A DNA stretch of 64,000 nucleotides from Candidatus Latescibacterota bacterium (GTDB lineage: Bacteria; Latescibacterota; UBA2968; UBA8231): positions 124,001 through 188,000 of the forward strand of contig JAJEIO010000049.1 of the NCBI GenBank assembly GCA_022827835.1. The letters run 5' to 3'. The notes below the pieces were generated by a model. The model did not search any database. It was not told the origin of the DNA and saw nothing but the letters and a program-made list of their open reading frames with translations. A program made the position numbers and the translations under genes. Within the stretch, counting starts at the first letter, position 1; every line of letters starts with the position of its first letter. Positions 1-64,000 of this stretch are shown here, piece after piece.

Positions 1-133
1 CTCTAGGGCCGCGCCTGATCTTCCTTTTTTGTGCGACAATTTGGTTAAAACTCGGTTACAAATGTATTGACGGACCGCCAGCAATTCATTAGATTACATA
101 CATATTAATTAAATTTTATATAAAGATGATATA

Positions 134-343
134 ATGCCATCCAAAGACCAAAGTCGCCGGGCCAAGGTGCGGACCTTTTCGGCGCCCGACCGGGATCACG
201 AGATGCTCGACGCGATTGCCCGCTATCACGGCAGCAGCAAGAGCGCCATGATCACCGGCCTCATTCGCAAGGAGTTTTGGCGCGTTTTTCCCAACGGCAC
301 CGAGACCATCCCCCCCGACGAAGGAGCGCAAGTCAAGCCATGA
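134..343 (+). CDS. small ribbon-helix-helix-like protein, ATGA overlap with nadA
   Basis: 69-aa ORF with short basic N-terminus and an RHH-like region (VRTFSAPDRDHEMLDAIARYHGSSKSAMITGLIRKEF); stop overlaps the nadA start. Confidence 0.5.
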   Translation: MPSKDQSRRAKVRTFSAPDRDHEMLDAIARYHGSSKSAMITGLIRKEFWRVFPNGTETIPPDEGAQVKP

Positions 344-1323
344 CCCAAGAGACTATCGCCCCAGCCGCTGGGCAGTACCACAGTGATCTGCCCGCCGAGG
401 AGCTCATCGCCCAAATCAACCATTTGCGCCGCGAGAAAAACGCGGTCATCCTCGCGCACAACTACCAGATCCCGCCGATCCAAGACTTGGCCGACTTCAC
501 GGGTGATTCGCTCGGGCTGTCAGTGGAAGCGGCCAAGACGGATGCCGAGCGCATCGTCTTCTGCGGCGTGCATTTCATGGCCGAGTCGGCCAAAATCCTC
601 AGCCCCGGCAAGCAGGTGTTCTTGCCCCATTTGGGCGCGGGCTGTTCGCTGGCCGACTCCATCACCCCCGAAAGCCTCGACGATTGGAAAGCAGACTATC
701 CCGATCACACGGTGGTGACGTACGTCAACTCCACGGCCGAGGTAAAGGCCGAGTCCGACATCTGCTGCACCTCGGCCAACGCCGTCTCAGTGGTGCGCAG
801 CCTCGATAGCGACAAGATTCTCTTTACGCCCGACCGCAACTTGGGCCGCTGGGTGGCTGAGCAGGTGCCGGAGAAAGAGGTAGTCGTGTACGACGGCGCG
901 TGCCCGACGCACGACGTGCTACGCGCGGCCAGCGTCGAGCGCACCCGCAGCGAATTCCCCGAGGCCGTCATCATTGCGCATCCGGAATGCCGCGAGGACG
1001 TGGTCGAAATCGCGCACGAAGTATGCTCGACTACGGGGATGCTCAAGGCCGTTGAAAAGTACCCCGAGGCCAAGAGCTTCATCATCGCCACGGAAAACGG
1101 CATGTTGCACCAGCTCCGGCAGCGCTTCCCACACCAGGAGTTCGTCGCGGCGGACGGCTGCATTGGCTGCCGGCTACACTGCCCCTACATGAAAATCACC
1201 GACCTGCAAGACGTGTACTTTTCGCTGCTGTACGAGCGCTACGAAATTACACTGGACGACGAGGTGATTGTGGGGGCGCGGCGGGCGTTGGAGCGGATGA
1301 TGGCGGTGCCACGGGACGATTGA
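340..1323 (+). CDS. nadA: quinolinate synthase NadA
   Basis: VILAHNYQIPPIQDLADFTGDSLGLS, CCTSANAV, conserved Cys motifs (DGCIGCRLHCPYMK); ATG at 340 preferred over the 277 ORF start. Confidence 0.95.
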   Translation: MTQETIAPAAGQYHSDLPAEELIAQINHLRREKNAVILAHNYQIPPIQDLADFTGDSLGLSVEAAKTDAERIVFCGVHFMAESAKILSPGKQVFLPHLGAGCSLADSITPESLDDWKADYPDHTVVTYVNSTAEVKAESDICCTSANAVSVVRSLDSDKILFTPDRNLGRWVAEQVPEKEVVVYDGACPTHDVLRAASVERTRSEFPEAVIIAHPECREDVVEIAHEVCSTTGMLKAVEKYPEAKSFIIATENGMLHQLRQRFPHQEFVAADGCIGCRLHCPYMKITDLQDVYFSLLYERYEITLDDEVIVGARRALERMMAVPRDD

Positions 1324-1339
1324 GCTGTTGGAATTGTAG

Positions 1340-2311
1340 TTAGCTTCTGTATTTACTTCGCGCTTTTTCGAAGAGCATTTGCTGGATCGATTGGGCGTCT
1401 TTCGCATCTCCTGTTCCGCATTCCGAATCCAACCTCTGAAGTGCGGCTCGATGAAATTCGGGCGCGACCTCAAAACCTATGAAGTGCCTGTTGAGTCGCC
1501 GTGCGGCAACAGCCGTAGTGCCGCTGCCCATAAACGGATCCAATACCACTTGGCCCTCTTGCGTTGTGAGCTTGATCAAGAACTCGATGAGCTTCAACGG
1601 TTTCTGGGCCTCGTGAATTTTTTGTTCGCCCTTCTGGAAACCAAATGCCAAGAGATTTGTTGGGGTCGCGCCATGGCTCTGACACGCTTCTATGTTCATG
1701 GCCCCTACACCTTGCTCAAGGATGTTGTCGGCAATGGTCCCGCCGATCTTGTAGGGTTTTACAAACCAAGCAATCGGCTCATATACGGGTGCGAGGTTCC
1801 CCAAACGCCAGCCGCGCCACGCTTTGGCCTCGGCCTCTAACCCGCGCCTCGCAAAGACAATGCTCACCCTTTGCGCTCGATGATGCGCCGAGTCTTTCTG
1901 CCAAGCGAGCATGTCCTTGAGGAGGAAACCGCTGTCTTCAAAAGCATTGACGACGCGGTGTATGGTGCGGCGTGCACCAAAAACGAAGAGTGATGCGCCG
2001 CACTTCATTTTTGGCAAAAGCCGTTCAGTCCAGCTTTGACACCACTGCTGATACTCTCGTCCAATATTCCTATCGGCCTGCGACCAGCCATTGATGGGCT
2101 TGCCTCGCCTCTTAAAGGCCGATTTCCCAGCCTGGGCGGGCGACTGCCCCAACAGCGCCGAGTTCGTATTGTCATGTAAGACATCCCAGTCGTCTAGGCT
2201 GATTCCATAAGGAATGTCCGACAGGAAAAGTTCAATGCTGTTGTCGGCCAAGCGCGAAATGTGATCCCGGCAATCGCCGCATGTGATTTTGTCTAAGTAC
2301 TCCTCGTTCAT
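1340..2311 (-). CDS. Type II DNA methyltransferase (N6/N4, SDIPYG motif), partner of a HindIII-like endonuclease
   Basis: ELFLSDIPYGISLDDWDVL and DPFMGSGTTAVAARRLNRHFIGFE; 4-nt overlap with upstream REase gene. Confidence 0.9.
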   Translation of the reverse strand: MNEEYLDKITCGDCRDHISRLADNSIELFLSDIPYGISLDDWDVLHDNTNSALLGQSPAQAGKSAFKRRGKPINGWSQADRNIGREYQQWCQSWTERLLPKMKCGASLFVFGARRTIHRVVNAFEDSGFLLKDMLAWQKDSAHHRAQRVSIVFARRGLEAEAKAWRGWRLGNLAPVYEPIAWFVKPYKIGGTIADNILEQGVGAMNIEACQSHGATPTNLLAFGFQKGEQKIHEAQKPLKLIEFLIKLTTQEGQVVLDPFMGSGTTAVAARRLNRHFIGFEVAPEFHRAALQRLDSECGTGDAKDAQSIQQMLFEKARSKYRS

Positions 2312-3219
2312 GCCGCCTCCAAGTCAAGGATGCCGTTTTTGGCAACGGATTGAACCTTTTGAACCTTGTTATCGAGTGTGCTCGACTTCAGTACCTCCTT
2401 TATCGCGTCAGCGTGAGATAATCTCATAATTCGCTCTCGCTCCTTTGCGAGAAAAGTGAGTGCTTCTTTTTTTAAGATAGTGATGGCCTCGTTTGATGCG
2501 AGTTTCTCATCTCGCCATATTGCACCAATTATTTCGTCAAAAGCCAAAAATGTGCGGTTTACTGCCTGCCAGTAGCTAGTTGCATTCTTTGACGGATTCA
2601 TCGCTTCGACCGTTCTAAACACCTCGTGAACCAACTCTATTGCCTTGTTCTGAGTCGATTTCTGGGCATAACGAACAAGTACAGCTAGGTGCGTATACGT
2701 CGCAATGCAAACGGACCTCTCAGCAGCCTGTTTGTATATCTGACTTTTTAGAGGTGGAAGTTGATATACTGGACAAACAACCATCGCATAGGGCTTTCCA
2801 TGCTTCCAGTTGTCCATTGCTTGTACCTTGAAATCCTTCTGATTCTTCGCTGTGCGGCTCAGTCTAAATGCTTTTGCATCAGCGACAAAACCGTAGTCGT
2901 TGGTGACGCACTCAACATCAGCTACATTCGCTCGCTCCTTAAGAACCAAGCTCGTAAACCCCATTGCAGTATATGCTGCATGAATCACAACATCAGTATA
3001 TTTGGAGTACAGTTTCTCTTCGCTGGTGTCGTGCCCATAGCATTCCGGGATTACACCACATAAACGCAGGTGTCCAAGCAGGGCGTCAATTCCTTGTGCT
3101 TGGATTTCCTGCTCCAGCTTTTGCTCGATCCTTTCGGCATCAGCGCCAAAATCGCCGCTTGAGCGACTTATCTCGTCGATCCAGTACTTTCGGTTCTCGA
3201 CTTGTTCTTCGGTAATCAT
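2308..3219 (-). CDS. HindIII-family Type II restriction endonuclease
   Basis: Contains GFVADAKAFRLSRTAKNQKDFKVQAMDNW, which from memory closely matches the HindIII core (VADAKSFRLSRTAKNQKDFKV). Confidence 0.9.
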   Translation of the reverse strand: MITEEQVENRKYWIDEISRSSGDFGADAERIEQKLEQEIQAQGIDALLGHLRLCGVIPECYGHDTSEEKLYSKYTDVVIHAAYTAMGFTSLVLKERANVADVECVTNDYGFVADAKAFRLSRTAKNQKDFKVQAMDNWKHGKPYAMVVCPVYQLPPLKSQIYKQAAERSVCIATYTHLAVLVRYAQKSTQNKAIELVHEVFRTVEAMNPSKNATSYWQAVNRTFLAFDEIIGAIWRDEKLASNEAITILKKEALTFLAKERERIMRLSHADAIKEVLKSSTLDNKVQKVQSVAKNGILDLEAA

Positions 3220-3247
3220 CGTAACTCCGTTGTGTATCCGTCAGTCG

Positions 3248-4561
3248 CTACAGATAACTATTAACGATATTCTCCAGCATTTCCTCGCGGCCGCTGCGCT
3301 TTTCTGGCTCGCCGTGCTGGTGGACGTATGCCTCTAGCTCGGCGAAGTTGGTCTCGCCGCGCATGATCTTCTCGCCGATGCCGCTGCGGTACGAGGCGTA
3401 GCGCGCATCCACAAAGGCGTCGAGTGCGCCGTCGTCGATGATGCGCTGGGCCAGCGTTAGCCCGCGGGCAAACGAGTCCATGCCGCCGATGTGGGCGTGG
3501 AAGAGATCCTCCAAGTCGCAGGAGCCGCGCCGCACCTTGGCGTCGAAGTTGATGCCGCCGGAAGCGATGCCGCCTTGCTTGAGGATCACCAACATGGCGT
3601 AGGTGGTGGCGTAGAGGTCGGTGGGGAATTGGTCGGTGTCCCAGCCGAGCAGGTAATCGCCGCGGTTGGCGTCAATGCTGCCCAGTTTGCCGTCGGCCGA
3701 GGCGAGCTGGAGGTCGTGTTCAAAGGTGTGGCCGGCTAGAGTGGCGTGGTTGGCTTCGATGTTGAGTTTGAACTCGTCCAACAGGTTGTATTTGCGGAGA
3801 AAGCTCAAGACGGTGGCGGCGTCGTAGTCGTACTGGTGCTTGGTAGGCTCTTTGGGCTTGGGCTCGACGAGCAGGGTGCCGGTAAAGCCGATCGCTTTTT
3901 TGTGTTCGACGGCCATGTGCAAGAAGCGCGCGAGTTGGTCTTGCTCGTGGGCCATGTTGGTGTTGAGCAAGCTGGAATATCCCTCGCGTCCACCCCAAAA
4001 CACGTAGTTAGCCCCCCCGAGCCGATGGGTGCATTCCATGGCTTTTTTGATCTGCGCCGCGGCCCAGGCGAAGACGTGGGCGTCGGGGTTGGTGGCGGCC
4101 CCGTGGGTAAAGCGCGCGTGCGAGAAACAGTTGGATGTGCCCCAGAGTAAGCGGACGCCCGTGTCGGCTTGCAATTGCTCGGCCAGCCCCACGATGTGGT
4201 CGAGGCGTTCGTTGCTTTCTTTGAGGGTCTCGCCTTCGGGTGCGATGTCGCGGTCGTGCCAGCAGTAGAACGGCGCGCCGAGCTTGGTGATGAACTCAAA
4301 GGCCGCGCGCAAGGTGTCTTCGGCGCGCTGCATGGGGTCGGTGGCGCGGTCCCAGGGCCGGTCGTACACCGGAGTCGGGCCGAAGGGATCGATACCCCCG
4401 CCCTTGAAGCTGTGCCAAAAGGCCACGGAGAAGCGCAGGTGCTCGGCCATGGTCTTGCCGCCGACTGTGGCTTCGGCGTCGTAGTACTTGAAGGCGAGGG
4501 GGTTTTTAGAATCCGGTCCTTCGTAGGCAATTTTTTCGATGCCCTTGAAAAATTCGCTCAT
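3248..4561 (-). CDS. xylA: xylose isomerase
   Basis: [60 protein letters not shown]. Confidence 0.96.
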
Positions 4562-4564
4562 GGG

Positions 4565-4669
4565 TTACCCTTTCTGAATTGTGCGGTGAGTTACAGGAAG
4601 TTCAACAGAGTCCAGCGGCTCGGCGAGCAAAGCGCCGTCAAGGTCGAAAACTACGGCTGCAAAGCGCAT
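4565..4669 (-). pseudogene. 34-aa N-terminal HAD-hydrolase remnant
   Basis: MRFAAVVFDLDGALLAEPLDSVELPVTHRTIQKG* carries the HAD motif I DxDGxL start and then stops. Confidence 0.5.
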
Positions 4670-4677
4670 GGGCGACC

Positions 4678-5451
4678 TCACTCTGGCGTGACATAGGCAG
4701 CGGTGATGCCGCCATCGACGACGAAGGTCGAGCCCGTGATGAAGGAGGCGTCGTCTGAGGCCAAGAAGACGACCGTCCGGGCGATTTCCTCCGCCTCGCC
4801 GAAGCGGCCCATGGGGATGTGGACCAAGCGGCGCTGGCGCTTCTCTTCGCTGTCGAGGTATTTCATCAACAGTTCGGTGCGCAGAGGGCCGGGGCAGAGT
4901 GCGTTGACGCGGATATTTTCGCGGGCGTGGATAACGGCTAGCTCTCGCGTCAGGGCGAGGACGCCACCCTTGCTGGCAGTATAGGCCAATTGGGGCGTGG
5001 CCGCTCCGAGCAAGGCGACGAAAGAGGCGGTGTTGACGATGGCACCACCGCCGGCGCGGCGCAGGGCCGGAATGCCGTATTTGCAACCCAAAAAGACGCC
5101 CTTGAGATTGACGGCCATGGTCAAATCCCACACCGCTTCTTCGGTGTCGATGGCGTCGGCGTCGGCGTGGTGGGAGATGCCGGCGTTGTTGAACAGCACA
5201 TCGAGGCGGCCATAAGCGGCTTCGGCTTGCTGCACCATGCGCTCGCAATCGGCGGCGCGGGACACGTCGGCCGCGATGGCGATGGCCTGCCCGTTGTCAG
5301 CGGTGATGGCATCGACCGTTTCCTCGGCCGTGGTCGCGTCGATGTCAACGGCTGCAATGTGCGCGCCTTCGCGGGCGCAGTGCAGTGCGGTTTGGCGGCC
5401 GATGCCCGAGCCTGCGCCGGTGATGAGGACGACTTTGCCGGTGAGCTTCAC
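4678..5451 (-). CDS. SDR family NAD(P)-dependent oxidoreductase
   Basis: LITGAGSGIGRQTAL, NNAGI, YTASKGG, FLASDDASFITGSTFVVDGG. Confidence 0.93.
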   Translation of the reverse strand: MKLTGKVVLITGAGSGIGRQTALHCAREGAHIAAVDIDATTAEETVDAITADNGQAIAIAADVSRAADCERMVQQAEAAYGRLDVLFNNAGISHHADADAIDTEEAVWDLTMAVNLKGVFLGCKYGIPALRRAGGGAIVNTASFVALLGAATPQLAYTASKGGVLALTRELAVIHARENIRVNALCPGPLRTELLMKYLDSEEKRQRRLVHIPMGRFGEAEEIARTVVFLASDDASFITGSTFVVDGGITAAYVTPE

Positions 5452-6848
5452 GATACTGTGTCCCGCGCTGCTTCGCCCACGACTTCTGACAGCGCCGGGT
5501 GCGCGTGGACGGTGCGGGCTACATCCTCGGCACTGGCACCGAACTCTAGGGCCAAGACGCCTTCGGCAATCAAGTGCGAAGCCTGCGGCCCTAGGATGTG
5601 CATCCCCAAGAGCTGGTCAGTGCGCGCATCGGCGACGACCTTGACTAGGCCGTTGATGTCGTCCATGCAGTGGGCGCGGGCATTGCTGCGAAATTGGTGC
5701 TTGCCGACGGCGACCTCGTGACCGGCCGCTGTGGCGTCTTCTTCACTCGCGCCTACGGAGGCTAGCTCTGGATGGGTGTACACGACCGAGGGTATGGCCT
5801 CGTAGTTGACCTGCCCGGCATGTCCGGCCATTCGCTCGGCGACGGCGATTCCTTCGGCCTCGGCCTTGTGGGCCAGCATCGGCCCGGGCACGAGGTCGCC
5901 GATAGCCCAGATACCCTCGACATTGGTGCGCCCCTGCGCGTCAACCAAGACCTGTCCACGTTCGTTGGTCGCTACACCCACGTCTTCTAGCCCCAACCCC
6001 GCGCTGCATGGTTTGCGCCCCACGGCTACCAGCACCAGATCGCACGTCTCGACGCGTTCTTGATCGCCGGCCACGATGGTCAGCGTTACTTCGCCTTTTT
6101 TGATCGCAGCGGATTGAGCCTTGGCTCCGAGCAGGAACTTTAGTCCCTGCCGCTTGAGCAAACGCTCTAGCTGCCGGGCCATCTCTTGGTCCATCTCCGG
6201 CAAAATTTGATCCATGGCCTCTACTACCAGCACTTGGGCACCCAGCCGAGCCCACACGGACCCCAGTTCCAAGCCAATGGCACCGCCGCCAATGACGACG
6301 AGCCGCTCGGGCACCTTTTCTAAGGTTAGGGCCTCGGTCGAACTGATTATGTGTTTTCCATCAAAGGGCAGATTCGACAACTCCACGGGCGTGCTCCCGG
6401 TGGCCAATAGGATGTGCTTGGCAGACAGCACTTGCTCGCCGTCTGAACCTTGCACCGTCACGCTTCCCGGGGCGCGGACTTGGCCCGTGCCGACGAAATG
6501 CGTCACCCCCCGGCCCTTAAACAGCCCCGCAATTCCCTTGGTCATGGTCTGCACGATTTTCTCTTTTCGCGCCATCATGGCCTGCAGGTCCAGACCCACT
6601 TCGCCCTGCCCGATTCCGTGGTGTCCCAATCCCTTCTTGGCTCTGTAGAACAAATCACTCGACTCCAGCAGGGCCTTGCTGGGGATGCAGCCGACGTTGA
6701 GGCAGGTGCCGCCGAGGTAGCTTTTGTCGATGCAGGCTACCTTCATGCCAAGTTGCGCCGCCTTGCTCGCGGCCACGTAGCCGCCTGGCCCCGCTCCGAT
6801 AACCACTAAATCGAATGCAGTGTCGCTCACAGTTGTTCCTTTTTGCAT
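5448..6848 (-). CDS. lpdA: dihydrolipoyl dehydrogenase (E3)
   Basis: VVIGAGPGGYVAASKAAQLG, GGTCLNVGCIPSKALL, HAHPALSEVVGEA. Confidence 0.96.
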   Translation of the reverse strand: MQKGTTVSDTAFDLVVIGAGPGGYVAASKAAQLGMKVACIDKSYLGGTCLNVGCIPSKALLESSDLFYRAKKGLGHHGIGQGEVGLDLQAMMARKEKIVQTMTKGIAGLFKGRGVTHFVGTGQVRAPGSVTVQGSDGEQVLSAKHILLATGSTPVELSNLPFDGKHIISSTEALTLEKVPERLVVIGGGAIGLELGSVWARLGAQVLVVEAMDQILPEMDQEMARQLERLLKRQGLKFLLGAKAQSAAIKKGEVTLTIVAGDQERVETCDLVLVAVGRKPCSAGLGLEDVGVATNERGQVLVDAQGRTNVEGIWAIGDLVPGPMLAHKAEAEGIAVAERMAGHAGQVNYEAIPSVVYTHPELASVGASEEDATAAGHEVAVGKHQFRSNARAHCMDDINGLVKVVADARTDQLLGMHILGPQASHLIAEGVLALEFGASAEDVARTVHAHPALSEVVGEAARDTVS

Positions 6849-6862
6849 GGATGCGGTGCTGG

Positions 6863-8128
6863 TTAGACCTCTAACAGCAGCCGCGCTGGATCTTCCAGTA
6901 GCTCTTTTAGCCGCACCAAAAACGAGACCGACTGTTGACCGTCCACCAGCCGATGATCGTAGGACAGTGCCACGTACATCATCGGCCTAATCACCACTTG
7001 ACCTTCGACAGCTACGGGCCGCTCCTGGATCGCGTGCATTCCCAGAATTCCACTTTGTGGCGCGTTTAAAATTGGCGTGGAAAGCAGCGAGCCGAAGACC
7101 CCGCCGTTGGTGATGGTAAAGGTGCCGCCGCTTAGCTCGTCCATGGCCAGCTTGTTGTCGCGGGCACTCAGTGCGAGCCGCTTGATGTTGCTTTCGAGCT
7201 GGGCGATGGACATCTGATCGGCGCGGTGCAAGACGGGCACGACTAGACCGCGCTCCGTGCTCACCGCGATCCCCAAATTGACGAAGTCGTGATACACAAT
7301 GTGAGTGCCGTCGATCTGCGCGTTGATCGCCGGAAACTCGCCGAGCGCGAGGACGGCGGCTCGCGAAAAGAACGACATCAGCCCCAGCGATGAGCCGTGG
7401 ACTTGGGCAAAGCGCTCCTTGTACTTGGCTCTGAGCTGCATCACCGCACTCATGTCGATTTCGTTGAAGGTCGTCAGCATGGCCGCGTTGTGCTGCGCGG
7501 CGACCAAGTGCTCGGCAATGCGCTGGCGGAGCCGGCTCATTGGCTCGCGGCGGGTGAGGCCGGGACTGGCGGGCGCAGGCGACGATTGAGCGGGTTCGGG
7601 CGCAGGAGTGGATTCAGGCTCAGGCGGCGGAGCAGGTTTGGGTACAGGTGGTGGTTGAATGGGTTCGGGCGCGGGTTCGGGCGCGGATAGCGTCTCTATA
7701 TGGGCGAGTACGTCCTTTTTCGTCAGCCGTCCGTCCTTGCCCGTGCCCTCAATGGTGGCCGGGTCCAGCTCGTGTTCTTCGACTAAGCGGCGCACGGCGG
7801 GGCTTAGGGTGGGTTCAGGTTTGGACGCAGTGGGTTCGGGTTTGGACGCAGTGGGTTCGGGTTTGGACGCTGGAGCCGGAGCGGCAGCTTGTGCTGATTC
7901 ATCTATCTCCGCTACTACCGCTCCTATGGCTAGCGTGGTGTCGGTGGATTGTAGGTGTTTGAGCGCGCCACTGGCTGGGGACGGCAGCTCGACATTGGCC
8001 TTGTCGGTCTCTAACACGCAAAGCGGCTCGTCCCGCTCGACGCGCTCGCCGTCGCCCTTGAGCCATTCGAGGAGAATTACCTCGCTGACCGATTCGCCCA
8101 TGCTCGGTATTTCGACTTGTACTGACAT
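6863..8128 (-). CDS. sucB: 2-oxoglutarate dehydrogenase E2 (dihydrolipoyl succinyltransferase)
   Basis: Lipoyl domain ([19 protein letters not shown]), PSBD, catalytic domain ending [17 protein letters not shown]. Confidence 0.95.
7811..7873. repeat. Three 21-bp tandem repeats encoding (SKPEPTA)n in the SucB linker
   Basis: gggttcaggtttggacgcagt / gggttcgggtttggacgcagt / gggttcgggtttggacgctgg. Confidence 0.9.
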
Positions 8129-8138
8129 GCAAATGCTC

Positions 8139-10937
8139 CTAACCAGATTGCCGCCGCTGATGCAGCACCACTTCGCGGCTGCGGCCTAGTGCTTGTTCGA
8201 CGATTTCTCGTTGCTCGGTTTCGTGGAGGTGCCCGGAGCCGGTGGCCGGACTGGCCGCTTCGTCGCGGCCGACGTAGTTCAGCGCGCAGTGTGCAGGCAG
8301 CAGTTCGTCCAAGAGGGGTTGGACGAAGCTCCAAGCGCCCATGTTCTGCGACTCTTCTTGCACCCAGTAGAACTGCTTAGCTGCGGGATAGCGATCAAAC
8401 GCAGCTTGGAGTTCGGCGGTCGGAAACGGATAGAGTTCCTCGACGCGCAGCAGCGCTACTTCGTCGCTGCCGTTTTGCTCGCCGCGGGCAGCTATCAAGT
8501 CGTAGTAGATCTTGCCGGTGCATAACACCACCCGGCTGACGGCGGCTGGATCGGCGACGTCGGCGTCGTCGATGACCCGCTGGAACGTCCCCTCGGAAAA
8601 CTCTGCTAACTCTGAGACGCATTGCTTGTGCCGCAGGAGGCTCTTGGGGGTCATCAGCACTAGCGGCTTGCGGAAGTTGCGGTGCATCTGCCGCCGCAAG
8701 ATGTGAAAGAGTTGCGCGGGCGTGGTCGGATAGGCCACCTGCATGTTGTTTTTGGCGCACGCTTGCAAGAAGCGCTCTAGCCGTGCGCTGGAGTGCTCTG
8801 GCCCCATGCCCTCGTACCCGTGCGGCAACAGCAGCACCAAGCCGCTCATTCGCTGCCACTTGGCTTCGCCGCTGGTGAGGAATTGATCGATGACCATCTG
8901 CGCGCCGTTGACGAAATCGCCGAACTGGGCCTCCCACAAGACCAAGCGTCTCGGGTCTGCCGAGCTGATCCCGTACTCAAAGCCGAGTACTGCTAGCTCC
9001 GACAGCATGGTGTTGATCACGACGAAGTCGGCTTGATCGCGTTCCAAGCACTGCAAGGGGACGTGCTCTGCACCTGTTTCCGTGTCGTGCCAGACGGCGT
9101 GGCGGTGGGCAAAGGTGCCGCGCTGGGTATCTTGGCCAGTCAGGCGCACTGCCACGCCCTCCCGCAGTAGTGAGCCGAAGGCCATCACCTCGCTGCAGCC
9201 CCAGTCAATGGGTGCTTGGCCAGCGGCCATGGCGCGGCGCGCTTCGACCATCCGCTGAATTGTGCGGTGCAGCGAGAAGCCCTCGGGGACTTGGGTCGCC
9301 CGCTCGACGATCCGCTGCAGGATTTTGGCATCGACGGCCGTTTGGGCGCTCCAGTCATCGGGTGCCCAAGTCAGGCCCTGCCAGACGCCCCCGAAGGACG
9401 AAATTTGGGGCTGGACTTGCAGGCGGCGGGCGATTTGCTGGGCTTCTTCGAGCCGCGTGCGGATCCGCGCGCGAATATCGTCGGCTTCCTCTTGGGAGAT
9501 TTTATTTTGGGCAATGAGCTGGAAGGAATAAAGATGGAGGATCGTCGGATGCTCGGCGATCTTCTTGTACATCAGCGGCTGGGTCAGGGTCGGGTCGTCG
9601 GCCTCGTTGTGGCCGTGGCGGCGATAACACCACAAATCGATAAACACATCCACTTTGAAACGGTGCCTGAATTCCATCGCCACCCGCGCTGCTTGTACTA
9701 CGGCTTCGGGGTCGTCGGCGTTGACGTGAAAGACCGGTGCCTGAATCTCCTTGGCTATGTCGGTCGGATAGGGGGTAAAGCGCGTTTCGTCGGCTTGGGC
9801 GGTGTAGCCGAGCTGGTTGTTGATGATGATGTGGACGGAGCCGCCGGTGCGGTAGCCGGGCAGTTCGGAGAGATTGAGAGTCTCAGAGACGATGCCTTGG
9901 CCGGTAAAGGCGGCCTCACCGTGGATGAGTACTGGGACCACCCGCTCCCCTTTGTCGTCGTGCAAGTAGGCTTGCTTGGCATAGACGATGCCCTCGATGA
10001 CCGGATCAACCAGCTCTAGGTGACTAGGATTAAAACTGAGCGAGAGATGGACTTTGCGGCCCTCCTCGGTGACGTGGTCATGGGAATAGCCCTTGTGGTA
10101 TTTGACGTCGCCCTCGTCGTCGTCGCGGTCGGTGCGGTCGGCACCCTCGAACTCGGCGAGGATTTCCTCGTAGGGCTTGTGCAGAAGGTGTGCCAGTACG
10201 TTGAGCCGGCCGCGATGGGCCATGCCGATGACCATCTCTTCAACGCCTAACTTGGAGCCGGTGCTGACCAGTTCGTCCAAGAGCGGCACCATGGACTCGG
10301 CCCCTTCGAGCGAGAAGCGCTTTTGCCCGACGTAGCGCGTGTGCAAAAACTGCTCAAACTCCTCGGCGGCGATCAGGCGTGCCAGCACCCGCCGCGTCTC
10401 GTCTTCAGACAAGTTGGGATTGTTGAGGCAAGGCTCGACCCGCTCTTGCAGCCAGTCGCGTTGCTCCTTGTCCGGGATGTCCATGTATTCGACGCCAATG
10501 GAGCGGCAATACGTGGTTTTTATTTTGCTCAACAGCCCCTTTAGCGTCCCGTCCGTGCGCCCGAGGAAGCCGCCGTTGCCCACGGTCTTGTCAAGGTCTT
10601 CTTCGGCGAGGCCAAATTCTATCAGATCCAACAGCGGCAGGCTTCGGCGGTTGTACCCCAGTGGGTCGAGCCGAGCGACGAAGTGGCCCATTTGCCGATA
10701 GGTCTGCACGAGGGCTTGGACGCCTTCGAGGACCAAAAGGCCCTCAGTGGCTTCTTCTATGGACTGCTGCTGCGAGGCTTCTACTGGTGCGCTGGCGGTC
10801 GCGGAGCGCTCGAAGCCAAATTCAAAGCCGCGGAAGAAGTGTTGCCACTCTTCTGGGATCGCGCTGGGATCGCGCTGATATTGCTCGTAGAGAGCCTCGA
10901 TGTACTCGGCGTTTTCACTGTGCGTAGCAAATGACAT
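8139..10937 (-). CDS. sucA: 2-oxoglutarate dehydrogenase E1
   Basis: [49 protein letters not shown] at 10937 ([24 protein letters not shown]) preferred to 10955. Confidence 0.95.
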
Positions 10938-11085
10938 AGGAACCTCCAGTTCCATAGACTAGATTCTGAAAATAGACATTATATACACAGGTGCAAAAAT
11001 AAGCTCGGCGGGCCGCCGCAATCCTTGAGGGTTTTCACGGCAGCACCTACATTTTATTGAACCTCTTCCCTTTAGAAAGTATCCC

Positions 11086-14000
11086 ATGCTACTCGCCTTT
11101 GTCGGCCCCCCGGCCCTGTCGTCCCTTCGCCGCCGGTCGCTCCTAGCGCGCTGTCAGCGTTGTGCGCCCGAAGTTGAAGATCTGAGTGCCACGTACTTCT
11201 ATGCCGTGCAATGTGTGCGCGCCTTAGCTGACGACGAGCGGGCGCGGCTCATGCGCATCCTCGACGTGGACGCTACCCTGCCAGAGCGGGCGCACAACGA
11301 GGTGGCCATTGGCCCGCGACCGGGCACGACGTCGCCGTGGTCGAGCAAAGCCACCGACATCCTCAAAAACTGCGGCCTTGAATTCGTGCGTCGCGTCGAG
11401 CGCGGCACACTGTATGCCTTTGCCGCCGATACCGTGCCCAGCACAGTCTTGCCGCTGCTCTACGACCGCATGATCGAGGCCCCGCTCGACTTGTTAGATA
11501 CCCTCTTTCGCCGCGTGGAGCCCAAGCCACTGGTCCACATCCCGGTGCGGGCCGAGGGGCGGTGTGCGCTCGTGGATGCCAATCGCGAGATGGGCTTGGC
11601 TCTTTCGGACGAGGAGATTGACTACGCGCTGCACGCCTTTGCCGGCCGCGACCCGACCGATGTGGAGTTGATGATGTTTGCGGTGGTCAACTCCGAGCAC
11701 TGCCGCCACAAAATTTTCAACGCCGATTGGATCATCGACGGGCAGCACGAGGCGCGCTCGCTCTTCGCCATGATTCGCCACACGCACGCGGCTCATCCCG
11801 AAGGCACGGTTAAGGCGTATTCCGACAACGCCGGCGTGATCGAGGGATTTGATGTACCGGTCTTTGGTCCAGACGAGGATTTTCGCTATGGCTATCGCCA
11901 GCGGCAGACCCACGTCTTGATCAAGGTCGAGACCCACAATCATCCTACGGCCATCGCGCCCTATCCCGGAGCCTCTACGGGAGTCGGGGGAGAGATCCGC
12001 GACGAGGGGGCGGCTGGCATGGGTGGCTGGTCGCAGGCGGGCCTGTCCGCCTTTTTTACCTCGCATCTGCGCCTGCCCGAGTTTGCCCAGCCGTGGGAAA
12101 AAGAGCGCGCTGCTTTCCCGGACCGCTTGGCAACCCCACTCGCCATTATGACCGAAGGGCCAATCGGCGGCGCGGCCTTTGGCAATGAATTCGGCCGGCC
12201 CAACATTCTCGGGATGTTCCGCACCCTAGAAGACGACAGCACTGGGGTGTGGCGCGGCTACCACAAGCCGATTATGGTCGCCGGTGGCGTCGGTCTCATC
12301 GACGCTGCGCACGTGGAGAAGAAAACTCCGACTGAGGGCGATTGCGTCATTCAGCTCGGGGGGCCGGCCATGCTCATCGGCCTCGGCGGGGGCGCGGCCT
12401 CTAGCATGGACACGGGTGCCAACAGTGAAGACCTCGACTTTGCTTCGGTGCAGCGCGACAACCCCGAGATGCAGCGCCGCTGCCAAGAGCTAATCAGCCG
12501 CTGCATCTCACTCGGTGCGGAAAATCCCATCATCAGCATCCACGATGTGGGGGCCGGTGGTTTGTCCAACGCCTGTCCGGAGTTGGTGGCAGACGTGGGT
12601 GCGCACTTTGACTTGCGTGCCATTCACAACGACGACCCGGGCATGAGTCCGATGCAGATTTGGAGCAATGAGGCGCAAGAGCGCTACGTGCTGGTGGTGG
12701 GCCGCGCCGATTTGAATCGCTTTGCCGAGTTGGCCGCGCGCGAGCGCTGCCTGTTTGCGGTCATCGGCGAGATCACTGGCGATGGCACGCTGTCGCTCGA
12801 CGACGCGCTACTGGGCGGCAAGCCCATCGACGACCTCGACCTAGCGGTGATTTTGGGCAAGCCGCCCAAGATGCTGCGCCGGGCGACGCGCAGCCAACCC
12901 GTGCAGCAGTGCCTCGACTTAGGGGAGCCTTCGATAGCCGAGGCCGCCGAGCGCGTGCTCCGCTTTCCGGCCGTAGCGGCCAAGACCTTCCTCATCACCA
13001 TTGCCGACCGCACGGTCACCGGCTTGGTGGCCCGCGATCAGATGGTTGGTCCCTATCAGGTGTCGGTCGCGGATTTAGCTCTGACTTGTCACTCCTTTCA
13101 GGGGTACACGGGGTCGGCCATGGCCATGGGCGAGCGCACGCCGCTCGCTTTGGTGGATGCGCCGGCGTCCGGGCGTATGGCTATTGCCGAGGCCGTTACC
13201 AACATTGCCGCGGCGCACATTGGCTCGATTCACCGCATCAAGCTGTCGGGGAACTGGATGTGCGCCTGCGGCGAAGAGGGCGAAGACGCGGCTCTGTACG
13301 ACACAGTGCGCGCAGTGGGGTTGGAGTTTTGTCCGGCGGTGGGGGTGTCGATCCCGGTGGGGAAAGACTCGTTATCCATGCGGGCGGTGTGGGAAGACGC
13401 CGAGGGCGCGGCGCACAAGGTAGTCGCTCCTTTGAGCTTGGTCGTCTCGGCCTTTGCACCAGTAGAAGACGTGCGCCGCCACGCCACGCCCGATCTAAAG
13501 CGAGGTGGTGACACCCGGCTGTTGCTCGTGGATTTGGGCCGCAGACGAAACCGCCTCGGCGGCTCCTGTCTAGCCCAAGTGTACAACCAAATCGGCAGCG
13601 AGGCCCCAGACGTAGATGCAGGCGATGTGCGCGGTTTGTACGAGGCCGTGCAGAACTTGCTCGACCAAGATCTCGTACTCGCGTATCACGACCGCTCCGA
13701 TGGCGGCCTTTTCACTGCGGTAGCCGAGATGGCGTTTGCTGGTCGCTGCGGCGTGGAGTTGGAAGTTGGCGTGTTGGGCCGCGACCCGCTCGCCGCGCTT
13801 TTTTGCGAGGAAGTGGGCGCTGTGATCCAATACCGCGCCGAAGATGAGGAAGCCGTGTACAAGGTCTTTGAGGACCAGGGCATCGCCGATTTGGTGCACG
13901 ACGTGGGCCAGCCCGTTGACGACTTACACCTGCGCGTTCGCAGTGGCGATGATCTCGTCTATGACGTCCCACTGCTCGACCTCCACGCGACGTGGGCTGA

Positions 14001-14922
14001 GCTGACGTATCGGATGCAGGCCCACCGCGACGACCCGGACTGCGCCCGCGAGGAGTACGAAGCTCTTGCCGATGGCCAAGACCCAGGCCTGAATTTTCAC
14101 TTGGCGCACGAAGCTGCTCCGACCATAGGAGGGAAAGCGCGTCCCCGCGTGGCGATACTGCGCGAGCAGGGTATCAACGGCCAAGTGGAAATGGCCGCGG
14201 CTTTTGACGCTGCCGCTTGCGAGGCGGTTGACGTGACTATGACCGACCTGTTGGAAGGCCGCGTCGAATTGAGTTCGTTTCACGGGCTAGCTGCTTGCGG
14301 CGGCTTTAGCTACGGCGATGTGCTCGGAGCCGGGGCTGGTTGGGCGCGTTCGATCCTCTTCCACGACCGCTTGCGCGACCAATTCGCCGCCTTTTTCAAG
14401 CGACCGGATACCTTTTCCCTAGGGGTGTGCAATGGCTGCCAAATGCTGTCGCACCTCAAGGAGTTGATTCCGGGCGCAGCCGCCTGGCCGCAATTTGTGC
14501 GCAATCGCTCCGAGCAGTTTGAGGCGCGGGTTGCCACTGTAGAGGTACTGGAGAACTGCTCGGTGCTTTTACGCGGCATGGAAGGGTCGCGTCTGCCCAT
14601 TGCGGTGGCACACGGCGAGGGCCGCGTCCAATTCGGCGATGAGCGGGCACTGGGACGAGCGCAAATAGAAAATCAGCTCTGCTTGCGCTACGTGGATAAC
14701 TACGGCGATCCGGCCGATCGCTATCCGTCCAATCCCAACGGCTCGCCCGCAGGACTGACCGCTTTCACTAGCGCCGATGGCCGTGCCACCATTATGATGC
14801 CGCACCCAGAGCGCGTCTTCCGCAATGTCCAGCTTTCCTGGCGTCCGGCGGAGTGGACGAGCGAAGAGGGGCCGTGGCTCAAGCTATTTCAGAACGCCCG
14901 CGATTTTGCCGACCAAAGCTAG
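11086..14922 (+). CDS. purL: phosphoribosylformylglycinamidine synthase (long PurL)
   Basis: 1278 aa; [42 protein letters not shown]-terminal glutaminase [10 protein letters not shown] and MPHPERVFR. Confidence 0.97.
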
Positions 14923-14988
14923 GTTGACGCCTTTCCTGCACACGGCCAAACTATAGCCCTTTCACATCACTCCAAGCTAGGAGCATCC

Positions 14989-15972
14989 ATGACCTCACCC
15001 ATCCGCTGGGGCATCCTCGGCCCGGGTAGCATTGCCCACAAATTTGCCGTCGGCCTCCAGGCCATTTCCGAAGGGGAGTTGGTTGCCGTTGGTTCGCGCG
15101 ATCGGCAGCGCGCCGACGCCTTTGCCGACCAGTACGGTGCCCCCAACCGCCACGCCTCGTACGAAGCCCTCAGTGCCGATCCCGACATCGACGCGGTGTA
15201 CGTGGCGACCCCTCATCCTTTCCACAAAGACAATTCGATCCTCTGTCTCGAAGCTGGCAAGGCCGTGCTCTGCGAGAAGCCCTTTACCATCAACGCGGCC
15301 GAAGCCGAAGCCGTCGTCGCCTGTGCCCGCGCCAATGGCGTCTTTCTGATGGAGGCCATGTGGTCTCGCTACCTGCCCATTATGGTGCAGGTGCGCCAGT
15401 GGCTCGACGCTGGGGCCATTGGTGAGCCGCTCATAGTCAGTGCTGACTTTGGTTTCCGCGCGGGCGTCAATCCCGATGGTCGGCTTTTTAACCTCGCTTT
15501 GGGCGGCGGTGCCCTGCTCGACATTGGCATTTACGTCGTCTCCTTTGCGGCGATGGTGCTTGGCTCGCAACCAGCGCAGATCGCTGCGGCCGCACACCTC
15601 GGCGAGACAGGCGTTGACGAGCAAACCGGCATCGTGCTTCGCTATAGCGGTGGTGCCATCGCCAACCTCTCTTGTGCCATCCGCGCTTCGACCTCGCACG
15701 AAGCGCGCATCGTCGGCAGCGAGGGGACGATTGTCATTGATCCGTCGTGGTGGAAAGGCGAAAGCGCCACGCTCAAAGCCGAGGGGCGCGAAGAGCGCAT
15801 CGAATTGCCCTTGGCGGGCAATGGCTACAACTACGAGGCGCAAGAAGTCGCCCGCTGTCTCGGCGAAGGTCTGACGGAGAGCGCGGTTATGCCGCTCGAC
15901 GAAACTGTGGCGCTGATGCGGATCCTCGACGAAATCCGCGCTCAGATCGGCCTAAAATACCCAATGGAATAG
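14989..15972 (+). CDS. Gfo/Idh/MocA family oxidoreductase
   Basis: GILGPGSIAHKFAVGL, CEKPFTINAAEAEAV, ALLDIGIYVVSFA. Confidence 0.92.
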   Translation: MTSPIRWGILGPGSIAHKFAVGLQAISEGELVAVGSRDRQRADAFADQYGAPNRHASYEALSADPDIDAVYVATPHPFHKDNSILCLEAGKAVLCEKPFTINAAEAEAVVACARANGVFLMEAMWSRYLPIMVQVRQWLDAGAIGEPLIVSADFGFRAGVNPDGRLFNLALGGGALLDIGIYVVSFAAMVLGSQPAQIAAAAHLGETGVDEQTGIVLRYSGGAIANLSCAIRASTSHEARIVGSEGTIVIDPSWWKGESATLKAEGREERIELPLAGNGYNYEAQEVARCLGEGLTESAVMPLDETVALMRILDEIRAQIGLKYPME

Positions 15973-15986
15973 AAAGGAACGCACTC

Positions 15987-16955
15987 GTGCAATACGGCAA
16001 CGTACAAGGCATCAAAAAAAAGATCTCGCGCATAGTTCAAGGCTCCATCATGCTCAATCGCAGCAACAAGGAAGAAGGCTTTGACCTGCTCGACGCCGCT
16101 TGGCAGGCTGGCATCACGACCTACGATTCGGCTCACGGTTACGGTGGCGGAGAAGTGGACCGCATGCTCGGGCTGTGGATGGAGGCAAGGGGCAACCGCG
16201 ATGAAATCGTCATCATCGGCAAGGGTGCGCATCTCAACCAGGACCGCAACCGCGTCACTCCGTACGACATCGCCTCGGACATGGCCGACTCGCTCGTGCG
16301 CCTGCGCTCCGACTATATCGACCTCTACCTGTTGCACCGCGACGATCCGGCGGTTCCGGTCGGCCCCATCGTCGAGGCGCTCAACGAGCATCATGCGGCC
16401 GGCCGCATCCACGCCTTTGGCGGCTCGAATTGGACGCCGGAGCGCTTGGCCGAGGCCAATGAATACGCGGACAAACGCGGGCTCGTGCCTTTTGCCGCCT
16501 CCAGTCCAAACTTCAGCTTGGCAGATCAGATCGCCGAGCCGTGGAAGGATTGTCTGTCGATTGCCGGGCCGGGCCAAGCTGCCGCCCGTGCGTGGTACGC
16601 GGAACACAACATGCCGCTTTTTACTTGGTCGAGCGTGGCCCGCGGCTTTTTCTCGGGCAAAGTCACCCGCGACAACGCCGAGCAAGTGCGCGACCAATTC
16701 GACGGCACTATGCCCAAATCGTACTACTGCGAAGAAAACTTCACACGGCTCGACCGCGCGTGGGTACTGGCTGAAGAAAAGGGGTTGTCAGTGCCGCAGA
16801 TCGCCTTGTCGTACGTGCTCAGCTACCCGCTCGACATCTATGCCTTGGTCGGCAGCATGAGCGGCGATGAGATCGCGGCGAACATTCAAACGCTCGACAA
16901 TCCGCTCAGTGAGGCGGAGATGGCGTGGCTGGATTTACGGAGTGAGGAGCGCTAA
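15987..16955 (+). CDS. aldo/keto reductase
   Basis: GTG start after an agaaagga RBS; YDSAHGYGGGEVDRMLG, YIDLYLLHRDDP, YVLSYPLDIYALVGS. Confidence 0.9.
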   Translation: MQYGNVQGIKKKISRIVQGSIMLNRSNKEEGFDLLDAAWQAGITTYDSAHGYGGGEVDRMLGLWMEARGNRDEIVIIGKGAHLNQDRNRVTPYDIASDMADSLVRLRSDYIDLYLLHRDDPAVPVGPIVEALNEHHAAGRIHAFGGSNWTPERLAEANEYADKRGLVPFAASSPNFSLADQIAEPWKDCLSIAGPGQAAARAWYAEHNMPLFTWSSVARGFFSGKVTRDNAEQVRDQFDGTMPKSYYCEENFTRLDRAWVLAEEKGLSVPQIALSYVLSYPLDIYALVGSMSGDEIAANIQTLDNPLSEAEMAWLDLRSEER

Positions 16956-16956
16956 C

Positions 16957-18417
16957 ATGGCTAAGCAACCTAATGTTGTCGTCCTGATGTCCGACCAGCA
17001 GCGGCTCGACACGGTGAGCTGCTACGGACTGAACGAGGTGTGCCGGACGCCGCACATTGACGCCTTGGCTGCGCGCGGCGTGCGCTTTGACTCGGCGTTC
17101 ACGCCGACCGCGATCTGCTCGCCGGCCCGCGCTTCCTTTTACACGGGTCTTTACCCGCACAAGCACGGGGTTACGGCCAACGGCCTGTGTTTGCGCGAGG
17201 GCGTGCGCGGGTTGAACCACTATCTGGACGAGGTCGGCTATCGCTGCGGGTACGCCGGCAAGTGGCACGTGGATGAGCAGACCGGCCCGACGGGCTACGG
17301 ATTTGCGGGGCAGGACTTTATGGGCTACGCCTTTCCGGGGTCTGACCTGTTGCCCGGCTTGCAGTTCGGGGCTAAGCCGAGGGGACACAACCCGTATGCC
17401 GATTATCTCAAAGAGCGTGGCTTTGACCCGCCGCCGACGGTCTCGCACCGCTTTGTTGGGACCAATCCCTCGAATCAGGCGCAGGAGATGTTCGCATTGC
17501 ACGAGGGGCCGGTCGAGTCGTGCATTGAGTATTTCGTCGCCGAGGAAGCCAAGCGCGTGCTCGACGAAGTGGCTACTGGTGAGCAGCCCTTCTTTTTGTG
17601 GGCCAACTTTTGGGGACCGCACAGTCCGTCACTGGTGCCGGAGCCGTACTTTTCCATGTACGATCCAAAGGCCATTCCCGAACACCCCGGGTACGCCGAG
17701 ACCTTTGAGAAAAAGCCCTATCGCCAGCAGTTAATCGAGAAGCTGTGGGGGTTGGGCGACTACGGCTGGGCTGGGTTTCAGGAAATCGCCGCTCGCTACT
17801 TTGGGCATTGTACGCTCATCGACGACATGGTCGGCAGGGTAGTGGCTCACTTGGAACAACTGGGCGTCCTCGACAACACCATCATCGTCTATACTGCCGA
17901 TCACGGCGACTGTCTCGGCGCACACAAGCTGATCGAGAAAGGCGAATTCATGTACGACGAGATCTACCGCATCCCGCTCGTCATCGCCCATCCCGACTGC
18001 CAAGCTCCCGGCACGGCCTGCGACGAGTTCGTCTATTTGCACGAAATCATGCTCTCGTCGCTCGACGCTGCTGGTCTCGAAGTTCCCGCCGACCTCGACG
18101 GCCAGTCCTTTCTCCCGGCCATTGAGGGACGCCCGTTTGCGAACGGTCGCGAGGAAGTGTACTGCGTGTTCGACCGCCATTTTACGGTCGCCAACCAGCG
18201 CATGGTCCGCACCCGCACCCATCAGTTCACTTTTAATTCGGGCGATCCGGGCGAGTTGTACGATTTGCAACGCGATCCCTATCAACTCGACAATGTGTAT
18301 GGCGATCCGGCGTACGAGGCTGTGCGTCAAGACCTGCTGGGGCGGATGGGCCGCTACATGGAGGAATTGGGCGATCCGTTGCGCGGGTGGTTTGGGCGGA
18401 TTAAGGGCGCGTATTGA
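16957..18417 (+). CDS. sulfatase (arylsulfatase/choline sulfatase-like)
   Basis: PNVVVLMSDQQRLDT, formylglycine motif CSPARASFYTG, YTADHGDCLGAHKLIEKGEFMY. Confidence 0.93.
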   Translation: MAKQPNVVVLMSDQQRLDTVSCYGLNEVCRTPHIDALAARGVRFDSAFTPTAICSPARASFYTGLYPHKHGVTANGLCLREGVRGLNHYLDEVGYRCGYAGKWHVDEQTGPTGYGFAGQDFMGYAFPGSDLLPGLQFGAKPRGHNPYADYLKERGFDPPPTVSHRFVGTNPSNQAQEMFALHEGPVESCIEYFVAEEAKRVLDEVATGEQPFFLWANFWGPHSPSLVPEPYFSMYDPKAIPEHPGYAETFEKKPYRQQLIEKLWGLGDYGWAGFQEIAARYFGHCTLIDDMVGRVVAHLEQLGVLDNTIIVYTADHGDCLGAHKLIEKGEFMYDEIYRIPLVIAHPDCQAPGTACDEFVYLHEIMLSSLDAAGLEVPADLDGQSFLPAIEGRPFANGREEVYCVFDRHFTVANQRMVRTRTHQFTFNSGDPGELYDLQRDPYQLDNVYGDPAYEAVRQDLLGRMGRYMEELGDPLRGWFGRIKGAY

Positions 18418-19753
18418 GGCCGCCGAAGCGGCAGACGATTTCGTAGAGCACCTGCGTTGCAAAGAGTAGTTCTTTCACGGGGGTGCGCTCGTCGTGGCCG
18501 TGGATCAGGGCCATTTCCTCCTCGCCCGGCTGCTGCCGATAGGGCATAAATCCGTAGATCTGGGTTTCCGGGCGGCGCGGCACAATGTGCTTGGCGTCGG
18601 TGCCGGCTGGCATCAGATAGGGGAGTACTGGCGCGTCTGGCTCGCGCTCCTGCATCACCTCGACGATCGTCTGAAAAAGCGGGGTATCGGACGACGCTTC
18701 CAACGGCGGCGTGTATTGGTCGATCTCAATGGCGACCTCATCGCCAACAAACGTCCTCAACTCGGTCACGAAGCTCTCAGCCGTCTGACCGGGCACTAAG
18801 CGCCCATCGATCCAAGCAATCGCCTCCCCCGGAATCACGTTGATCTTGGAACCGGCCTGTACCATGGTCGCCGATGCCGTGTTGTGCAGCACCGCGCCCA
18901 ACTCGCGGCGCAAGGTATTGCCGATGGGAAGTTCGCGCAGTGCAGCATCCGAGGTCACCGGGTCGAGCACTTGCTGCCACAGAGCGGCTTCGGCGGCTGG
19001 ACGGCGGCTGGCAATTCCCTCGACGAAGCGGCGCACGCTCGCGGACACGTGCGCGGGGAATACAGCTCCTTCCAAGCCGGCTAGAGCTTTGGACAGCTTG
19101 ACGATGGCGCTGTCGCCGTGCGGCATGGACCCGTGTCCTGGCCTTCCTCGGGCGATCAGACGCAATCGGCACAGCCCCTTTTGCCCGGTCTGGCAGGTGT
19201 AAAACCGCTGCTCGCCGACTGCGAAGTCGCTGCCACCGCCCTCGGTGATGATCAAAGGCGCGTCCCACAGTTCTGGTCGATTGTCGATGATCCACCCCGG
19301 CCCGTGATTGCCTTTGCCTGCTTCCTCGTCGGCAGTGGCGGCGAAGACGATGTCGCGGTTGAGTTGGACGTCTTCCCGTTGCAACAACAGCAATACCATC
19401 AGATTCGCTGCGACCATGTTCTTCATATCCAACGCACCGCGCCCCCACACGCAGCCGTCGGCCAGCGTGCCGGAGAAGGGCGGGTGGGTCCAGTGCTCCG
19501 GCTCGGCGGCTACCACGTCGGTATGTCCCAAGAGCATGAGCGGTGGTTCGCCGCCGCCGGTCAGCCGCGCGAGGACGTTGCCTCGCTCGGGCGCGGACTC
19601 GACGACGAGTGGATCAAAACCCGCCTGCCGCAGTATTCCTTCTAAATAGCGCGCGGCTTTGCTTTCGTTGCCCGGGGGGTTGGTGGTGTCGATGCGGATG
19701 AGGGCCTGCAAATATCCGGTTACTTCGGTGCGCACAGCTTCCCAGTCAATCAC
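18401..19753 (-). CDS. M20/M28-type metallopeptidase
   Basis: LLGHTDVVAAEPEHWTHPPFSG, GRGALDMKNMVAANL, ADEEAGKGNHG, GHGSMPHGDSAI. Confidence 0.92.
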   Translation of the reverse strand: MIDWEAVRTEVTGYLQALIRIDTTNPPGNESKAARYLEGILRQAGFDPLVVESAPERGNVLARLTGGGEPPLMLLGHTDVVAAEPEHWTHPPFSGTLADGCVWGRGALDMKNMVAANLMVLLLLQREDVQLNRDIVFAATADEEAGKGNHGPGWIIDNRPELWDAPLIITEGGGSDFAVGEQRFYTCQTGQKGLCRLRLIARGRPGHGSMPHGDSAIVKLSKALAGLEGAVFPAHVSASVRRFVEGIASRRPAAEAALWQQVLDPVTSDAALRELPIGNTLRRELGAVLHNTASATMVQAGSKINVIPGEAIAWIDGRLVPGQTAESFVTELRTFVGDEVAIEIDQYTPPLEASSDTPLFQTIVEVMQEREPDAPVLPYLMPAGTDAKHIVPRRPETQIYGFMPYRQQPGEEEMALIHGHDERTPVKELLFATQVLYEIVCRFGGLNTRP

Positions 19754-20145
19754 AATGGTTCCTTATTGACCAACAGTAGCCCGTCAACGGGAATCAGCCG
19801 TTGCCTTACGGGGTCTATCCCCAGCCGGAAAATCTCTAAAGTTACTGCTCCTAACAGGGGCTGAGTGGCTTCCGGTCCAAAGACGACGGGTACTATGAAT
19901 TCTTCACCCTCTAATCTCATCCAAGTTTGACCGATTCCGCGCTCCATTCTGCTGCCGTCGGCAAGTACAAAATTGGCTCTGCTGAGAGGGACCACTCCTA
20001 ATCTTCGCAGAAGGGCTTCAGGCAGCGTGGTGTAGGTCGCACCGGAATCTATCAGCGCATCAACAGCCTCAAAGTGCTGCCCTTGCGGATCACCTATTTC
20101 CAGTTCGACCTGAAAGGTTCCCATGTGCTTAACTCCTCTTGCCAA
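19750..20145 (-). CDS. retropepsin-like (clan AA) aspartic protease
   Basis: ALIDSGATYTTLPEALLRRLG and LLGAVTLEIFRLGID; start overlaps downstream peptidase gene. Confidence 0.75.
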   Translation of the reverse strand: MARGVKHMGTFQVELEIGDPQGQHFEAVDALIDSGATYTTLPEALLRRLGVVPLSRANFVLADGSRMERGIGQTWMRLEGEEFIVPVVFGPEATQPLLGAVTLEIFRLGIDPVRQRLIPVDGLLLVNKEPL

Positions 20146-20320
20146 ATTAACAGGGCCCTGTCCCTACAATATAGTGCAATAACGGCACGAACTTCAGCCA
20201 ATTTCGCATGACACCTGCCAATTTTTCCAGGCCGTGCTGACAATACGGACAATGCCCTTTTTTGCGTTAAAAATAGCACAACTCTATTTATAACAATAAG
20301 ATATGTAAAATTTTAATATG

Positions 20321-20337
20321 TTGGCACGGCTTTTGCA
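20321..20337 (+). promoter_or_regulatory. sigma-54 (-24/-12) promoter for hsp20
   Basis: TTGGCACGGCTTTTGCA matches YTGGCACGRNNNTTGCW at every position, with GG-N10-GC spacing; 56 nt before the hsp20 ATG. Confidence 0.85.
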
Positions 20338-20392
20338 ATACAATGGGCGAAGGCCAGACAAACCAACCACCACTTAACAAGGAGAAAAGATC

Positions 20393-20854
20393 ATGGCCAT
20401 CAAGACTTTACTACCCACCGCTCGCGTCAGCAATCGCCCGTGGCGCAGCCCGTTCGACAACCTCGTGGATGCCTTCTTTGGCGAGGACTCGCGTCTGCCC
20501 GTTTTGACTGGCAACGCGGCTTTCAGCCCACGCATCGACGTCAAGGAAGACGACGCCTCCTTCGAAATCTCGGCCGAACTGCCGGGGTTGGAGGAGAAGG
20601 ACATCGAGATCACCGTCGATGAGGGAACGCTCGTGCTGCGGGGCGAAAAGAGCGCGGCTAGCGAAGAAAAGGAAGGCAAGTACTTCCGCCAGGAGCGCAT
20701 CTACGGTCGCTTCGAGCGCGCCTTCCACCTGCCCGATGGCGTGCAGGACGACGCCATCGAAGCCCAGTTCAAAAACGGCGTCCTCACCCTCCACCTGCCC
20801 AAGAAGGAGGAGGCGAAAAAGGTCGTCCGCCAGGTCGAAGTCAAGACCGGCTAG
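20393..20854 (+). CDS. Hsp20/alpha-crystallin small heat shock protein
   Basis: PRIDVKEDDASFEISAELPGLEEKDIEITVDEGTLVLRGEK, FERAFHLPDGV. Confidence 0.95.
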   Translation: MAIKTLLPTARVSNRPWRSPFDNLVDAFFGEDSRLPVLTGNAAFSPRIDVKEDDASFEISAELPGLEEKDIEITVDEGTLVLRGEKSAASEEKEGKYFRQERIYGRFERAFHLPDGVQDDAIEAQFKNGVLTLHLPKKEEAKKVVRQVEVKTG

Positions 20855-20871
20855 CCTGACCTAGACGCGCA

Positions 20872-20905
20872 AAAGGGGAAGGGCCTCGTGCCCTTCCCCT
20901 TTTTT
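20872..20905 (+). terminator. rho-independent terminator of hsp20
   Basis: aaaggggaagggc-ctcgt-gcccttcccctttttt: long perfect stem and T-run. Confidence 0.92.
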
Positions 20906-20935
20906 GTTCCTACACCGAATTAAGAGGGTTATAAA

Positions 20936-21268
20936 CTATGCCTTCCGCGCATTCTGCAATTTGCCCATCCAAGCAAGCACTACGATGACCACCGGCCAAA
21001 ACGTCGTATTGATTAAATCGTGTATGCTTGCCGTTATGGCCTTCAGGCGAAAGTGACCGAGAGAGACATAATCATATCTTAGATCGAGAATCTCCATCAA
21101 GGATGCTACAATTGCGACGGGGATCAAGCATCGCGCTTCAATTGAGCCTTTCTTCCAAAGGACTACAGCTAAGAAAAACACGATTAATCCTACGTGCATG
21201 TGGATTGAGTCTTTTGAAAGTTCCAAGATGGAGACGATTATTCTCTTTGCTTCTTGATATTCGGACAT
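20936..21268 (-). CDS. small integral membrane protein (VanZ-like?)
   Basis: 110 aa with several hydrophobic segments and SIHDLINTTFWPVVIVVL. Confidence 0.5.
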   Translation of the reverse strand: MSEYQEAKRIIVSILELSKDSIHMHVGLIVFFLAVVLWKKGSIEARCLIPVAIVASLMEILDLRYDYVSLGHFRLKAITASIHDLINTTFWPVVIVVLAWMGKLQNARKA

Positions 21269-21289
21269 TTTCCAATCTTCACTTCAAGT

Positions 21290-22636
21290 TTATTCGTACA
21301 TGGCGTCTTGATCGCGCCGCAGTTGCAACGCGAGCGAATCTGGCAAATCGACCATGGCGTAGCCAATGGCGTCGCCTTGCCGCACATCTTGCTTGAGTAC
21401 GGCCCCGCCCGACAGCCCTAACGGCAATAGGCCTTCTTGGCGCGCCACGGTTGCCTTTTCGCTTTGACCCAATACGGTGTAGCCGCCCCCGCCGTCGAGG
21501 GTCTCGCCGGCTTTGAGGTCTCGCTTGGCTACGGCGATTACATCGGCGGTGGGTACGGAGCGCGGAGCGCCGGTTGGCAGGCCGTAGAGCGCGACTTTGG
21601 CGATGGTGATCGGGGCCTCAACTGCCACCAAGTGATAGGGGCGGTAGAGGAGGAAGTTTTTGCCGTCGCCGCCCGGATGCAGACCGTAGGTGTCGAGGTC
21701 TTCGACGGTAAAGGGATGCTCGCTGCGGGCGACGACGAAGACGCCCATGCCCAGTGGGTTGGCGAGCCGGGTCTTGCCGTCCTCGGCGACGCTGTTGGCT
21801 AGCTCGATGACTCCGCGCTGGCTCAGCAGCCCTCCTTCTTCGACCAAGCTAAATTTTTGCGGGATGTCCGCCAAATTGCACGACGGCTCGTGCATACCTC
21901 TTACATCGGGGACTAGTCCGGCCATGTTGGCGATGGCCGTGGCCTCGACTTGGGCTTTGGTGCCGTCGCGGAAGGAGTTGTACATCTTCAAGCTGATGTT
22001 GCGCCGCTGCAAGGTTTCTTCGTCAAAGCCAAACCGCGCCGCGGTGTTGTCGGGTGTGCCTTGGGGATCGTCGGCGAAGAGGATGGTGCCGCGGCCTGCG
22101 GCCACTACCTCTAAGCCAAGAGACCACGCCCATTCGATGATGTTCATGGTCACTCCGGGCTGATCGCCATCGACGAGTGAGTACACCACGCCTGCGCTGT
22201 CGGCCTTGCGCTTGAGGAGTGCGCCGATGGTCACGTCCGTTTCGACATTGACCATTACGAGGTGGTTGCCGCTGGCGATTGCGGCGCTGGCCATGCTGGC
22301 TCCGACTGAGGTAGAGCCGGTCGCCTCTACTACCACGTCCAAACCTTCGGCCTGCGCGACTAACAGCCCGTCTTCAACGGCGGTGAATTTCCCCGCGTGA
22401 ATAGCCTCTGCCAACGCCTGCGGACTATCCGCCGTTCCCACCGCAACATCCCCGTACCCCGCCGCGTATGCGTAGCGGGCGCGCGCTAGGTCGATGTCGG
22501 CAATGGCCGAGACGACCATGCCCTGCATCTGGGCGATCTGCGCGACCAACCCGCCGCCGAATTTCCCCGCGCCGATGATGCCGACGCGGATGGGTTTACC
22601 TTGACGCTCGCGCTCGGCGAGCAATGCGCTAAGCAT
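21290..22636 (-). CDS. NAD(P)-dependent oxidoreductase with C-terminal SAF-like domain
   Basis: VGIIGAGKFGGGLVAQIAQMQGM, VVEATGSTSVGA, VAKRDLKAGETLDGGGGY. Confidence 0.8.
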   Translation of the reverse strand: MLSALLAERERQGKPIRVGIIGAGKFGGGLVAQIAQMQGMVVSAIADIDLARARYAYAAGYGDVAVGTADSPQALAEAIHAGKFTAVEDGLLVAQAEGLDVVVEATGSTSVGASMASAAIASGNHLVMVNVETDVTIGALLKRKADSAGVVYSLVDGDQPGVTMNIIEWAWSLGLEVVAAGRGTILFADDPQGTPDNTAARFGFDEETLQRRNISLKMYNSFRDGTKAQVEATAIANMAGLVPDVRGMHEPSCNLADIPQKFSLVEEGGLLSQRGVIELANSVAEDGKTRLANPLGMGVFVVARSEHPFTVEDLDTYGLHPGGDGKNFLLYRPYHLVAVEAPITIAKVALYGLPTGAPRSVPTADVIAVAKRDLKAGETLDGGGGYTVLGQSEKATVARQEGLLPLGLSGGAVLKQDVRQGDAIGYAMVDLPDSLALQLRRDQDAMYE

Positions 22637-22675
22637 GTATTCCTCCTCATTTGTTTAGATGCTATTGCTGGCGGG

Positions 22676-22711
22676 CTTCGACAAGCTCAGCCCGCGTTGA
22701 ACCTGTCGAAG
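22676..22711. repeat. REP-like imperfect palindrome
   Basis: cttcgacaagctcagcccgcgttgaacctgtcgaag; perfect outer 8-bp arms CTTCGACA/TGTCGAAG. Confidence 0.7.
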
Positions 22712-22713
22712 TG

Positions 22714-24411
22714 CTACGTCATAAAATCCAAATCCGCCCCCAAGTTCGCCTGCAATACGCGCTCGGCGTACAGCCGACGCCATCCACGTGCTGGCGCAGC
22801 GGGTGCAGTCCATTCGGCCCGCCGGCGGACGAGAGTTTCCTCGGGGACTAGTAAATCTAAGCGCCCGGCTTCTACGTCCAACTCGATCAGGTCTCCGTCG
22901 CGGACGAGTGCCAACGGGCCTCCAACGGCCGCTTCCGGCGCTACGTGCAAAGCGACCGTTCCATACGCCGTGCCGCTCATTCGCCCATCGGAGATGCGCA
23001 CCATGTCCGTGACGCCTTGGGCGGCAAGGTGCTTGGGCAAGGGCATGGACCCAGCTTCAGGCATACCGAGGGCCACTGGCCCGGCTCCGCGCAGCACCAG
23101 CACGTGTTCCGGCGTGATGCCCAAGGCGGGGTCGTCAACGCGCGAGGCATCGTCTGGCCCCTCGAATACGATGGCTGGCCCTCGGTGCTTGTGCAAGTGT
23201 GGGGAAGAGGTGGCCTTTTTCAAGACGGCTCCGTCGGGCGCGAGCGAGCCTTTTAGCACTACGAGAGACGACGCTGGCCCCAGCGGCGCGTCCAAAGTGC
23301 GGATCGCGGTTTGCCAATCGCCGGGCGCGGCTACCTCCTGTAAGAGTGCGCCGAGCGTTTGGTCGCTGACTCCTACTGCATCGAGATCGAGCATCGGCTC
23401 CAGTGTTTTGAGCAGGACGGGTACGCCGCCGGCCTTGTCGAAATCCTCCATGTACCCAGTGCCCGCTGGCTTGCAATCGACCAGCAGCGGCACTTGTTGG
23501 GCCGTTGTGTGAAAGTCGTCTAGCGACAGGTCCACGCCGGCCCGGCGCGCAATGGCGAGCAGATGCACGACTGCATTCGTCGAGCCGCTCAGCGCGGCCA
23601 GCACCTTGAGCGCGTTGGCAAAGGCCGCTGGCGTTAGTATGTCCCGCGCCGAGCGGCCCTCGGTGGCTAAGGCTACGGCCCGGCGGCCTGTGGCAACTCC
23701 GAGCCGCAAGCGTTGGCCTGAGACTGCGGGCGGGGTAGCTGCGCCCGGCAGCATTAGCCCGAGGGCTTCGGTCACGCAGGCCATGGTCGAGGCCGTGCCC
23801 ATGACCATGCAGGTTCCGGCGGTTGGGCACAAGCTCTGCCGGACAGCGGCGATTTCTTCGGCGTCGAGCGCACCGGCTCGGTGCTGCGCCCAATAGCGGC
23901 GGCAATCCGTGCAGGCACCCAATCTCTCGCCCTGCCAGTCTCCGGCCAGCATTGGTCCGGCGACGAGGTGGATGGCGGGCACGGATGCGGAAGCTGCGGC
24001 CATGAGTTGGGCTGGCAGGGTTTTGTCGCAGCCGCCGAGCAGCACCACCGCGTCCATGGGCTGGGCGGCGATCATTTCCTCGGTTGCCATGGCCATGAGG
24101 TTGCGAAAGAGCATGGCGGTGGGGGAGAGGAGGATTTCGCCGAGGGAAAGGGTTGGAAAGACGAAGGGTAGGCCACCCGCTTCTAGCACGCCTCGTTTGA
24201 CGGCTTCTACGAGCTGGGGCATGGCGCGATGGCAGGTGGTGTAGTCGGACGAGGTATCGGCAATGCCGACGACGGGCCGCTCTAAATCCGCTTCGTCGTA
24301 GCCGGCTGAGGCGAGAAAAGCGCGGCGTAAGTAGCGGCTAAAACCGGGGTCGGCGTAGTGGGTTAGGTTGCGGTCGATGCCGGTGGGGGGGGGATTCAAT
24401 TCGTTTCTCAC
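22714..24411 (-). CDS. IlvD/Edd family dehydratase (sugar-acid or dihydroxy-acid dehydratase)
   Basis: GIADTSSDYTTCHRAMPQLVEAVKRGV, LLGGCDKTLPAQLMAA, RISDGRMSGTAYGTV. Confidence 0.92.
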   Translation of the reverse strand: MRNELNPPPTGIDRNLTHYADPGFSRYLRRAFLASAGYDEADLERPVVGIADTSSDYTTCHRAMPQLVEAVKRGVLEAGGLPFVFPTLSLGEILLSPTAMLFRNLMAMATEEMIAAQPMDAVVLLGGCDKTLPAQLMAAASASVPAIHLVAGPMLAGDWQGERLGACTDCRRYWAQHRAGALDAEEIAAVRQSLCPTAGTCMVMGTASTMACVTEALGLMLPGAATPPAVSGQRLRLGVATGRRAVALATEGRSARDILTPAAFANALKVLAALSGSTNAVVHLLAIARRAGVDLSLDDFHTTAQQVPLLVDCKPAGTGYMEDFDKAGGVPVLLKTLEPMLDLDAVGVSDQTLGALLQEVAAPGDWQTAIRTLDAPLGPASSLVVLKGSLAPDGAVLKKATSSPHLHKHRGPAIVFEGPDDASRVDDPALGITPEHVLVLRGAGPVALGMPEAGSMPLPKHLAAQGVTDMVRISDGRMSGTAYGTVALHVAPEAAVGGPLALVRDGDLIELDVEAGRLDLLVPEETLVRRRAEWTAPAAPARGWRRLYAERVLQANLGADLDFMT

Positions 24412-24416
24412 GGCAA

Positions 24417-25121
24417 TCAGACTCCAAGCTGCACGGCAAGATCGTGAAAATCCTCTGCAATTATATCAAAATCTCCGTCTTGCGCGATGTCTGCTTGGCC
24501 GTCCGGCCCCCATTCAAGTGGACGTGGAATGAAGGCCGTTCTGAATCCAACGGCTCTAGCTCCCTCTAAGTCGTGGCGATGCGCCGCGACCATCAGGATT
24601 GAAGGCGGCTCCAGATCGAGAAGCTGCGCCGTCATCTCGTAGACTTCCCGGTCCGGCTTGTAATGCCGCGCAAGCTCTGCTGACAAGATACAGTCCCACG
24701 GAATACCTGAGTGCTTCGCCATGTTGGTCAGCAACGACATGTTGCCATTGGAAAGCGCGGCAACGATGTATTTGGACTTCAGCCGCAACATGCCGCCGAC
24801 CACATCGGGCCACGGATCCAGCCTGTGCCAAACGCGATTGAAGTGGCTGCGCTCGTCCTCGGACAACTCGGGAATCGAGAAGTCTTGCAGAATGTCGTCG
24901 AGAATCATTCGGTGGAGCGCGTCTATTTTCGTCCAAGGCAATTCGCCGCTCCGCACGCGACCCATAGCAGGCTCATAGCCATTGCGCCAAGCCGTGGCAA
25001 AGCGCGCCCAGTCCACGGTAAGCCGCTTGTCGCAGCCTAAACACTCACCCTCTCGCACAATGGTAGAGTACCAGTCGGTGACCGTACCAAAGACATCGAC
25101 CGTCAGCGCCTTAATACCCAT
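24417..25121 (-). CDS. HAD type II (2-haloacid dehalogenase-like)
   Basis: KALTVDVFGTVTDWYSTI, VAALSNGNMSLLTNMAKHSG, MVAAHRHDLEGARAVGFRTAFI. Confidence 0.9.
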   Translation of the reverse strand: MGIKALTVDVFGTVTDWYSTIVREGECLGCDKRLTVDWARFATAWRNGYEPAMGRVRSGELPWTKIDALHRMILDDILQDFSIPELSEDERSHFNRVWHRLDPWPDVVGGMLRLKSKYIVAALSNGNMSLLTNMAKHSGIPWDCILSAELARHYKPDREVYEMTAQLLDLEPPSILMVAAHRHDLEGARAVGFRTAFIPRPLEWGPDGQADIAQDGDFDIIAEDFHDLAVQLGV

Positions 25122-25149
25122 GCGAGCAGAGTTCACGTCACCTCGGGCG

Positions 25150-25482
25150 TCAATCGCGGAGATCGCCGTCGGCAATGCCTGACAGTTCGACCGGCGGACG
25201 GTCGGGGAATCTAGCGATGAGCGAAAGGCTGCCGCCCATGGCCTCCACCGTCTTGCGCAACGTCGAGAGCAACAGATCGCTTCGTTGCTCGAGCCGCGAG
25301 ACGCCGTCCTGCGAGATGCCGAGTTGGTGCGCGACGCGCGCCTGGGTGAGCTGACGGGCTTTGCGCAGTTCGCGCAGAGTCATCTCCTCGGCAATGAGTT
25401 CTGCCGCCCGATCCTCGACCTTGCGTCGCCGAGCGGGATCCAGCGTCGCAATCTTGTCTTCTACGTTCAAAGCCATCATCAA
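25150..25482 (-). CDS. XRE-family HTH regulator (HigA-like antitoxin)
   Basis: LRELRKARQLTQARVAHQLGISQDGVSRLEQRSDLLLSTLRKTVEAMGGSL; ATG at 25479. Confidence 0.85.
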   Translation of the reverse strand: MMMALNVEDKIATLDPARRRKVEDRAAELIAEEMTLRELRKARQLTQARVAHQLGISQDGVSRLEQRSDLLLSTLRKTVEAMGGSLSLIARFPDRPPVELSGIADGDLRD

Positions 25483-25575
25483 TCTCCTTCCTGCGCGAGC
25501 CAGGCTAAATGTCGATTGAATCGCTCGTCGGCCTTGCGGACTAGATTTTTCCTTCTAGCTGCGGAAGTCCGCTTG

Positions 25576-27777
25576 CTATTGCTCCGCTCCCGATTCGGTT
25601 TGGAAACGACTGGCGAGGAGGTAGCGGTACAGCTTGAGGGTAAGCCGCTCTTCGTGCTGCTCCAGCCAGCCTAGGTCGGCCGGGGTCAGCACCATCGTTT
25701 GGCAGGAGTCGTCTGCAACCACAGAGGCTGCTTTCTGGTCCGACGCGCCCGTCGGCCATATCGCCTCGCCTGGGCCGCATTGAAACAGGCGCGTACCCGC
25801 GGAATCGTACCCGGAAGCCCGGCCCGCAAGCAGCAGTTGCAGACCTTCTTGCGGCGCATCCGGTCCTACGAGAGCCTCGCCGGCAGCGTACTGGCGCGGA
25901 TTCAGCCAAGGTCGAAGTTCCTCCAGTAGATCTTCGAAATCAATTTGCCGCTCTAGGTAGCGCTCGAGATCATCAACGGTGTGCTCCATCAGGGAGGCGC
26001 GACGCTCGTCCGCCTTGTCCACGTTCGTCCTCCATTCCGCAATGACGATGTCCTCACAGCGCTCGAGGGCGCGGTCCACATCCGGCTCCACCAGCAACTC
26101 GGCATATACGGTAGGCGGAAGGTTGTGTTCAAATCCGGTCCGCAATCCCTCGGATAATGCGCTCAGAGCTACTCGTACACCAGCAGCGTGCGCCGTTTGC
26201 AGAAACCTGCTCAGGACGTTCACTGCCGAGAAGTCGAAGCCGGAAACGGCACTGAAGTCCAATATCAGGCAAGTAGGACGCGAAGCGCCGCGCAGGGACT
26301 GCCTGAGATGCTCGGCGAGGGGGCATACGCTGCCGAAAAAGAGGTAGCCGCGCAGTTGGTATGCCTGTACCCGCTCTCCCTCCTCCAGCAGGATGGCGCG
26401 ATCGGGGACGGGGCGGGTCTTGTTGCTCTCGCGCTCGTGCGCGGTGAACTGCGATTCGATTGGGTCCACGCGGCTGAGGCGCACGGCGAAAAATACGAGG
26501 GTGGCCAGCATCCCGACGCCCACACCCTCAATTAGTCCGAAGGATAGGATCGCAATGAAAATCAACAGAATGATGCCGTACTCCGACCAAGGGAGCCGCT
26601 TGCGGCTTTTCACGAGACCTTCGTCTAACATGCCGAGTCCGGCAAAGATCAGGATGCCTCCTCCTACGAGTGAAGCCGGGACGAATCCCAGTATTCCGTC
26701 GCCTAGGAACAACGCGATCCCGATCACGAGGGCGGCGACCACCCCAGTCAGCCTTGTTGTGGCCCCAAGCAGCTTGCTGCGCAGGGAAGCCGGTACGACA
26801 AAGGTCGCCACTGTGCCGCCGCCTAGACCAGCGACCATACTCGCGACGCCCGTCACCCGGAACTCCCGGTCCCAGTCCAACTCCTGATTCGTCGCCAATT
26901 CGAGACCGGCAAAATTCATGATTACGCAGATGAAAGCGACCAAGATCAGCGTCAGCATGTAGGGAGCCTGCTCGGCCATTGAGGCCCATTGCACGTGCAC
27001 CAGATCGGCAGGGAACAAAGCTGGCCACAGGCTCCCGTCCGCGGTGCTCGTAAGCAGCAGGCCCTCCGCCCGCGCCGCTTCAACCGAAATGCCGAGGCTG
27101 GCGAGTACGAGATGGTACGCAGCGCCGGCCAGTGCGACGCTCACCGGCAAGATCAGCGGGTTGCCCCAGCGCTTAATCGCGAGGTACAAAGCGATCCCAT
27201 ACGCCGCACCTGGGCTCCACTTCCACAGCACAGAGGGTTCAAAGAGTGCGGGAATCGCCCGCCAATCTGGTTTGGCTCCCATCAACGACATGGCCGCCAA
27301 GCACACGGCTCCCCCGATCCCAGCTACAAACCCACCCGTCACCGGATAGGGGATAAAGCGGACTAGATTGGCGAGCCGGAATCGCCCGATCAGGAGACAG
27401 CACGCGCCAGTGGCGACGGCACTGATGATGAGCGCGACCGCGGTGGTGACAAACAGCGCGTCGCCCTCGGCGCTCATTGTGAACCCGACCGTGGCCATGA
27501 CGATCACCAGCGCGGGAGACAGTCCCGCAATCGCGCCGAGGTAGCCGCCCGCGAGGGCGATGATGAGGCATGCCGCAAAGTTCCCGAACAGCACTAAGCC
27601 GACGCCTTGGGAGGAATAGGAGGCTAACGGTCCCGAGAATATGAAGCTCCCGAAGGCAATCTGGGAGACGAGCAGACCTAGGCCCGAGGTGAAGCCGGCT
27701 GACAGCGCTGGAACGGCCTTCGCGGACAGGAGGTCGGCGCGAAGCTCGGACGTAGAATTTTGGAGTAAGGATCTCAT
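25576..27777 (-). CDS. SulP-family anion permease with STAS and cyclic-nucleotide-binding-like C-terminus
   Basis: Polytopic SulP core, STAS (CLILDFSAVSGFDFSAVNVL), cNMP-like tail (LNPRQYAAGEALVGPDAPQEGLQLLLAGRASG). Confidence 0.88.
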   Translation of the reverse strand: MRSLLQNSTSELRADLLSAKAVPALSAGFTSGLGLLVSQIAFGSFIFSGPLASYSSQGVGLVLFGNFAACLIIALAGGYLGAIAGLSPALVIVMATVGFTMSAEGDALFVTTAVALIISAVATGACCLLIGRFRLANLVRFIPYPVTGGFVAGIGGAVCLAAMSLMGAKPDWRAIPALFEPSVLWKWSPGAAYGIALYLAIKRWGNPLILPVSVALAGAAYHLVLASLGISVEAARAEGLLLTSTADGSLWPALFPADLVHVQWASMAEQAPYMLTLILVAFICVIMNFAGLELATNQELDWDREFRVTGVASMVAGLGGGTVATFVVPASLRSKLLGATTRLTGVVAALVIGIALFLGDGILGFVPASLVGGGILIFAGLGMLDEGLVKSRKRLPWSEYGIILLIFIAILSFGLIEGVGVGMLATLVFFAVRLSRVDPIESQFTAHERESNKTRPVPDRAILLEEGERVQAYQLRGYLFFGSVCPLAEHLRQSLRGASRPTCLILDFSAVSGFDFSAVNVLSRFLQTAHAAGVRVALSALSEGLRTGFEHNLPPTVYAELLVEPDVDRALERCEDIVIAEWRTNVDKADERRASLMEHTVDDLERYLERQIDFEDLLEELRPWLNPRQYAAGEALVGPDAPQEGLQLLLAGRASGYDSAGTRLFQCGPGEAIWPTGASDQKAASVVADDSCQTMVLTPADLGWLEQHEERLTLKLYRYLLASRFQTESGAEQ

Positions 27778-27946
27778 TCTGCTAGGTCGGAGAAACTGAA
27801 CTGATGCACCGCGATTACCTCCCCTTTTTAGTAATCAGGTGCCGCCAAGGGAAAAGCTTGTCAAGATGCTTAATCAAAAATTCCTCTATTAAAGACCCTT
27901 TTTTTTGAATTTTCTGCAAGGGTATGTCTGAAAAATTGGCACAAAA

Positions 27947-27963
27947 TTCAAGTTCAACTTGAA
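27947..27963. promoter_or_regulatory. candidate operator palindrome
   Basis: TTCAAGTT-C-AACTTGAA, perfect 8-bp arms immediately upstream of the 27966 ATG. Confidence 0.45.
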
Positions 27964-27965
27964 AT

Positions 27966-29180
27966 ATGTACCAATCTCGTTATTTTGTCCTTGAGAGACA
28001 TCACACGCGAATAGAGATCAGAACCGTGATCTTACGACAAATCGCCAGAGAATTGGCGGCGACGGCAACCGAATTTCCCGTGGTGACAATCATCGGTCCA
28101 CGGCAGGCGGGAAAAACCACGTTGGCGCGTATGCAGTTTCCCAACCACGCTTATGCGAACCTCGAAGCACCCGATGTACGCAGGCTGGCGATAAGCGATC
28201 CCCACGCTTTCTTCTCGCAATTTCCGCCACCCGTTATTATCGACGAAATCCAGCGCGTGCCCGAACTGCTTTCAACCATCCAAGTCCTCGCTGACAGCAG
28301 CCAGCAACGCGGGCAATACATTCTCACGGGCAGTCACCAGTTGCGTCTGCAGGAAGCCGTTGCCCAATCCCTGGCCGGACGCACCGCCCTCTTGCGCCTG
28401 CTGCCCTTGTCGATAGCAGAACTCAAAGCAAACAGCATCACACACACGCGCGACGAATTTATCTACCAAGGCTTTATGCCCCGCCTGTACAGCGAGCAAG
28501 TCAATCCGACTCGCCTATACCGGAATTACTGTCAAACCTATATCGAGCGCGACATCAGGCAGATGATCAATCTCAGGAATCTGACAGATTTTGAGAACTT
28601 CACGCGCCTGCTAGCCGGCCGCGTTGGTCAGGTTTTGAATCTGAGTTCGCTGGCTAACGACGTGGGGGTGTCGAGTACCACGCTAAAAGAATGGCTCTCG
28701 GTACTCGAAGCATCGCACACCGTTTTCAGGTTGAATCCCTATTTTGAAAACTTTGGCAAGCGCATCATCAAATCGCCCAAAATCTATTTTACCGATGTTG
28801 GGCTCGCGTCCTACCTGCTCGGCATTGAGTCGCCCGCGCTCGCTGCCCGGGATCCACTGATTGGCAATCTCTTTGAAAACATGGTCGTCATCGAAGCCTT
28901 GAAAGCCAGACTCAACGCGGGCAAAGAGCCTGAACTTTATTTTTACCGCGACAACAAAGGCAACGAAGTAGATCTGTTGTTTAGGCGAAACAGGCAGTTA
29001 ATCCCCATTGAAGTCAAATCGGCCATGACGTTTAATCCAGAATTTGCAAAGGGAATCGCGCAGTTTCAGAAAATCGCGTCCTCCACGCAGAAAGGCTACA
29101 TCATCTACGCGGGCAATCTCACACCGGAACTATCCCATGCCAGCGTGCTGCATTTTACCGACGTGGATAGCATCTTTTAA
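27966..29180 (+). CDS. AAA_14/DUF4143 ATPase
   Basis: Walker A GPRQAGKTTLAR, VIIDEIQRVPELL, YILTGSHQLRL, C-terminal nuclease-like NKGNEVDLLF...IEVKSA. Confidence 0.9.
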   Translation: MYQSRYFVLERHHTRIEIRTVILRQIARELAATATEFPVVTIIGPRQAGKTTLARMQFPNHAYANLEAPDVRRLAISDPHAFFSQFPPPVIIDEIQRVPELLSTIQVLADSSQQRGQYILTGSHQLRLQEAVAQSLAGRTALLRLLPLSIAELKANSITHTRDEFIYQGFMPRLYSEQVNPTRLYRNYCQTYIERDIRQMINLRNLTDFENFTRLLAGRVGQVLNLSSLANDVGVSSTTLKEWLSVLEASHTVFRLNPYFENFGKRIIKSPKIYFTDVGLASYLLGIESPALAARDPLIGNLFENMVVIEALKARLNAGKEPELYFYRDNKGNEVDLLFRRNRQLIPIEVKSAMTFNPEFAKGIAQFQKIASSTQKGYIIYAGNLTPELSHASVLHFTDVDSIF

Positions 29181-29319
29181 GCAAAAGACGCGACTCGCTG
29201 AATCTGCTGCGCCGTTTCCCCCAACACCGCCTTGCCCTAGCCCAACAGCTTAGCTATTCTTTTTTCCTCCCCGTGATCCCCGTTCGTCTTCGCCGCACAC
29301 TGCTTCAGGAATTTGTACC

Positions 29320-32235
29320 TTGATCAGCGACGCCGAGAGCATCGCCGAACACATCCGCTTTCTCAAACGCCGCATCTTGGGCAATGAGGTCGTCCATCAC
29401 CAGACCTTGCCCGAGCGCCCGGCGCGCCTAGTCCGCGACTTGGCTGGCCTGCCTCCGGCCATGGCCCGCATCCTCGAAATTGCTCGCATTCCCGCGCTCT
29501 ATACGCACCAAGCCGAGGGCATCCAAAAAGTGCTGGAGGGCCAGCACTTGGCCATTGCCACGCCCACGGCCTCGGGCAAGACCTTGGTGTACAACGCGCC
29601 CGTGCTGGCCACGCTGCTCGACGACCCAGAGGCACACGCGCTCTATATCTTCCCGCTCAAGGCACTGGAGCAAGATCAGTTCGACGAGCTAAGCGGCCTG
29701 ATGCAGGGCTTAGGCGGCACGCTAAAAGCGGCCATTTACGACGGCGACACCACGAGCCATCGCCGTCGGCAAATTCGCACCAAGCCACCGCAGGTGCTGT
29801 TCACCACGCCGGACATGCTGCACTCGGGCATCCTCGCCTTCCACGAGGCTTGGGCCGACTTTTTCGCCCGCCTGCGCTACGTGGTCATTGACGAGCTGCA
29901 CGCGTACAGTGGCGTGTTTGGCACCCACGTGCTGCACCTTTTTCGCCGCTTGAACCGCATCTGTGCGCACTACGGGTCCGATCCGGTGTACATCACTAGC
30001 TCGGCGACGATGGGCAATCCCCGCGAGCTGGCGGGGGAACTGCTCAACCGCTCCTTTTACGCGATTGAAGATCACGGCGCTCCGGCCGCGGCGCGCCACT
30101 TTGTGTTCGTCAACCCGAGCGAAAGTCCCAACACCCTTGCGGCCCACCTGCTGCGCGCCAGCGTGCTCCAAGACTATCGCACGATTGTCTTCACTCGCGC
30201 CCGCATCACCACCGAACTGGTGTACCGCTGGGCAACCCAGAGCCGCCCGGACTTGCGAGAGCGGATTTCTTCGTATCGCGCGGGCTATTTGCCTACGGAG
30301 CGCCGCCAGATCGAACAGGCGCTCAACGGTGGCGAGCTCATGGGCGTGGTGGCCACGTCGGCCTTGGAACTGGGCATTGACATCGGCGGCTTGGACATCT
30401 GCGTGTTGGTCGGCTATCCGGGTTCGATAATCAATACCTGGCAGCGCGCTGGCCGCGTGGGTCGCGCCGGCCGCGAGTCGCTCATTCTCCTCATCGCCTC
30501 TCCCGACGCGCTCGACCAGTATTTTATGCGGCACCCAGGGGAGTTTTTTGCGCGCGATTTAGAGGACGCGGTGGTGGATCCGACGAATCAGTACATCCTC
30601 AAAAACCACCTCACATGCGCGGCGCGCGAATTGCCTCTCGTCGCTAGCGAGCCGGAGTACGCGCTGCCCAACTATCAGGAGGCGCTTGGTGCGCTAACCG
30701 AGGAGGGCACGCTGCTGCAGAATGCTGAGGGCGACGCTTGGTTTGCCGCGCGCAAGCAGCCGCACCGCTTGGTCAACATGCGCACTATCGGCGAGTCGTA
30801 TCGCATCGTCGATCGCGGCGACAACCATATTGGCACGGTCAGCGGCGGGCAGGTGTACGGCGAGTGCTACAAAGGTGCGATTTACTTGCATCGCGGCCGC
30901 CAGTACGAGATCGGCGACCGCAACCCCGAGCGGGGCCAGATTTACGCCGAGGAAGTGGATGTGGCGTACTTCACCCGCGCCCGCACGGAAAAGGACACCG
31001 AGATCTTAGAGGAGTTGCGCTCGCGGCCGTTGCAGGGCTTTATGGCGCGGTTGGGCCGGCTCAAGGTCAGCTCGCAGGTGGTGGGCTACGAAAAGATCCG
31101 CGTTGGCGACCAAGTCGTGCTCAGCAAACACGAGTTGGAGTCGCCGGTGGAGCACTTTGAGACGATTGGCTTTTGGATCGAGCTCGACGCCCACTTCAAG
31201 GCCGATCTCAGCCGCCACCAGCACCACTACATGGGTTCGATCCACGCCATTGAACACGCCATGAAGTCGCTCTTCCCGCTGCTAGCCCTGTGCGACCGCA
31301 CGGACGTCGGCGGGATTTGCTATCCCCAGCATCCTCAGCTCGGCAAGGGCGCGATTTTCGTGTACGACTATCACCCCGGCGGCATTGGTCTGGCGGAAAA
31401 GGGCTTTGCCCAACTCGACCGCCTCTTGGACATGACGCTTTCCATGGTCGAGACCTGCGATTGTCTGCTCGGCTGTCCGTCTTGCATTCATTTCCCCACG
31501 TGCGGCGCGGGCAACGTCCCCCTCGACAAGGAAGGCGCGATTCACTTGCTCGGTGCGCTCACGGGCCGTCGGGCCATCGAGCACACTGCGGCCACAGCCG
31601 AGAGCACAGAGGACGCGCCGATTTTCGCTGAGTGGGAAGAAGAGAAAGGGGAAGAGGACATGCCACCCGAACAAGGCCCACACATCGTCGTGTTCGACCT
31701 TGAAACGCAGCGCTCGGCCGCGGAAGTCGGCGGCTGGAATAAAGCGCACATGATGGGCATGTCGGTCGGCGTGGTGTGGGACAGCCGTGCGCAGGATTGT
31801 ACGACGTACTTTGAGGAAGACATCGACCGGCTCTTAGAGCACTTACAGGCGGCCGATTTGGTCGTGGGCTTCAACATCATCGGCTTTGACTATTCGGTTT
31901 TGCGCGGGTACAGCCCATTTGACTTCCGCACGCTCAACACGCTCGACATGCTGCGCGAGATCCACCAGCGGCTGCGCTACCGGGTGAGCCTCGACTCGCT
32001 GGGCAAGGCCACGCTCGACGCAGCCAAGAGCGCCGACGGGCTGGACGCGTTGCGGTGGTTTAAGGAGGGGCGGCTGGACTTGATTGCCGAGTACTGCCAA
32101 AAGGACGTGGAACTGACTCGCGACTTGTTCTACTTCGGGCTGCGCGAAAACTACTTGCTCTTCGACCGCCGCAACGAAGGGCGGATGCGCATCCCGCTCG
32201 ATTGGAAGCTAGAAGAGTTGGTCGTCCGCGAGTGA
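29320..32235 (+). CDS. MrfA/YprA-like DEAD-box helicase fused to a C-terminal RNase H-like (YprB/MrfB-like) exonuclease domain
   Basis: TTG start; TPTASGKT, VIDELHAY, SSATMGNP, Zn-Cys cluster CDCLLGCPSCIHFPTCGAGNVPLDK; C-terminus IVVFDLETQRS...VVGFNIIGFDYSVL...YCQKDVELT. Confidence 0.88.
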   Translation: MISDAESIAEHIRFLKRRILGNEVVHHQTLPERPARLVRDLAGLPPAMARILEIARIPALYTHQAEGIQKVLEGQHLAIATPTASGKTLVYNAPVLATLLDDPEAHALYIFPLKALEQDQFDELSGLMQGLGGTLKAAIYDGDTTSHRRRQIRTKPPQVLFTTPDMLHSGILAFHEAWADFFARLRYVVIDELHAYSGVFGTHVLHLFRRLNRICAHYGSDPVYITSSATMGNPRELAGELLNRSFYAIEDHGAPAAARHFVFVNPSESPNTLAAHLLRASVLQDYRTIVFTRARITTELVYRWATQSRPDLRERISSYRAGYLPTERRQIEQALNGGELMGVVATSALELGIDIGGLDICVLVGYPGSIINTWQRAGRVGRAGRESLILLIASPDALDQYFMRHPGEFFARDLEDAVVDPTNQYILKNHLTCAARELPLVASEPEYALPNYQEALGALTEEGTLLQNAEGDAWFAARKQPHRLVNMRTIGESYRIVDRGDNHIGTVSGGQVYGECYKGAIYLHRGRQYEIGDRNPERGQIYAEEVDVAYFTRARTEKDTEILEELRSRPLQGFMARLGRLKVSSQVVGYEKIRVGDQVVLSKHELESPVEHFETIGFWIELDAHFKADLSRHQHHYMGSIHAIEHAMKSLFPLLALCDRTDVGGICYPQHPQLGKGAIFVYDYHPGGIGLAEKGFAQLDRLLDMTLSMVETCDCLLGCPSCIHFPTCGAGNVPLDKEGAIHLLGALTGRRAIEHTAATAESTEDAPIFAEWEEEKGEEDMPPEQGPHIVVFDLETQRSAAEVGGWNKAHMMGMSVGVVWDSRAQDCTTYFEEDIDRLLEHLQAADLVVGFNIIGFDYSVLRGYSPFDFRTLNTLDMLREIHQRLRYRVSLDSLGKATLDAAKSADGLDALRWFKEGRLDLIAEYCQKDVELTRDLFYFGLRENYLLFDRRNEGRMRIPLDWKLEELVVRE

Positions 32236-32244
32236 GTACAGCCC

Positions 32245-32787
32245 TTATCTACCCTCTATGACCCCACAGCCGACGCGGGCACCAGCCGCCCCGGTGGGTT
32301 GTGAGAAATCATCCGGGAGCGCGTGAACGATGACTGCGAGCCCGATGATGCTGTTGGCACCATCCAATTCGAGGTGGGTGTCGAGGCGGTTGTAAGTGGC
32401 TTGCCCAGAGGCGTCGGCGGTGATGTTGCCAAGGTCGCCGACGTGCCGTTCAGCGGCATCTGGTGCGCCGTGGGCTTTGCCTTCGGGATTGAAGTGACCG
32501 CCCGCTGACGTGCCATCGGCCGCGCTGCAATCGCCCTTTTCGTGGATGTGAAATCCGTGGTCGCCTTCTGTAAGCCCGGTCAGGTTGGCTATAACTCGCA
32601 CCCCGTCGGCTTCCTGCGTGAACTCAACAGTCCCTTCGGCGTTGTTGTTCTCGGTGGGCTGGATGGTGGTGCTAGCTTGCGTGGCCTCAGACGCGGTTGG
32701 CTCGTCTTCGGAGCATCCCAAGCAACTCGCCGCCAATGCGAATGCCAAGCCGATGATGGATTTGTCAATGAATCGGATCACGATCAA
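32245..32787 (-). CDS. sodC: Cu/Zn superoxide dismutase-like lipoprotein
   Basis: GFHIHEKGDCSAADGTSAGGHFNPEGKAHGAPDAAERHVGDLGNI; lipobox-like cysteine near the N-terminus. Confidence 0.92.
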   Translation of the reverse strand: MIVIRFIDKSIIGLAFALAASCLGCSEDEPTASEATQASTTIQPTENNNAEGTVEFTQEADGVRVIANLTGLTEGDHGFHIHEKGDCSAADGTSAGGHFNPEGKAHGAPDAAERHVGDLGNITADASGQATYNRLDTHLELDGANSIIGLAVIVHALPDDFSQPTGAAGARVGCGVIEGR

Positions 32788-32866
32788 CCTCCTTTATGTG
32801 GATTGTTCAATTTATAGCAAGCAAGTTCTACGGCGCAATACCTAGGAGCTTAATACGCGACAGCAG

Positions 32867-32971
32867 ATGCGACGCGATGTCGGCTCGCCGCTGGCGAATG
32901 TCCTTGATTGGAGAGACTTGGGTTGTTTAGCTTACGAAGATGCCTGTCAGCTAAAAGAATCCATTAGCTAG
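32867..32971 (+). pseudogene. LipB-like N-terminal remnant (34 aa)
   Basis: MRRDVGSPLANVLDWRDLGCLAYEDACQLKESIS* resembles LipB N-termini (xxLGxxxYxEAxxLQ) and stops exactly where the direct repeat begins. Confidence 0.35.
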
Positions 32972-32992
32972 GTGTGGGCACGGACAGGTCCA
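32972..32992 (+). repeat. 21-bp direct repeat, left copy
   Basis: GTGTGGGCACGGACAGGTCCA, identical to 36076-36096. Confidence 0.95.
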
Positions 32993-33038
32993 GTCATCGC
33001 AGGCGAAGACGCTAATGCTACTATTCCACAATCTGCCA

Positions 33039-34301
33039 ATGAGAAGTTTGGTTTCTCACTTGATACCCCCCCTTGTGATGATTGCAGGGTTGCTGGCGAC
33101 CTTTGGCATGGCCTGTGGGGGCGGGCAGGATGCCCCCGAGGCAAATGACGGCGGAAGGGAAATGAATGCGCCGCACCCGGCAACAGCGCAGGAAGAAGGC
33201 CACGAGGACCCCGGGTTTTCCGACGACTACGTCCTTTTTGGTCAATCCGCCGCGTTCACCGGGCCGGCCCAAGAATTGGGCAAGGCGATGCGCCTCGGAA
33301 TTGAGGCGGCATTCCACGAGGCCAATCAGGCAGGAGGCGTCCATGGCCGCGAACTGAAGCTCAGGGCGTTGGATGACGGCTATGAAACCGACTTTGCCGC
33401 TTCCAACACGGAACGGTTGATTGAGAGTGAAAGGGTATTCGCGCTGATCGGAGCGGTGGGCACACCCACGTCCCGCGCTGCATCACCGCTGGCCCAAGCT
33501 GCCGGGGTCCCCTTCCTCGCTCCGTTCACGGGGGCCGAGTTCTTGCGCGACCGGAAGTTGGACAATGTGCTCAACGTCCGAGCATCGTACTACCAAGAAA
33601 CCGAGGAGATGGTGGCGCGGCTCACCGAGGATTTGGGGATCACCCGCGTTGCCGTCCTCTATCAGGATGATTCCTTCGGCTTGAACGGGCTGGAGGGCAC
33701 GCGATTGGCACTGGAGCGCCGGGGCCTAAAGCCGGTAGCGGCCTCGCACTATCCACGCAATACCCGCGCTGTGAAGGGAGCCGTGCTAAAAATTACCGAG
33801 GCCAAGCCGGAAGCGGTGATCATGATTGGCTCCTACATGCCGGTGGTCAAGACCATAGAGTTGGTGCGGCGGGAGCTGGACCCGGTATTCATGACGGTCT
33901 CCTTCGTGGGGAGCAACGCTTTGGCGAACGAGTTGGGGCCCGACGGGGCCGGTGTGTACGTTACGCAAGTAGTTCCTCTCCCCGATGACGAAAACATCCC
34001 CGTGGTGGCTCGATACCACAGCGCCCTCTCCGAGTACGATCCCCAAGCGGAACCCGGATTCGTTTCGTTGGAAGGTTATCTGGCCGGACGCTTGGCCGTC
34101 GCCGGTCTCAAAGCCTGCGGCCCCAACCTGAGTCGAGAGTGCCTGCTCCACGCGGTGCGAGATGCCGGCACCATAGAAATTGACGGCATGCAGCTCAAAT
34201 ACGGACCGGACGATAACCAGGGATCCGACGCCGTGTTCTTGACCGTGATTGGTACGGACGGCAAGTACCACGGGGTCGAAAAACTTAGAAGCCCTTACTA
34301 A
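33039..34301 (+). CDS. Peripla_BP_6-type periplasmic binding lipoprotein, no transporter genes adjacent
   Basis: Lipobox LATFGMAC; VLFGQSAAFTGPAQELGKAMRLGIEAAFHEANQAGGVHGRELKL; paralogue of 48319-49512. Confidence 0.9.
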   Translation: MRSLVSHLIPPLVMIAGLLATFGMACGGGQDAPEANDGGREMNAPHPATAQEEGHEDPGFSDDYVLFGQSAAFTGPAQELGKAMRLGIEAAFHEANQAGGVHGRELKLRALDDGYETDFAASNTERLIESERVFALIGAVGTPTSRAASPLAQAAGVPFLAPFTGAEFLRDRKLDNVLNVRASYYQETEEMVARLTEDLGITRVAVLYQDDSFGLNGLEGTRLALERRGLKPVAASHYPRNTRAVKGAVLKITEAKPEAVIMIGSYMPVVKTIELVRRELDPVFMTVSFVGSNALANELGPDGAGVYVTQVVPLPDDENIPVVARYHSALSEYDPQAEPGFVSLEGYLAGRLAVAGLKACGPNLSRECLLHAVRDAGTIEIDGMQLKYGPDDNQGSDAVFLTVIGTDGKYHGVEKLRSPY

Positions 34302-34337
34302 CCCCCCCAAACGGCACCTACGGAGAATCTCAAAACC

Positions 34338-36122
34338 ATGGAAGGCTTCTCGCTCCAAGCGATAGTGGATCTGTTTAGATTCGGTGAGCACACGCATGAA
34401 CTACACCAATCGCTGTTGACGCTCGGGATGCTCATCATCGTCGCCAAGTTGGCCGAGGGCGTTTTTCGCCGGCTGCGGTTGAACTCCATCATCGCCTATG
34501 CGGCGACAGGTATGTTGCTTGGGCCGGTCATGGAACTGACCGGCGTCTGGTGGATTGAGTCTTCGCTGCACCTCGAGTTGGTTTTGGCGCTGGGTGTGTT
34601 CATTTTCTTCTTCCTCATCGGCTTGGACGAAGTAGATATTTCCAGTTTCATGTCGTCCCTCAAAGGCCATTACTTCCTCGCGGCCGTACTGTCGGTGATC
34701 GTGTCCCTAAGCATTTCGATGCTGGTCACCACCGATTTAGTTTTCGATTTCGGACTGAAACTGAATTTCACCGAGTCGCTGGCGTTGGCCGGCGTGCTGT
34801 CGATGACCAGTCTGGGCATCGTGGCCAAAGTGCTGACGGACGGCGGACACCTGAAACAGCCGGTTGGACTGCAAATTTTCACGGTGGTGATCATCGCCGA
34901 GTTGATTGCCCTGCTGGTGATCGGCTTCAGCATCGGCGAACACGCCCACCAAGTTTCGCCTATCGGCATACTGATTTTGCTGGGCAAAGTGGCCGGTTTT
35001 TCGGTGGTGACTTGGGTGTTGTCGTCGCGGGTGCTGCCGCCGTTGGTGGCGCTGTTGCAGCGGGTGATCCAGGTGCCGCAACTCTCCTTGGGTTTGCTGC
35101 TTGGCATGCTCTTCCTGATAGTGTACGGCGCGGAAGCAGTGGGACTCCACGGCTCTCTGGGTGCTTTACTGTTCGGGGCGTCGCTGTCGAGCCTTCCCTA
35201 CCAAGTGCAGCGGGAGATCATCCCAGGGATTCGCAGCGTGGCCGAGGGGTTTTTCGTGCCCCTGTTCTTTGCTTCCGCCGGATTGAGCTTCAGCTTTACC
35301 TTCGCAACCTTGCCGCTGGGGGCCATGGCGGGGTTGGCGCTGATCCCATTGCTCGGCAACTTCACCGGCGCTTTCATCGGCGCTTACGTGTCCCGCCTCG
35401 CCGTTCCCTACGCCGTGGCCACCGGGCTGATGGGTAAGGGAGTGGCTGAAATCGCGCTGCTGCTGGTTATGTGGAATTCTGGAATCATTGACGAGGTGGT
35501 TTTCTCATTCTTGGTGCTGGTCATGTTCTGCTACATCTTGTTCATGCCGTCGGTGATCAACTTCGCGGTGAGCCGGGCCAGCCGCAGGACCGACCTGCCA
35601 GCGCAACTTGACGACATTCCATTGGGAATAGTCCGCTTCGCGCTGGAAGACATCAAGATTGATGACATTCTGGACCGCTCGCGTCGTCATCCTGCGCCTT
35701 CGGTCACAGTGCGCGATTTCACGGAGCAGTGGATCGCTCCGCACCAGCCCCACTACGTCGTGGCAGATAGGGAAGCGCTGGTCGGGATCGTGTCCTTGGA
35801 GATGCTCCGCTACCTGCCTAAGGACGCTTGGGGCAAGACCCAGCTCGACGCTGTGGTCCGCCGCGAAACTCCATTGGCGTATCCTGATGAGCAAGTCGAA
35901 GATGTGCTGCACCGTATGTCAGAGAATTCTCTTTCCGTCATGCCCGTCGTGGAAAGGGATTCGGAAAAGTTTTTGGGCGCGGTCACCAACAGCGACATCA
36001 TCCAACTCATGACCATGGAGACTATGGGCGAGAGCAGACCGCCGCACCGGCCGGCCAAGCCCTCGACGCGGTCTCGTGTGGGCACGGACAGGTCCATCGA
36101 ACACAAAAAAGGAAAAATATGA
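34338..36122 (+). CDS. CPA2 (KefB-like) cation:proton antiporter with C-terminal CBS domains
   Basis: Polytopic core (FFFLIGLDEVDIS, GLMGKGVAEIALLLV); CBS-like C-terminus; last residues encoded by the direct repeat. Confidence 0.9.
   Translation: MEGFSLQAIVDLFRFGEHTHELHQSLLTLGMLIIVAKLAEGVFRRLRLNSIIAYAATGMLLGPVMELTGVWWIESSLHLELVLALGVFIFFFLIGLDEVDISSFMSSLKGHYFLAAVLSVIVSLSISMLVTTDLVFDFGLKLNFTESLALAGVLSMTSLGIVAKVLTDGGHLKQPVGLQIFTVVIIAELIALLVIGFSIGEHAHQVSPIGILILLGKVAGFSVVTWVLSSRVLPPLVALLQRVIQVPQLSLGLLLGMLFLIVYGAEAVGLHGSLGALLFGASLSSLPYQVQREIIPGIRSVAEGFFVPLFFASAGLSFSFTFATLPLGAMAGLALIPLLGNFTGAFIGAYVSRLAVPYAVATGLMGKGVAEIALLLVMWNSGIIDEVVFSFLVLVMFCYILFMPSVINFAVSRASRRTDLPAQLDDIPLGIVRFALEDIKIDDILDRSRRHPAPSVTVRDFTEQWIAPHQPHYVVADREALVGIVSLEMLRYLPKDAWGKTQLDAVVRRETPLAYPDEQVEDVLHRMSENSLSVMPVVERDSEKFLGAVTNSDIIQLMTMETMGESRPPHRPAKPSTRSRVGTDRSIEHKKGKI
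36076..36096 (+). repeat. 21-bp direct repeat, right copy
   Basis: GTGTGGGCACGGACAGGTCCA, identical to 32972-32992. Confidence 0.95.
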
Positions 36123-37312
36123 AAATCACGGATCTCAAATGCGCGGTCATCGGCAACAACCCGGTCGTGCGCATCAATACCGACGAGGGCATTTACGGCC
36201 TCGGAGAAGTCGAGGCGAGCAAGTCCTACCTCAAGCCTCACGTGCTATTTTACAAAGACCGCATCCTCGGCCAGGACCCGACCGATGTCGAGCGGGTGAT
36301 GCTCAATATCCGGCGCTTGGGCAGCTTCAAGCCTTGGGGCAGTGCGGTCAGCGCGATTGAGATGGCGTTGTGGGATATTGCCGGCAAGGCCGTGGGCGCG
36401 CCGGTGTACAAGCTGCTCGGCGGCAAGATCCGCGACCGCGTGCGGGTGTACAACGGCGCGGTGCGCTTCCCCATGGAGGGAGAGCAGTCGCCCGAGAACT
36501 ACGCTAAAAACATGCAGCAGATGAAGGACGCGCCGCAGAAGTTCAGCATCATCAAACAGGGCCTCGCCTTCCACGGCGGGCGGATCACTGAGTCGCCCAA
36601 ACATTTCTACGGCACCCACCAAGCCGGCCCATTCCACGCCAATCGCGGCCCTTTGAGCGAACGCGGCCTCAACTACATCGTCGATTGCATCCGCGCGATG
36701 AAGGAAGTGTGCGGCGACGAGGTTGGCTTGGCGCTGGATTTGGGACCGGGTTTTCTGGTGCCGGATGCGCGCCGTCTCGCCCAAGCGGTCGAAGACCTCA
36801 ACGTGGCTTGGCTGGAGGACATGCTGACCGGCGATTACGTGCCCTACGTGTCGGCGGATCACTACCGCGAGGTCACGCAGAGCACCTCGACGCCGATCCA
36901 CACGGGTGAGCAGATCTACTTGCGGCACAATTTTCAAGACCTGATTGAGAAGCGCGCCGTGGATGTCATCGGCCCGGATCCCTGCGACATCGGCGGCATC
37001 GCCGAACTCAAATGGGTGGCTGAATACGCCGATATGCACGGCATCCTCATGGCTCCCCACGGCGTGCTCGACGGTCTGTTGGGTTTGGCGGCTTTGGTGC
37101 AGGTCGCAGCGACGCTGCCGCAAAACTACATTGCGTTTGAATATCCGACTGGCCAGCCCGAGTGGTGGTACGACATCGTCACGGGCTTGCCCGACCCGAT
37201 TGTGGTCGATAGTCACATCGCCGTTTGGGACGCGCCCGGGATGGGCGTCGATTTAATTGCCGAAGAAGCGCGGCGCTATTTGCGCGAGGAAGATGCCGAT
37301 TTCTTCGACTAG
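36119..37312 (+). CDS. mandelate racemase/enolase-superfamily dehydratase
   Basis: EMALWDIAGKAVGAPVYKLLGGKIRDRVRVY, WLEDMLTGDYVPYV, HTGEQIYLR, MAPHGVLDG. Confidence 0.92.
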   Translation: MKITDLKCAVIGNNPVVRINTDEGIYGLGEVEASKSYLKPHVLFYKDRILGQDPTDVERVMLNIRRLGSFKPWGSAVSAIEMALWDIAGKAVGAPVYKLLGGKIRDRVRVYNGAVRFPMEGEQSPENYAKNMQQMKDAPQKFSIIKQGLAFHGGRITESPKHFYGTHQAGPFHANRGPLSERGLNYIVDCIRAMKEVCGDEVGLALDLGPGFLVPDARRLAQAVEDLNVAWLEDMLTGDYVPYVSADHYREVTQSTSTPIHTGEQIYLRHNFQDLIEKRAVDVIGPDPCDIGGIAELKWVAEYADMHGILMAPHGVLDGLLGLAALVQVAATLPQNYIAFEYPTGQPEWWYDIVTGLPDPIVVDSHIAVWDAPGMGVDLIAEEARRYLREEDADFFD

Positions 37313-37337
37313 TAGAGATAGAGTAGAAAGGAAAGGT

Positions 37338-38306
37338 ATGCGCGCGGCCCAACTAATCGCCCCGCGTCAGTGGGAAATTATCGAGACGGACAAACCCGAG
37401 CCAGTCGGCGATCGGATGCTGGTGAAAATGGAGCGGGTCGCGGTCTGCGGCAGCGACAAGCCGCCGTTTTGCGGCCCCCACAAGCGGTATCCGCAGCCGC
37501 CCGGGGCCACTGGGCACGAAGGTATGGGCGTGGTCGAAGTCTGCCCGTCGGGGCGCTATCGGGAGGGCGAGCGGGTGCTGTTGTGGGGATTTGATCGCGG
37601 GCTTTTTCAGGAGTACGTCTTGGCCAAGGACGATGGCGGCTGCATCCGCCTGCCCGGCGACCTGCCCGAGGAAAAGGTGCTGATGAGCCAGCTTTTGGGC
37701 ACGGTGATCCACAGCTTCTACAAGCTGGGCAACATCATTGACCGCGATGTCGTAGTGATCGGCCAAGGCCCGGTGGGGCTGCTGTTTAACGCAGTGCTGC
37801 GCAACCTCGGCGCGCGCCGCATCATGGCGATCGATCCGCTGCCGTACCGCTTGGAGGTGGGCCGCCAGATGGGGGCCACGCATGCGATTTGTTCGGCATC
37901 CCAAGACCCGGTTGCCGCAGTCGCCGAGATCACTGGCGGTGCCATGGCCGGGCTCGCAGTCGAGGCCGTGGGCGTGGCCGAGACTCTGGGTCTCGTACCG
38001 GATCTCTGTTGCCGCAACGCGGAAGTGATTTGCTTCGGCGTACCCGATAAGGCCCACGTCGAAGGCTTGATGACGGTCAGGATGTTGGACCTGTTGCGCC
38101 AAGAACTGCGTTTGATTTTCTCGATCGGTCCCAATCCCGAGCGCGACTACCGGCCGGCCCTCGATTGGATCGTCCAAGGGCGCATCGACGTCGCGCCGAT
38201 CGTCAGCCACGTCTTGCCCTTTGCCGAAATCCAGCAAGCCTTTGCCATGGCCTTCGACGATCCCGAGCCGCACCAAGCTCTGAAGATCGTACTCAAGTTT
38301 CCCTAA
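37338..38306 (+). CDS. zinc-binding alcohol/threonine-type dehydrogenase
   Basis: VAVCGSDKPPF, GHEGMGVVEVC, VVIGQGPVGLLFNAVLRNLGA; ATG at 37338 after gaaagga. Confidence 0.9.
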   Translation: MRAAQLIAPRQWEIIETDKPEPVGDRMLVKMERVAVCGSDKPPFCGPHKRYPQPPGATGHEGMGVVEVCPSGRYREGERVLLWGFDRGLFQEYVLAKDDGGCIRLPGDLPEEKVLMSQLLGTVIHSFYKLGNIIDRDVVVIGQGPVGLLFNAVLRNLGARRIMAIDPLPYRLEVGRQMGATHAICSASQDPVAAVAEITGGAMAGLAVEAVGVAETLGLVPDLCCRNAEVICFGVPDKAHVEGLMTVRMLDLLRQELRLIFSIGPNPERDYRPALDWIVQGRIDVAPIVSHVLPFAEIQQAFAMAFDDPEPHQALKIVLKFP

Positions 38307-38329
38307 CGCTGAGCAGAAAGGCATCCATC

Positions 38330-39565
38330 ATGCGAGTCACCCAAATCGAAGTCCACGAGATCGCGCTCGCGTACCACGACTGGATCGCCTACCCGCTCAA
38401 CCACTACTACGGCCCCGCGCGCCGCACGATCTACATCGCCCACACCGACGACGGCCGGATTGGCCTCGGCGAGAGCGGGAGCACCGAGCCGCAGGAGACC
38501 ATCAACCAATACATCGGCAGCAACCCCTTTGACTGGATCAGCGACGAGACTTCGCTGGGGTTGGGCACGGCCATGTACGATCTGATGGGGCAGGCCGCTG
38601 GCGTCCCCGTCTATAAGCTCTTCGGCCAGAAGTATCGGTCGTTTGTGCCCGTGGGTGCTTGGACGGTATCGACCCATCCCGAGCACATGGCCGAGACTGT
38701 AACCCGCTATGCGGAGCAGGGCTACACCTGGCTAAAGTACCACCTCTCGCCGTTTGAAAACGTCTTTGACCAGACCGAGGTCATGCAAAAGGTCGCGCCG
38801 CCCGGCTTTAAAATCCACTACGATTTCACCATGCACGGCACGGACGATCACATGCCCGAGTTGGTGGAAAAACTAGCCGCATATCCGATTGCCGGTTGTT
38901 TTGAGGACCCGTTGCCGCCTGGAGACATCGAGGGCTACATCGACCTGCGCAAGCGGGCTAAGCGGCCCATCGTCTTGCACCACTTCCCGCTCGGAGCCAC
39001 CTACGAGGTGTTGATGGAGCCGGCCGATATCTACATGCTCGGGCACGCAAAAATCGGCGATGCCATGCGCCGCGCCGGTTTGTTTGCCGCGGCAGGCAAG
39101 CCCTTTATGCTGCAAAATGTCGGCGGTGCCATCACCCGCGCCATGGTCGTGCACATGATGGCCGCCGCGCCCACGGCCACTTTTCACTGCCACAACGATT
39201 ACGAAGTTTGGCAGAGCGACGTGGTAGAAGAGCGGTTGGACCCGATCAACGGCTTGGTGCGGGTGCCGGAAAAACCGGGGCTGGGGCTGACTTTGGACCG
39301 GGAAAAACTGGAGCGGCTGAAGGCGCTAGAGTTGCCCGCACAAGACAAGTGGATCATCAAATCGCGCTTCAAAAACGGCACCCGCATGTACAACATCGCC
39401 GACCCGGCCAACTCGATTTTCATGGTGCGGCCCGACCGCAACCGCCTGATGCCCATGAGCTATGCCGCGCCCATTGAGACCGAGTATTGGGACGACGACG
39501 GGACGGAGGAGTACCGGGCGATGTTCAGCAGGATTGAGCGCGAGGGGATCGTACTGGAGCGTTGA
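38330..39565 (+). CDS. mandelate racemase/muconate lactonizing-family protein
   Basis: AMYDLMGQAAGVPVYKLFGQK, KYHLSPFENVFDQ, CFEDPLPPGDIEGY. Confidence 0.88.
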   Translation: MRVTQIEVHEIALAYHDWIAYPLNHYYGPARRTIYIAHTDDGRIGLGESGSTEPQETINQYIGSNPFDWISDETSLGLGTAMYDLMGQAAGVPVYKLFGQKYRSFVPVGAWTVSTHPEHMAETVTRYAEQGYTWLKYHLSPFENVFDQTEVMQKVAPPGFKIHYDFTMHGTDDHMPELVEKLAAYPIAGCFEDPLPPGDIEGYIDLRKRAKRPIVLHHFPLGATYEVLMEPADIYMLGHAKIGDAMRRAGLFAAAGKPFMLQNVGGAITRAMVVHMMAAAPTATFHCHNDYEVWQSDVVEERLDPINGLVRVPEKPGLGLTLDREKLERLKALELPAQDKWIIKSRFKNGTRMYNIADPANSIFMVRPDRNRLMPMSYAAPIETEYWDDDGTEEYRAMFSRIEREGIVLER

Positions 39566-39567
39566 AG

Positions 39568-39966
39568 CTATTCCTGTCCCTCGAATTTGAGCGCTGCTGA
39601 GTTCATGCAGTAGCGCAGGCCAGTCGGCTGGGGGCCGTCGGGGAAGACGTGGCCGAGGTGGGCGTCGCATTGGCTGCACAGCACTTCGGTGCGCACCATG
39701 CCGTGGCTCGTATCGCGCTCCTCGGCGACCTTGTCCGCTGCGATGGGCTGCCAGAAACTGGGCCAACCAGACCGCGAATCGTACTTGGTCTCCGAACTGA
39801 ACAGCTCGCTGCCGCAGCAGACGCAGCGATAGACGCCTTGCTCCTTATTGTTGTTGTACTCGCCGGTGAAGGCTCGCTCGGTGCCCTTCTGCCGCGTTAC
39901 GTGATACTGCTCTTCGGTGAGTTCCCGCCGCCACTCAGCCTCGCTTTTGACGATTTTTTTCTCCAT
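39568..39966 (-). CDS. msrB: peptide-methionine (R)-S-oxide reductase
   Basis: [58 protein letters not shown]. Confidence 0.96.
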
Positions 39967-39993
39967 TGTAGCATTCCTTTCTCTTGGGCCAGT

Positions 39994-40467
39994 CTAATCG
40001 GCCAACTCGGCGTATTGCCCGCCGAAGAAGATCAGCGGCGCGCCGCTGCCCACCTCGCCGGCGAGGCATTCGCCGATGAACATGTCGTGGTCGCCCGCGG
40101 CGGCGACATCCACTAGCTTGCAGTCCACATAGGCCAAGGCGTCGGCCAAAATCGGCGCGCCGGTTTGGGCCACTTTGGTCGCCAGATCCGCAAAGTCCTT
40201 GGGGCCGCGCTGGGCAAAGCGCACGGAGAGGTCCTCCTGCTCTCGCTTGAGGATGTTGATGGCAAAGCCCTCGGCTTTTTGCAACAGGCCGTGCATGGAC
40301 GCGCTTTTGTCAACCGAGACCACCACCAGCGGCGGCGACAGGGACAGCGACATGACCGCGTTGGCCGTCATGCCCCAAAGCTGGCCGTCGCAGGAGGTGG
40401 TCACCACGGTGACGCCGGTGGCAAAGCGGCCCATAATTTGCCGCTGAAGCTGAGGATCAAATGCCAT
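39994..40467 (-). CDS. flavin reductase (FMN-binding) family
   Basis: FATGVTVVTTSCDGQLWGMTANAVMSLSLSPPLVVVSVDKSA. Confidence 0.9.
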   Translation of the reverse strand: MAFDPQLQRQIMGRFATGVTVVTTSCDGQLWGMTANAVMSLSLSPPLVVVSVDKSASMHGLLQKAEGFAINILKREQEDLSVRFAQRGPKDFADLATKVAQTGAPILADALAYVDCKLVDVAAAGDHDMFIGECLAGEVGSGAPLIFFGGQYAELAD

Positions 40468-40484
40468 TGAGCTTCCCTTTCGCT

Positions 40485-41717
40485 TTAGTTTAGCGCGTTC
40501 TGATAGATGCGGGCCGCGTCGTCCGCTTCCACCGCGACCGGATTGGGTTCGAGCAAGCGCTGGACGCTCAGGGCGCTTTCGACCATCTGCGGAATGTCGG
40601 CGGCGCTTATCCCAGCCGCGCTCAGCGAGCCGTAGGGGGTGTGCTGCCGCCGCAGCTCGTCGATCCAATCCGCGGCTAGCTCGACCCCTTCCTCGCGGCT
40701 CTTGCTGCCCAGCGCCAGCCCAGCAGCTCCTGCGGCAAAGTAGTATTTGTCGGCCACGGCCGGGGCGTTGTGCCGCATCACCCCGGGCAAGACGAGGGCC
40801 ACGGCCGCGCCGTGCGGCACGGGTGCACCGCGCTCAAAGGAGACCTTTTCGATTCCGTAGCCGAGTGCGTGGCCGGCCCCAGTGTTAATAGGACTCAACA
40901 GCAGCCCGGCCAGCAGGGCACAGCGCGCCATTTGATAGCGCGCGTCTGGACCGCCGTGGACTACGGCTTGCACGTACGCCGGGCAGCCTGCGGTTAGGGC
41001 TGCCCGCGCTACGGCGTCGCCGATGGCATTGCTCTTGGTGGAAGCCGTGCATTCGAGGGCGTGCCCGAGGGCATCCAAGCCGGTAATTGCGGTCAATACT
41101 GGCGGCAGGTCTTGGTGCAAACGCGGGTCCACTAGCGCGGCCTTGGGCTGTAAATAGCTGCTGTACACGGCCTTCTTGCCGGTTGCGTCGGCGATTACGG
41201 CCACCCGGCTGACCTCGCTGCCCGTGCCCGCGGTGGTCGGGATGCCGACGAGCGGGGCCAGCGGCGGCTTTGCGTACAGGTCGAAGCCAAAGTAATCGGC
41301 CACAGAGCCGCCATTTGCAGCAGTGCAGAGCGCGGATTTGGCCGTGTCCATGGTGCTGCCCCCGCCCAAGGCGACGGCTACGTCGAAATCCGTGGCTGCC
41401 AGCGCGTGCGCGCAGGCATCGACGCTTTGCACGGAGGGGTTGGGTGCGATCTCGCTATACGCACTCACCACGTCTAAATCGCCGAGGGCTTGGCGGACTA
41501 AATCGACGAGTGGGGCAATGCCCGGATCGTGGATGAGCAGCACTCGACCCGCGCCGAGGCGGCCGCACTCGTCGGCTAGCTGCGACAGGGCACCCGCCCC
41601 GAATACGACCCGCCGGTCGCGGAATTCGAACATTTCTGCTAGCGCTACGCGCCGACTTTCTGCGGCAAAATAGGCGCTGTCCGATAGCAGGTCCTCGTTG
41701 ATTTGCACACTACCCAT
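40485..41717 (-). CDS. iron-containing (group III) alcohol dehydrogenase
   Basis: VALGGGSTMDTAKSAL, PTTAGTGSEVSRVAVI, GHALGYGIEK. Confidence 0.92.
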   Translation of the reverse strand: MGSVQINEDLLSDSAYFAAESRRVALAEMFEFRDRRVVFGAGALSQLADECGRLGAGRVLLIHDPGIAPLVDLVRQALGDLDVVSAYSEIAPNPSVQSVDACAHALAATDFDVAVALGGGSTMDTAKSALCTAANGGSVADYFGFDLYAKPPLAPLVGIPTTAGTGSEVSRVAVIADATGKKAVYSSYLQPKAALVDPRLHQDLPPVLTAITGLDALGHALECTASTKSNAIGDAVARAALTAGCPAYVQAVVHGGPDARYQMARCALLAGLLLSPINTGAGHALGYGIEKVSFERGAPVPHGAAVALVLPGVMRHNAPAVADKYYFAAGAAGLALGSKSREEGVELAADWIDELRRQHTPYGSLSAAGISAADIPQMVESALSVQRLLEPNPVAVEADDAARIYQNALN

Positions 41718-41823
41718 TGCGGCCTTCCTCATATGTGTTGACGCGGCGAACCGAGTCTTGTTTCGCGCGGGGGATTTGTGCAATATATACACGGAATCGC
41801 AGCACTACAAAAACGGAGCCACC

Positions 41824-42585
41824 ATGACGCAAGACGCCACCCAGACCTACGTCGAGCAGGGCTTTCTCACGGGCATCGACCTGTTCAGCGCCAGCGAGAT
41901 CGATCACTTCCGCGCCTGCTTCGACGAATTGGAAGCCCGCGAGGGCCGCGAAAAGTGCCAGATCGGCCTGCAAGCCCGCCACTTAGACGAGGAATTCATC
42001 TGGCAGATGGCCACGGACCCGCGCATCCTCGACGCCATGCAGGAAGTCATGGGCGAGGACATTATGCTGCTCTCGACCCACTTTTTCTGCAAGTATCCCG
42101 ACCCAGAAGCCAAGCACTTTGTAGCTTGGCATCAGGACGTCACCTACTGGGGCTTAGAGCCGCCCGAGGCCCACACCGCTTGGGTGGCCGTGGATGCCAG
42201 CGATGTGGAGAACGGCTGCATGCGAGTCATCCCCAGCTCGCACAAAAACGGCATTGCCACGCACGGCGAGTCAGCCAAAGCCGGCAATTTGCTCAGCATT
42301 AATCAGGAAATCCCCGACGAACTCGTCGATGACAGCCACGCCGTTGATTTAGTGCTTGCGCCGGGCCAGATATCCATCCACGACGGCCAGGTATTCCACG
42401 CCAGCAATCCCAATACCTCCAATCGCCGCCGCTGCGGGCTGACGCTACGCTACGTGGCCCCGCACGTTGCGCAGCCCGAGCTCAACTCGCTGGGCAATAA
42501 GTATCCGACCACCTTGGTGCGCGGCGAGGACCGCTACGGCAACTTTCCCGAGCAGCACATACCCTTTGCTTCTGCTTCTCGATAA
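41824..42585 (+). CDS. phytanoyl-CoA dioxygenase (PhyH) family
   Basis: WHQDVTYWGLEPPEAHTAWVAVDASDVENGCMRVIPSSHK, Fe/2OG site HQD...H. Confidence 0.92.
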   Translation: MTQDATQTYVEQGFLTGIDLFSASEIDHFRACFDELEAREGREKCQIGLQARHLDEEFIWQMATDPRILDAMQEVMGEDIMLLSTHFFCKYPDPEAKHFVAWHQDVTYWGLEPPEAHTAWVAVDASDVENGCMRVIPSSHKNGIATHGESAKAGNLLSINQEIPDELVDDSHAVDLVLAPGQISIHDGQVFHASNPNTSNRRRCGLTLRYVAPHVAQPELNSLGNKYPTTLVRGEDRYGNFPEQHIPFASASR

Positions 42586-42620
42586 TTACACAGTCCGCCA
42601 CACCACATAAGGAGTACACA

Positions 42621-43304
42621 ATGGCCCAGTACGACCGGATGGCCGTCCTCAACGCCATCTACGACACCGGGATCGTCCCGGTCTTTTACAACGAAGACCC
42701 AGAAACCACCATCCACATCGTCGAAGCCTGCGCCCGAGGGGGTGCTCGCTGCGCTGAATTTACCAATCGCGGCGATTTGGCCTACCACGTCTTCACCGAG
42801 ACGGTGCGCCACGTGATGGCCGAGAAAATCGACATCATCATGGGCGTCGGCTCGATCTGCGACGCGCCCACCGCGGCCCTCTACATTGCCAACGGCGCGA
42901 ACTTCGTCGTCGGTCCCTTGCTCAACGAGGAGGTCGCCCGCCTGTGCAATCGCCGCAAAATTGCCTATTCGCCCGGCTGCGGCTCGGTCAGCGAGATCGG
43001 TCAGGCCGAGGAATTAGGCGTCGAGATCGTCAAGGTGTTCCCGGGCAGCGAAGTCGGCGGTCCGGCCTTTGTCAAATCCGTGCTCGGCCCCTGTCCTTGG
43101 ACTCGGATCATGCCCACCGGCGGCGTCGATGCCACCCGCGAGAGTTTGGAGGCGTGGTTTGAGGCTGGCGTTGCGGCCGTCGGGGCTGGCTCCAAGCTGA
43201 TTACCAAGGAATTAGTCGCCGCCAAGGACTGGGATGGCCTAGAGGCCAAGGTGCGCCAGAGCGTCGATTGGATTCGGGAAATCCGCGCTGAGATGGCGGG
43301 CTAG
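42621..43304 (+). CDS. KDPG/KHG-type 2-keto-3-deoxy aldolase
   Basis: MGVGSICDAPTAALYIANGANFVVGPL, KVFPGSEVGGPAFVKSVLGPCPWTRIMPTGGVD. Confidence 0.92.
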   Translation: MAQYDRMAVLNAIYDTGIVPVFYNEDPETTIHIVEACARGGARCAEFTNRGDLAYHVFTETVRHVMAEKIDIIMGVGSICDAPTAALYIANGANFVVGPLLNEEVARLCNRRKIAYSPGCGSVSEIGQAEELGVEIVKVFPGSEVGGPAFVKSVLGPCPWTRIMPTGGVDATRESLEAWFEAGVAAVGAGSKLITKELVAAKDWDGLEAKVRQSVDWIREIRAEMAG

Positions 43305-43314
43305 CCCAGCAGTC

Positions 43315-44112
43315 ATGGCCTTGACGCAAGAACAGAAAAGCCACTTTGAGGAACAGGGCTACCTGCCTTATCACCGTATTCTCTCCGACGACGAATTGCA
43401 GGCTCTGCGCCAGCGCAGCGAGGAAATTGCCCGAGGCCAAGCCGACCATGTGCCGCCGCGCTATGTCCAGTTGGAAGCCGCCTTCCGCGAGGAACAGGAC
43501 GCTGAGGTGGACCGCCTTGATCAGGTGCGCAAAATGACCCACCTGTGCTATTTCGATCCCCTCTTTGAGGCCGTGGCTCGCAAGGCGGAGATCGTCGATG
43601 TCATCGAGGATTTGCTCGGTCCCAATATCAAGCTCTACTGCGACCAGTTGATGATGAAGGCGCGCTATCACGGCACGGTTACTGACTGGCACCAGGATTC
43701 CGTGGCGTGGCCGCAGTTTGCTCCGCAAGACCACGTCTCCTGCTGGGTCGCCCTCGACGACGCCACCGTGAAAAACGGCTGCATGACCGTGCTGCCGGGT
43801 AGTCATAAATGGGGACCTATCAATTCGGCGCACAAAGCCCGCTTCTTGGAAAATTCCCTGATCCCTGAGCCTGTACCAGTGGAATTGCCGGCCGGCTCCT
43901 GCTTGTTCCACCACGGCCTCAACTTCCACCGCACAGGTGCCAATCCCACGCCCAATCGGCGGCGCGGCCTAGCCCTGCACTATCTCCGCTCGGAGACCAT
44001 GTACCTCGGCGTTGGAAGCGAGGAACAGCGCCTGATGACTGAGTGCGAAAAGCCACGCGGCGAATTTCGCTTTATGCTGATCAGGGGACGCGAATTTGAC
44101 GGACGGGTGTAG
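43315..44112 (+). CDS. phytanoyl-CoA dioxygenase (PhyH) family
   Basis: DWHQDSVAWPQFAPQDHVSCWVALDDATVKNGCMTVLPGSHKWG. Confidence 0.92.
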   Translation: MALTQEQKSHFEEQGYLPYHRILSDDELQALRQRSEEIARGQADHVPPRYVQLEAAFREEQDAEVDRLDQVRKMTHLCYFDPLFEAVARKAEIVDVIEDLLGPNIKLYCDQLMMKARYHGTVTDWHQDSVAWPQFAPQDHVSCWVALDDATVKNGCMTVLPGSHKWGPINSAHKARFLENSLIPEPVPVELPAGSCLFHHGLNFHRTGANPTPNRRRGLALHYLRSETMYLGVGSEEQRLMTECEKPRGEFRFMLIRGREFDGRV

Positions 44113-44237
44113 AATCTGCTAATCGCAACGATATTCAACGTATTTAACATCCCAAGAGAATTTTGTCGTTTTATTTTTTCCAGAAATCAGCGATATTCAA
44201 GCCCTGTTGTTTGGTAGATCGGAAAGCAGTGAGGTGA

Positions 44238-44266
44238 TTGCGAGAGGATTGGCGATTGGCTATAGT
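44238..44266 (+). promoter_or_regulatory. sigma-70-like promoter for amt
   Basis: TTGCGA-N17-TATAGT about 49 nt upstream of the RBS-supported ATG. Confidence 0.5.
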
Positions 44267-44314
44267 ATAAAACCGCTGAAGTAGTATATGATCGATCAAA
44301 GGAGGGAGATCGGC

Positions 44315-45700
44315 ATGATTGGAAAGTCGAGTGGCAGTGCATTGCGGGTGGGCGGATTTATTGTAGCCTGCGTCATCCTAATGGGGGCGACCGGGGCCTA
44401 TGCCGCGAGCGGTGAAGAATTGCAATTCATTCTCAACACCTTTTCGTTTCTCGTTTGGGGCGTGCTCATAATGTGGATGTGCGCGGGCTTTACTATGCTT
44501 GAAGCCGGGTCCGTGCGCACCAAGAACGCCTCCATGATCTGCCTCAAAAACATCGGGCTTTATTCGATTGCCGGGATCACGTATTACTTGGTTGGCTACA
44601 ACCTCATGTACGTCGATGTGCAGGAAGGCTGGATCGGCACGCTCAAGTTTTTATATGGGCCTTCGGACAATGAGCTCAAGCTGTTGTCCGGTCAGGCCGC
44701 GGCAGCAGCAGACGTGACAAAGGCCGGCCATGCCACTATGTCGGACTGGTTTTTCCAGATGGTCTTTGTGGCCACGACTGCTTCTATTGTATCGGGCACG
44801 CTGGCCGAGCGGGTGAAGCTGTGGGCGTTTCTTGCTTTTACGGTCGTGTTGACGGTAATTATCTATCCCATTGTCGGGGCTTGGACTTGGGGCGGTGGCT
44901 GGCTGAGTGCAATGGGGTTTCAAGATTTCGCCGGCTCTACCATCGTGCATTCGACCGGAGGTTGGGCTGCGCTCGCTGGCGCACTCGTCGTCGGAGCGCG
45001 ATACGGAAAATTTCGCGCCGACGGCAGCGTCAAGGCCACGGCACCTTCCAACATCCCAGCCGTGACCTTGGGCGTCTTCATTTTGTGGCTCGGGTGGTTC
45101 GGCTTCAACGGCGGCTCTCAGCTCGCGCTGTCGAGCGCGCTTGATGCCGTCGCCATGAGCAATGTGCTCGTGAATACCAACCTTGCGGCAGCAGCCGGCG
45201 TTGTGGCTGCTCTCATCGTATCGCGGCCGATTTTAGGACGTATCGATCTGCTCGGCGTCCTCAACGGTGCGCTCGCCGGACTCGTTTCCATTACGGCCGG
45301 GCCAGATATCGTCGATCACCACTGGGCGCTCATAATTGGTGCTATAGGCGGCGCGTTGTGCGTCGGCGCGATGAGGTTGTTGGAGGTCGTCAAGCTAGAC
45401 GACGTTGTCGGTGCGATTCCGGCCCACTTGTTCGCTGGTGTTTGGGGGACCTTGGCGGTCTGCATTGCAGCCGGTGGCAACTTCGGCGTCCAGCTCATTG
45501 GGGTGTTGGCGGTGGGCGCGTTCGCGTTTGCGTCTTCGTGGCTCGCGTGGTTTGTTCTAGACAAGACAATGGGGGTGCGGGTGTCGCAAATCGTTGAAGA
45601 ACTCGGCCAGGATACCGCAGAACTCGGAATCGAAGCGTATCCTGAGTTTGTACTCATGCCCGATCAGGATGACGTTGACCAAATTCGGAACAATTCTTAA
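44315..45700 (+). CDS. amt: ammonium transporter (Amt/Mep/Rh)
   Basis: MLEAGSVRTKNASMICLKNIG, ATTASIVSGTLAERVKLWAF, VHSTGGWAALAGALVVGAR, LWLGWFGFNGGS; aaaggaggg RBS before ATG 44315. Confidence 0.95.
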   Translation: MIGKSSGSALRVGGFIVACVILMGATGAYAASGEELQFILNTFSFLVWGVLIMWMCAGFTMLEAGSVRTKNASMICLKNIGLYSIAGITYYLVGYNLMYVDVQEGWIGTLKFLYGPSDNELKLLSGQAAAAADVTKAGHATMSDWFFQMVFVATTASIVSGTLAERVKLWAFLAFTVVLTVIIYPIVGAWTWGGGWLSAMGFQDFAGSTIVHSTGGWAALAGALVVGARYGKFRADGSVKATAPSNIPAVTLGVFILWLGWFGFNGGSQLALSSALDAVAMSNVLVNTNLAAAAGVVAALIVSRPILGRIDLLGVLNGALAGLVSITAGPDIVDHHWALIIGAIGGALCVGAMRLLEVVKLDDVVGAIPAHLFAGVWGTLAVCIAAGGNFGVQLIGVLAVGAFAFASSWLAWFVLDKTMGVRVSQIVEELGQDTAELGIEAYPEFVLMPDQDDVDQIRNNS

Positions 45701-45745
45701 ATCAGATAAAAACGGTGCATACCATTTAGAAAGGCAGGAGATCAA

Positions 45746-46075
45746 GTGAATACCGAACAGAAGGACGGCGTATTAATCGCCAAACCCGAAGGCCGCATTG
45801 ATGGGGTCAATGCCCGCGACTTCCACGAAGCCTTAAGCGCGGCGATCGGCGATGACAGCAATGCGGTGCTCGTCGATTTGGCGGCCATCAACTACATCAG
45901 CAGTGCGGGCCTGCGGACGTTTCTGCTGATTGCCAAAACGCTCCAGCAGCGCAGTGCCCAGTTCGCGCTGTGTTCGCTTTCGGAGCCGATACGGGAAATT
46001 TTCGAAATCAGCGGTTTTGACAAGATCATTGCGATCCACGCCTCCGAAGAGGAAGCACTCGCCGCACTGTCTTAA
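45746..46075 (+). CDS. STAS-domain anti-sigma-factor antagonist (RsbV/SpoIIAA-like)
   Basis: LVDLAAINYISSAGLRTFLLIAKTLQ with phosphorylatable Ser motif SSAGLR. Confidence 0.93.
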   Translation: MNTEQKDGVLIAKPEGRIDGVNARDFHEALSAAIGDDSNAVLVDLAAINYISSAGLRTFLLIAKTLQQRSAQFALCSLSEPIREIFEISGFDKIIAIHASEEEALAALS

Positions 46076-48322
46076 TTAAACTGAAGAGGCGGGCGGCGGC
46101 GCGTCTGGATTGGCCTCGGCTGATTGCAGGGCGGACGGCCGCACCGCAGGCAGCTCAATGGTCATCTCGGTAAATTCTCCAGGCTCGGAGTGGACCTTGA
46201 TGGCACCCCCGTGTTCGCGCACGATGTCGTTGGACAGCGCCAGCCCAAGCCCGGTTCCCTGATCGGTCGGCTTCGTCGTAAAGAATGGGTTGAAGATCTT
46301 GTCGACGACATCCGCAGGAATCCCGTTCCCATTGTCGCGGATGCGGATTTCGACTTGATCGGGCGTTCGCTGGGAGCTGATCCAGAGCGTGGGAACGTAG
46401 TCAGATGCCGTCTCTGGAGCGTGCCGCTTCTCGTTGGTAGCGTAGCAGGCATTGCTCACCATGTTTAGAAAGACGCGAGCCAAATCCTGTGGGACTACCT
46501 CTAACTCTCCCACCTCCTCGTCTAAATCCTCCTTGATGTCGAGTTGAAAATCCGCATTAGTCGCTCGGGCGCTGTGGAAAGCGAGGCGAGCGTGTTCTTC
46601 GAGCAGGTCGTTGATATCCGCGGACCGCGCCTCGCCGGACCCGCGACCCATCTGCAGCATGTCGCGGACAATGCGGTTGGCGCGATCGCCGTGGTGGCGG
46701 ATGCGCCCGAGATTGTCGGTCAAGTCGCCCCTGATCTCGTTGAGTAGCCCGCGTTGCTCTTCATTTATTTGTATGTCTTCTTCCTCTAGTACCTCTTGCA
46801 ATTCCTCCAACAGTTCTTCCGAGACTTCCGCGAAGTTCTTGACGAAGTTCAAGGGATTCTGGATTTCGTGCGCCACGCCCGCGGTGAGTTCGCCCAGTGC
46901 AGCCAGTTTTTCGCGCATGACGATCTGATCCTGCGCCTGCTGCAGGTCGGCAAGCACCGTTTCGAGCGTGGCATTTTTCTCTTCTAAATCGGCGGCCAGC
47001 TTTTCCACCAAGTTGAGCCGCTGGGCCTCCAACGAGTTGTGGCGGAAAATTTCGAGGGCCGCGGCCATGTCGGCAACCTCGTCGCGCCCGGGCATCTCGA
47101 TCTTCGCCTCTAGATCGCCTTCTGCCATTCGGCGCATTCGGTTCGACAAAAATTCGAGGCGACGCAACAGCACCCGACCCACTAACAGCCAAGCGATCAG
47201 GATCGCTCCGATGATGCCGATGGCGTTAATAGCGAGCAGGAGCTTGCGACCGGTGAAGATGGCTTGGGTGGAGGTTTGCGTGGCCTCCTGCGCGCTCCCG
47301 CGGGCCGTATTCACTAGGCCTTCGACCTCGGCTACTAGTTCAATGGACAAATCGCGATTGCGATCGAGCAGTGTTCGTTGCTGTTCGACAATCTGGAGTT
47401 CCAAGGCGCGTAGAGCAAAGATCTTCTCGTCCCCGCGGCCCAAGTCGAACAGGCGGTCAAAGGTCGGGGCTAGCTCGCTGTGCAAGTAGGCGTACTCGAT
47501 GCGGAAGCCAACTTTGGGCAGCTGGCGGTCAAGCGTGCCGTGCAAGGGGCCTGCGCCGAGCGCGGCGAGTTTCCGCTCGATGCCGCCGACTGTGGAGTCG
47601 AAGCGCTCCTGTAAAGGCTCTAGCAGACGCGCGTCCGACAAGTTGAAGGCACTGGCCAGCAGCCGCGTGGCCGTAGTGGTTCCTTCCTGCAACTCGGTTA
47701 GATCGCGATAGAGAGAAAGTTCGGCCTCTGAAAGGTGCTGGGCGCGGGGTGCGGGCGGTTCGCCGAGGGTGCGGTAGCCGGTCATTGCGTAGAATAGTTG
47801 ATCGTCGATAGCCGGAATCAAGATGACGATCAGTTTGTTTTGCAGTGCTTCTAGGTCGTTGTACAATGCGCGGCTGCGCGCGTTGAGTTCAAAGCGCTTG
47901 GACACCGAAGCCTCAATCGCGTTGATGTTGGCGATGAGAGTGTCGCCGTGGGCGCGAATCCGCGCGAAGCGTTCCTCGGCTGCGCCCTGCTGGGTCAGGG
48001 CCGCCAATTGCTTTTTAAAGTCAGCCCGCTCGGTGGCGACTTTAGCGGCGACCTCGGCAAAGACCATCGGCGTCTCGGCTGCCACCAAGCGCGGGGCTGC
48101 CGCGGCGAGGGTGCCGCTTTGCTGGGCGACCGCAAAAGCGGTGGCGATCTCTGGGACGGCCCGCTCGTTTACCTGCCTTTGGGCATCGCCGACTTGGTCG
48201 AAGGAAAACCAAGCCACCAAACTCGCGACCATGGTGAGGGCCACGGCCGTGCCGATGCCCATGTACAGATGAAAGGCGATGCGGTGACGAGCTGCGAGCA
48301 GGCGTTTCAGTAAGGAGATCAT
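46076..48322 (-). CDS. HAMP sensor histidine kinase with large TorS-like periplasmic helical sensor region
   Basis: N-terminal TM, about 330-aa helical ectodomain, second TM, HAMP (MRRMAEGDLEAKIEMPGRDEVADM), H-box AGVAHEIQNPLNFVKNF, N/G boxes. Confidence 0.92.
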   Translation of the reverse strand: MISLLKRLLAARHRIAFHLYMGIGTAVALTMVASLVAWFSFDQVGDAQRQVNERAVPEIATAFAVAQQSGTLAAAAPRLVAAETPMVFAEVAAKVATERADFKKQLAALTQQGAAEERFARIRAHGDTLIANINAIEASVSKRFELNARSRALYNDLEALQNKLIVILIPAIDDQLFYAMTGYRTLGEPPAPRAQHLSEAELSLYRDLTELQEGTTTATRLLASAFNLSDARLLEPLQERFDSTVGGIERKLAALGAGPLHGTLDRQLPKVGFRIEYAYLHSELAPTFDRLFDLGRGDEKIFALRALELQIVEQQRTLLDRNRDLSIELVAEVEGLVNTARGSAQEATQTSTQAIFTGRKLLLAINAIGIIGAILIAWLLVGRVLLRRLEFLSNRMRRMAEGDLEAKIEMPGRDEVADMAAALEIFRHNSLEAQRLNLVEKLAADLEEKNATLETVLADLQQAQDQIVMREKLAALGELTAGVAHEIQNPLNFVKNFAEVSEELLEELQEVLEEEDIQINEEQRGLLNEIRGDLTDNLGRIRHHGDRANRIVRDMLQMGRGSGEARSADINDLLEEHARLAFHSARATNADFQLDIKEDLDEEVGELEVVPQDLARVFLNMVSNACYATNEKRHAPETASDYVPTLWISSQRTPDQVEIRIRDNGNGIPADVVDKIFNPFFTTKPTDQGTGLGLALSNDIVREHGGAIKVHSEPGEFTEMTIELPAVRPSALQSAEANPDAPPPASSV

Positions 48323-49512
48323 GGCTTCGTCGCGCCCTTCAAGGAGCGGATGGGGCGATATTGGCCGTCGCTGTCGAGCACGGTGAGGAAGACCGCGTCC
48401 GAACCCTGATTATCGCTATCCCCATAGCGGAGCTCGAACCCCTCTAGGTCGATGACATCGGCGCGGCGCAAGTTGCCTAATAGGCAGGCGCGGCTGACTG
48501 CCCGGCCGCAGCCAGTGAGGGCGGCGATGGCCAAGCGGCCGGCTAGGTAGCCCTCGAACGAGACAAAGCTAGGCTCTGCTCTTGGGGCGTGGGCTGTGAG
48601 GGCACGGCGGTACGAGCCGACGATGGCTGGCTCGGTGGCCGTTGGGAAGGGCACGACCTGCGAGACTAAAACTCCAGTGCCAGTGGGGCCGAGTTCCCGC
48701 GCTAGTGCTTTACTGCCCACAAATGAGATGGTGGCAAAGATCGGGGTAAAATTTGTCTCATGCGCCCAAGCGATTAGGCTTGCGACCGGCTGGTAGGTCC
48801 CGACCAAAATCACGGCTTGGGGCTGGCCGCTGCGCAGGTCGAGCAGAGCGGTTTTTACCGCCTCGGTGTTGCGCGGATACACGCCGACCGCTACGAGCGA
48901 TAGCTCGCGGCGCACTAGGGCGCCGCGCACCCCGCGAAATCCCTCCCGACCGAAGGAGTCGTCTTGGTACATTATGGCAATGCGTTCAATGCCCAAATCG
49001 TCGGTCAGTCGGGCGACGATTTCCTCGGTTTCCTGATAGTAGGAGGCGCGCATGTTGACCACGCCGCGCCACTTGGGGTCGCGGAGAAAGCTACTGCCCG
49101 TGAAGGGTGCGATGTAGGGGACGCCAGCGTCCTCGGCAATGGGAACGGCTGCGCGCGAGGTTGGGGTGCCGACGGCACCGATCAGCGCGAAAACCCGCTC
49201 GCCTTCGATTAGCTGGCGAGTGTTGTCGATGGCGGCTTCCGGCTCGTACCCATCGTCGAGCGACACCAATTCGAGTCGTCGCCCGTGGACCCCGCCCTGC
49301 TCATTCACCTCGCGGAAGGCCGCCTGCATCCCGAGCCGCATGTTCCGGCCCAACTCCTGGGCTGGTCCGCTAAAGGCGGCGGATTGGCCGAAGAGGATAC
49401 TCCGGTCAGAGACGCCGGGCTGCTTCGACTTGAGCTCAGCCGAAAGTTCCTCGCCAAGCACAGTACTCGCCACTAGCAGCGCGGCCGCGCATCGAGCAAG
49501 CGCGTTGCTCAA
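48319..49512 (-). CDS. Peripla_BP_6-type periplasmic binding protein, probable sensory partner of the kinase
   Basis: ILFGQSAAFSGPAQELGRNMRLGMQAAFREVNEQGGVHGRRLELVSLDDGYEPE; 4-nt overlaps with genes on both sides; no permease/ATPase nearby. Confidence 0.92.
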   Translation of the reverse strand: MSNALARCAAALLVASTVLGEELSAELKSKQPGVSDRSILFGQSAAFSGPAQELGRNMRLGMQAAFREVNEQGGVHGRRLELVSLDDGYEPEAAIDNTRQLIEGERVFALIGAVGTPTSRAAVPIAEDAGVPYIAPFTGSSFLRDPKWRGVVNMRASYYQETEEIVARLTDDLGIERIAIMYQDDSFGREGFRGVRGALVRRELSLVAVGVYPRNTEAVKTALLDLRSGQPQAVILVGTYQPVASLIAWAHETNFTPIFATISFVGSKALARELGPTGTGVLVSQVVPFPTATEPAIVGSYRRALTAHAPRAEPSFVSFEGYLAGRLAIAALTGCGRAVSRACLLGNLRRADVIDLEGFELRYGDSDNQGSDAVFLTVLDSDGQYRPIRSLKGATKP

Positions 49513-49931
49513 CTATCCCTCCGCTTGACCAAGGTCAGGCAGTTCTTGTTTTGCTGTCGCTGGTAGCGGACCTCGTCCATCATGGTGCGCACGAGGTAGA
49601 TGCCGAGACCGCCCACAGTGCGGTCCTCAACCTCGGCATCCAAGTCTGGCTCTGGAGCGTCGAGGAGCGGATTGAAGGCGTGTCCGTCGTCCTCGATCTC
49701 AATGGTGATCACCTCGTCCTCTGAGGAGATGACGATCTTGATTTCGTGGGTTTGGTCGTCATCGTGCCCGTAGTTGACGATGTTGACCCCTAACTCCTCA
49801 ACGGCTAGCCCAATCTGAAAGGTGACGTCTGGTGACCAGTTTTCTTCCTCCGCTAGTTCTTCTATAGCGGCGTTGACCTTGTGCAGTTCGTCTAGTTCAG
49901 TCGCTATGAGCAGCGATCTTTGAGCGCTCAT
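49509..49931 (-). CDS. RsbW/SpoIIAB-like HATPase_c anti-sigma/serine kinase
   Basis: IGLAVEELGVNIVNYGHDD, ITIEIEDDGHAFNPL, GGLGIYLVRTMMDEVRY. Confidence 0.92.
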   Translation of the reverse strand: MSAQRSLLIATELDELHKVNAAIEELAEEENWSPDVTFQIGLAVEELGVNIVNYGHDDDQTHEIKIVISSEDEVITIEIEDDGHAFNPLLDAPEPDLDAEVEDRTVGGLGIYLVRTMMDEVRYQRQQNKNCLTLVKRRDS

Positions 49932-51097
49932 TAGTCTGTCTCACTGCGGTGAAGCGTCAGGCAGGTGACGTCGTCAAATTGCGGGGCATCGCCGGCAAAG
50001 GCCTCGACCGCCGCAAAAACCGCCTCGTTGGTAGCGCAAGCGTCCATAGGTGTCCCGTCGGTGAAAATCTCGCACAGGCGCTCTAGCTCGAACTGATCGC
50101 CATGGTCGTTTTCGGCCTCGGTGACGCCATCGGTGTACAAGACGACGCGGTCGCCGGGTTGCAGGAATATCGCGCTTTCATCGTAGGCGAAATCTGGTAC
50201 CACGCCGAGCGCTACTCCGCCGGTCGGCGGAATCACGGTCGAGCTACCGTCGGTGTGGACCACAAGCGGGGTATTGTGCCCGCCATTGGCATAGGCTAAC
50301 TCGCCGGTTTCTGGGTCGAAGGTCGCGTAAAAGACAGTCACGAACATGGCGGCGTCGTTTTCTTCTTGCAACAGTTGATTTACTTCGCTCAACACCTTGC
50401 CCGGCGAATCGAGGCCAATGGCCGAGCCCTTCAGCAGGGTGCGGCTCGACATCATAAACAGGGCCGCGGGTACGCCCTTGTCCGAGACATCGGCGACGAC
50501 GAGGCCGATGCGGCCGTCTTCGAGGGACAAGACGTCGAAGAAGTCGCCACCGACGTCTCGTGCGGGCTTCATGCTGCCGAAGATCTCAAAGCCCGACCCG
50601 GTGGGAAAACTGGTGGGCAAGATGGACTGCTGCATCTTGTTGGCCACGCTGAGTTCGTTTTGCAGGGCGACCAGCTTGTCGCGCGACTCCAGTGCCTCGC
50701 GCCACAGCTCTAGATGGTGCAAGGTGCGCTGAATGGTCACCTTCATGTCCTCGAAGTCAATGGGCTTGGTGATGAAGTCAAACGCGCCCCGGTTCATGGC
50801 CGTGCGGATGTTCTTCATGTCGCCGTACGCCGAGACGATGACCGAGCGGATGTTGGGATCCACCTTGGGGATTTGCTCTAGCAAGGTAAGCCCGTCCATT
50901 CGGGGCATGTTGATATCCGAGAGCACCATGTCGATGTCTTGCTCTTCGCTTAGCACTTCTAGGGCTTCAACGCCGTTTTGGGCAAACATAAAGCTGTACG
51001 TGCCCGAGCGAATCTCGCGGCGCATGCGCTGCCTTACTAGGTGCTCTAAATCTGGCTCGTCATCGACGACGAGGATCTTAGGTCGTAGTATTGCCAT
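49931..51097 (-). CDS. REC-PP2C (RsbU/SpoIIE-type) response-regulator phosphatase
   Basis: ILVVDDEPDLEHL, MVLSDINMPRMDGL, PARDVGGDFFDVLSLEDGRIGLVVADVSDKGVPAALFM, LYTDGVTEAEN. Confidence 0.95.
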   Translation of the reverse strand: MAILRPKILVVDDEPDLEHLVRQRMRREIRSGTYSFMFAQNGVEALEVLSEEQDIDMVLSDINMPRMDGLTLLEQIPKVDPNIRSVIVSAYGDMKNIRTAMNRGAFDFITKPIDFEDMKVTIQRTLHHLELWREALESRDKLVALQNELSVANKMQQSILPTSFPTGSGFEIFGSMKPARDVGGDFFDVLSLEDGRIGLVVADVSDKGVPAALFMMSSRTLLKGSAIGLDSPGKVLSEVNQLLQEENDAAMFVTVFYATFDPETGELAYANGGHNTPLVVHTDGSSTVIPPTGGVALGVVPDFAYDESAIFLQPGDRVVLYTDGVTEAENDHGDQFELERLCEIFTDGTPMDACATNEAVFAAVEAFAGDAPQFDDVTCLTLHRSETD

Positions 51098-51143
51098 TTC
51101 TCTTTCCCCAAGTTTGGGTTAGCCTAACGCGGCTGTCAAACGA

Positions 51144-52271
51144 TTAATTGCCCGGTTCTATCACTACCTTCATGGCTTCTTCGCCGCCGGTAATGTCGAG
51201 GCCCTCGCGGATGTCGGACAGCGGTAGCCGATGCGTGATAAAGCGATCCAAGGGCGCGACTGTGCTACGCAAGAAAGATAGCGCGGTCTTGAACTGCATG
51301 GAAGGATACGCCCACATGCCGCGGATGTCCAAATCTTTAAAACAGACGATGTGCGGGTGGATTTCCACGGCCCCTGGATCAGTGAAATGCCCCACCTCCA
51401 CGACGATGCCGCCCCGGCGCACCAAGTCGAGCGATTCCTTGAAGGCCACGGGCGCGCCGGCTGTTTCAATGACGATGTCGGCTCCCACGCCTGCGGTCAT
51501 GTCTTGGAGGGCTAGCTGCCGTTGCTCAGGGCCACCTTCTCCCATCGCGAGTACTTTATGAGCGCCCATGGCGCGGGCGAGTTCCAACCGGGCCGCACTT
51601 AGGTCGCCAGCAATAATCAAGTCGGTGCCGATGTGGCTCAGCACCGCCACCACGAGTTGGCCGATGGGGCCGGCTCCGAGGACCAGCACGGATTTGTCGA
51701 GGCCCAATCCCTCGCCGATGTGCGGAATGCCCGGACCCAAGGCGCGCTCTACGGCGCGGGTGGCCACGGCTGCTGGCTCGGTGAGCACAGCCCGTTCCGA
51801 GGACAGGTCGTCGGGGATCTTGAAGAGCCACGAATGGCCCGTCAAATGCAGATATTCGGCAAAGCCACCGCGCGGCATGGGCGCTATATCGGCACTTACG
51901 AATCCGTACACAAAGCGGTTGGAACACAGGGTGGGCCGCTGAGGCATGTGCAGGCAGTAGTAGCACCGCCCGCAGGCCCGCGACGAGGGCGTCGTGGTGA
52001 CGCGGTCTCCCACTGCGACCGGGCCGCCCACTATGGCCAAGCTATCGGCTGCGGCCGGGCCCATTTCCTCGACGATGCCGACTAATTCGTGGCCGGGTAC
52101 CACTGGAAACGGCAGGGCCATGTGGCCGGCGAACATGTGCTTATCGCTGCCGCAGATGCCAGTGCGCTCAATTTTCAATAGGACTTCGTCGTCTCCGATC
52201 TGGGGTTTGGGATACGAGCGCACGGCGATCTGGCCGGGGCCGGTCATAATCGCTGCCTGTATCTGACTCAT
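51144..52271 (-). CDS. zinc-dependent alcohol dehydrogenase
   Basis: CGSDKHMFAGHMALPFPVVPGHELVGIV, CGRCYYCLHMPQRPTLC, VLVLGAGPIGQLVVAVLSHIG. Confidence 0.92.
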   Translation of the reverse strand: MSQIQAAIMTGPGQIAVRSYPKPQIGDDEVLLKIERTGICGSDKHMFAGHMALPFPVVPGHELVGIVEEMGPAAADSLAIVGGPVAVGDRVTTTPSSRACGRCYYCLHMPQRPTLCSNRFVYGFVSADIAPMPRGGFAEYLHLTGHSWLFKIPDDLSSERAVLTEPAAVATRAVERALGPGIPHIGEGLGLDKSVLVLGAGPIGQLVVAVLSHIGTDLIIAGDLSAARLELARAMGAHKVLAMGEGGPEQRQLALQDMTAGVGADIVIETAGAPVAFKESLDLVRRGGIVVEVGHFTDPGAVEIHPHIVCFKDLDIRGMWAYPSMQFKTALSFLRSTVAPLDRFITHRLPLSDIREGLDITGGEEAMKVVIEPGN

Positions 52272-52293
52272 GCTTTTGGTCTCCTATACAATT

Positions 52294-53049
52294 CTAATAG
52301 CCAATGCTACGCATGTACTGGCGGTTGATTTGCATCTTCTCGGTTTCGGGCCGCTCGGCTTCTCCAGGGCAAACCGTGACCCAACCGGCGTATCCGGCCT
52401 CCTGCAACGCCGCCATAAATGCCGGGTAGTCGCACATGGGGCCTTCGCCCAGCTCCACGGTCTGTCCGTCTTTGAAATCGTGCAGATGCACATACGCGAT
52501 CCGCGCGGCGAAATCGCGCACAGCGTGCACCGGGTCGTAGCCCCAATGCACGGCGTGAGACATGTCCATACAGAGGCGGCACGCGTCTAGGCGACCCATG
52601 AAGCGCTTCCACTCTGCGGCGCTATCGACGAGGTGATTGATATGCGGATGAAACGTAACCACAATGCCCAAGTTTGCGCCGTACGTGGCCAGATCTTCGT
52701 ACGCAGCCGCCATCTGGTCCAATTCCGCGTCCGTACCGTTCCGACCATCTCGCCCCGGCCCTTTGGTCATAAAGGTCTCGACCCCGAGCTCGGCGGCAAA
52801 CTCGATGCGCCGCTTGTTGATCTGTTGGCTCGGCCCGTCGAGGTCCAGCGCGACATTTGGCCCGCATACGGCGGCCACTTCCACGCCAGATGCTTCGCAG
52901 AGCCGCCGCACGCGCTGGGGCGTGCCCAACCAGTCGAGCGGTTGCCGCGCCTCCCAGCCATCCCAGCCAAACGCTCGCAGGGTTTCTAGCTCTTGCGCTA
53001 GGTCGGGTGCCCGCCAGAACAGGCCGCTGTACGCCAATTTGTAGCTCAT
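52294..53049 (-). CDS. sugar phosphate isomerase/epimerase (AP-endonuclease-2 TIM barrel)
   Basis: FGWDGWEARQPLDWLGTP, VTFHPHINHLVDSAAEWKRFM, LCMDMSHAVHWGYDPVHAVRDFAARIAYVHLHDFKDG. Confidence 0.85.
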   Translation of the reverse strand: MSYKLAYSGLFWRAPDLAQELETLRAFGWDGWEARQPLDWLGTPQRVRRLCEASGVEVAAVCGPNVALDLDGPSQQINKRRIEFAAELGVETFMTKGPGRDGRNGTDAELDQMAAAYEDLATYGANLGIVVTFHPHINHLVDSAAEWKRFMGRLDACRLCMDMSHAVHWGYDPVHAVRDFAARIAYVHLHDFKDGQTVELGEGPMCDYPAFMAALQEAGYAGWVTVCPGEAERPETEKMQINRQYMRSIGY

Positions 53050-53116
53050 TTCCTACGCCTGCCTACGAAGGCTTCAATGTACCCAACCGCCGAGGTTGGG
53101 GCAAATAAAGGAGGGG

Positions 53117-54109
53117 TCACTTCCACTCAAATACCACGCCCAACGCTTCTTGTGGATTGTCGGCGAGCATGTCGTAGGTGGTTTGGCAATCGGCGGGGTT
53201 GGCGACGTGGGTGATCAGATCTTCGATGGGCAACTTGCCCGCGGCCATCAAACGCAAGACCAGATCGCGGTCTCTGGTTTTGTCCCACGGATAATAGATG
53301 TGGTCATGGTCCGGGGTTTTGGGCTGATGCGCGCCGAGAATCGCGATTTCGCGCTGGTGCACCTCGGGCAAAAAGCTCACTTCGACGGTGCCGCGCGGAG
53401 ACCCCAGCGCGACTAGGCGGCCCCCTAGTCGCGGCAGGGTCAGGGCCATGGGATAGACGGCGGGGATGCCGGTTGCTTCGATGACTACATCGGCACCATC
53501 CCCCACGCAATGCTGGCGCACGATTTCGGCGACATCTCCTGCGGTGTTGGGATTGATACAGACATCTACCCCCCGATCCTTAGCTTTGCCCAAGCGGAAA
53601 TCGTCAAGATCGATTGCAATGACCGGGAGTGCACCGGCCAACCGCGCAAAGGTCGCGGCCAATTGGCCGACAATGCCCATGCCGGTGATGGCAACGGCCT
53701 CGCCCAATTCGGGGCGACCAACCCGATGTCCGTGCAGGGCAATGGCACCCATGACCATGAATGCCGCGGCTTTGGGCGAGACACCGGCAGGTGCTTTGCG
53801 GAAATTGCCGGTCAAGACCGCGTGGCTTGCGTGGTTGCCTTGACCAGCAATGCGGTCGCCGGGTTGTATCCCCTGCACATCTTTGCCGACTTCGAGCACT
53901 ACGCCTGTGTTGCAGTAGCCGGTAGAGCGCGGAAATGTTATCGCACTCGCCGGTTCTCCGCCGTGTGCGTAGCCGTAGATTTCCGTGCCAACGCTTACGG
54001 CGGTGTAGTCGTTTTGCACCAAAATGCCGTGGTCGGGCACGTGCGGCAGTTCAAATTCCGCCAATTCGATCCGCCGGATGTCTGTGCAAATTAGTCGTTG
54101 TGCTTTCAC
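53117..54109 (-). CDS. zinc-binding dehydrogenase (MDR superfamily)
   Basis: GTG start 54109; VAITGMGIVGQLAATFARLAGALPVIAIDLDDFRLGKAKDRGVDVCINP. Confidence 0.88.
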   Translation of the reverse strand: MKAQRLICTDIRRIELAEFELPHVPDHGILVQNDYTAVSVGTEIYGYAHGGEPASAITFPRSTGYCNTGVVLEVGKDVQGIQPGDRIAGQGNHASHAVLTGNFRKAPAGVSPKAAAFMVMGAIALHGHRVGRPELGEAVAITGMGIVGQLAATFARLAGALPVIAIDLDDFRLGKAKDRGVDVCINPNTAGDVAEIVRQHCVGDGADVVIEATGIPAVYPMALTLPRLGGRLVALGSPRGTVEVSFLPEVHQREIAILGAHQPKTPDHDHIYYPWDKTRDRDLVLRLMAAGKLPIEDLITHVANPADCQTTYDMLADNPQEALGVVFEWK

Positions 54110-54374
54110 GGCCGTCTCCTTTGCAAATTCTGCCCTGTTCCTGAAGTAGTACCGCCACTCGTTAGCGTCACACCTACGGCGACAAAAATAACTTGCCAAG
54201 GGCCTGTCACCCAAACTATATCCTCATCCACCAGCTACCGCTCAGATGCCTTTCAGCAAGATGTTGACCTAATCGCCACTGGAACGTCCGCAGCTTGGGG
54301 GCGTCCCAATGGTGAGTTCATTCTGGCCGAGAATCGGGCCTTATTGCCACCCTTAGATCGCAGGAGAACCAACA

Positions 54375-56552
54375 GTGCTCAACCAAGAGTCCACCCTTGC
54401 TGGGAATCGGGCCTTGTTGCCACTGCTGATCGTCCTCGTTGCCACGGTGGCCTCCAGCCATCCCGCGCCCATCTTTGCGCCCGCTGATGCGCCCGACAGC
54501 CTCAATGTGGAACGCGTCGGCGAAATCGCACTCATCAGCCCTCCCCAAGGCGAAGACGCTCACCTCTTCCCCGACGGCACTGACCTCTATCTCGCGGGCG
54601 ACCACGCGCTGATGGGCGACTTTCGCGGCATCGTCCATATCGTCGATATCTCCGACCCTGCCAACATGCGCAAAGTAGCCGAAGTGCGCACCCCCGGACC
54701 TGCGCTAGACATAAAGATCGCGGACGATTTAGCCGTCATTGGCGTACAGGATTTCGAATCCAGCTTTGGGTTGTTGATCCTCGACATCTCCGACCCTGCC
54801 AATCCCGTCGAGCTCTCGCGGTTTGACCAGGAAAGCTGGCAAGGAGTCCACAATCTCTTTCTCCACGGCGATCGCCTCTATCTCGCGCACGGGCTGAATC
54901 CGGGCCTGAGCATTGTCGATATCTCCGACCCAACCGCGCCCTTGGTCTCGGGCTTCTGGCAGCACGAGGGCGATTTCAGCAATGTGGTCCACGACGTATT
55001 CATCCGTGACCGTCTCGCCGTCGTCAGCGATTTGTTCTCTGGCTTAGTTCTCCTCGACCTGACCGACCCCGATGCACCCACCATGCTCGCCGCGTTGCCT
55101 TTTACCGAAGGCATCCACAGCGCTTGGGCCGAGGGCGACTACGTTTACTGCAACCAAGAATTCGGCGGTTGGGAGCGGCACCTCTATGTCGTCGATATCG
55201 CCGACCCCCGGCAGCCGCAGGTCGTCCACTCTTTCGGCAGTGGCCCGCCGCCCCAAGGGCCCATTCTCGGTCCGCACAATCCTTGGGTCCACAACGGGCT
55301 GCTGTATTGGGCCTATTACGAGGCGGGCTTTCGCGTCTTTGACCTTCTTGACCCGGCGCGACCGGTGGAAATCGGCTATCACACCTATCCGGGGTTCGCT
55401 TGGAGTGTCCAACCACACGACGACGGGCTGCTCTATGTCGCCGACGGCGCGGTCGGCATCGAAGCCTTCAGGCTGAATGAGTCGGCATTCGCCATTCGCG
55501 CTGTCGCTGTCGATCCGTCCGTTGCCATCCGCGGCCGCCACCAGAGCGTGGACATCGAGGCTACGGTCGCTCCCTCGCCGCGCCGCACCACTGGGCACAT
55601 TGCACGAGTCGGCATTCGCCTCAACGGCGAGACCGCCGCACAGCCGCTCCGCGCCGAGGGCCGCACCTTTATCGGTTCGCTGCCGCTACCACCCGACCTG
55701 CCTACTGGGCGTCATCGTCTGCACGTCGAACTGGTTGACGACCAAGGCCACATTTATCCCTACAACCTTTCCTACGACCTGTATCCCGAGCGGGATTTGG
55801 AAATTTACGCGGAGACCCTAGCCGAGGGCTGGTCGCTGGTGGAGAGGGGCGAGGCCGTCCGCTTCACCGGACACCAAGGCCTGATCCTGTCCGGGAACTT
55901 CGTCTCCATCTTCGAGACGCGGACCCCTTTCGGCCCGACCGGCTATACTGCGTTGCGCTTCGCCTTCCGCCCCGACGCGGTAGAGGATTTTCCCACCAAT
56001 CGCCTAGGCGTCAACATCGGCGGACGCTCCGTGAAGATCGGGCTTGGTGGCGGGGATTCACTAGCAGTTGACCTTGCAGATAAGCGCTGGCAAACCGTGG
56101 AAATCCCCCTGTCCACTTTTGGCATATCCGACGCCGATCCCTCGTTCGAGATTGATTCAGTGCGAATCTACGGTCGTTTGAAGGGAGTGGCGTATATCGC
56201 CGATCTCGTTCTGGTCGCCGCCACACCGCCGATTGATACCGCTGTGCACGAGGCACAGATAAACGCCCGGCCAGCGGCTTTCCACCTCGCGCAAAATTTC
56301 CCCAATCCCTTTAACCAATCGACGGTGATTCGCATTGATTTGGAGGCTAGGGCTGAGGTGGAACTGGCCGTTTACAATATAGCCGGGCAGAAGGTCGCAA
56401 CGCTAGCCCAAGGGCTGTACCCGTCGGGCGCGTACACCTTCACTTGGGACGGACGCAATACCCACGGGGCTGAACTGGCTTCAGGTGTCTATTGCTATCG
56501 GCTCAGGGCCAATGGGCGGGAGCAGACGCGCAAACTGATCCTTCTCCGCTGA
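54375..56552 (+). CDS. secreted LVIVD-repeat protein with FlgD/T9SS-like C-terminal sorting domain
   Basis: GTG start, signal peptide LLPLLIVLVATVASSHP, repeated IVDISDPxxP, C-terminus NFPNPFNQSTVIRIDL...YNIAGQKVATL...YCYRLRANGREQTRKLILLR. Confidence 0.9.
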   Translation: MLNQESTLAGNRALLPLLIVLVATVASSHPAPIFAPADAPDSLNVERVGEIALISPPQGEDAHLFPDGTDLYLAGDHALMGDFRGIVHIVDISDPANMRKVAEVRTPGPALDIKIADDLAVIGVQDFESSFGLLILDISDPANPVELSRFDQESWQGVHNLFLHGDRLYLAHGLNPGLSIVDISDPTAPLVSGFWQHEGDFSNVVHDVFIRDRLAVVSDLFSGLVLLDLTDPDAPTMLAALPFTEGIHSAWAEGDYVYCNQEFGGWERHLYVVDIADPRQPQVVHSFGSGPPPQGPILGPHNPWVHNGLLYWAYYEAGFRVFDLLDPARPVEIGYHTYPGFAWSVQPHDDGLLYVADGAVGIEAFRLNESAFAIRAVAVDPSVAIRGRHQSVDIEATVAPSPRRTTGHIARVGIRLNGETAAQPLRAEGRTFIGSLPLPPDLPTGRHRLHVELVDDQGHIYPYNLSYDLYPERDLEIYAETLAEGWSLVERGEAVRFTGHQGLILSGNFVSIFETRTPFGPTGYTALRFAFRPDAVEDFPTNRLGVNIGGRSVKIGLGGGDSLAVDLADKRWQTVEIPLSTFGISDADPSFEIDSVRIYGRLKGVAYIADLVLVAATPPIDTAVHEAQINARPAAFHLAQNFPNPFNQSTVIRIDLEARAEVELAVYNIAGQKVATLAQGLYPSGAYTFTWDGRNTHGAELASGVYCYRLRANGREQTRKLILLR

Positions 56553-56628
56553 ACGCCTATCTCTGCGGGTTGGCTCAAGGCAGGTATTGGACCGGCAGCA
56601 GGCCTGCCAGAGTACAAAAAGGACGACC

Positions 56629-56862
56629 TCACAAATAGGCGATTACCAATTCGATTCCTTCGATGCGCAGGCAGTCCTGATCGTTCATCCGATTGAGTGC
56701 TATGTCGATTCGGTTGGTTCCCTGTACGACCGGGATGTCGCAGCAGGCCTGCTCCGGCGTGAGCGGCGGTTTGAAGGCAATGTACGTCGTCGAGTCGCCG
56801 TCGGAATTGAAGATTAGGCGGGGGAAGTTTGGGGAGTTCTTGGAATCGCCCAAGCTACTCAT
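56629..56862 (-). pseudogene. 77-aa ORF, possible internally deleted remnant of a larger protein
   Basis: N-part PRLIFNSDGDSTTYIAFKPPLTPEQACCDI followed directly by a C-terminal-like VVQGTNRIDIALNRMNDQDCLRIEGIELVIAYL*. Confidence 0.35.
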
Positions 56863-56987
56863 TCCAATGCTCCTTTTCAGGCCAGCATCGGGAATGGGAG
56901 TTCTTTACTCATTTCCTGACGCGCCGACAGGTCGCCCGCAGGTATAAGTACGGCGCTCAATCCGTTCGAAACCGGCATGTACCAAGT

Positions 56988-57617
56988 TCAAACCGGTCTC
57001 CCTCGCGCGATCCACTGTCTCATGGCCTCCAGAAGTTCGTTCGTCGGATAATCTTGAATATCTTCTTCCGAGAAACCGGCGTCTAGTTGGCGTTTATAGT
57101 GCCATTCTTGAAAGTCGGTGTAGGCGTTCAGGATTCTGGCCGCTCCGTCGGCCTCCTCTCCTGACTCGTTGACAAGCCAATTGCGTACCTTTCTAACTGC
57201 CTTCTGATGATCGCCTTCGTGAGATTGGATATCGAAGCCTGAGAGATCAGAAATCGCGGCCAGATACCTGTATTCCTTTTCCTCCAGAACAAGGCTCTTT
57301 TTTTCCCCTCTTTTCCCACCAGAATACTGCCGGCATCCATAATCTATTCCAAGTTCAAAAGGCATGTTTAACCTGAAGTATTCTCCCTCCTTTGTTGCCT
57401 GACATCTACTCAGATCGTGTATGGAATATTTGGAATCCTTTATTAAGTCTCGGATTTTTTCTATCCTGCTTTCCAGAGAGTCACTTCGTTCCGTTGAAAT
57501 CCTGGGATGAAAATCCAAATAAAGGATACAGAAGAGAATAGCTTGTAAAATTGGTTCATAGTCTTCATCAAAAGGGCAATTGACGAAGACACATCTCTCG
57601 AAAGGCAGCTTGGGCAA
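56988..57617 (-). CDS. TIR/nucleoside-deoxyribosyltransferase-like Rossmannoid protein, candidate effector
   Basis: CVFVNCPFDEDYEPILQAILFCI, RIEKIRDLIKDSKYSIHDLSR, RLNMPFELGIDYGC. Confidence 0.6.
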   Translation of the reverse strand: MPKLPFERCVFVNCPFDEDYEPILQAILFCILYLDFHPRISTERSDSLESRIEKIRDLIKDSKYSIHDLSRCQATKEGEYFRLNMPFELGIDYGCRQYSGGKRGEKKSLVLEEKEYRYLAAISDLSGFDIQSHEGDHQKAVRKVRNWLVNESGEEADGAARILNAYTDFQEWHYKRQLDAGFSEEDIQDYPTNELLEAMRQWIARGRPV

Positions 57618-57620
57618 TTT

Positions 57621-57845
57621 CTAACCCTTCGGAGGATACGAATCTCTACCGTATGAATTGCGCTCCCTGATTCGTCCATCGCGGCCATGGATGTACAGTT
57701 CCACATGTTGGTTTCTGGCGATTTGTATGGCCTTCTCGACGGCTTCTCTCTGAGTGTTGTAAATTCCCGAAGACCGCGATGATCCCGTGCGCCTCACACT
57801 CCATTTTCCATCCTTGGGCACCACGTGCAGATTTTTTCTAGACAT
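57621..57845 (-). CDS. DUF2188 protein
   Basis: KNLHVVPKDGKWSVRRTGSSRSSGIYNTQREAVEKAIQIARNQHVELYIHGRDGRIRERNSYG; 3 nt from the downstream gene. Confidence 0.85.
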   Translation of the reverse strand: MSRKNLHVVPKDGKWSVRRTGSSRSSGIYNTQREAVEKAIQIARNQHVELYIHGRDGRIRERNSYGRDSYPPKG

Positions 57846-58087
57846 CGGTTATCTCCTTTGTTTGCAGAGTTATTTATTTAGGTAAAACAGACCTCATTTG
57901 CTCTCGCCGCTTCGTACAGGACCGTCGCTACTTATCACATTTCGCACGTAGTAACAGATGCCGATAACCATAATCAAATGTCAAGAGGGGTGCAAAATAC
58001 TGGAGTGGCGGACCCCCTTCTATTGATCTTCTGTGAAGGATTGAGCACCCGCAAGCCCTTATGACCGTCATTGGAACGGCACCCGGC

Positions 58088-59566
58088 TCAGTCGGCGGCG
58101 TCCGGGGCCCAGATCGCTATCGGATTCGCTGGGGCCGGATCGACGGGCCAGAGCCCGCGGCCGCTTCCCGTGAACGGGATGGAGGCGAAGTCCAAGGTGC
58201 AGACCCCGGGACCATCGAACAGCAGACCGCGCTCCCAGGGGGCACCAAAGGCCGCCATCCACCCGGTCATGTTCTTAGCCATAACCGCGAGGGCAGCGTC
58301 CGGCTGTAGCCCGACACATTCGTAGAAGGCCGGATCCGGAGTCAGCGCCGGGTATGAGCAGGCGACGAGCTGGATCTGCCCCGACTCTATGACCGCGGCT
58401 TCTCCCATCGAGAAGGTCTGGCCCGTGTAGGCTCCGCCTCGGGTCTTGTAGTTGCCCTCTCCCGTCCAGATCACGCGCCCTTCCCAAGAGACCGGCGGGT
58501 CGCCGGTGGTGAAGCGGGTCGCCCCTCGGCGGGCCTCGGCGACGGTGCCCGGGTCAACCACCCAGAGCAGCACCTTGCCGGGCAGCTCTTCGCGGAGCGG
58601 CAACAGCCGTCGCAGGGCCTCAGCGCTGTGGCCGGGGGAGCCCCCGGAGGTCGCGTCTGCGGTGTCGACCAGCACCCAAGGTTTCGGACCCTTGCGCCGG
58701 ACCCTTTGCAGGATCTCCGGCCAAGGGATGAGTTGGCTTCTCCAGTGATGCCGCTGGGCGTACCACTCGTCGGCGAGCTTCTGCAGCTCATCGAGGGGGA
58801 CGCCGTCTCCGGTGGCGGTGACGACCACGGAGGAGCCCATTTCGTCGATGTCCATCCAAGGCTGCACCGGCAGGATGCAGATGTCGAGGACGTCTGCGTG
58901 CCGCCGTTCCAGCTCGCGGGCGCAGGTGAGCAGGTCGCACAGGTGGCCCGCGAAATGGGTGCTGTCCGTCGGCGGCATCAGGGCGGACACCTTGGCCGCG
59001 GCGCGGGTGAAGGAGCTTGGGTGCAGGGCTAGGCGCGCGGCGCGCTCGCCGGTAGCGGTGAAGTCCATGTGGGGGAAGGTTCGGTACGCGGTGACCGCGT
59101 CGGCGTGCTGCAGCATGCGGCGGGTAAAGTTGGCGTGTAGGTCGAGGGACAGCACGACCCGGCCGCGGTAGCCGAGATCGCTGCGCACCTTTTCGAGAAG
59201 GTACCCCTCGGGATCGTCTTCGCCGTCGGCGGCCGCGGCCCCGTGCAGATGGAGGATGAGGACGTCGAACGGCATCGCGGCGGCGACTCGGTCGAGCAGG
59301 GTGTTGCTGATCTCGCGAAAGCAGGCGGCGCTCAGGCGTCCGGCGGGAGAGCCGCAGAGGGCGGTGAAACAGGGGGCGGTTTCCCAGCCGGCTGCGGCCA
59401 GCACCTCCAAGCTGCCGTGCATCTGCGAATCGGTCCCGGCGGCCCAAGCGCGCACTTGGGCTTCATCTGCGAGGAAGACGCCCCCTTTCCTGAAGAGGTC
59501 GATCTCTGCCAAGTTGGGGGCGAAGGTGTTGCTTTCGAAGATGAACTGGGCGAGGGCGGCTTTCAT
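58088..59566 (-). CDS. M81 family metallopeptidase (MlrC-like)
   Basis: MKAALAQFIFESNTFAPNLAEIDLF, LHLHGAAAADGEDDPEGYLLEKVR, LDLHANFTRRM, YRTFPHMD, DTADATSGGSPGHSAEALR. Confidence 0.92.
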   Translation of the reverse strand: MKAALAQFIFESNTFAPNLAEIDLFRKGGVFLADEAQVRAWAAGTDSQMHGSLEVLAAAGWETAPCFTALCGSPAGRLSAACFREISNTLLDRVAAAMPFDVLILHLHGAAAADGEDDPEGYLLEKVRSDLGYRGRVVLSLDLHANFTRRMLQHADAVTAYRTFPHMDFTATGERAARLALHPSSFTRAAAKVSALMPPTDSTHFAGHLCDLLTCARELERRHADVLDICILPVQPWMDIDEMGSSVVVTATGDGVPLDELQKLADEWYAQRHHWRSQLIPWPEILQRVRRKGPKPWVLVDTADATSGGSPGHSAEALRRLLPLREELPGKVLLWVVDPGTVAEARRGATRFTTGDPPVSWEGRVIWTGEGNYKTRGGAYTGQTFSMGEAAVIESGQIQLVACSYPALTPDPAFYECVGLQPDAALAVMAKNMTGWMAAFGAPWERGLLFDGPGVCTLDFASIPFTGSGRGLWPVDPAPANPIAIWAPDAAD

Positions 59567-59576
59567 CGGGCAGTTC

Positions 59577-59963
59577 TCAACCAGACCGAAAGCCGTGGTG
59601 GGTATCAGAACGACCAAGATCCCGTTTCAGGGTCTCCAAGCCGTTCTCCAGCTTCCCCTGATGTTTTTCCGGAGGCCAAGCGTTCACTCTATCTACAAAT
59701 GCCTGCAAATTCGCGCTCAGATCAACCTCAAATCTGTTGGCAATTTTCACGAGGAACCACAACGCATCAACCAGCTCGACACCGATGTTTTTCAGGTGTT
59801 GGTCTCGCACCTCGCCTCTATACTCTGAGGTCCTATTGATTGATTGGGCCAGCTCGCCGACTTCTTCGGTCAGATGAGCAAGCAACTGAGGCGTCGTAAG
59901 CAATTCCCAGCCAGTCGTCTCGTCGAATTCCCTCGTCCATTCCTGAAACCCTTTGATGTTCAT
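59577..59963 (-). CDS. MazG-like nucleotide pyrophosphohydrolase
   Basis: LLAHLTEEVGELAQSINRTSEYRGEVRDQHLKNIGVELVDALWFLVKIANRF (EExxE...ExxD). Confidence 0.85.
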   Translation of the reverse strand: MNIKGFQEWTREFDETTGWELLTTPQLLAHLTEEVGELAQSINRTSEYRGEVRDQHLKNIGVELVDALWFLVKIANRFEVDLSANLQAFVDRVNAWPPEKHQGKLENGLETLKRDLGRSDTHHGFRSG

Positions 59964-59992
59964 AAGTTTTTCTCGCCAGCCTGTTCGGACCT

Positions 59993-60259
59993 CTAGTTAT
60001 GACCGTCTGGGTCTTTACCTCTGTTTGTCAGCTTCTTCGGAAGAGCCTCGTTCGAATATCCGTCATGTTCCACGGCTACCAGCACAATAGGGTAGGACTG
60101 CGCCTCTCGTAATTCATGCTCCACGTATTGGACGGCATAGCTAAAGCTAGCAACACGATCAGTCAACAGATATGCGAAGTCATCGGACGGAACGACTATC
60201 ACACCGACATCAATGTGGCTGTCTTGGAGATTATTACGGATGTGGGCATTGAATCTTGC
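59993..60259 (-). pseudogene. C-terminal remnant of a Type II restriction endonuclease-like protein
   Basis: Open frame ARFNAHIRNNLQDSHIDVGVIVVPSDDFAYLLTDRVASFSYAVQYVEHELREAQSYPIVLVAVEHDGYSNEALPKK overlapping the MTase 3' end. Confidence 0.45.
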
Positions 60260-61083
60260 TTATCTTCATAATTAAAAAAAGCCTCAAAATTAAATCGCGG
60301 TTCTTGAGCGGTGAAGAACGAATAATTCTCCTCAATGCGCCTGCGAATATGCGCTGAGTCATAAAGCTCAGTGCCAATCCAGTTGCGGTGGAGCTTCTCG
60401 GCTGCTTGGTATGTGGAGCCGCCCCCTCCGAAAGGATCAAAGACCGTATCTCCCGGCTCGGTTGAAATAAGGATGGCTCGTTCGGGAATTACCAGCTTTA
60501 GTTCATTCACCCCTGGCCGAACCTTAAACTTTTTATGGCGATTAGGAGAGGTGTCCGTCCAAAAATCCGTCAAATTCACTCCGGCGGGATTCATCTTGTT
60601 GCGGTGGCCGCCATAGTCTCGAATTTCCCTACCGCAATGTCGGCAGGTTTCGATGGGCAGGCGAAGCTTATTGAACACGCGGGGTGTGCCTCGGGTATAG
60701 TAGAGGAGGGCATAATGTGCTGGATAGAGCTTTTTCCCACGTGGGTAGGTTCCCTTCATGGTAAGCGCAATCCAGTGCCTGAAGTCCAACCGTTCTCCCA
60801 TGATCGGAGCAAACTGGACCGCAAGTTCCGGTGTAGCATAGAGAAAAAACGCGCCACCCGGCTTTAAAATTCGGCAGCACTCAAGAATCCATTCCCGGCA
60901 CCAAACCAAATACTCAGACTTCGTCATCTTGTCGTTGTAGCCATTCTTGTAGTCCTTACCGATGTTGAATGGAGGATCGGCAAAGACGGTATCAATGACC
61001 TCCGACTTCATGTGCCCAAGCACCTGAAGGCAATCGGCGTCGTAGAGGACGCCGTGGGATGTGATCAAAAACGGCTGATTCAC
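60199..61083 (-). CDS. site-specific DNA methyltransferase (DPPF type), probably orphaned
   Basis: DTVFADPPFNIGKDYKNGYND, DPFGGGGSTYQAAEKLHRNWIGTELY; out-of-family tail DSMPTSVIISKTATLMSV. Confidence 0.9.
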   Translation of the reverse strand: MNQPFLITSHGVLYDADCLQVLGHMKSEVIDTVFADPPFNIGKDYKNGYNDKMTKSEYLVWCREWILECCRILKPGGAFFLYATPELAVQFAPIMGERLDFRHWIALTMKGTYPRGKKLYPAHYALLYYTRGTPRVFNKLRLPIETCRHCGREIRDYGGHRNKMNPAGVNLTDFWTDTSPNRHKKFKVRPGVNELKLVIPERAILISTEPGDTVFDPFGGGGSTYQAAEKLHRNWIGTELYDSAHIRRRIEENYSFFTAQEPRFNFEAFFNYEDKQDSMPTSVIISKTATLMSV

Positions 61084-61242
61084 TTGAAAACTTTAATGGT
61101 CAAATAGGGAGGGGTTGCCAGGAGGAAGGCTCAAATAGAGTCTATAAACCACCGACCGGTTTTAGCGATGGTAATGTCCTACTGGCGTTACTGTGCTAGT
61201 ATTCTTATGAATGTATAAATCCGCAGTTATAGGTCAACTATA

Positions 61243-61290
61243 ATGAAGGCCATTGTCGAGGTCTTCAACCTGCTCAATACGGATAACTGC
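61243..61290 (+). pseudogene. possible TonB-dependent receptor C-terminal scrap
   Basis: MKAIVEVFNLLNTDNC resembles the xxxxVEVFNLLNTxN motif of outer-membrane receptors; directly abuts the dipeptidase RBS. Confidence 0.3.
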
Positions 61291-61311
61291 CGACTACGAA
61301 AGGAGAGAGCC

Positions 61312-62402
61312 GTGCTGATTTTCGATGGCGATTACCCGATGGCGCACAATGCCCTCGGTCTCAACAGGGACCTGACCCTTCCGCTCGACGAGCTGCGCGC
61401 CGCCGACGCCAACCCCTCTAACATTCCCTTCTGCTGCCTCCCGGAGATGCGCAGAGGGGGGGTGTACTGCGCGCTGATGAAGATCGCGGCGCGGCGAATG
61501 CGCAAGGGCAACATCCTGCCGGGGTATCGCGGCAAGGAGGTGGTGTACGCCGCGGGGAAGGGGCAGCTCGCCCTGTACCGCGGCTTGGAGAGCACCGGGG
61601 AAGCGGTCGTCGTTACCACCGCTGGACAACTGCGCGAGCTCGCCGGGCAGTTGTCCAGCGGGCAGGGGACTCCCGGCTGCCGGTCGGCTTCCTGCTCGGC
61701 ATGGAGGGGGCCGACCCGATCCTGACGCCGGGGCAGGTAGGGGAGTGGTGGGACGACGGGGTGCGCGTGGTCAGCCTGACGCACTACGGCCGCAGCCGCT
61801 ACGCCCACGGCACCGGCACTGGGACCGAGGGAGGGCTGCTGCCCCCCGGACCGGAGCTGCTGCGGGAGATGGAGGCATGTGGCATGCTGCTCGATATGAC
61901 CCACATCGCCGACCGCAGTTTCTGGGAAGCACTCGACCATTACTCCGGCCCGATCTTGGCGAGCCATCAGAACTGCCGCGCCTTGGCTCCGGGAGAGCGT
62001 CAGTTCAGCGACGAGCAGATCAGAGCGGTGATCGAGCGGGACGGCGGCGTCGGGGCCTCAATGGACACCTGGATGCTGCGCGAGAAGCAGGATGTCGACT
62101 GGGCCCGCACCGCAGATTTCCAGCGGCGGGATTACTACGCGCGGGAAGAAGTGACCTTGGAGCACATCGCCAACCACGTCGACCACGTCTGCCAACTGGC
62201 CGGCAACTCCCAGCACGCGGGGATCGGCGGCGACACCGACGGCCAAGGGGGGATCGACGGGGCCCCGTTTGAGATCGACAGCATCGCCGACTACGGGAAG
62301 CTCGTCCCGATTCTCGAGCACCGCGGCTATAGCAGTGAGGACATCGCCAACGTCATGTACGGGAACTGGCACCGGTTCTACACCTCGTACCTGCCGCAAT
62401 GA
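61312..62402 (+). pseudogene. M19 membrane dipeptidase, frameshifted
   Basis: Frame 1 LIFDGDYPMAHNALGLNRDL...QLSSGQG and frame 3 GDSRLPVGFLLGMEGADPIL...HIADRSFWEALDHYSGPILASHQNCRAL...GIGGDTDG together make one M19 protein. Confidence 0.85.
61619..61661. repeat. 15-bp perfect inverted repeat (13-nt loop) at the dipeptidase frameshift
   Basis: ccgctggacaactgc...gcagttgtccagcgg. Confidence 0.9.
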
Positions 62403-62781
62403 CTTTGGCCCGGAGCGCATGCAAGGCGTAGAAATTACCTAGACCACAGTCAACCTACTAGCACTATTGGTTCTATAATCACTACATATTTTCTACAATG
62501 GAAACTAGTGGTTGTTTTGATAATTTTTCGTTCTATCTGTTAAACAAAAGTATGAATAATATCCTCATTTATTAAAAAATTATACACCTAATATACCTAA
62601 GCTATTGATTGATAATATACTAAGGCGTTCACGAGATAATCCGCAGATGAACGCAGAATATACTTGCAAGACAATCCACATTTTTAATTTTGATTTCAGT
62701 TACCCTATTGATCATATTGTATGTAGCAATCCGAACAGAGGGTTCCCTTAGAGTTACCCCCCTTCCTAGAAAAAGCTAATC

Positions 62782-62913
62782 ATGAGATACTTGCAGCGAT
62801 TTATTTTCTTCGTGATCGTAATGATCTTAATGGCTTTGGGGCGGCCTTCTGCGCTGCACGGGCAGGGTGAAGACGTGAACACGCCCGCTGGAACCGCGAT
62901 GTCAGCCGGCTAG
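62782..62913 (+). CDS. 43-aa signal-peptide ORF, truncated paralogue of the 63672 gene
   Basis: MRYLQRFIFFVIVMILMALGRPSALHGQGEDVNTPAGTAMSAG*, near-identical leader to 63672. Confidence 0.55.
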   Translation: MRYLQRFIFFVIVMILMALGRPSALHGQGEDVNTPAGTAMSAG

Positions 62914-62942
62914 GTTCCGTAACATGACGATAAGGAAATAAA

Positions 62943-63638
62943 GTGACGCGCGACACTCCGAACCGCGGAGCCGCGGACGGCGGCTTGGTGGCTCGTCTGT
63001 CCGAAGACGCGCTCAAGGTGAGACGCTATTTTCCGACGCTCATTTTTTCTCTGGAAGTTCCGGCCAGCGAGACTCTGAACGCCGACCTGATCGAGAAGAT
63101 CTACGCCGAACGAGAACGCGACAGAACAGGGGTGCGCAAGTCGAACTTCCCGGAGTTGGGGAGTTGGCACAGCCACGTCAAGCTGCACAAGGACGTCGCG
63201 TTTGCGGAATTGGTTCAATGCGTCGATGAGGCCGGGGCCATGATGTGCCGCGAGCTCGGATATCACAGGTCCTATCGACTGAGAATCGGCACCATGTGGT
63301 CGATCATCAATCCACCGGGTAGCTCGAACCGGGCCCATATCCATCCCGGCTGTATCTGGAGCGGCGTCTACTACGTCCAGGCACCCAAGAATTCGGGTGG
63401 AATCGAGTTCATCGATCCGCGCACCCAGAACCTGATGAGTCAAGTCGAATACATCCCCGACACCAAGCGCCCGCGAATCTGCTGGACGAAAGTCCAATAC
63501 AAACCCATGGCCGGAAAAATGCTGATCTTCCCGAGTTGGCTGTACCATAGTGTGGCTCCGAATCAATCTAGGGCCAAGGGGAAGGACGCCGATCGGATCA
63601 TCGTGAGCTTCAACCTGTCTCAGGAAAGGCGCAGATAG
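62943..63638 (+). CDS. putative 2OG-Fe(II) oxygenase (TIGR02466-like)
   Basis: TLIFSLEVPASETLNADLIEKIY, SSNRAHIHPGCIWSGVYYVQAP (HxH/P region), AGKMLIFPSWLYHSVAPN (distal His). Confidence 0.88.
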   Translation: MTRDTPNRGAADGGLVARLSEDALKVRRYFPTLIFSLEVPASETLNADLIEKIYAERERDRTGVRKSNFPELGSWHSHVKLHKDVAFAELVQCVDEAGAMMCRELGYHRSYRLRIGTMWSIINPPGSSNRAHIHPGCIWSGVYYVQAPKNSGGIEFIDPRTQNLMSQVEYIPDTKRPRICWTKVQYKPMAGKMLIFPSWLYHSVAPNQSRAKGKDADRIIVSFNLSQERRR

Positions 63639-63671
63639 TCACGCACGGAAGCCCTCATAGGAGGAACCAAG

Positions 63672-64000
63672 ATGAGATACCTAAAGCGATTTATTTTCCT
63701 CGTGTGCATAATGATCTTGATGGATTTGGGTCGGCCTTCCTCTCTTTACGGGCAGAGTGTAAAAGACACGCCGTTGGGTGACGAAATCTCGCCCCTCCTT
63801 AGAAGCGAAAGTACTAGCTTCAGCACCAGTGCTTCCAGTGACGACGATGACGACGAGGACGACGACGAGGACGACGACGAGGACGATGAGGACGATGAGG
63901 ACGATGATGATGAGGACGAGGGGGATGAGGGTGACGAGGGCGATGAGGACGACGAGGGCGATGAAGGCGATGAAGGCGACGAAGGGGATGAGGGTGACGA
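63672..64000 (+). CDS. secreted Asp/Glu/Gly-repeat protein, truncated by window end
   Basis: MRYLKRFIFLVCIMILMDLGRPSSLYGQSVKDTPLGDEISPLLRSES... then from 63840 only D/E/G codons: DDDDDEDDDE...GDEGDEGDE; no stop before 64000. Confidence 0.75.
   Translation, partial: MRYLKRFIFLVCIMILMDLGRPSSLYGQSVKDTPLGDEISPLLRSESTSFSTSASSDDDDDEDDDEDDDEDDEDDEDDDDEDEGDEGDEGDEDDEGDEGDEGDEGDEGD

Follow-up and report, generated by a model that had tools for sequence, protein, structure and literature searches.

The perfect 21-bp direct repeats that surround a binding-protein gene (BP) and an antiporter gene (AP) in this Candidatus Latescibacterota genome are most likely the junction scar of a duplicated neighbouring segment, linked only indirectly to the acquisition of the two genes. 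Comparison of the sequences supports the horizontal transfer of BP and AP as a pair, and there is about an even chance that the repeats are what remains, after trimming, of a larger duplicated segment with the leader and start of the adjacent MR gene, generated by illegitimate recombination after the transfer of the pair. The window referred to throughout is the whole 64,000-nt stretch of DNA analyzed, which originates from genome G000 (5.84 Mb in 64 contigs), and the features that surround the repeats are collected in Table 1. The ATG at position 33039 is likely the true start of BP. A BP paralogue (~60% identical) is located 14 kb away in the window (48337-49428, - strand) and is present in most members of the genus.

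Table 1. Features surrounding the two copies of the 21-mer, with positions counted from the first base of the window.
Feature	Position	Strand	Evidence or remark
MrfA/Hrq1-like DEAD-box helicase, left neighbour	29320..32235	+	Pfam DEAD, MZB, WHD_HRQ1
Cu/Zn superoxide dismutase (SOD)	32245..32787	-	Sod_Cu E 6e-47
Region X: native BP upstream region, also divergent SOD upstream region	32788..32934	.	
37-bp unmatched sequence	32935..32971	.	Found in G000 and G007 only
Left 21-mer copy	32972..32992	+	
Remainder of native BP upstream sequence	32993..33038	+	G009 and G044 homology resumes exactly at 32993
BP, lipoprotein-type periplasmic amino-acid/amide binding protein	33015..34301	+	Peripla_BP_6 E 3e-53; PDB 4kv7 E 2e-67
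AP, CPA2-type cation/proton antiporter with C-terminal CBS region	34338..36122	+	Na_H_Exchanger E 3e-35; CBS E 8e-9; PDB 4bwz
Right 21-mer copy	36076..36096	+	Replaces the native AP stop codon
MR leader	36086..36118	+	Begins with the 11 bases that form the 3' half of the 21-mer
MR, enolase-superfamily sugar-acid dehydratase, right neighbour	36119..37312	+	MR_MLE_C E 1e-40

Both copies of the 21-mer (GTGTGGGCACGGACAGGTCCA) are exact and in direct orientation, as the original prediction described, and are separated by 3104 bp from start to start with BP and AP as the sole genes between them. The same prediction held that the repeats precisely enclose the pair, which is inexact, as the right copy falls inside the AP reading frame, which continues 26 bp beyond it to a stop codon that overlaps the MR start (ATGA). 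The suggestion of a dispersed genomic repeat is contradicted by a count in G000, where the 21-mer occurs only at these two sites with up to 3 mismatches allowed; dinucleotide shuffles of the window produced 0 matches at the same tolerance. An exact 20-mer in a single Gammaproteobacteria record was discounted because chance alone should give about half a match in the 257 Gb searched, and a 24-bp inverted near-match at 3895-3918 (15 bp exact, within a xylose-isomerase-like coding region) is probably also due to chance. The noted lack of a transposase or integrase was borne out in a Pfam scan of nine genes surrounding the repeats, and no tRNA was found in the 64-kb window. Terminal inverted repeats were absent by eye from the inner ends (GTCATCGCAGGCG... 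and ...CTCGACGCGGTCTC) and from the repeat listing of the window, and a sigma-70 promoter scan of the region returned no excess relative to shuffles. Elsewhere in the window, a 21-bp unit occurs three times in tandem (7809-7871, GTGGGTTCAGGTTTGGACGCA), and two gene starts 890 bp apart are 82% identical (62782-62869 and 63672-63759), with a GAC/GAG-rich acidic repeat tract (63840-63971) after the second.

At the right junction, the antiporter gene of four relatives (G003, G004, G007 and G009) ends in GGTCTCG(A/G)CAGAAT(C/T)ATTAA, for a protein that terminates in RQNH. In G000, GGTCTC is instead followed by the 21-mer and then the MR leader; thus the native stop codon is gone and 14 residues (VGTDRSIEHKKGKI), encoded by the 21-mer and the leader, have been gained. 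The replacement of the AP stop by the 21-mer is specific to G000, and the earlier observation that the right copy encodes the final residues of the antiporter needs the refinement that the MR leader contributes to them. The leader 3' of the 21-mer is identical at 34 of 36 bases, MR ATG included, to the right leader of G007 (alignment score 56, compared to a maximum of 34 for shuffles). The right end of G007 has no 21-mer, and the MR leaders of G003, G004 and G009 are shorter.

The left junction is embedded in sequence that belongs to BP. Region X matches its counterpart upstream of BP in G044, a genome from a different family of the same class, at 78% identity (E 1e-29; match 32782-32934), and the G044 homology resumes immediately after the left 21-mer, with 28 bp between its two matching blocks. 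The native BP upstream region extends ~200 bp to the left of the 21-mer and is conserved in the family of G044, and since it is present on both sides of the left copy, this copy is not the edge of a cassette. As the two blocks are continuous in that family apart from these 28 bp, only ~28 native bases were replaced at the left junction, where the 37-bp piece and the 21-mer now stand. The 37-bp piece is absent from G044 and G009. It is 100% identical in G000 and G007 (JAJEFJ010000104.1, a Candidatus Latescibacterota bin), region X is 97.8% identical between the two genomes, and the left junction (37 bp and 20-mer) matches at 57 of 57 bases.

Beyond this point the two genomes diverge in structure. 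While G000 returns to the native BP upstream sequence directly after the 21-mer, the left site of G007 matches the 21-mer at 20 of 21 bases and continues uninterrupted through the MR leader and MR codons 1-17, a 95-bp copy of leader and codons in the order SOD, X, 37 bp, GTGTGGGCACGGACAGGTCC, MR leader and 17 MR codons in frame to a truncated BP (MKITDLKCAVIGNNPVV-PPLVMIAGLLLATMACGGG). The fusion of the 17 codons to the truncated BP signal region (L055, ~10150-10345) is a candidate for a new lipoprotein signal that borrows its start site. The BP+AP pair of G007 has a perfect 55-bp direct repeat of its own on either side, consisting of the MR-start copy and the genuine MR start 3086 bp apart, so that in the broad sense the predicted repeat-mediated rearrangement may still apply, with a different and longer repeat around the same genes. 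Because the 21-mer, leader and MR start are contiguous at the left of G007 and the same leader follows the right 21-mer of G000, the three constitute one ancestral block. A possible relationship of the 58-bp left block to the MR leaders of G002 or G010 was rejected, as the similarity is no better than that of shuffles. G007 also has two MITE-like inserts (L055, 11162-11255 and 5948-6040), one between helicase and SOD and the other between MR and ADH, that are absent from both sites in G000 and the other relatives. They measure ~93-110 bp, are 78% identical to each other and have inverted ends (TAGGGGCAACCCTTGTGG ... TTGCCCCTAC).

Among the 11 genomes of the genus (G000 included), BP and AP occur together in five (G000, G003, G004, G007 and G009). 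The same helicase and MR genes flank them in every case, with the two ends of the locus on separate contigs in G003. The helicase occupies the corresponding place in these five genomes and in G002 and G010. The empty locus of G002 has only ~100 bp between helicase and MR and does not contain the 21-mer, nor does any other empty site in the genus. SOD lies to the left of BP in G000 and G007 only; in G008 the end of a SOD gene follows the helicase before the contig ends. In G004, a SOD gene occurs at an unrelated locus (L059, 9788-10353) between cyclase-like and PhyH-like genes, and SOD also seems to move. In G010, a 583-residue gene named by eye as xanthine/uracil-permease-like (L061, 9650-11401) fills the helicase-MR interval, which suggests that the locus swaps transport genes. 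The gene content of the locus thus varies, with SOD, BP+AP and the permease each present in some members only. In trees of the flanking genes, G000 and G007 group as sisters (support 94 and 90). Within MR, a 21-bp in-frame deletion at window position 36474, relative to G003, G004, G007 and G009, is common to G002 and G010; a recombination breakpoint that makes the MR of G000 resemble theirs was considered and rejected, the signal amounting to this indel and a few sites.

Outside the genus, BP and AP are adjacent in three genomes of family f3 (88-90% DNA identity, different neighbours) and in G022, from the family of G000, where identity is lower, the contig ends and the neighbours are other genes; two f4 relatives have AP homologues (~50%) and no BP within the flanks examined. 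The amino-acid identity of AP is 91% to family f3, compared to 81% to another genus of the family to which G000 belongs. At fourfold sites, AP agreement between f3 and the g1 species is 81-89% when G007 is left out and 77-82% for G007, while G000 and G022 agree at 65%. Among the g1 species G000, G003, G004 and G009, AP agreement is 91-96%, against only 80-84% for the helicase and 75-87% for MR, ADH and MR2. Copies of the pair from different families are nearly as similar as ordinary genes of sister species, and the third-position G+C of BP and AP (0.72-0.75) is lower than the ~0.80 of neighbouring genes. The first third of MR (5' end) is more alike among BP+AP carriers than the remainder of the gene. 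Within the genus, the BP+AP fourfold sites of G000 agree more closely with G009 and G004 (93-96%) than with the sister G007 (87-92%), and rooted site patterns are split, with 6 sites grouping G000 and G007, 5 (clustered) grouping G000 and G004 and 2 grouping G000 and G009. That BP+AP is an acquired pair is upheld by its patchy distribution, its cross-family similarity and the empty locus of G002, but the 21-mers are not the ends of a cassette. A 21-mer confined to these two sites, with both genes in the same flanks in all relatives, had been named as the pattern that would speak against insertion; the 21-mer is indeed confined to them and all carriers in the genus share the flanks, but two members have the flanks and lack the genes.

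The sister relationship of G000 and G007, combined with the identical 37 bp and 20-mer, points to one shared duplicating event in their ancestor, and the order of events and the manner of repair can be reconstructed from the junctions as follows. The transferred pair would have settled between helicase and MR in one branch of the genus. In the ancestor of G000 and G007, a segment with the MR leader and MR start may then have been copied by homology-poor recombination into the BP upstream region, displacing ~28 bp and leaving BP+AP between two copies of the leader and start. Each lineage would later have trimmed both ends through small deletions: in G007 the left end presumably kept the leader and 17 MR codons, now the start of BP, and the right end lost its 5' part, while in G000 the left end would have kept the first 21 bp alone and the right end lost the AP stop, such that AP reads on into the leader. 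Several observations are difficult to accommodate in the duplication and trimming. A full-length duplicate on both sides is found in no genome and four separate trimmings are needed, no source was found for the 37-bp piece, and the left and right leaders of G007 differ at ~7 of 36 bases though the adjoining 55 bp are identical. Further, by raw similarity the BP+AP of G000 is closer to that of G009 and G004 than to that of G007, as if it had arrived separately.

This last observation is accounted for by an insertion, a possible though doubtful alternative, in which an ancestor free of BP+AP with the order SOD, X, 37 bp, 21-mer, leader and MR received a fragment similar to that of G009 or G004 at a staggered break, duplicating 21 bp, and a second insertion duplicated ~83 bp independently in G007. 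Such events would constitute illegitimate or one-sided homology-facilitated integration of foreign DNA, which PMC8504540 documents for transformed DNA. In favour of it, the 21-mer, leader and MR start are uninterrupted at the left of G007, the G000 and G007 junctions differ, and G000 combines flanks of the G007 type (X and the leader) with a pair of the G009/G004 type. However, the predicted empty haplotype is found in no genome, the rooted sites weakly favour a grouping of the G000 copies with those of G007, and BP+AP would have to be lost with X retained before a fragment returned with its left end only 28 bp from the end of X, which would be a coincidence. A homologous unequal exchange between helicase-SOD-MR and helicase-BP-AP-MR haplotypes that left MR-start pieces at both ends is unlikely. 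It draws on the separate presence and absence of SOD and BP+AP at the locus and on the greater similarity of the 5' third of MR among carriers, but simple double crossovers swap haplotypes and do not set them in series, X belongs to BP and not to SOD alone, and at least one illegitimate joint would still be required.

It is very unlikely that BP+AP is a transposase-free cassette inserted repeatedly at the start of the MR operon by an undescribed pathway that duplicates its target (21 bp, or ~83 bp in G007). An assembly artefact, with strain haplotypes joined at a 21-base overlap during metagenome assembly, is highly unlikely; a k-mer length of 21 is common in assembly and the estimated contamination of G000 is 8%, but the independent bin G007 has the same left junction at every base and a related duplication, and both joints are deep within a 273-kb contig. 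Perfect direct repeats around two genes with no transposase inside would also be compatible with a site-specific element, or an integron-like or att-flanked cassette, for which the 21-mer is the recognition or core site of a recombinase supplied in trans. This is extremely unlikely given that the genome contains just two copies, that the left one is within the native BP upstream region, that the window has no tRNA and that the same genes lack such repeats in G003, G004, G009 and family f3. The single-copy empty site sought for site-specific insertion at the 21-mer was found in no relative, the empty locus of G002 being without it, and carriers have other junctions (G003, G004, G007, G009, G044, G046 and G047).

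Compared to known systems, an inserted block with short perfect direct repeats on either side recalls a transposon with its target site duplication. BP+AP differs in having no transposase, no terminal inverted repeats and no fixed ends among relatives, and the sister G007 has a different repeat; 21 bp is also unusually long for a target site duplication of a transposon. Direct repeats flank acquired genes in att-flanked integrative elements and genomic islands as well, but here an integrase and an att site, whether a tRNA or another, are absent, relatives do not conserve the repeat and none has a single-copy empty site. With no recombinase inside, no single-copy empty site and no conserved boundary or inverted repeats, the definitions of both the att element and the transposon therefore fail. 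The preferred duplication and trimming resembles local templated or duplicative insertion at a repaired double-strand break, in that the nearby MR leader and start would have been copied and few target bases lost, though the mechanism here is drawn from two genomes and no template was found for 37 inserted bases. For the acquisition, the nearest named process is homology-facilitated illegitimate recombination, known from Acinetobacter and Streptococcus pneumoniae and described in PMC8504540, which cites de Vries and Wackernagel 2002 and Prudhomme 2002. In that process, as here, one or both joints of the foreign genes show little or no homology, an integrase plays no part and junctions are idiosyncratic and differ by lineage. 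The BP+AP locus has homology-poor junctions and an MR 5' tract common to carriers. The defining homologous anchor and a donor were not found for BP+AP, and short direct duplications at both ends, present here, are not among the defining features of the process.

Homology-poor recombination underlies the duplication and insertion accounts alike and neither needs a dedicated enzyme. This is a fairly ordinary kind of genome reshuffling. When acquired genes are flanked by short, perfect direct repeats, these can be what is left of a trimmed local duplication and need not mark a mobile element, a warning for repeat-based cassette calling in uncultured bacteria. The comparisons document that a binding-protein/antiporter pair moved recently between bacterial families and that, in the sister G007, a secreted protein captured the start codon of its neighbour in frame. 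The remaining repeats (21 bp in G000 and 55 bp in G007) predict that BP+AP may be lost again by repeat-mediated deletion.
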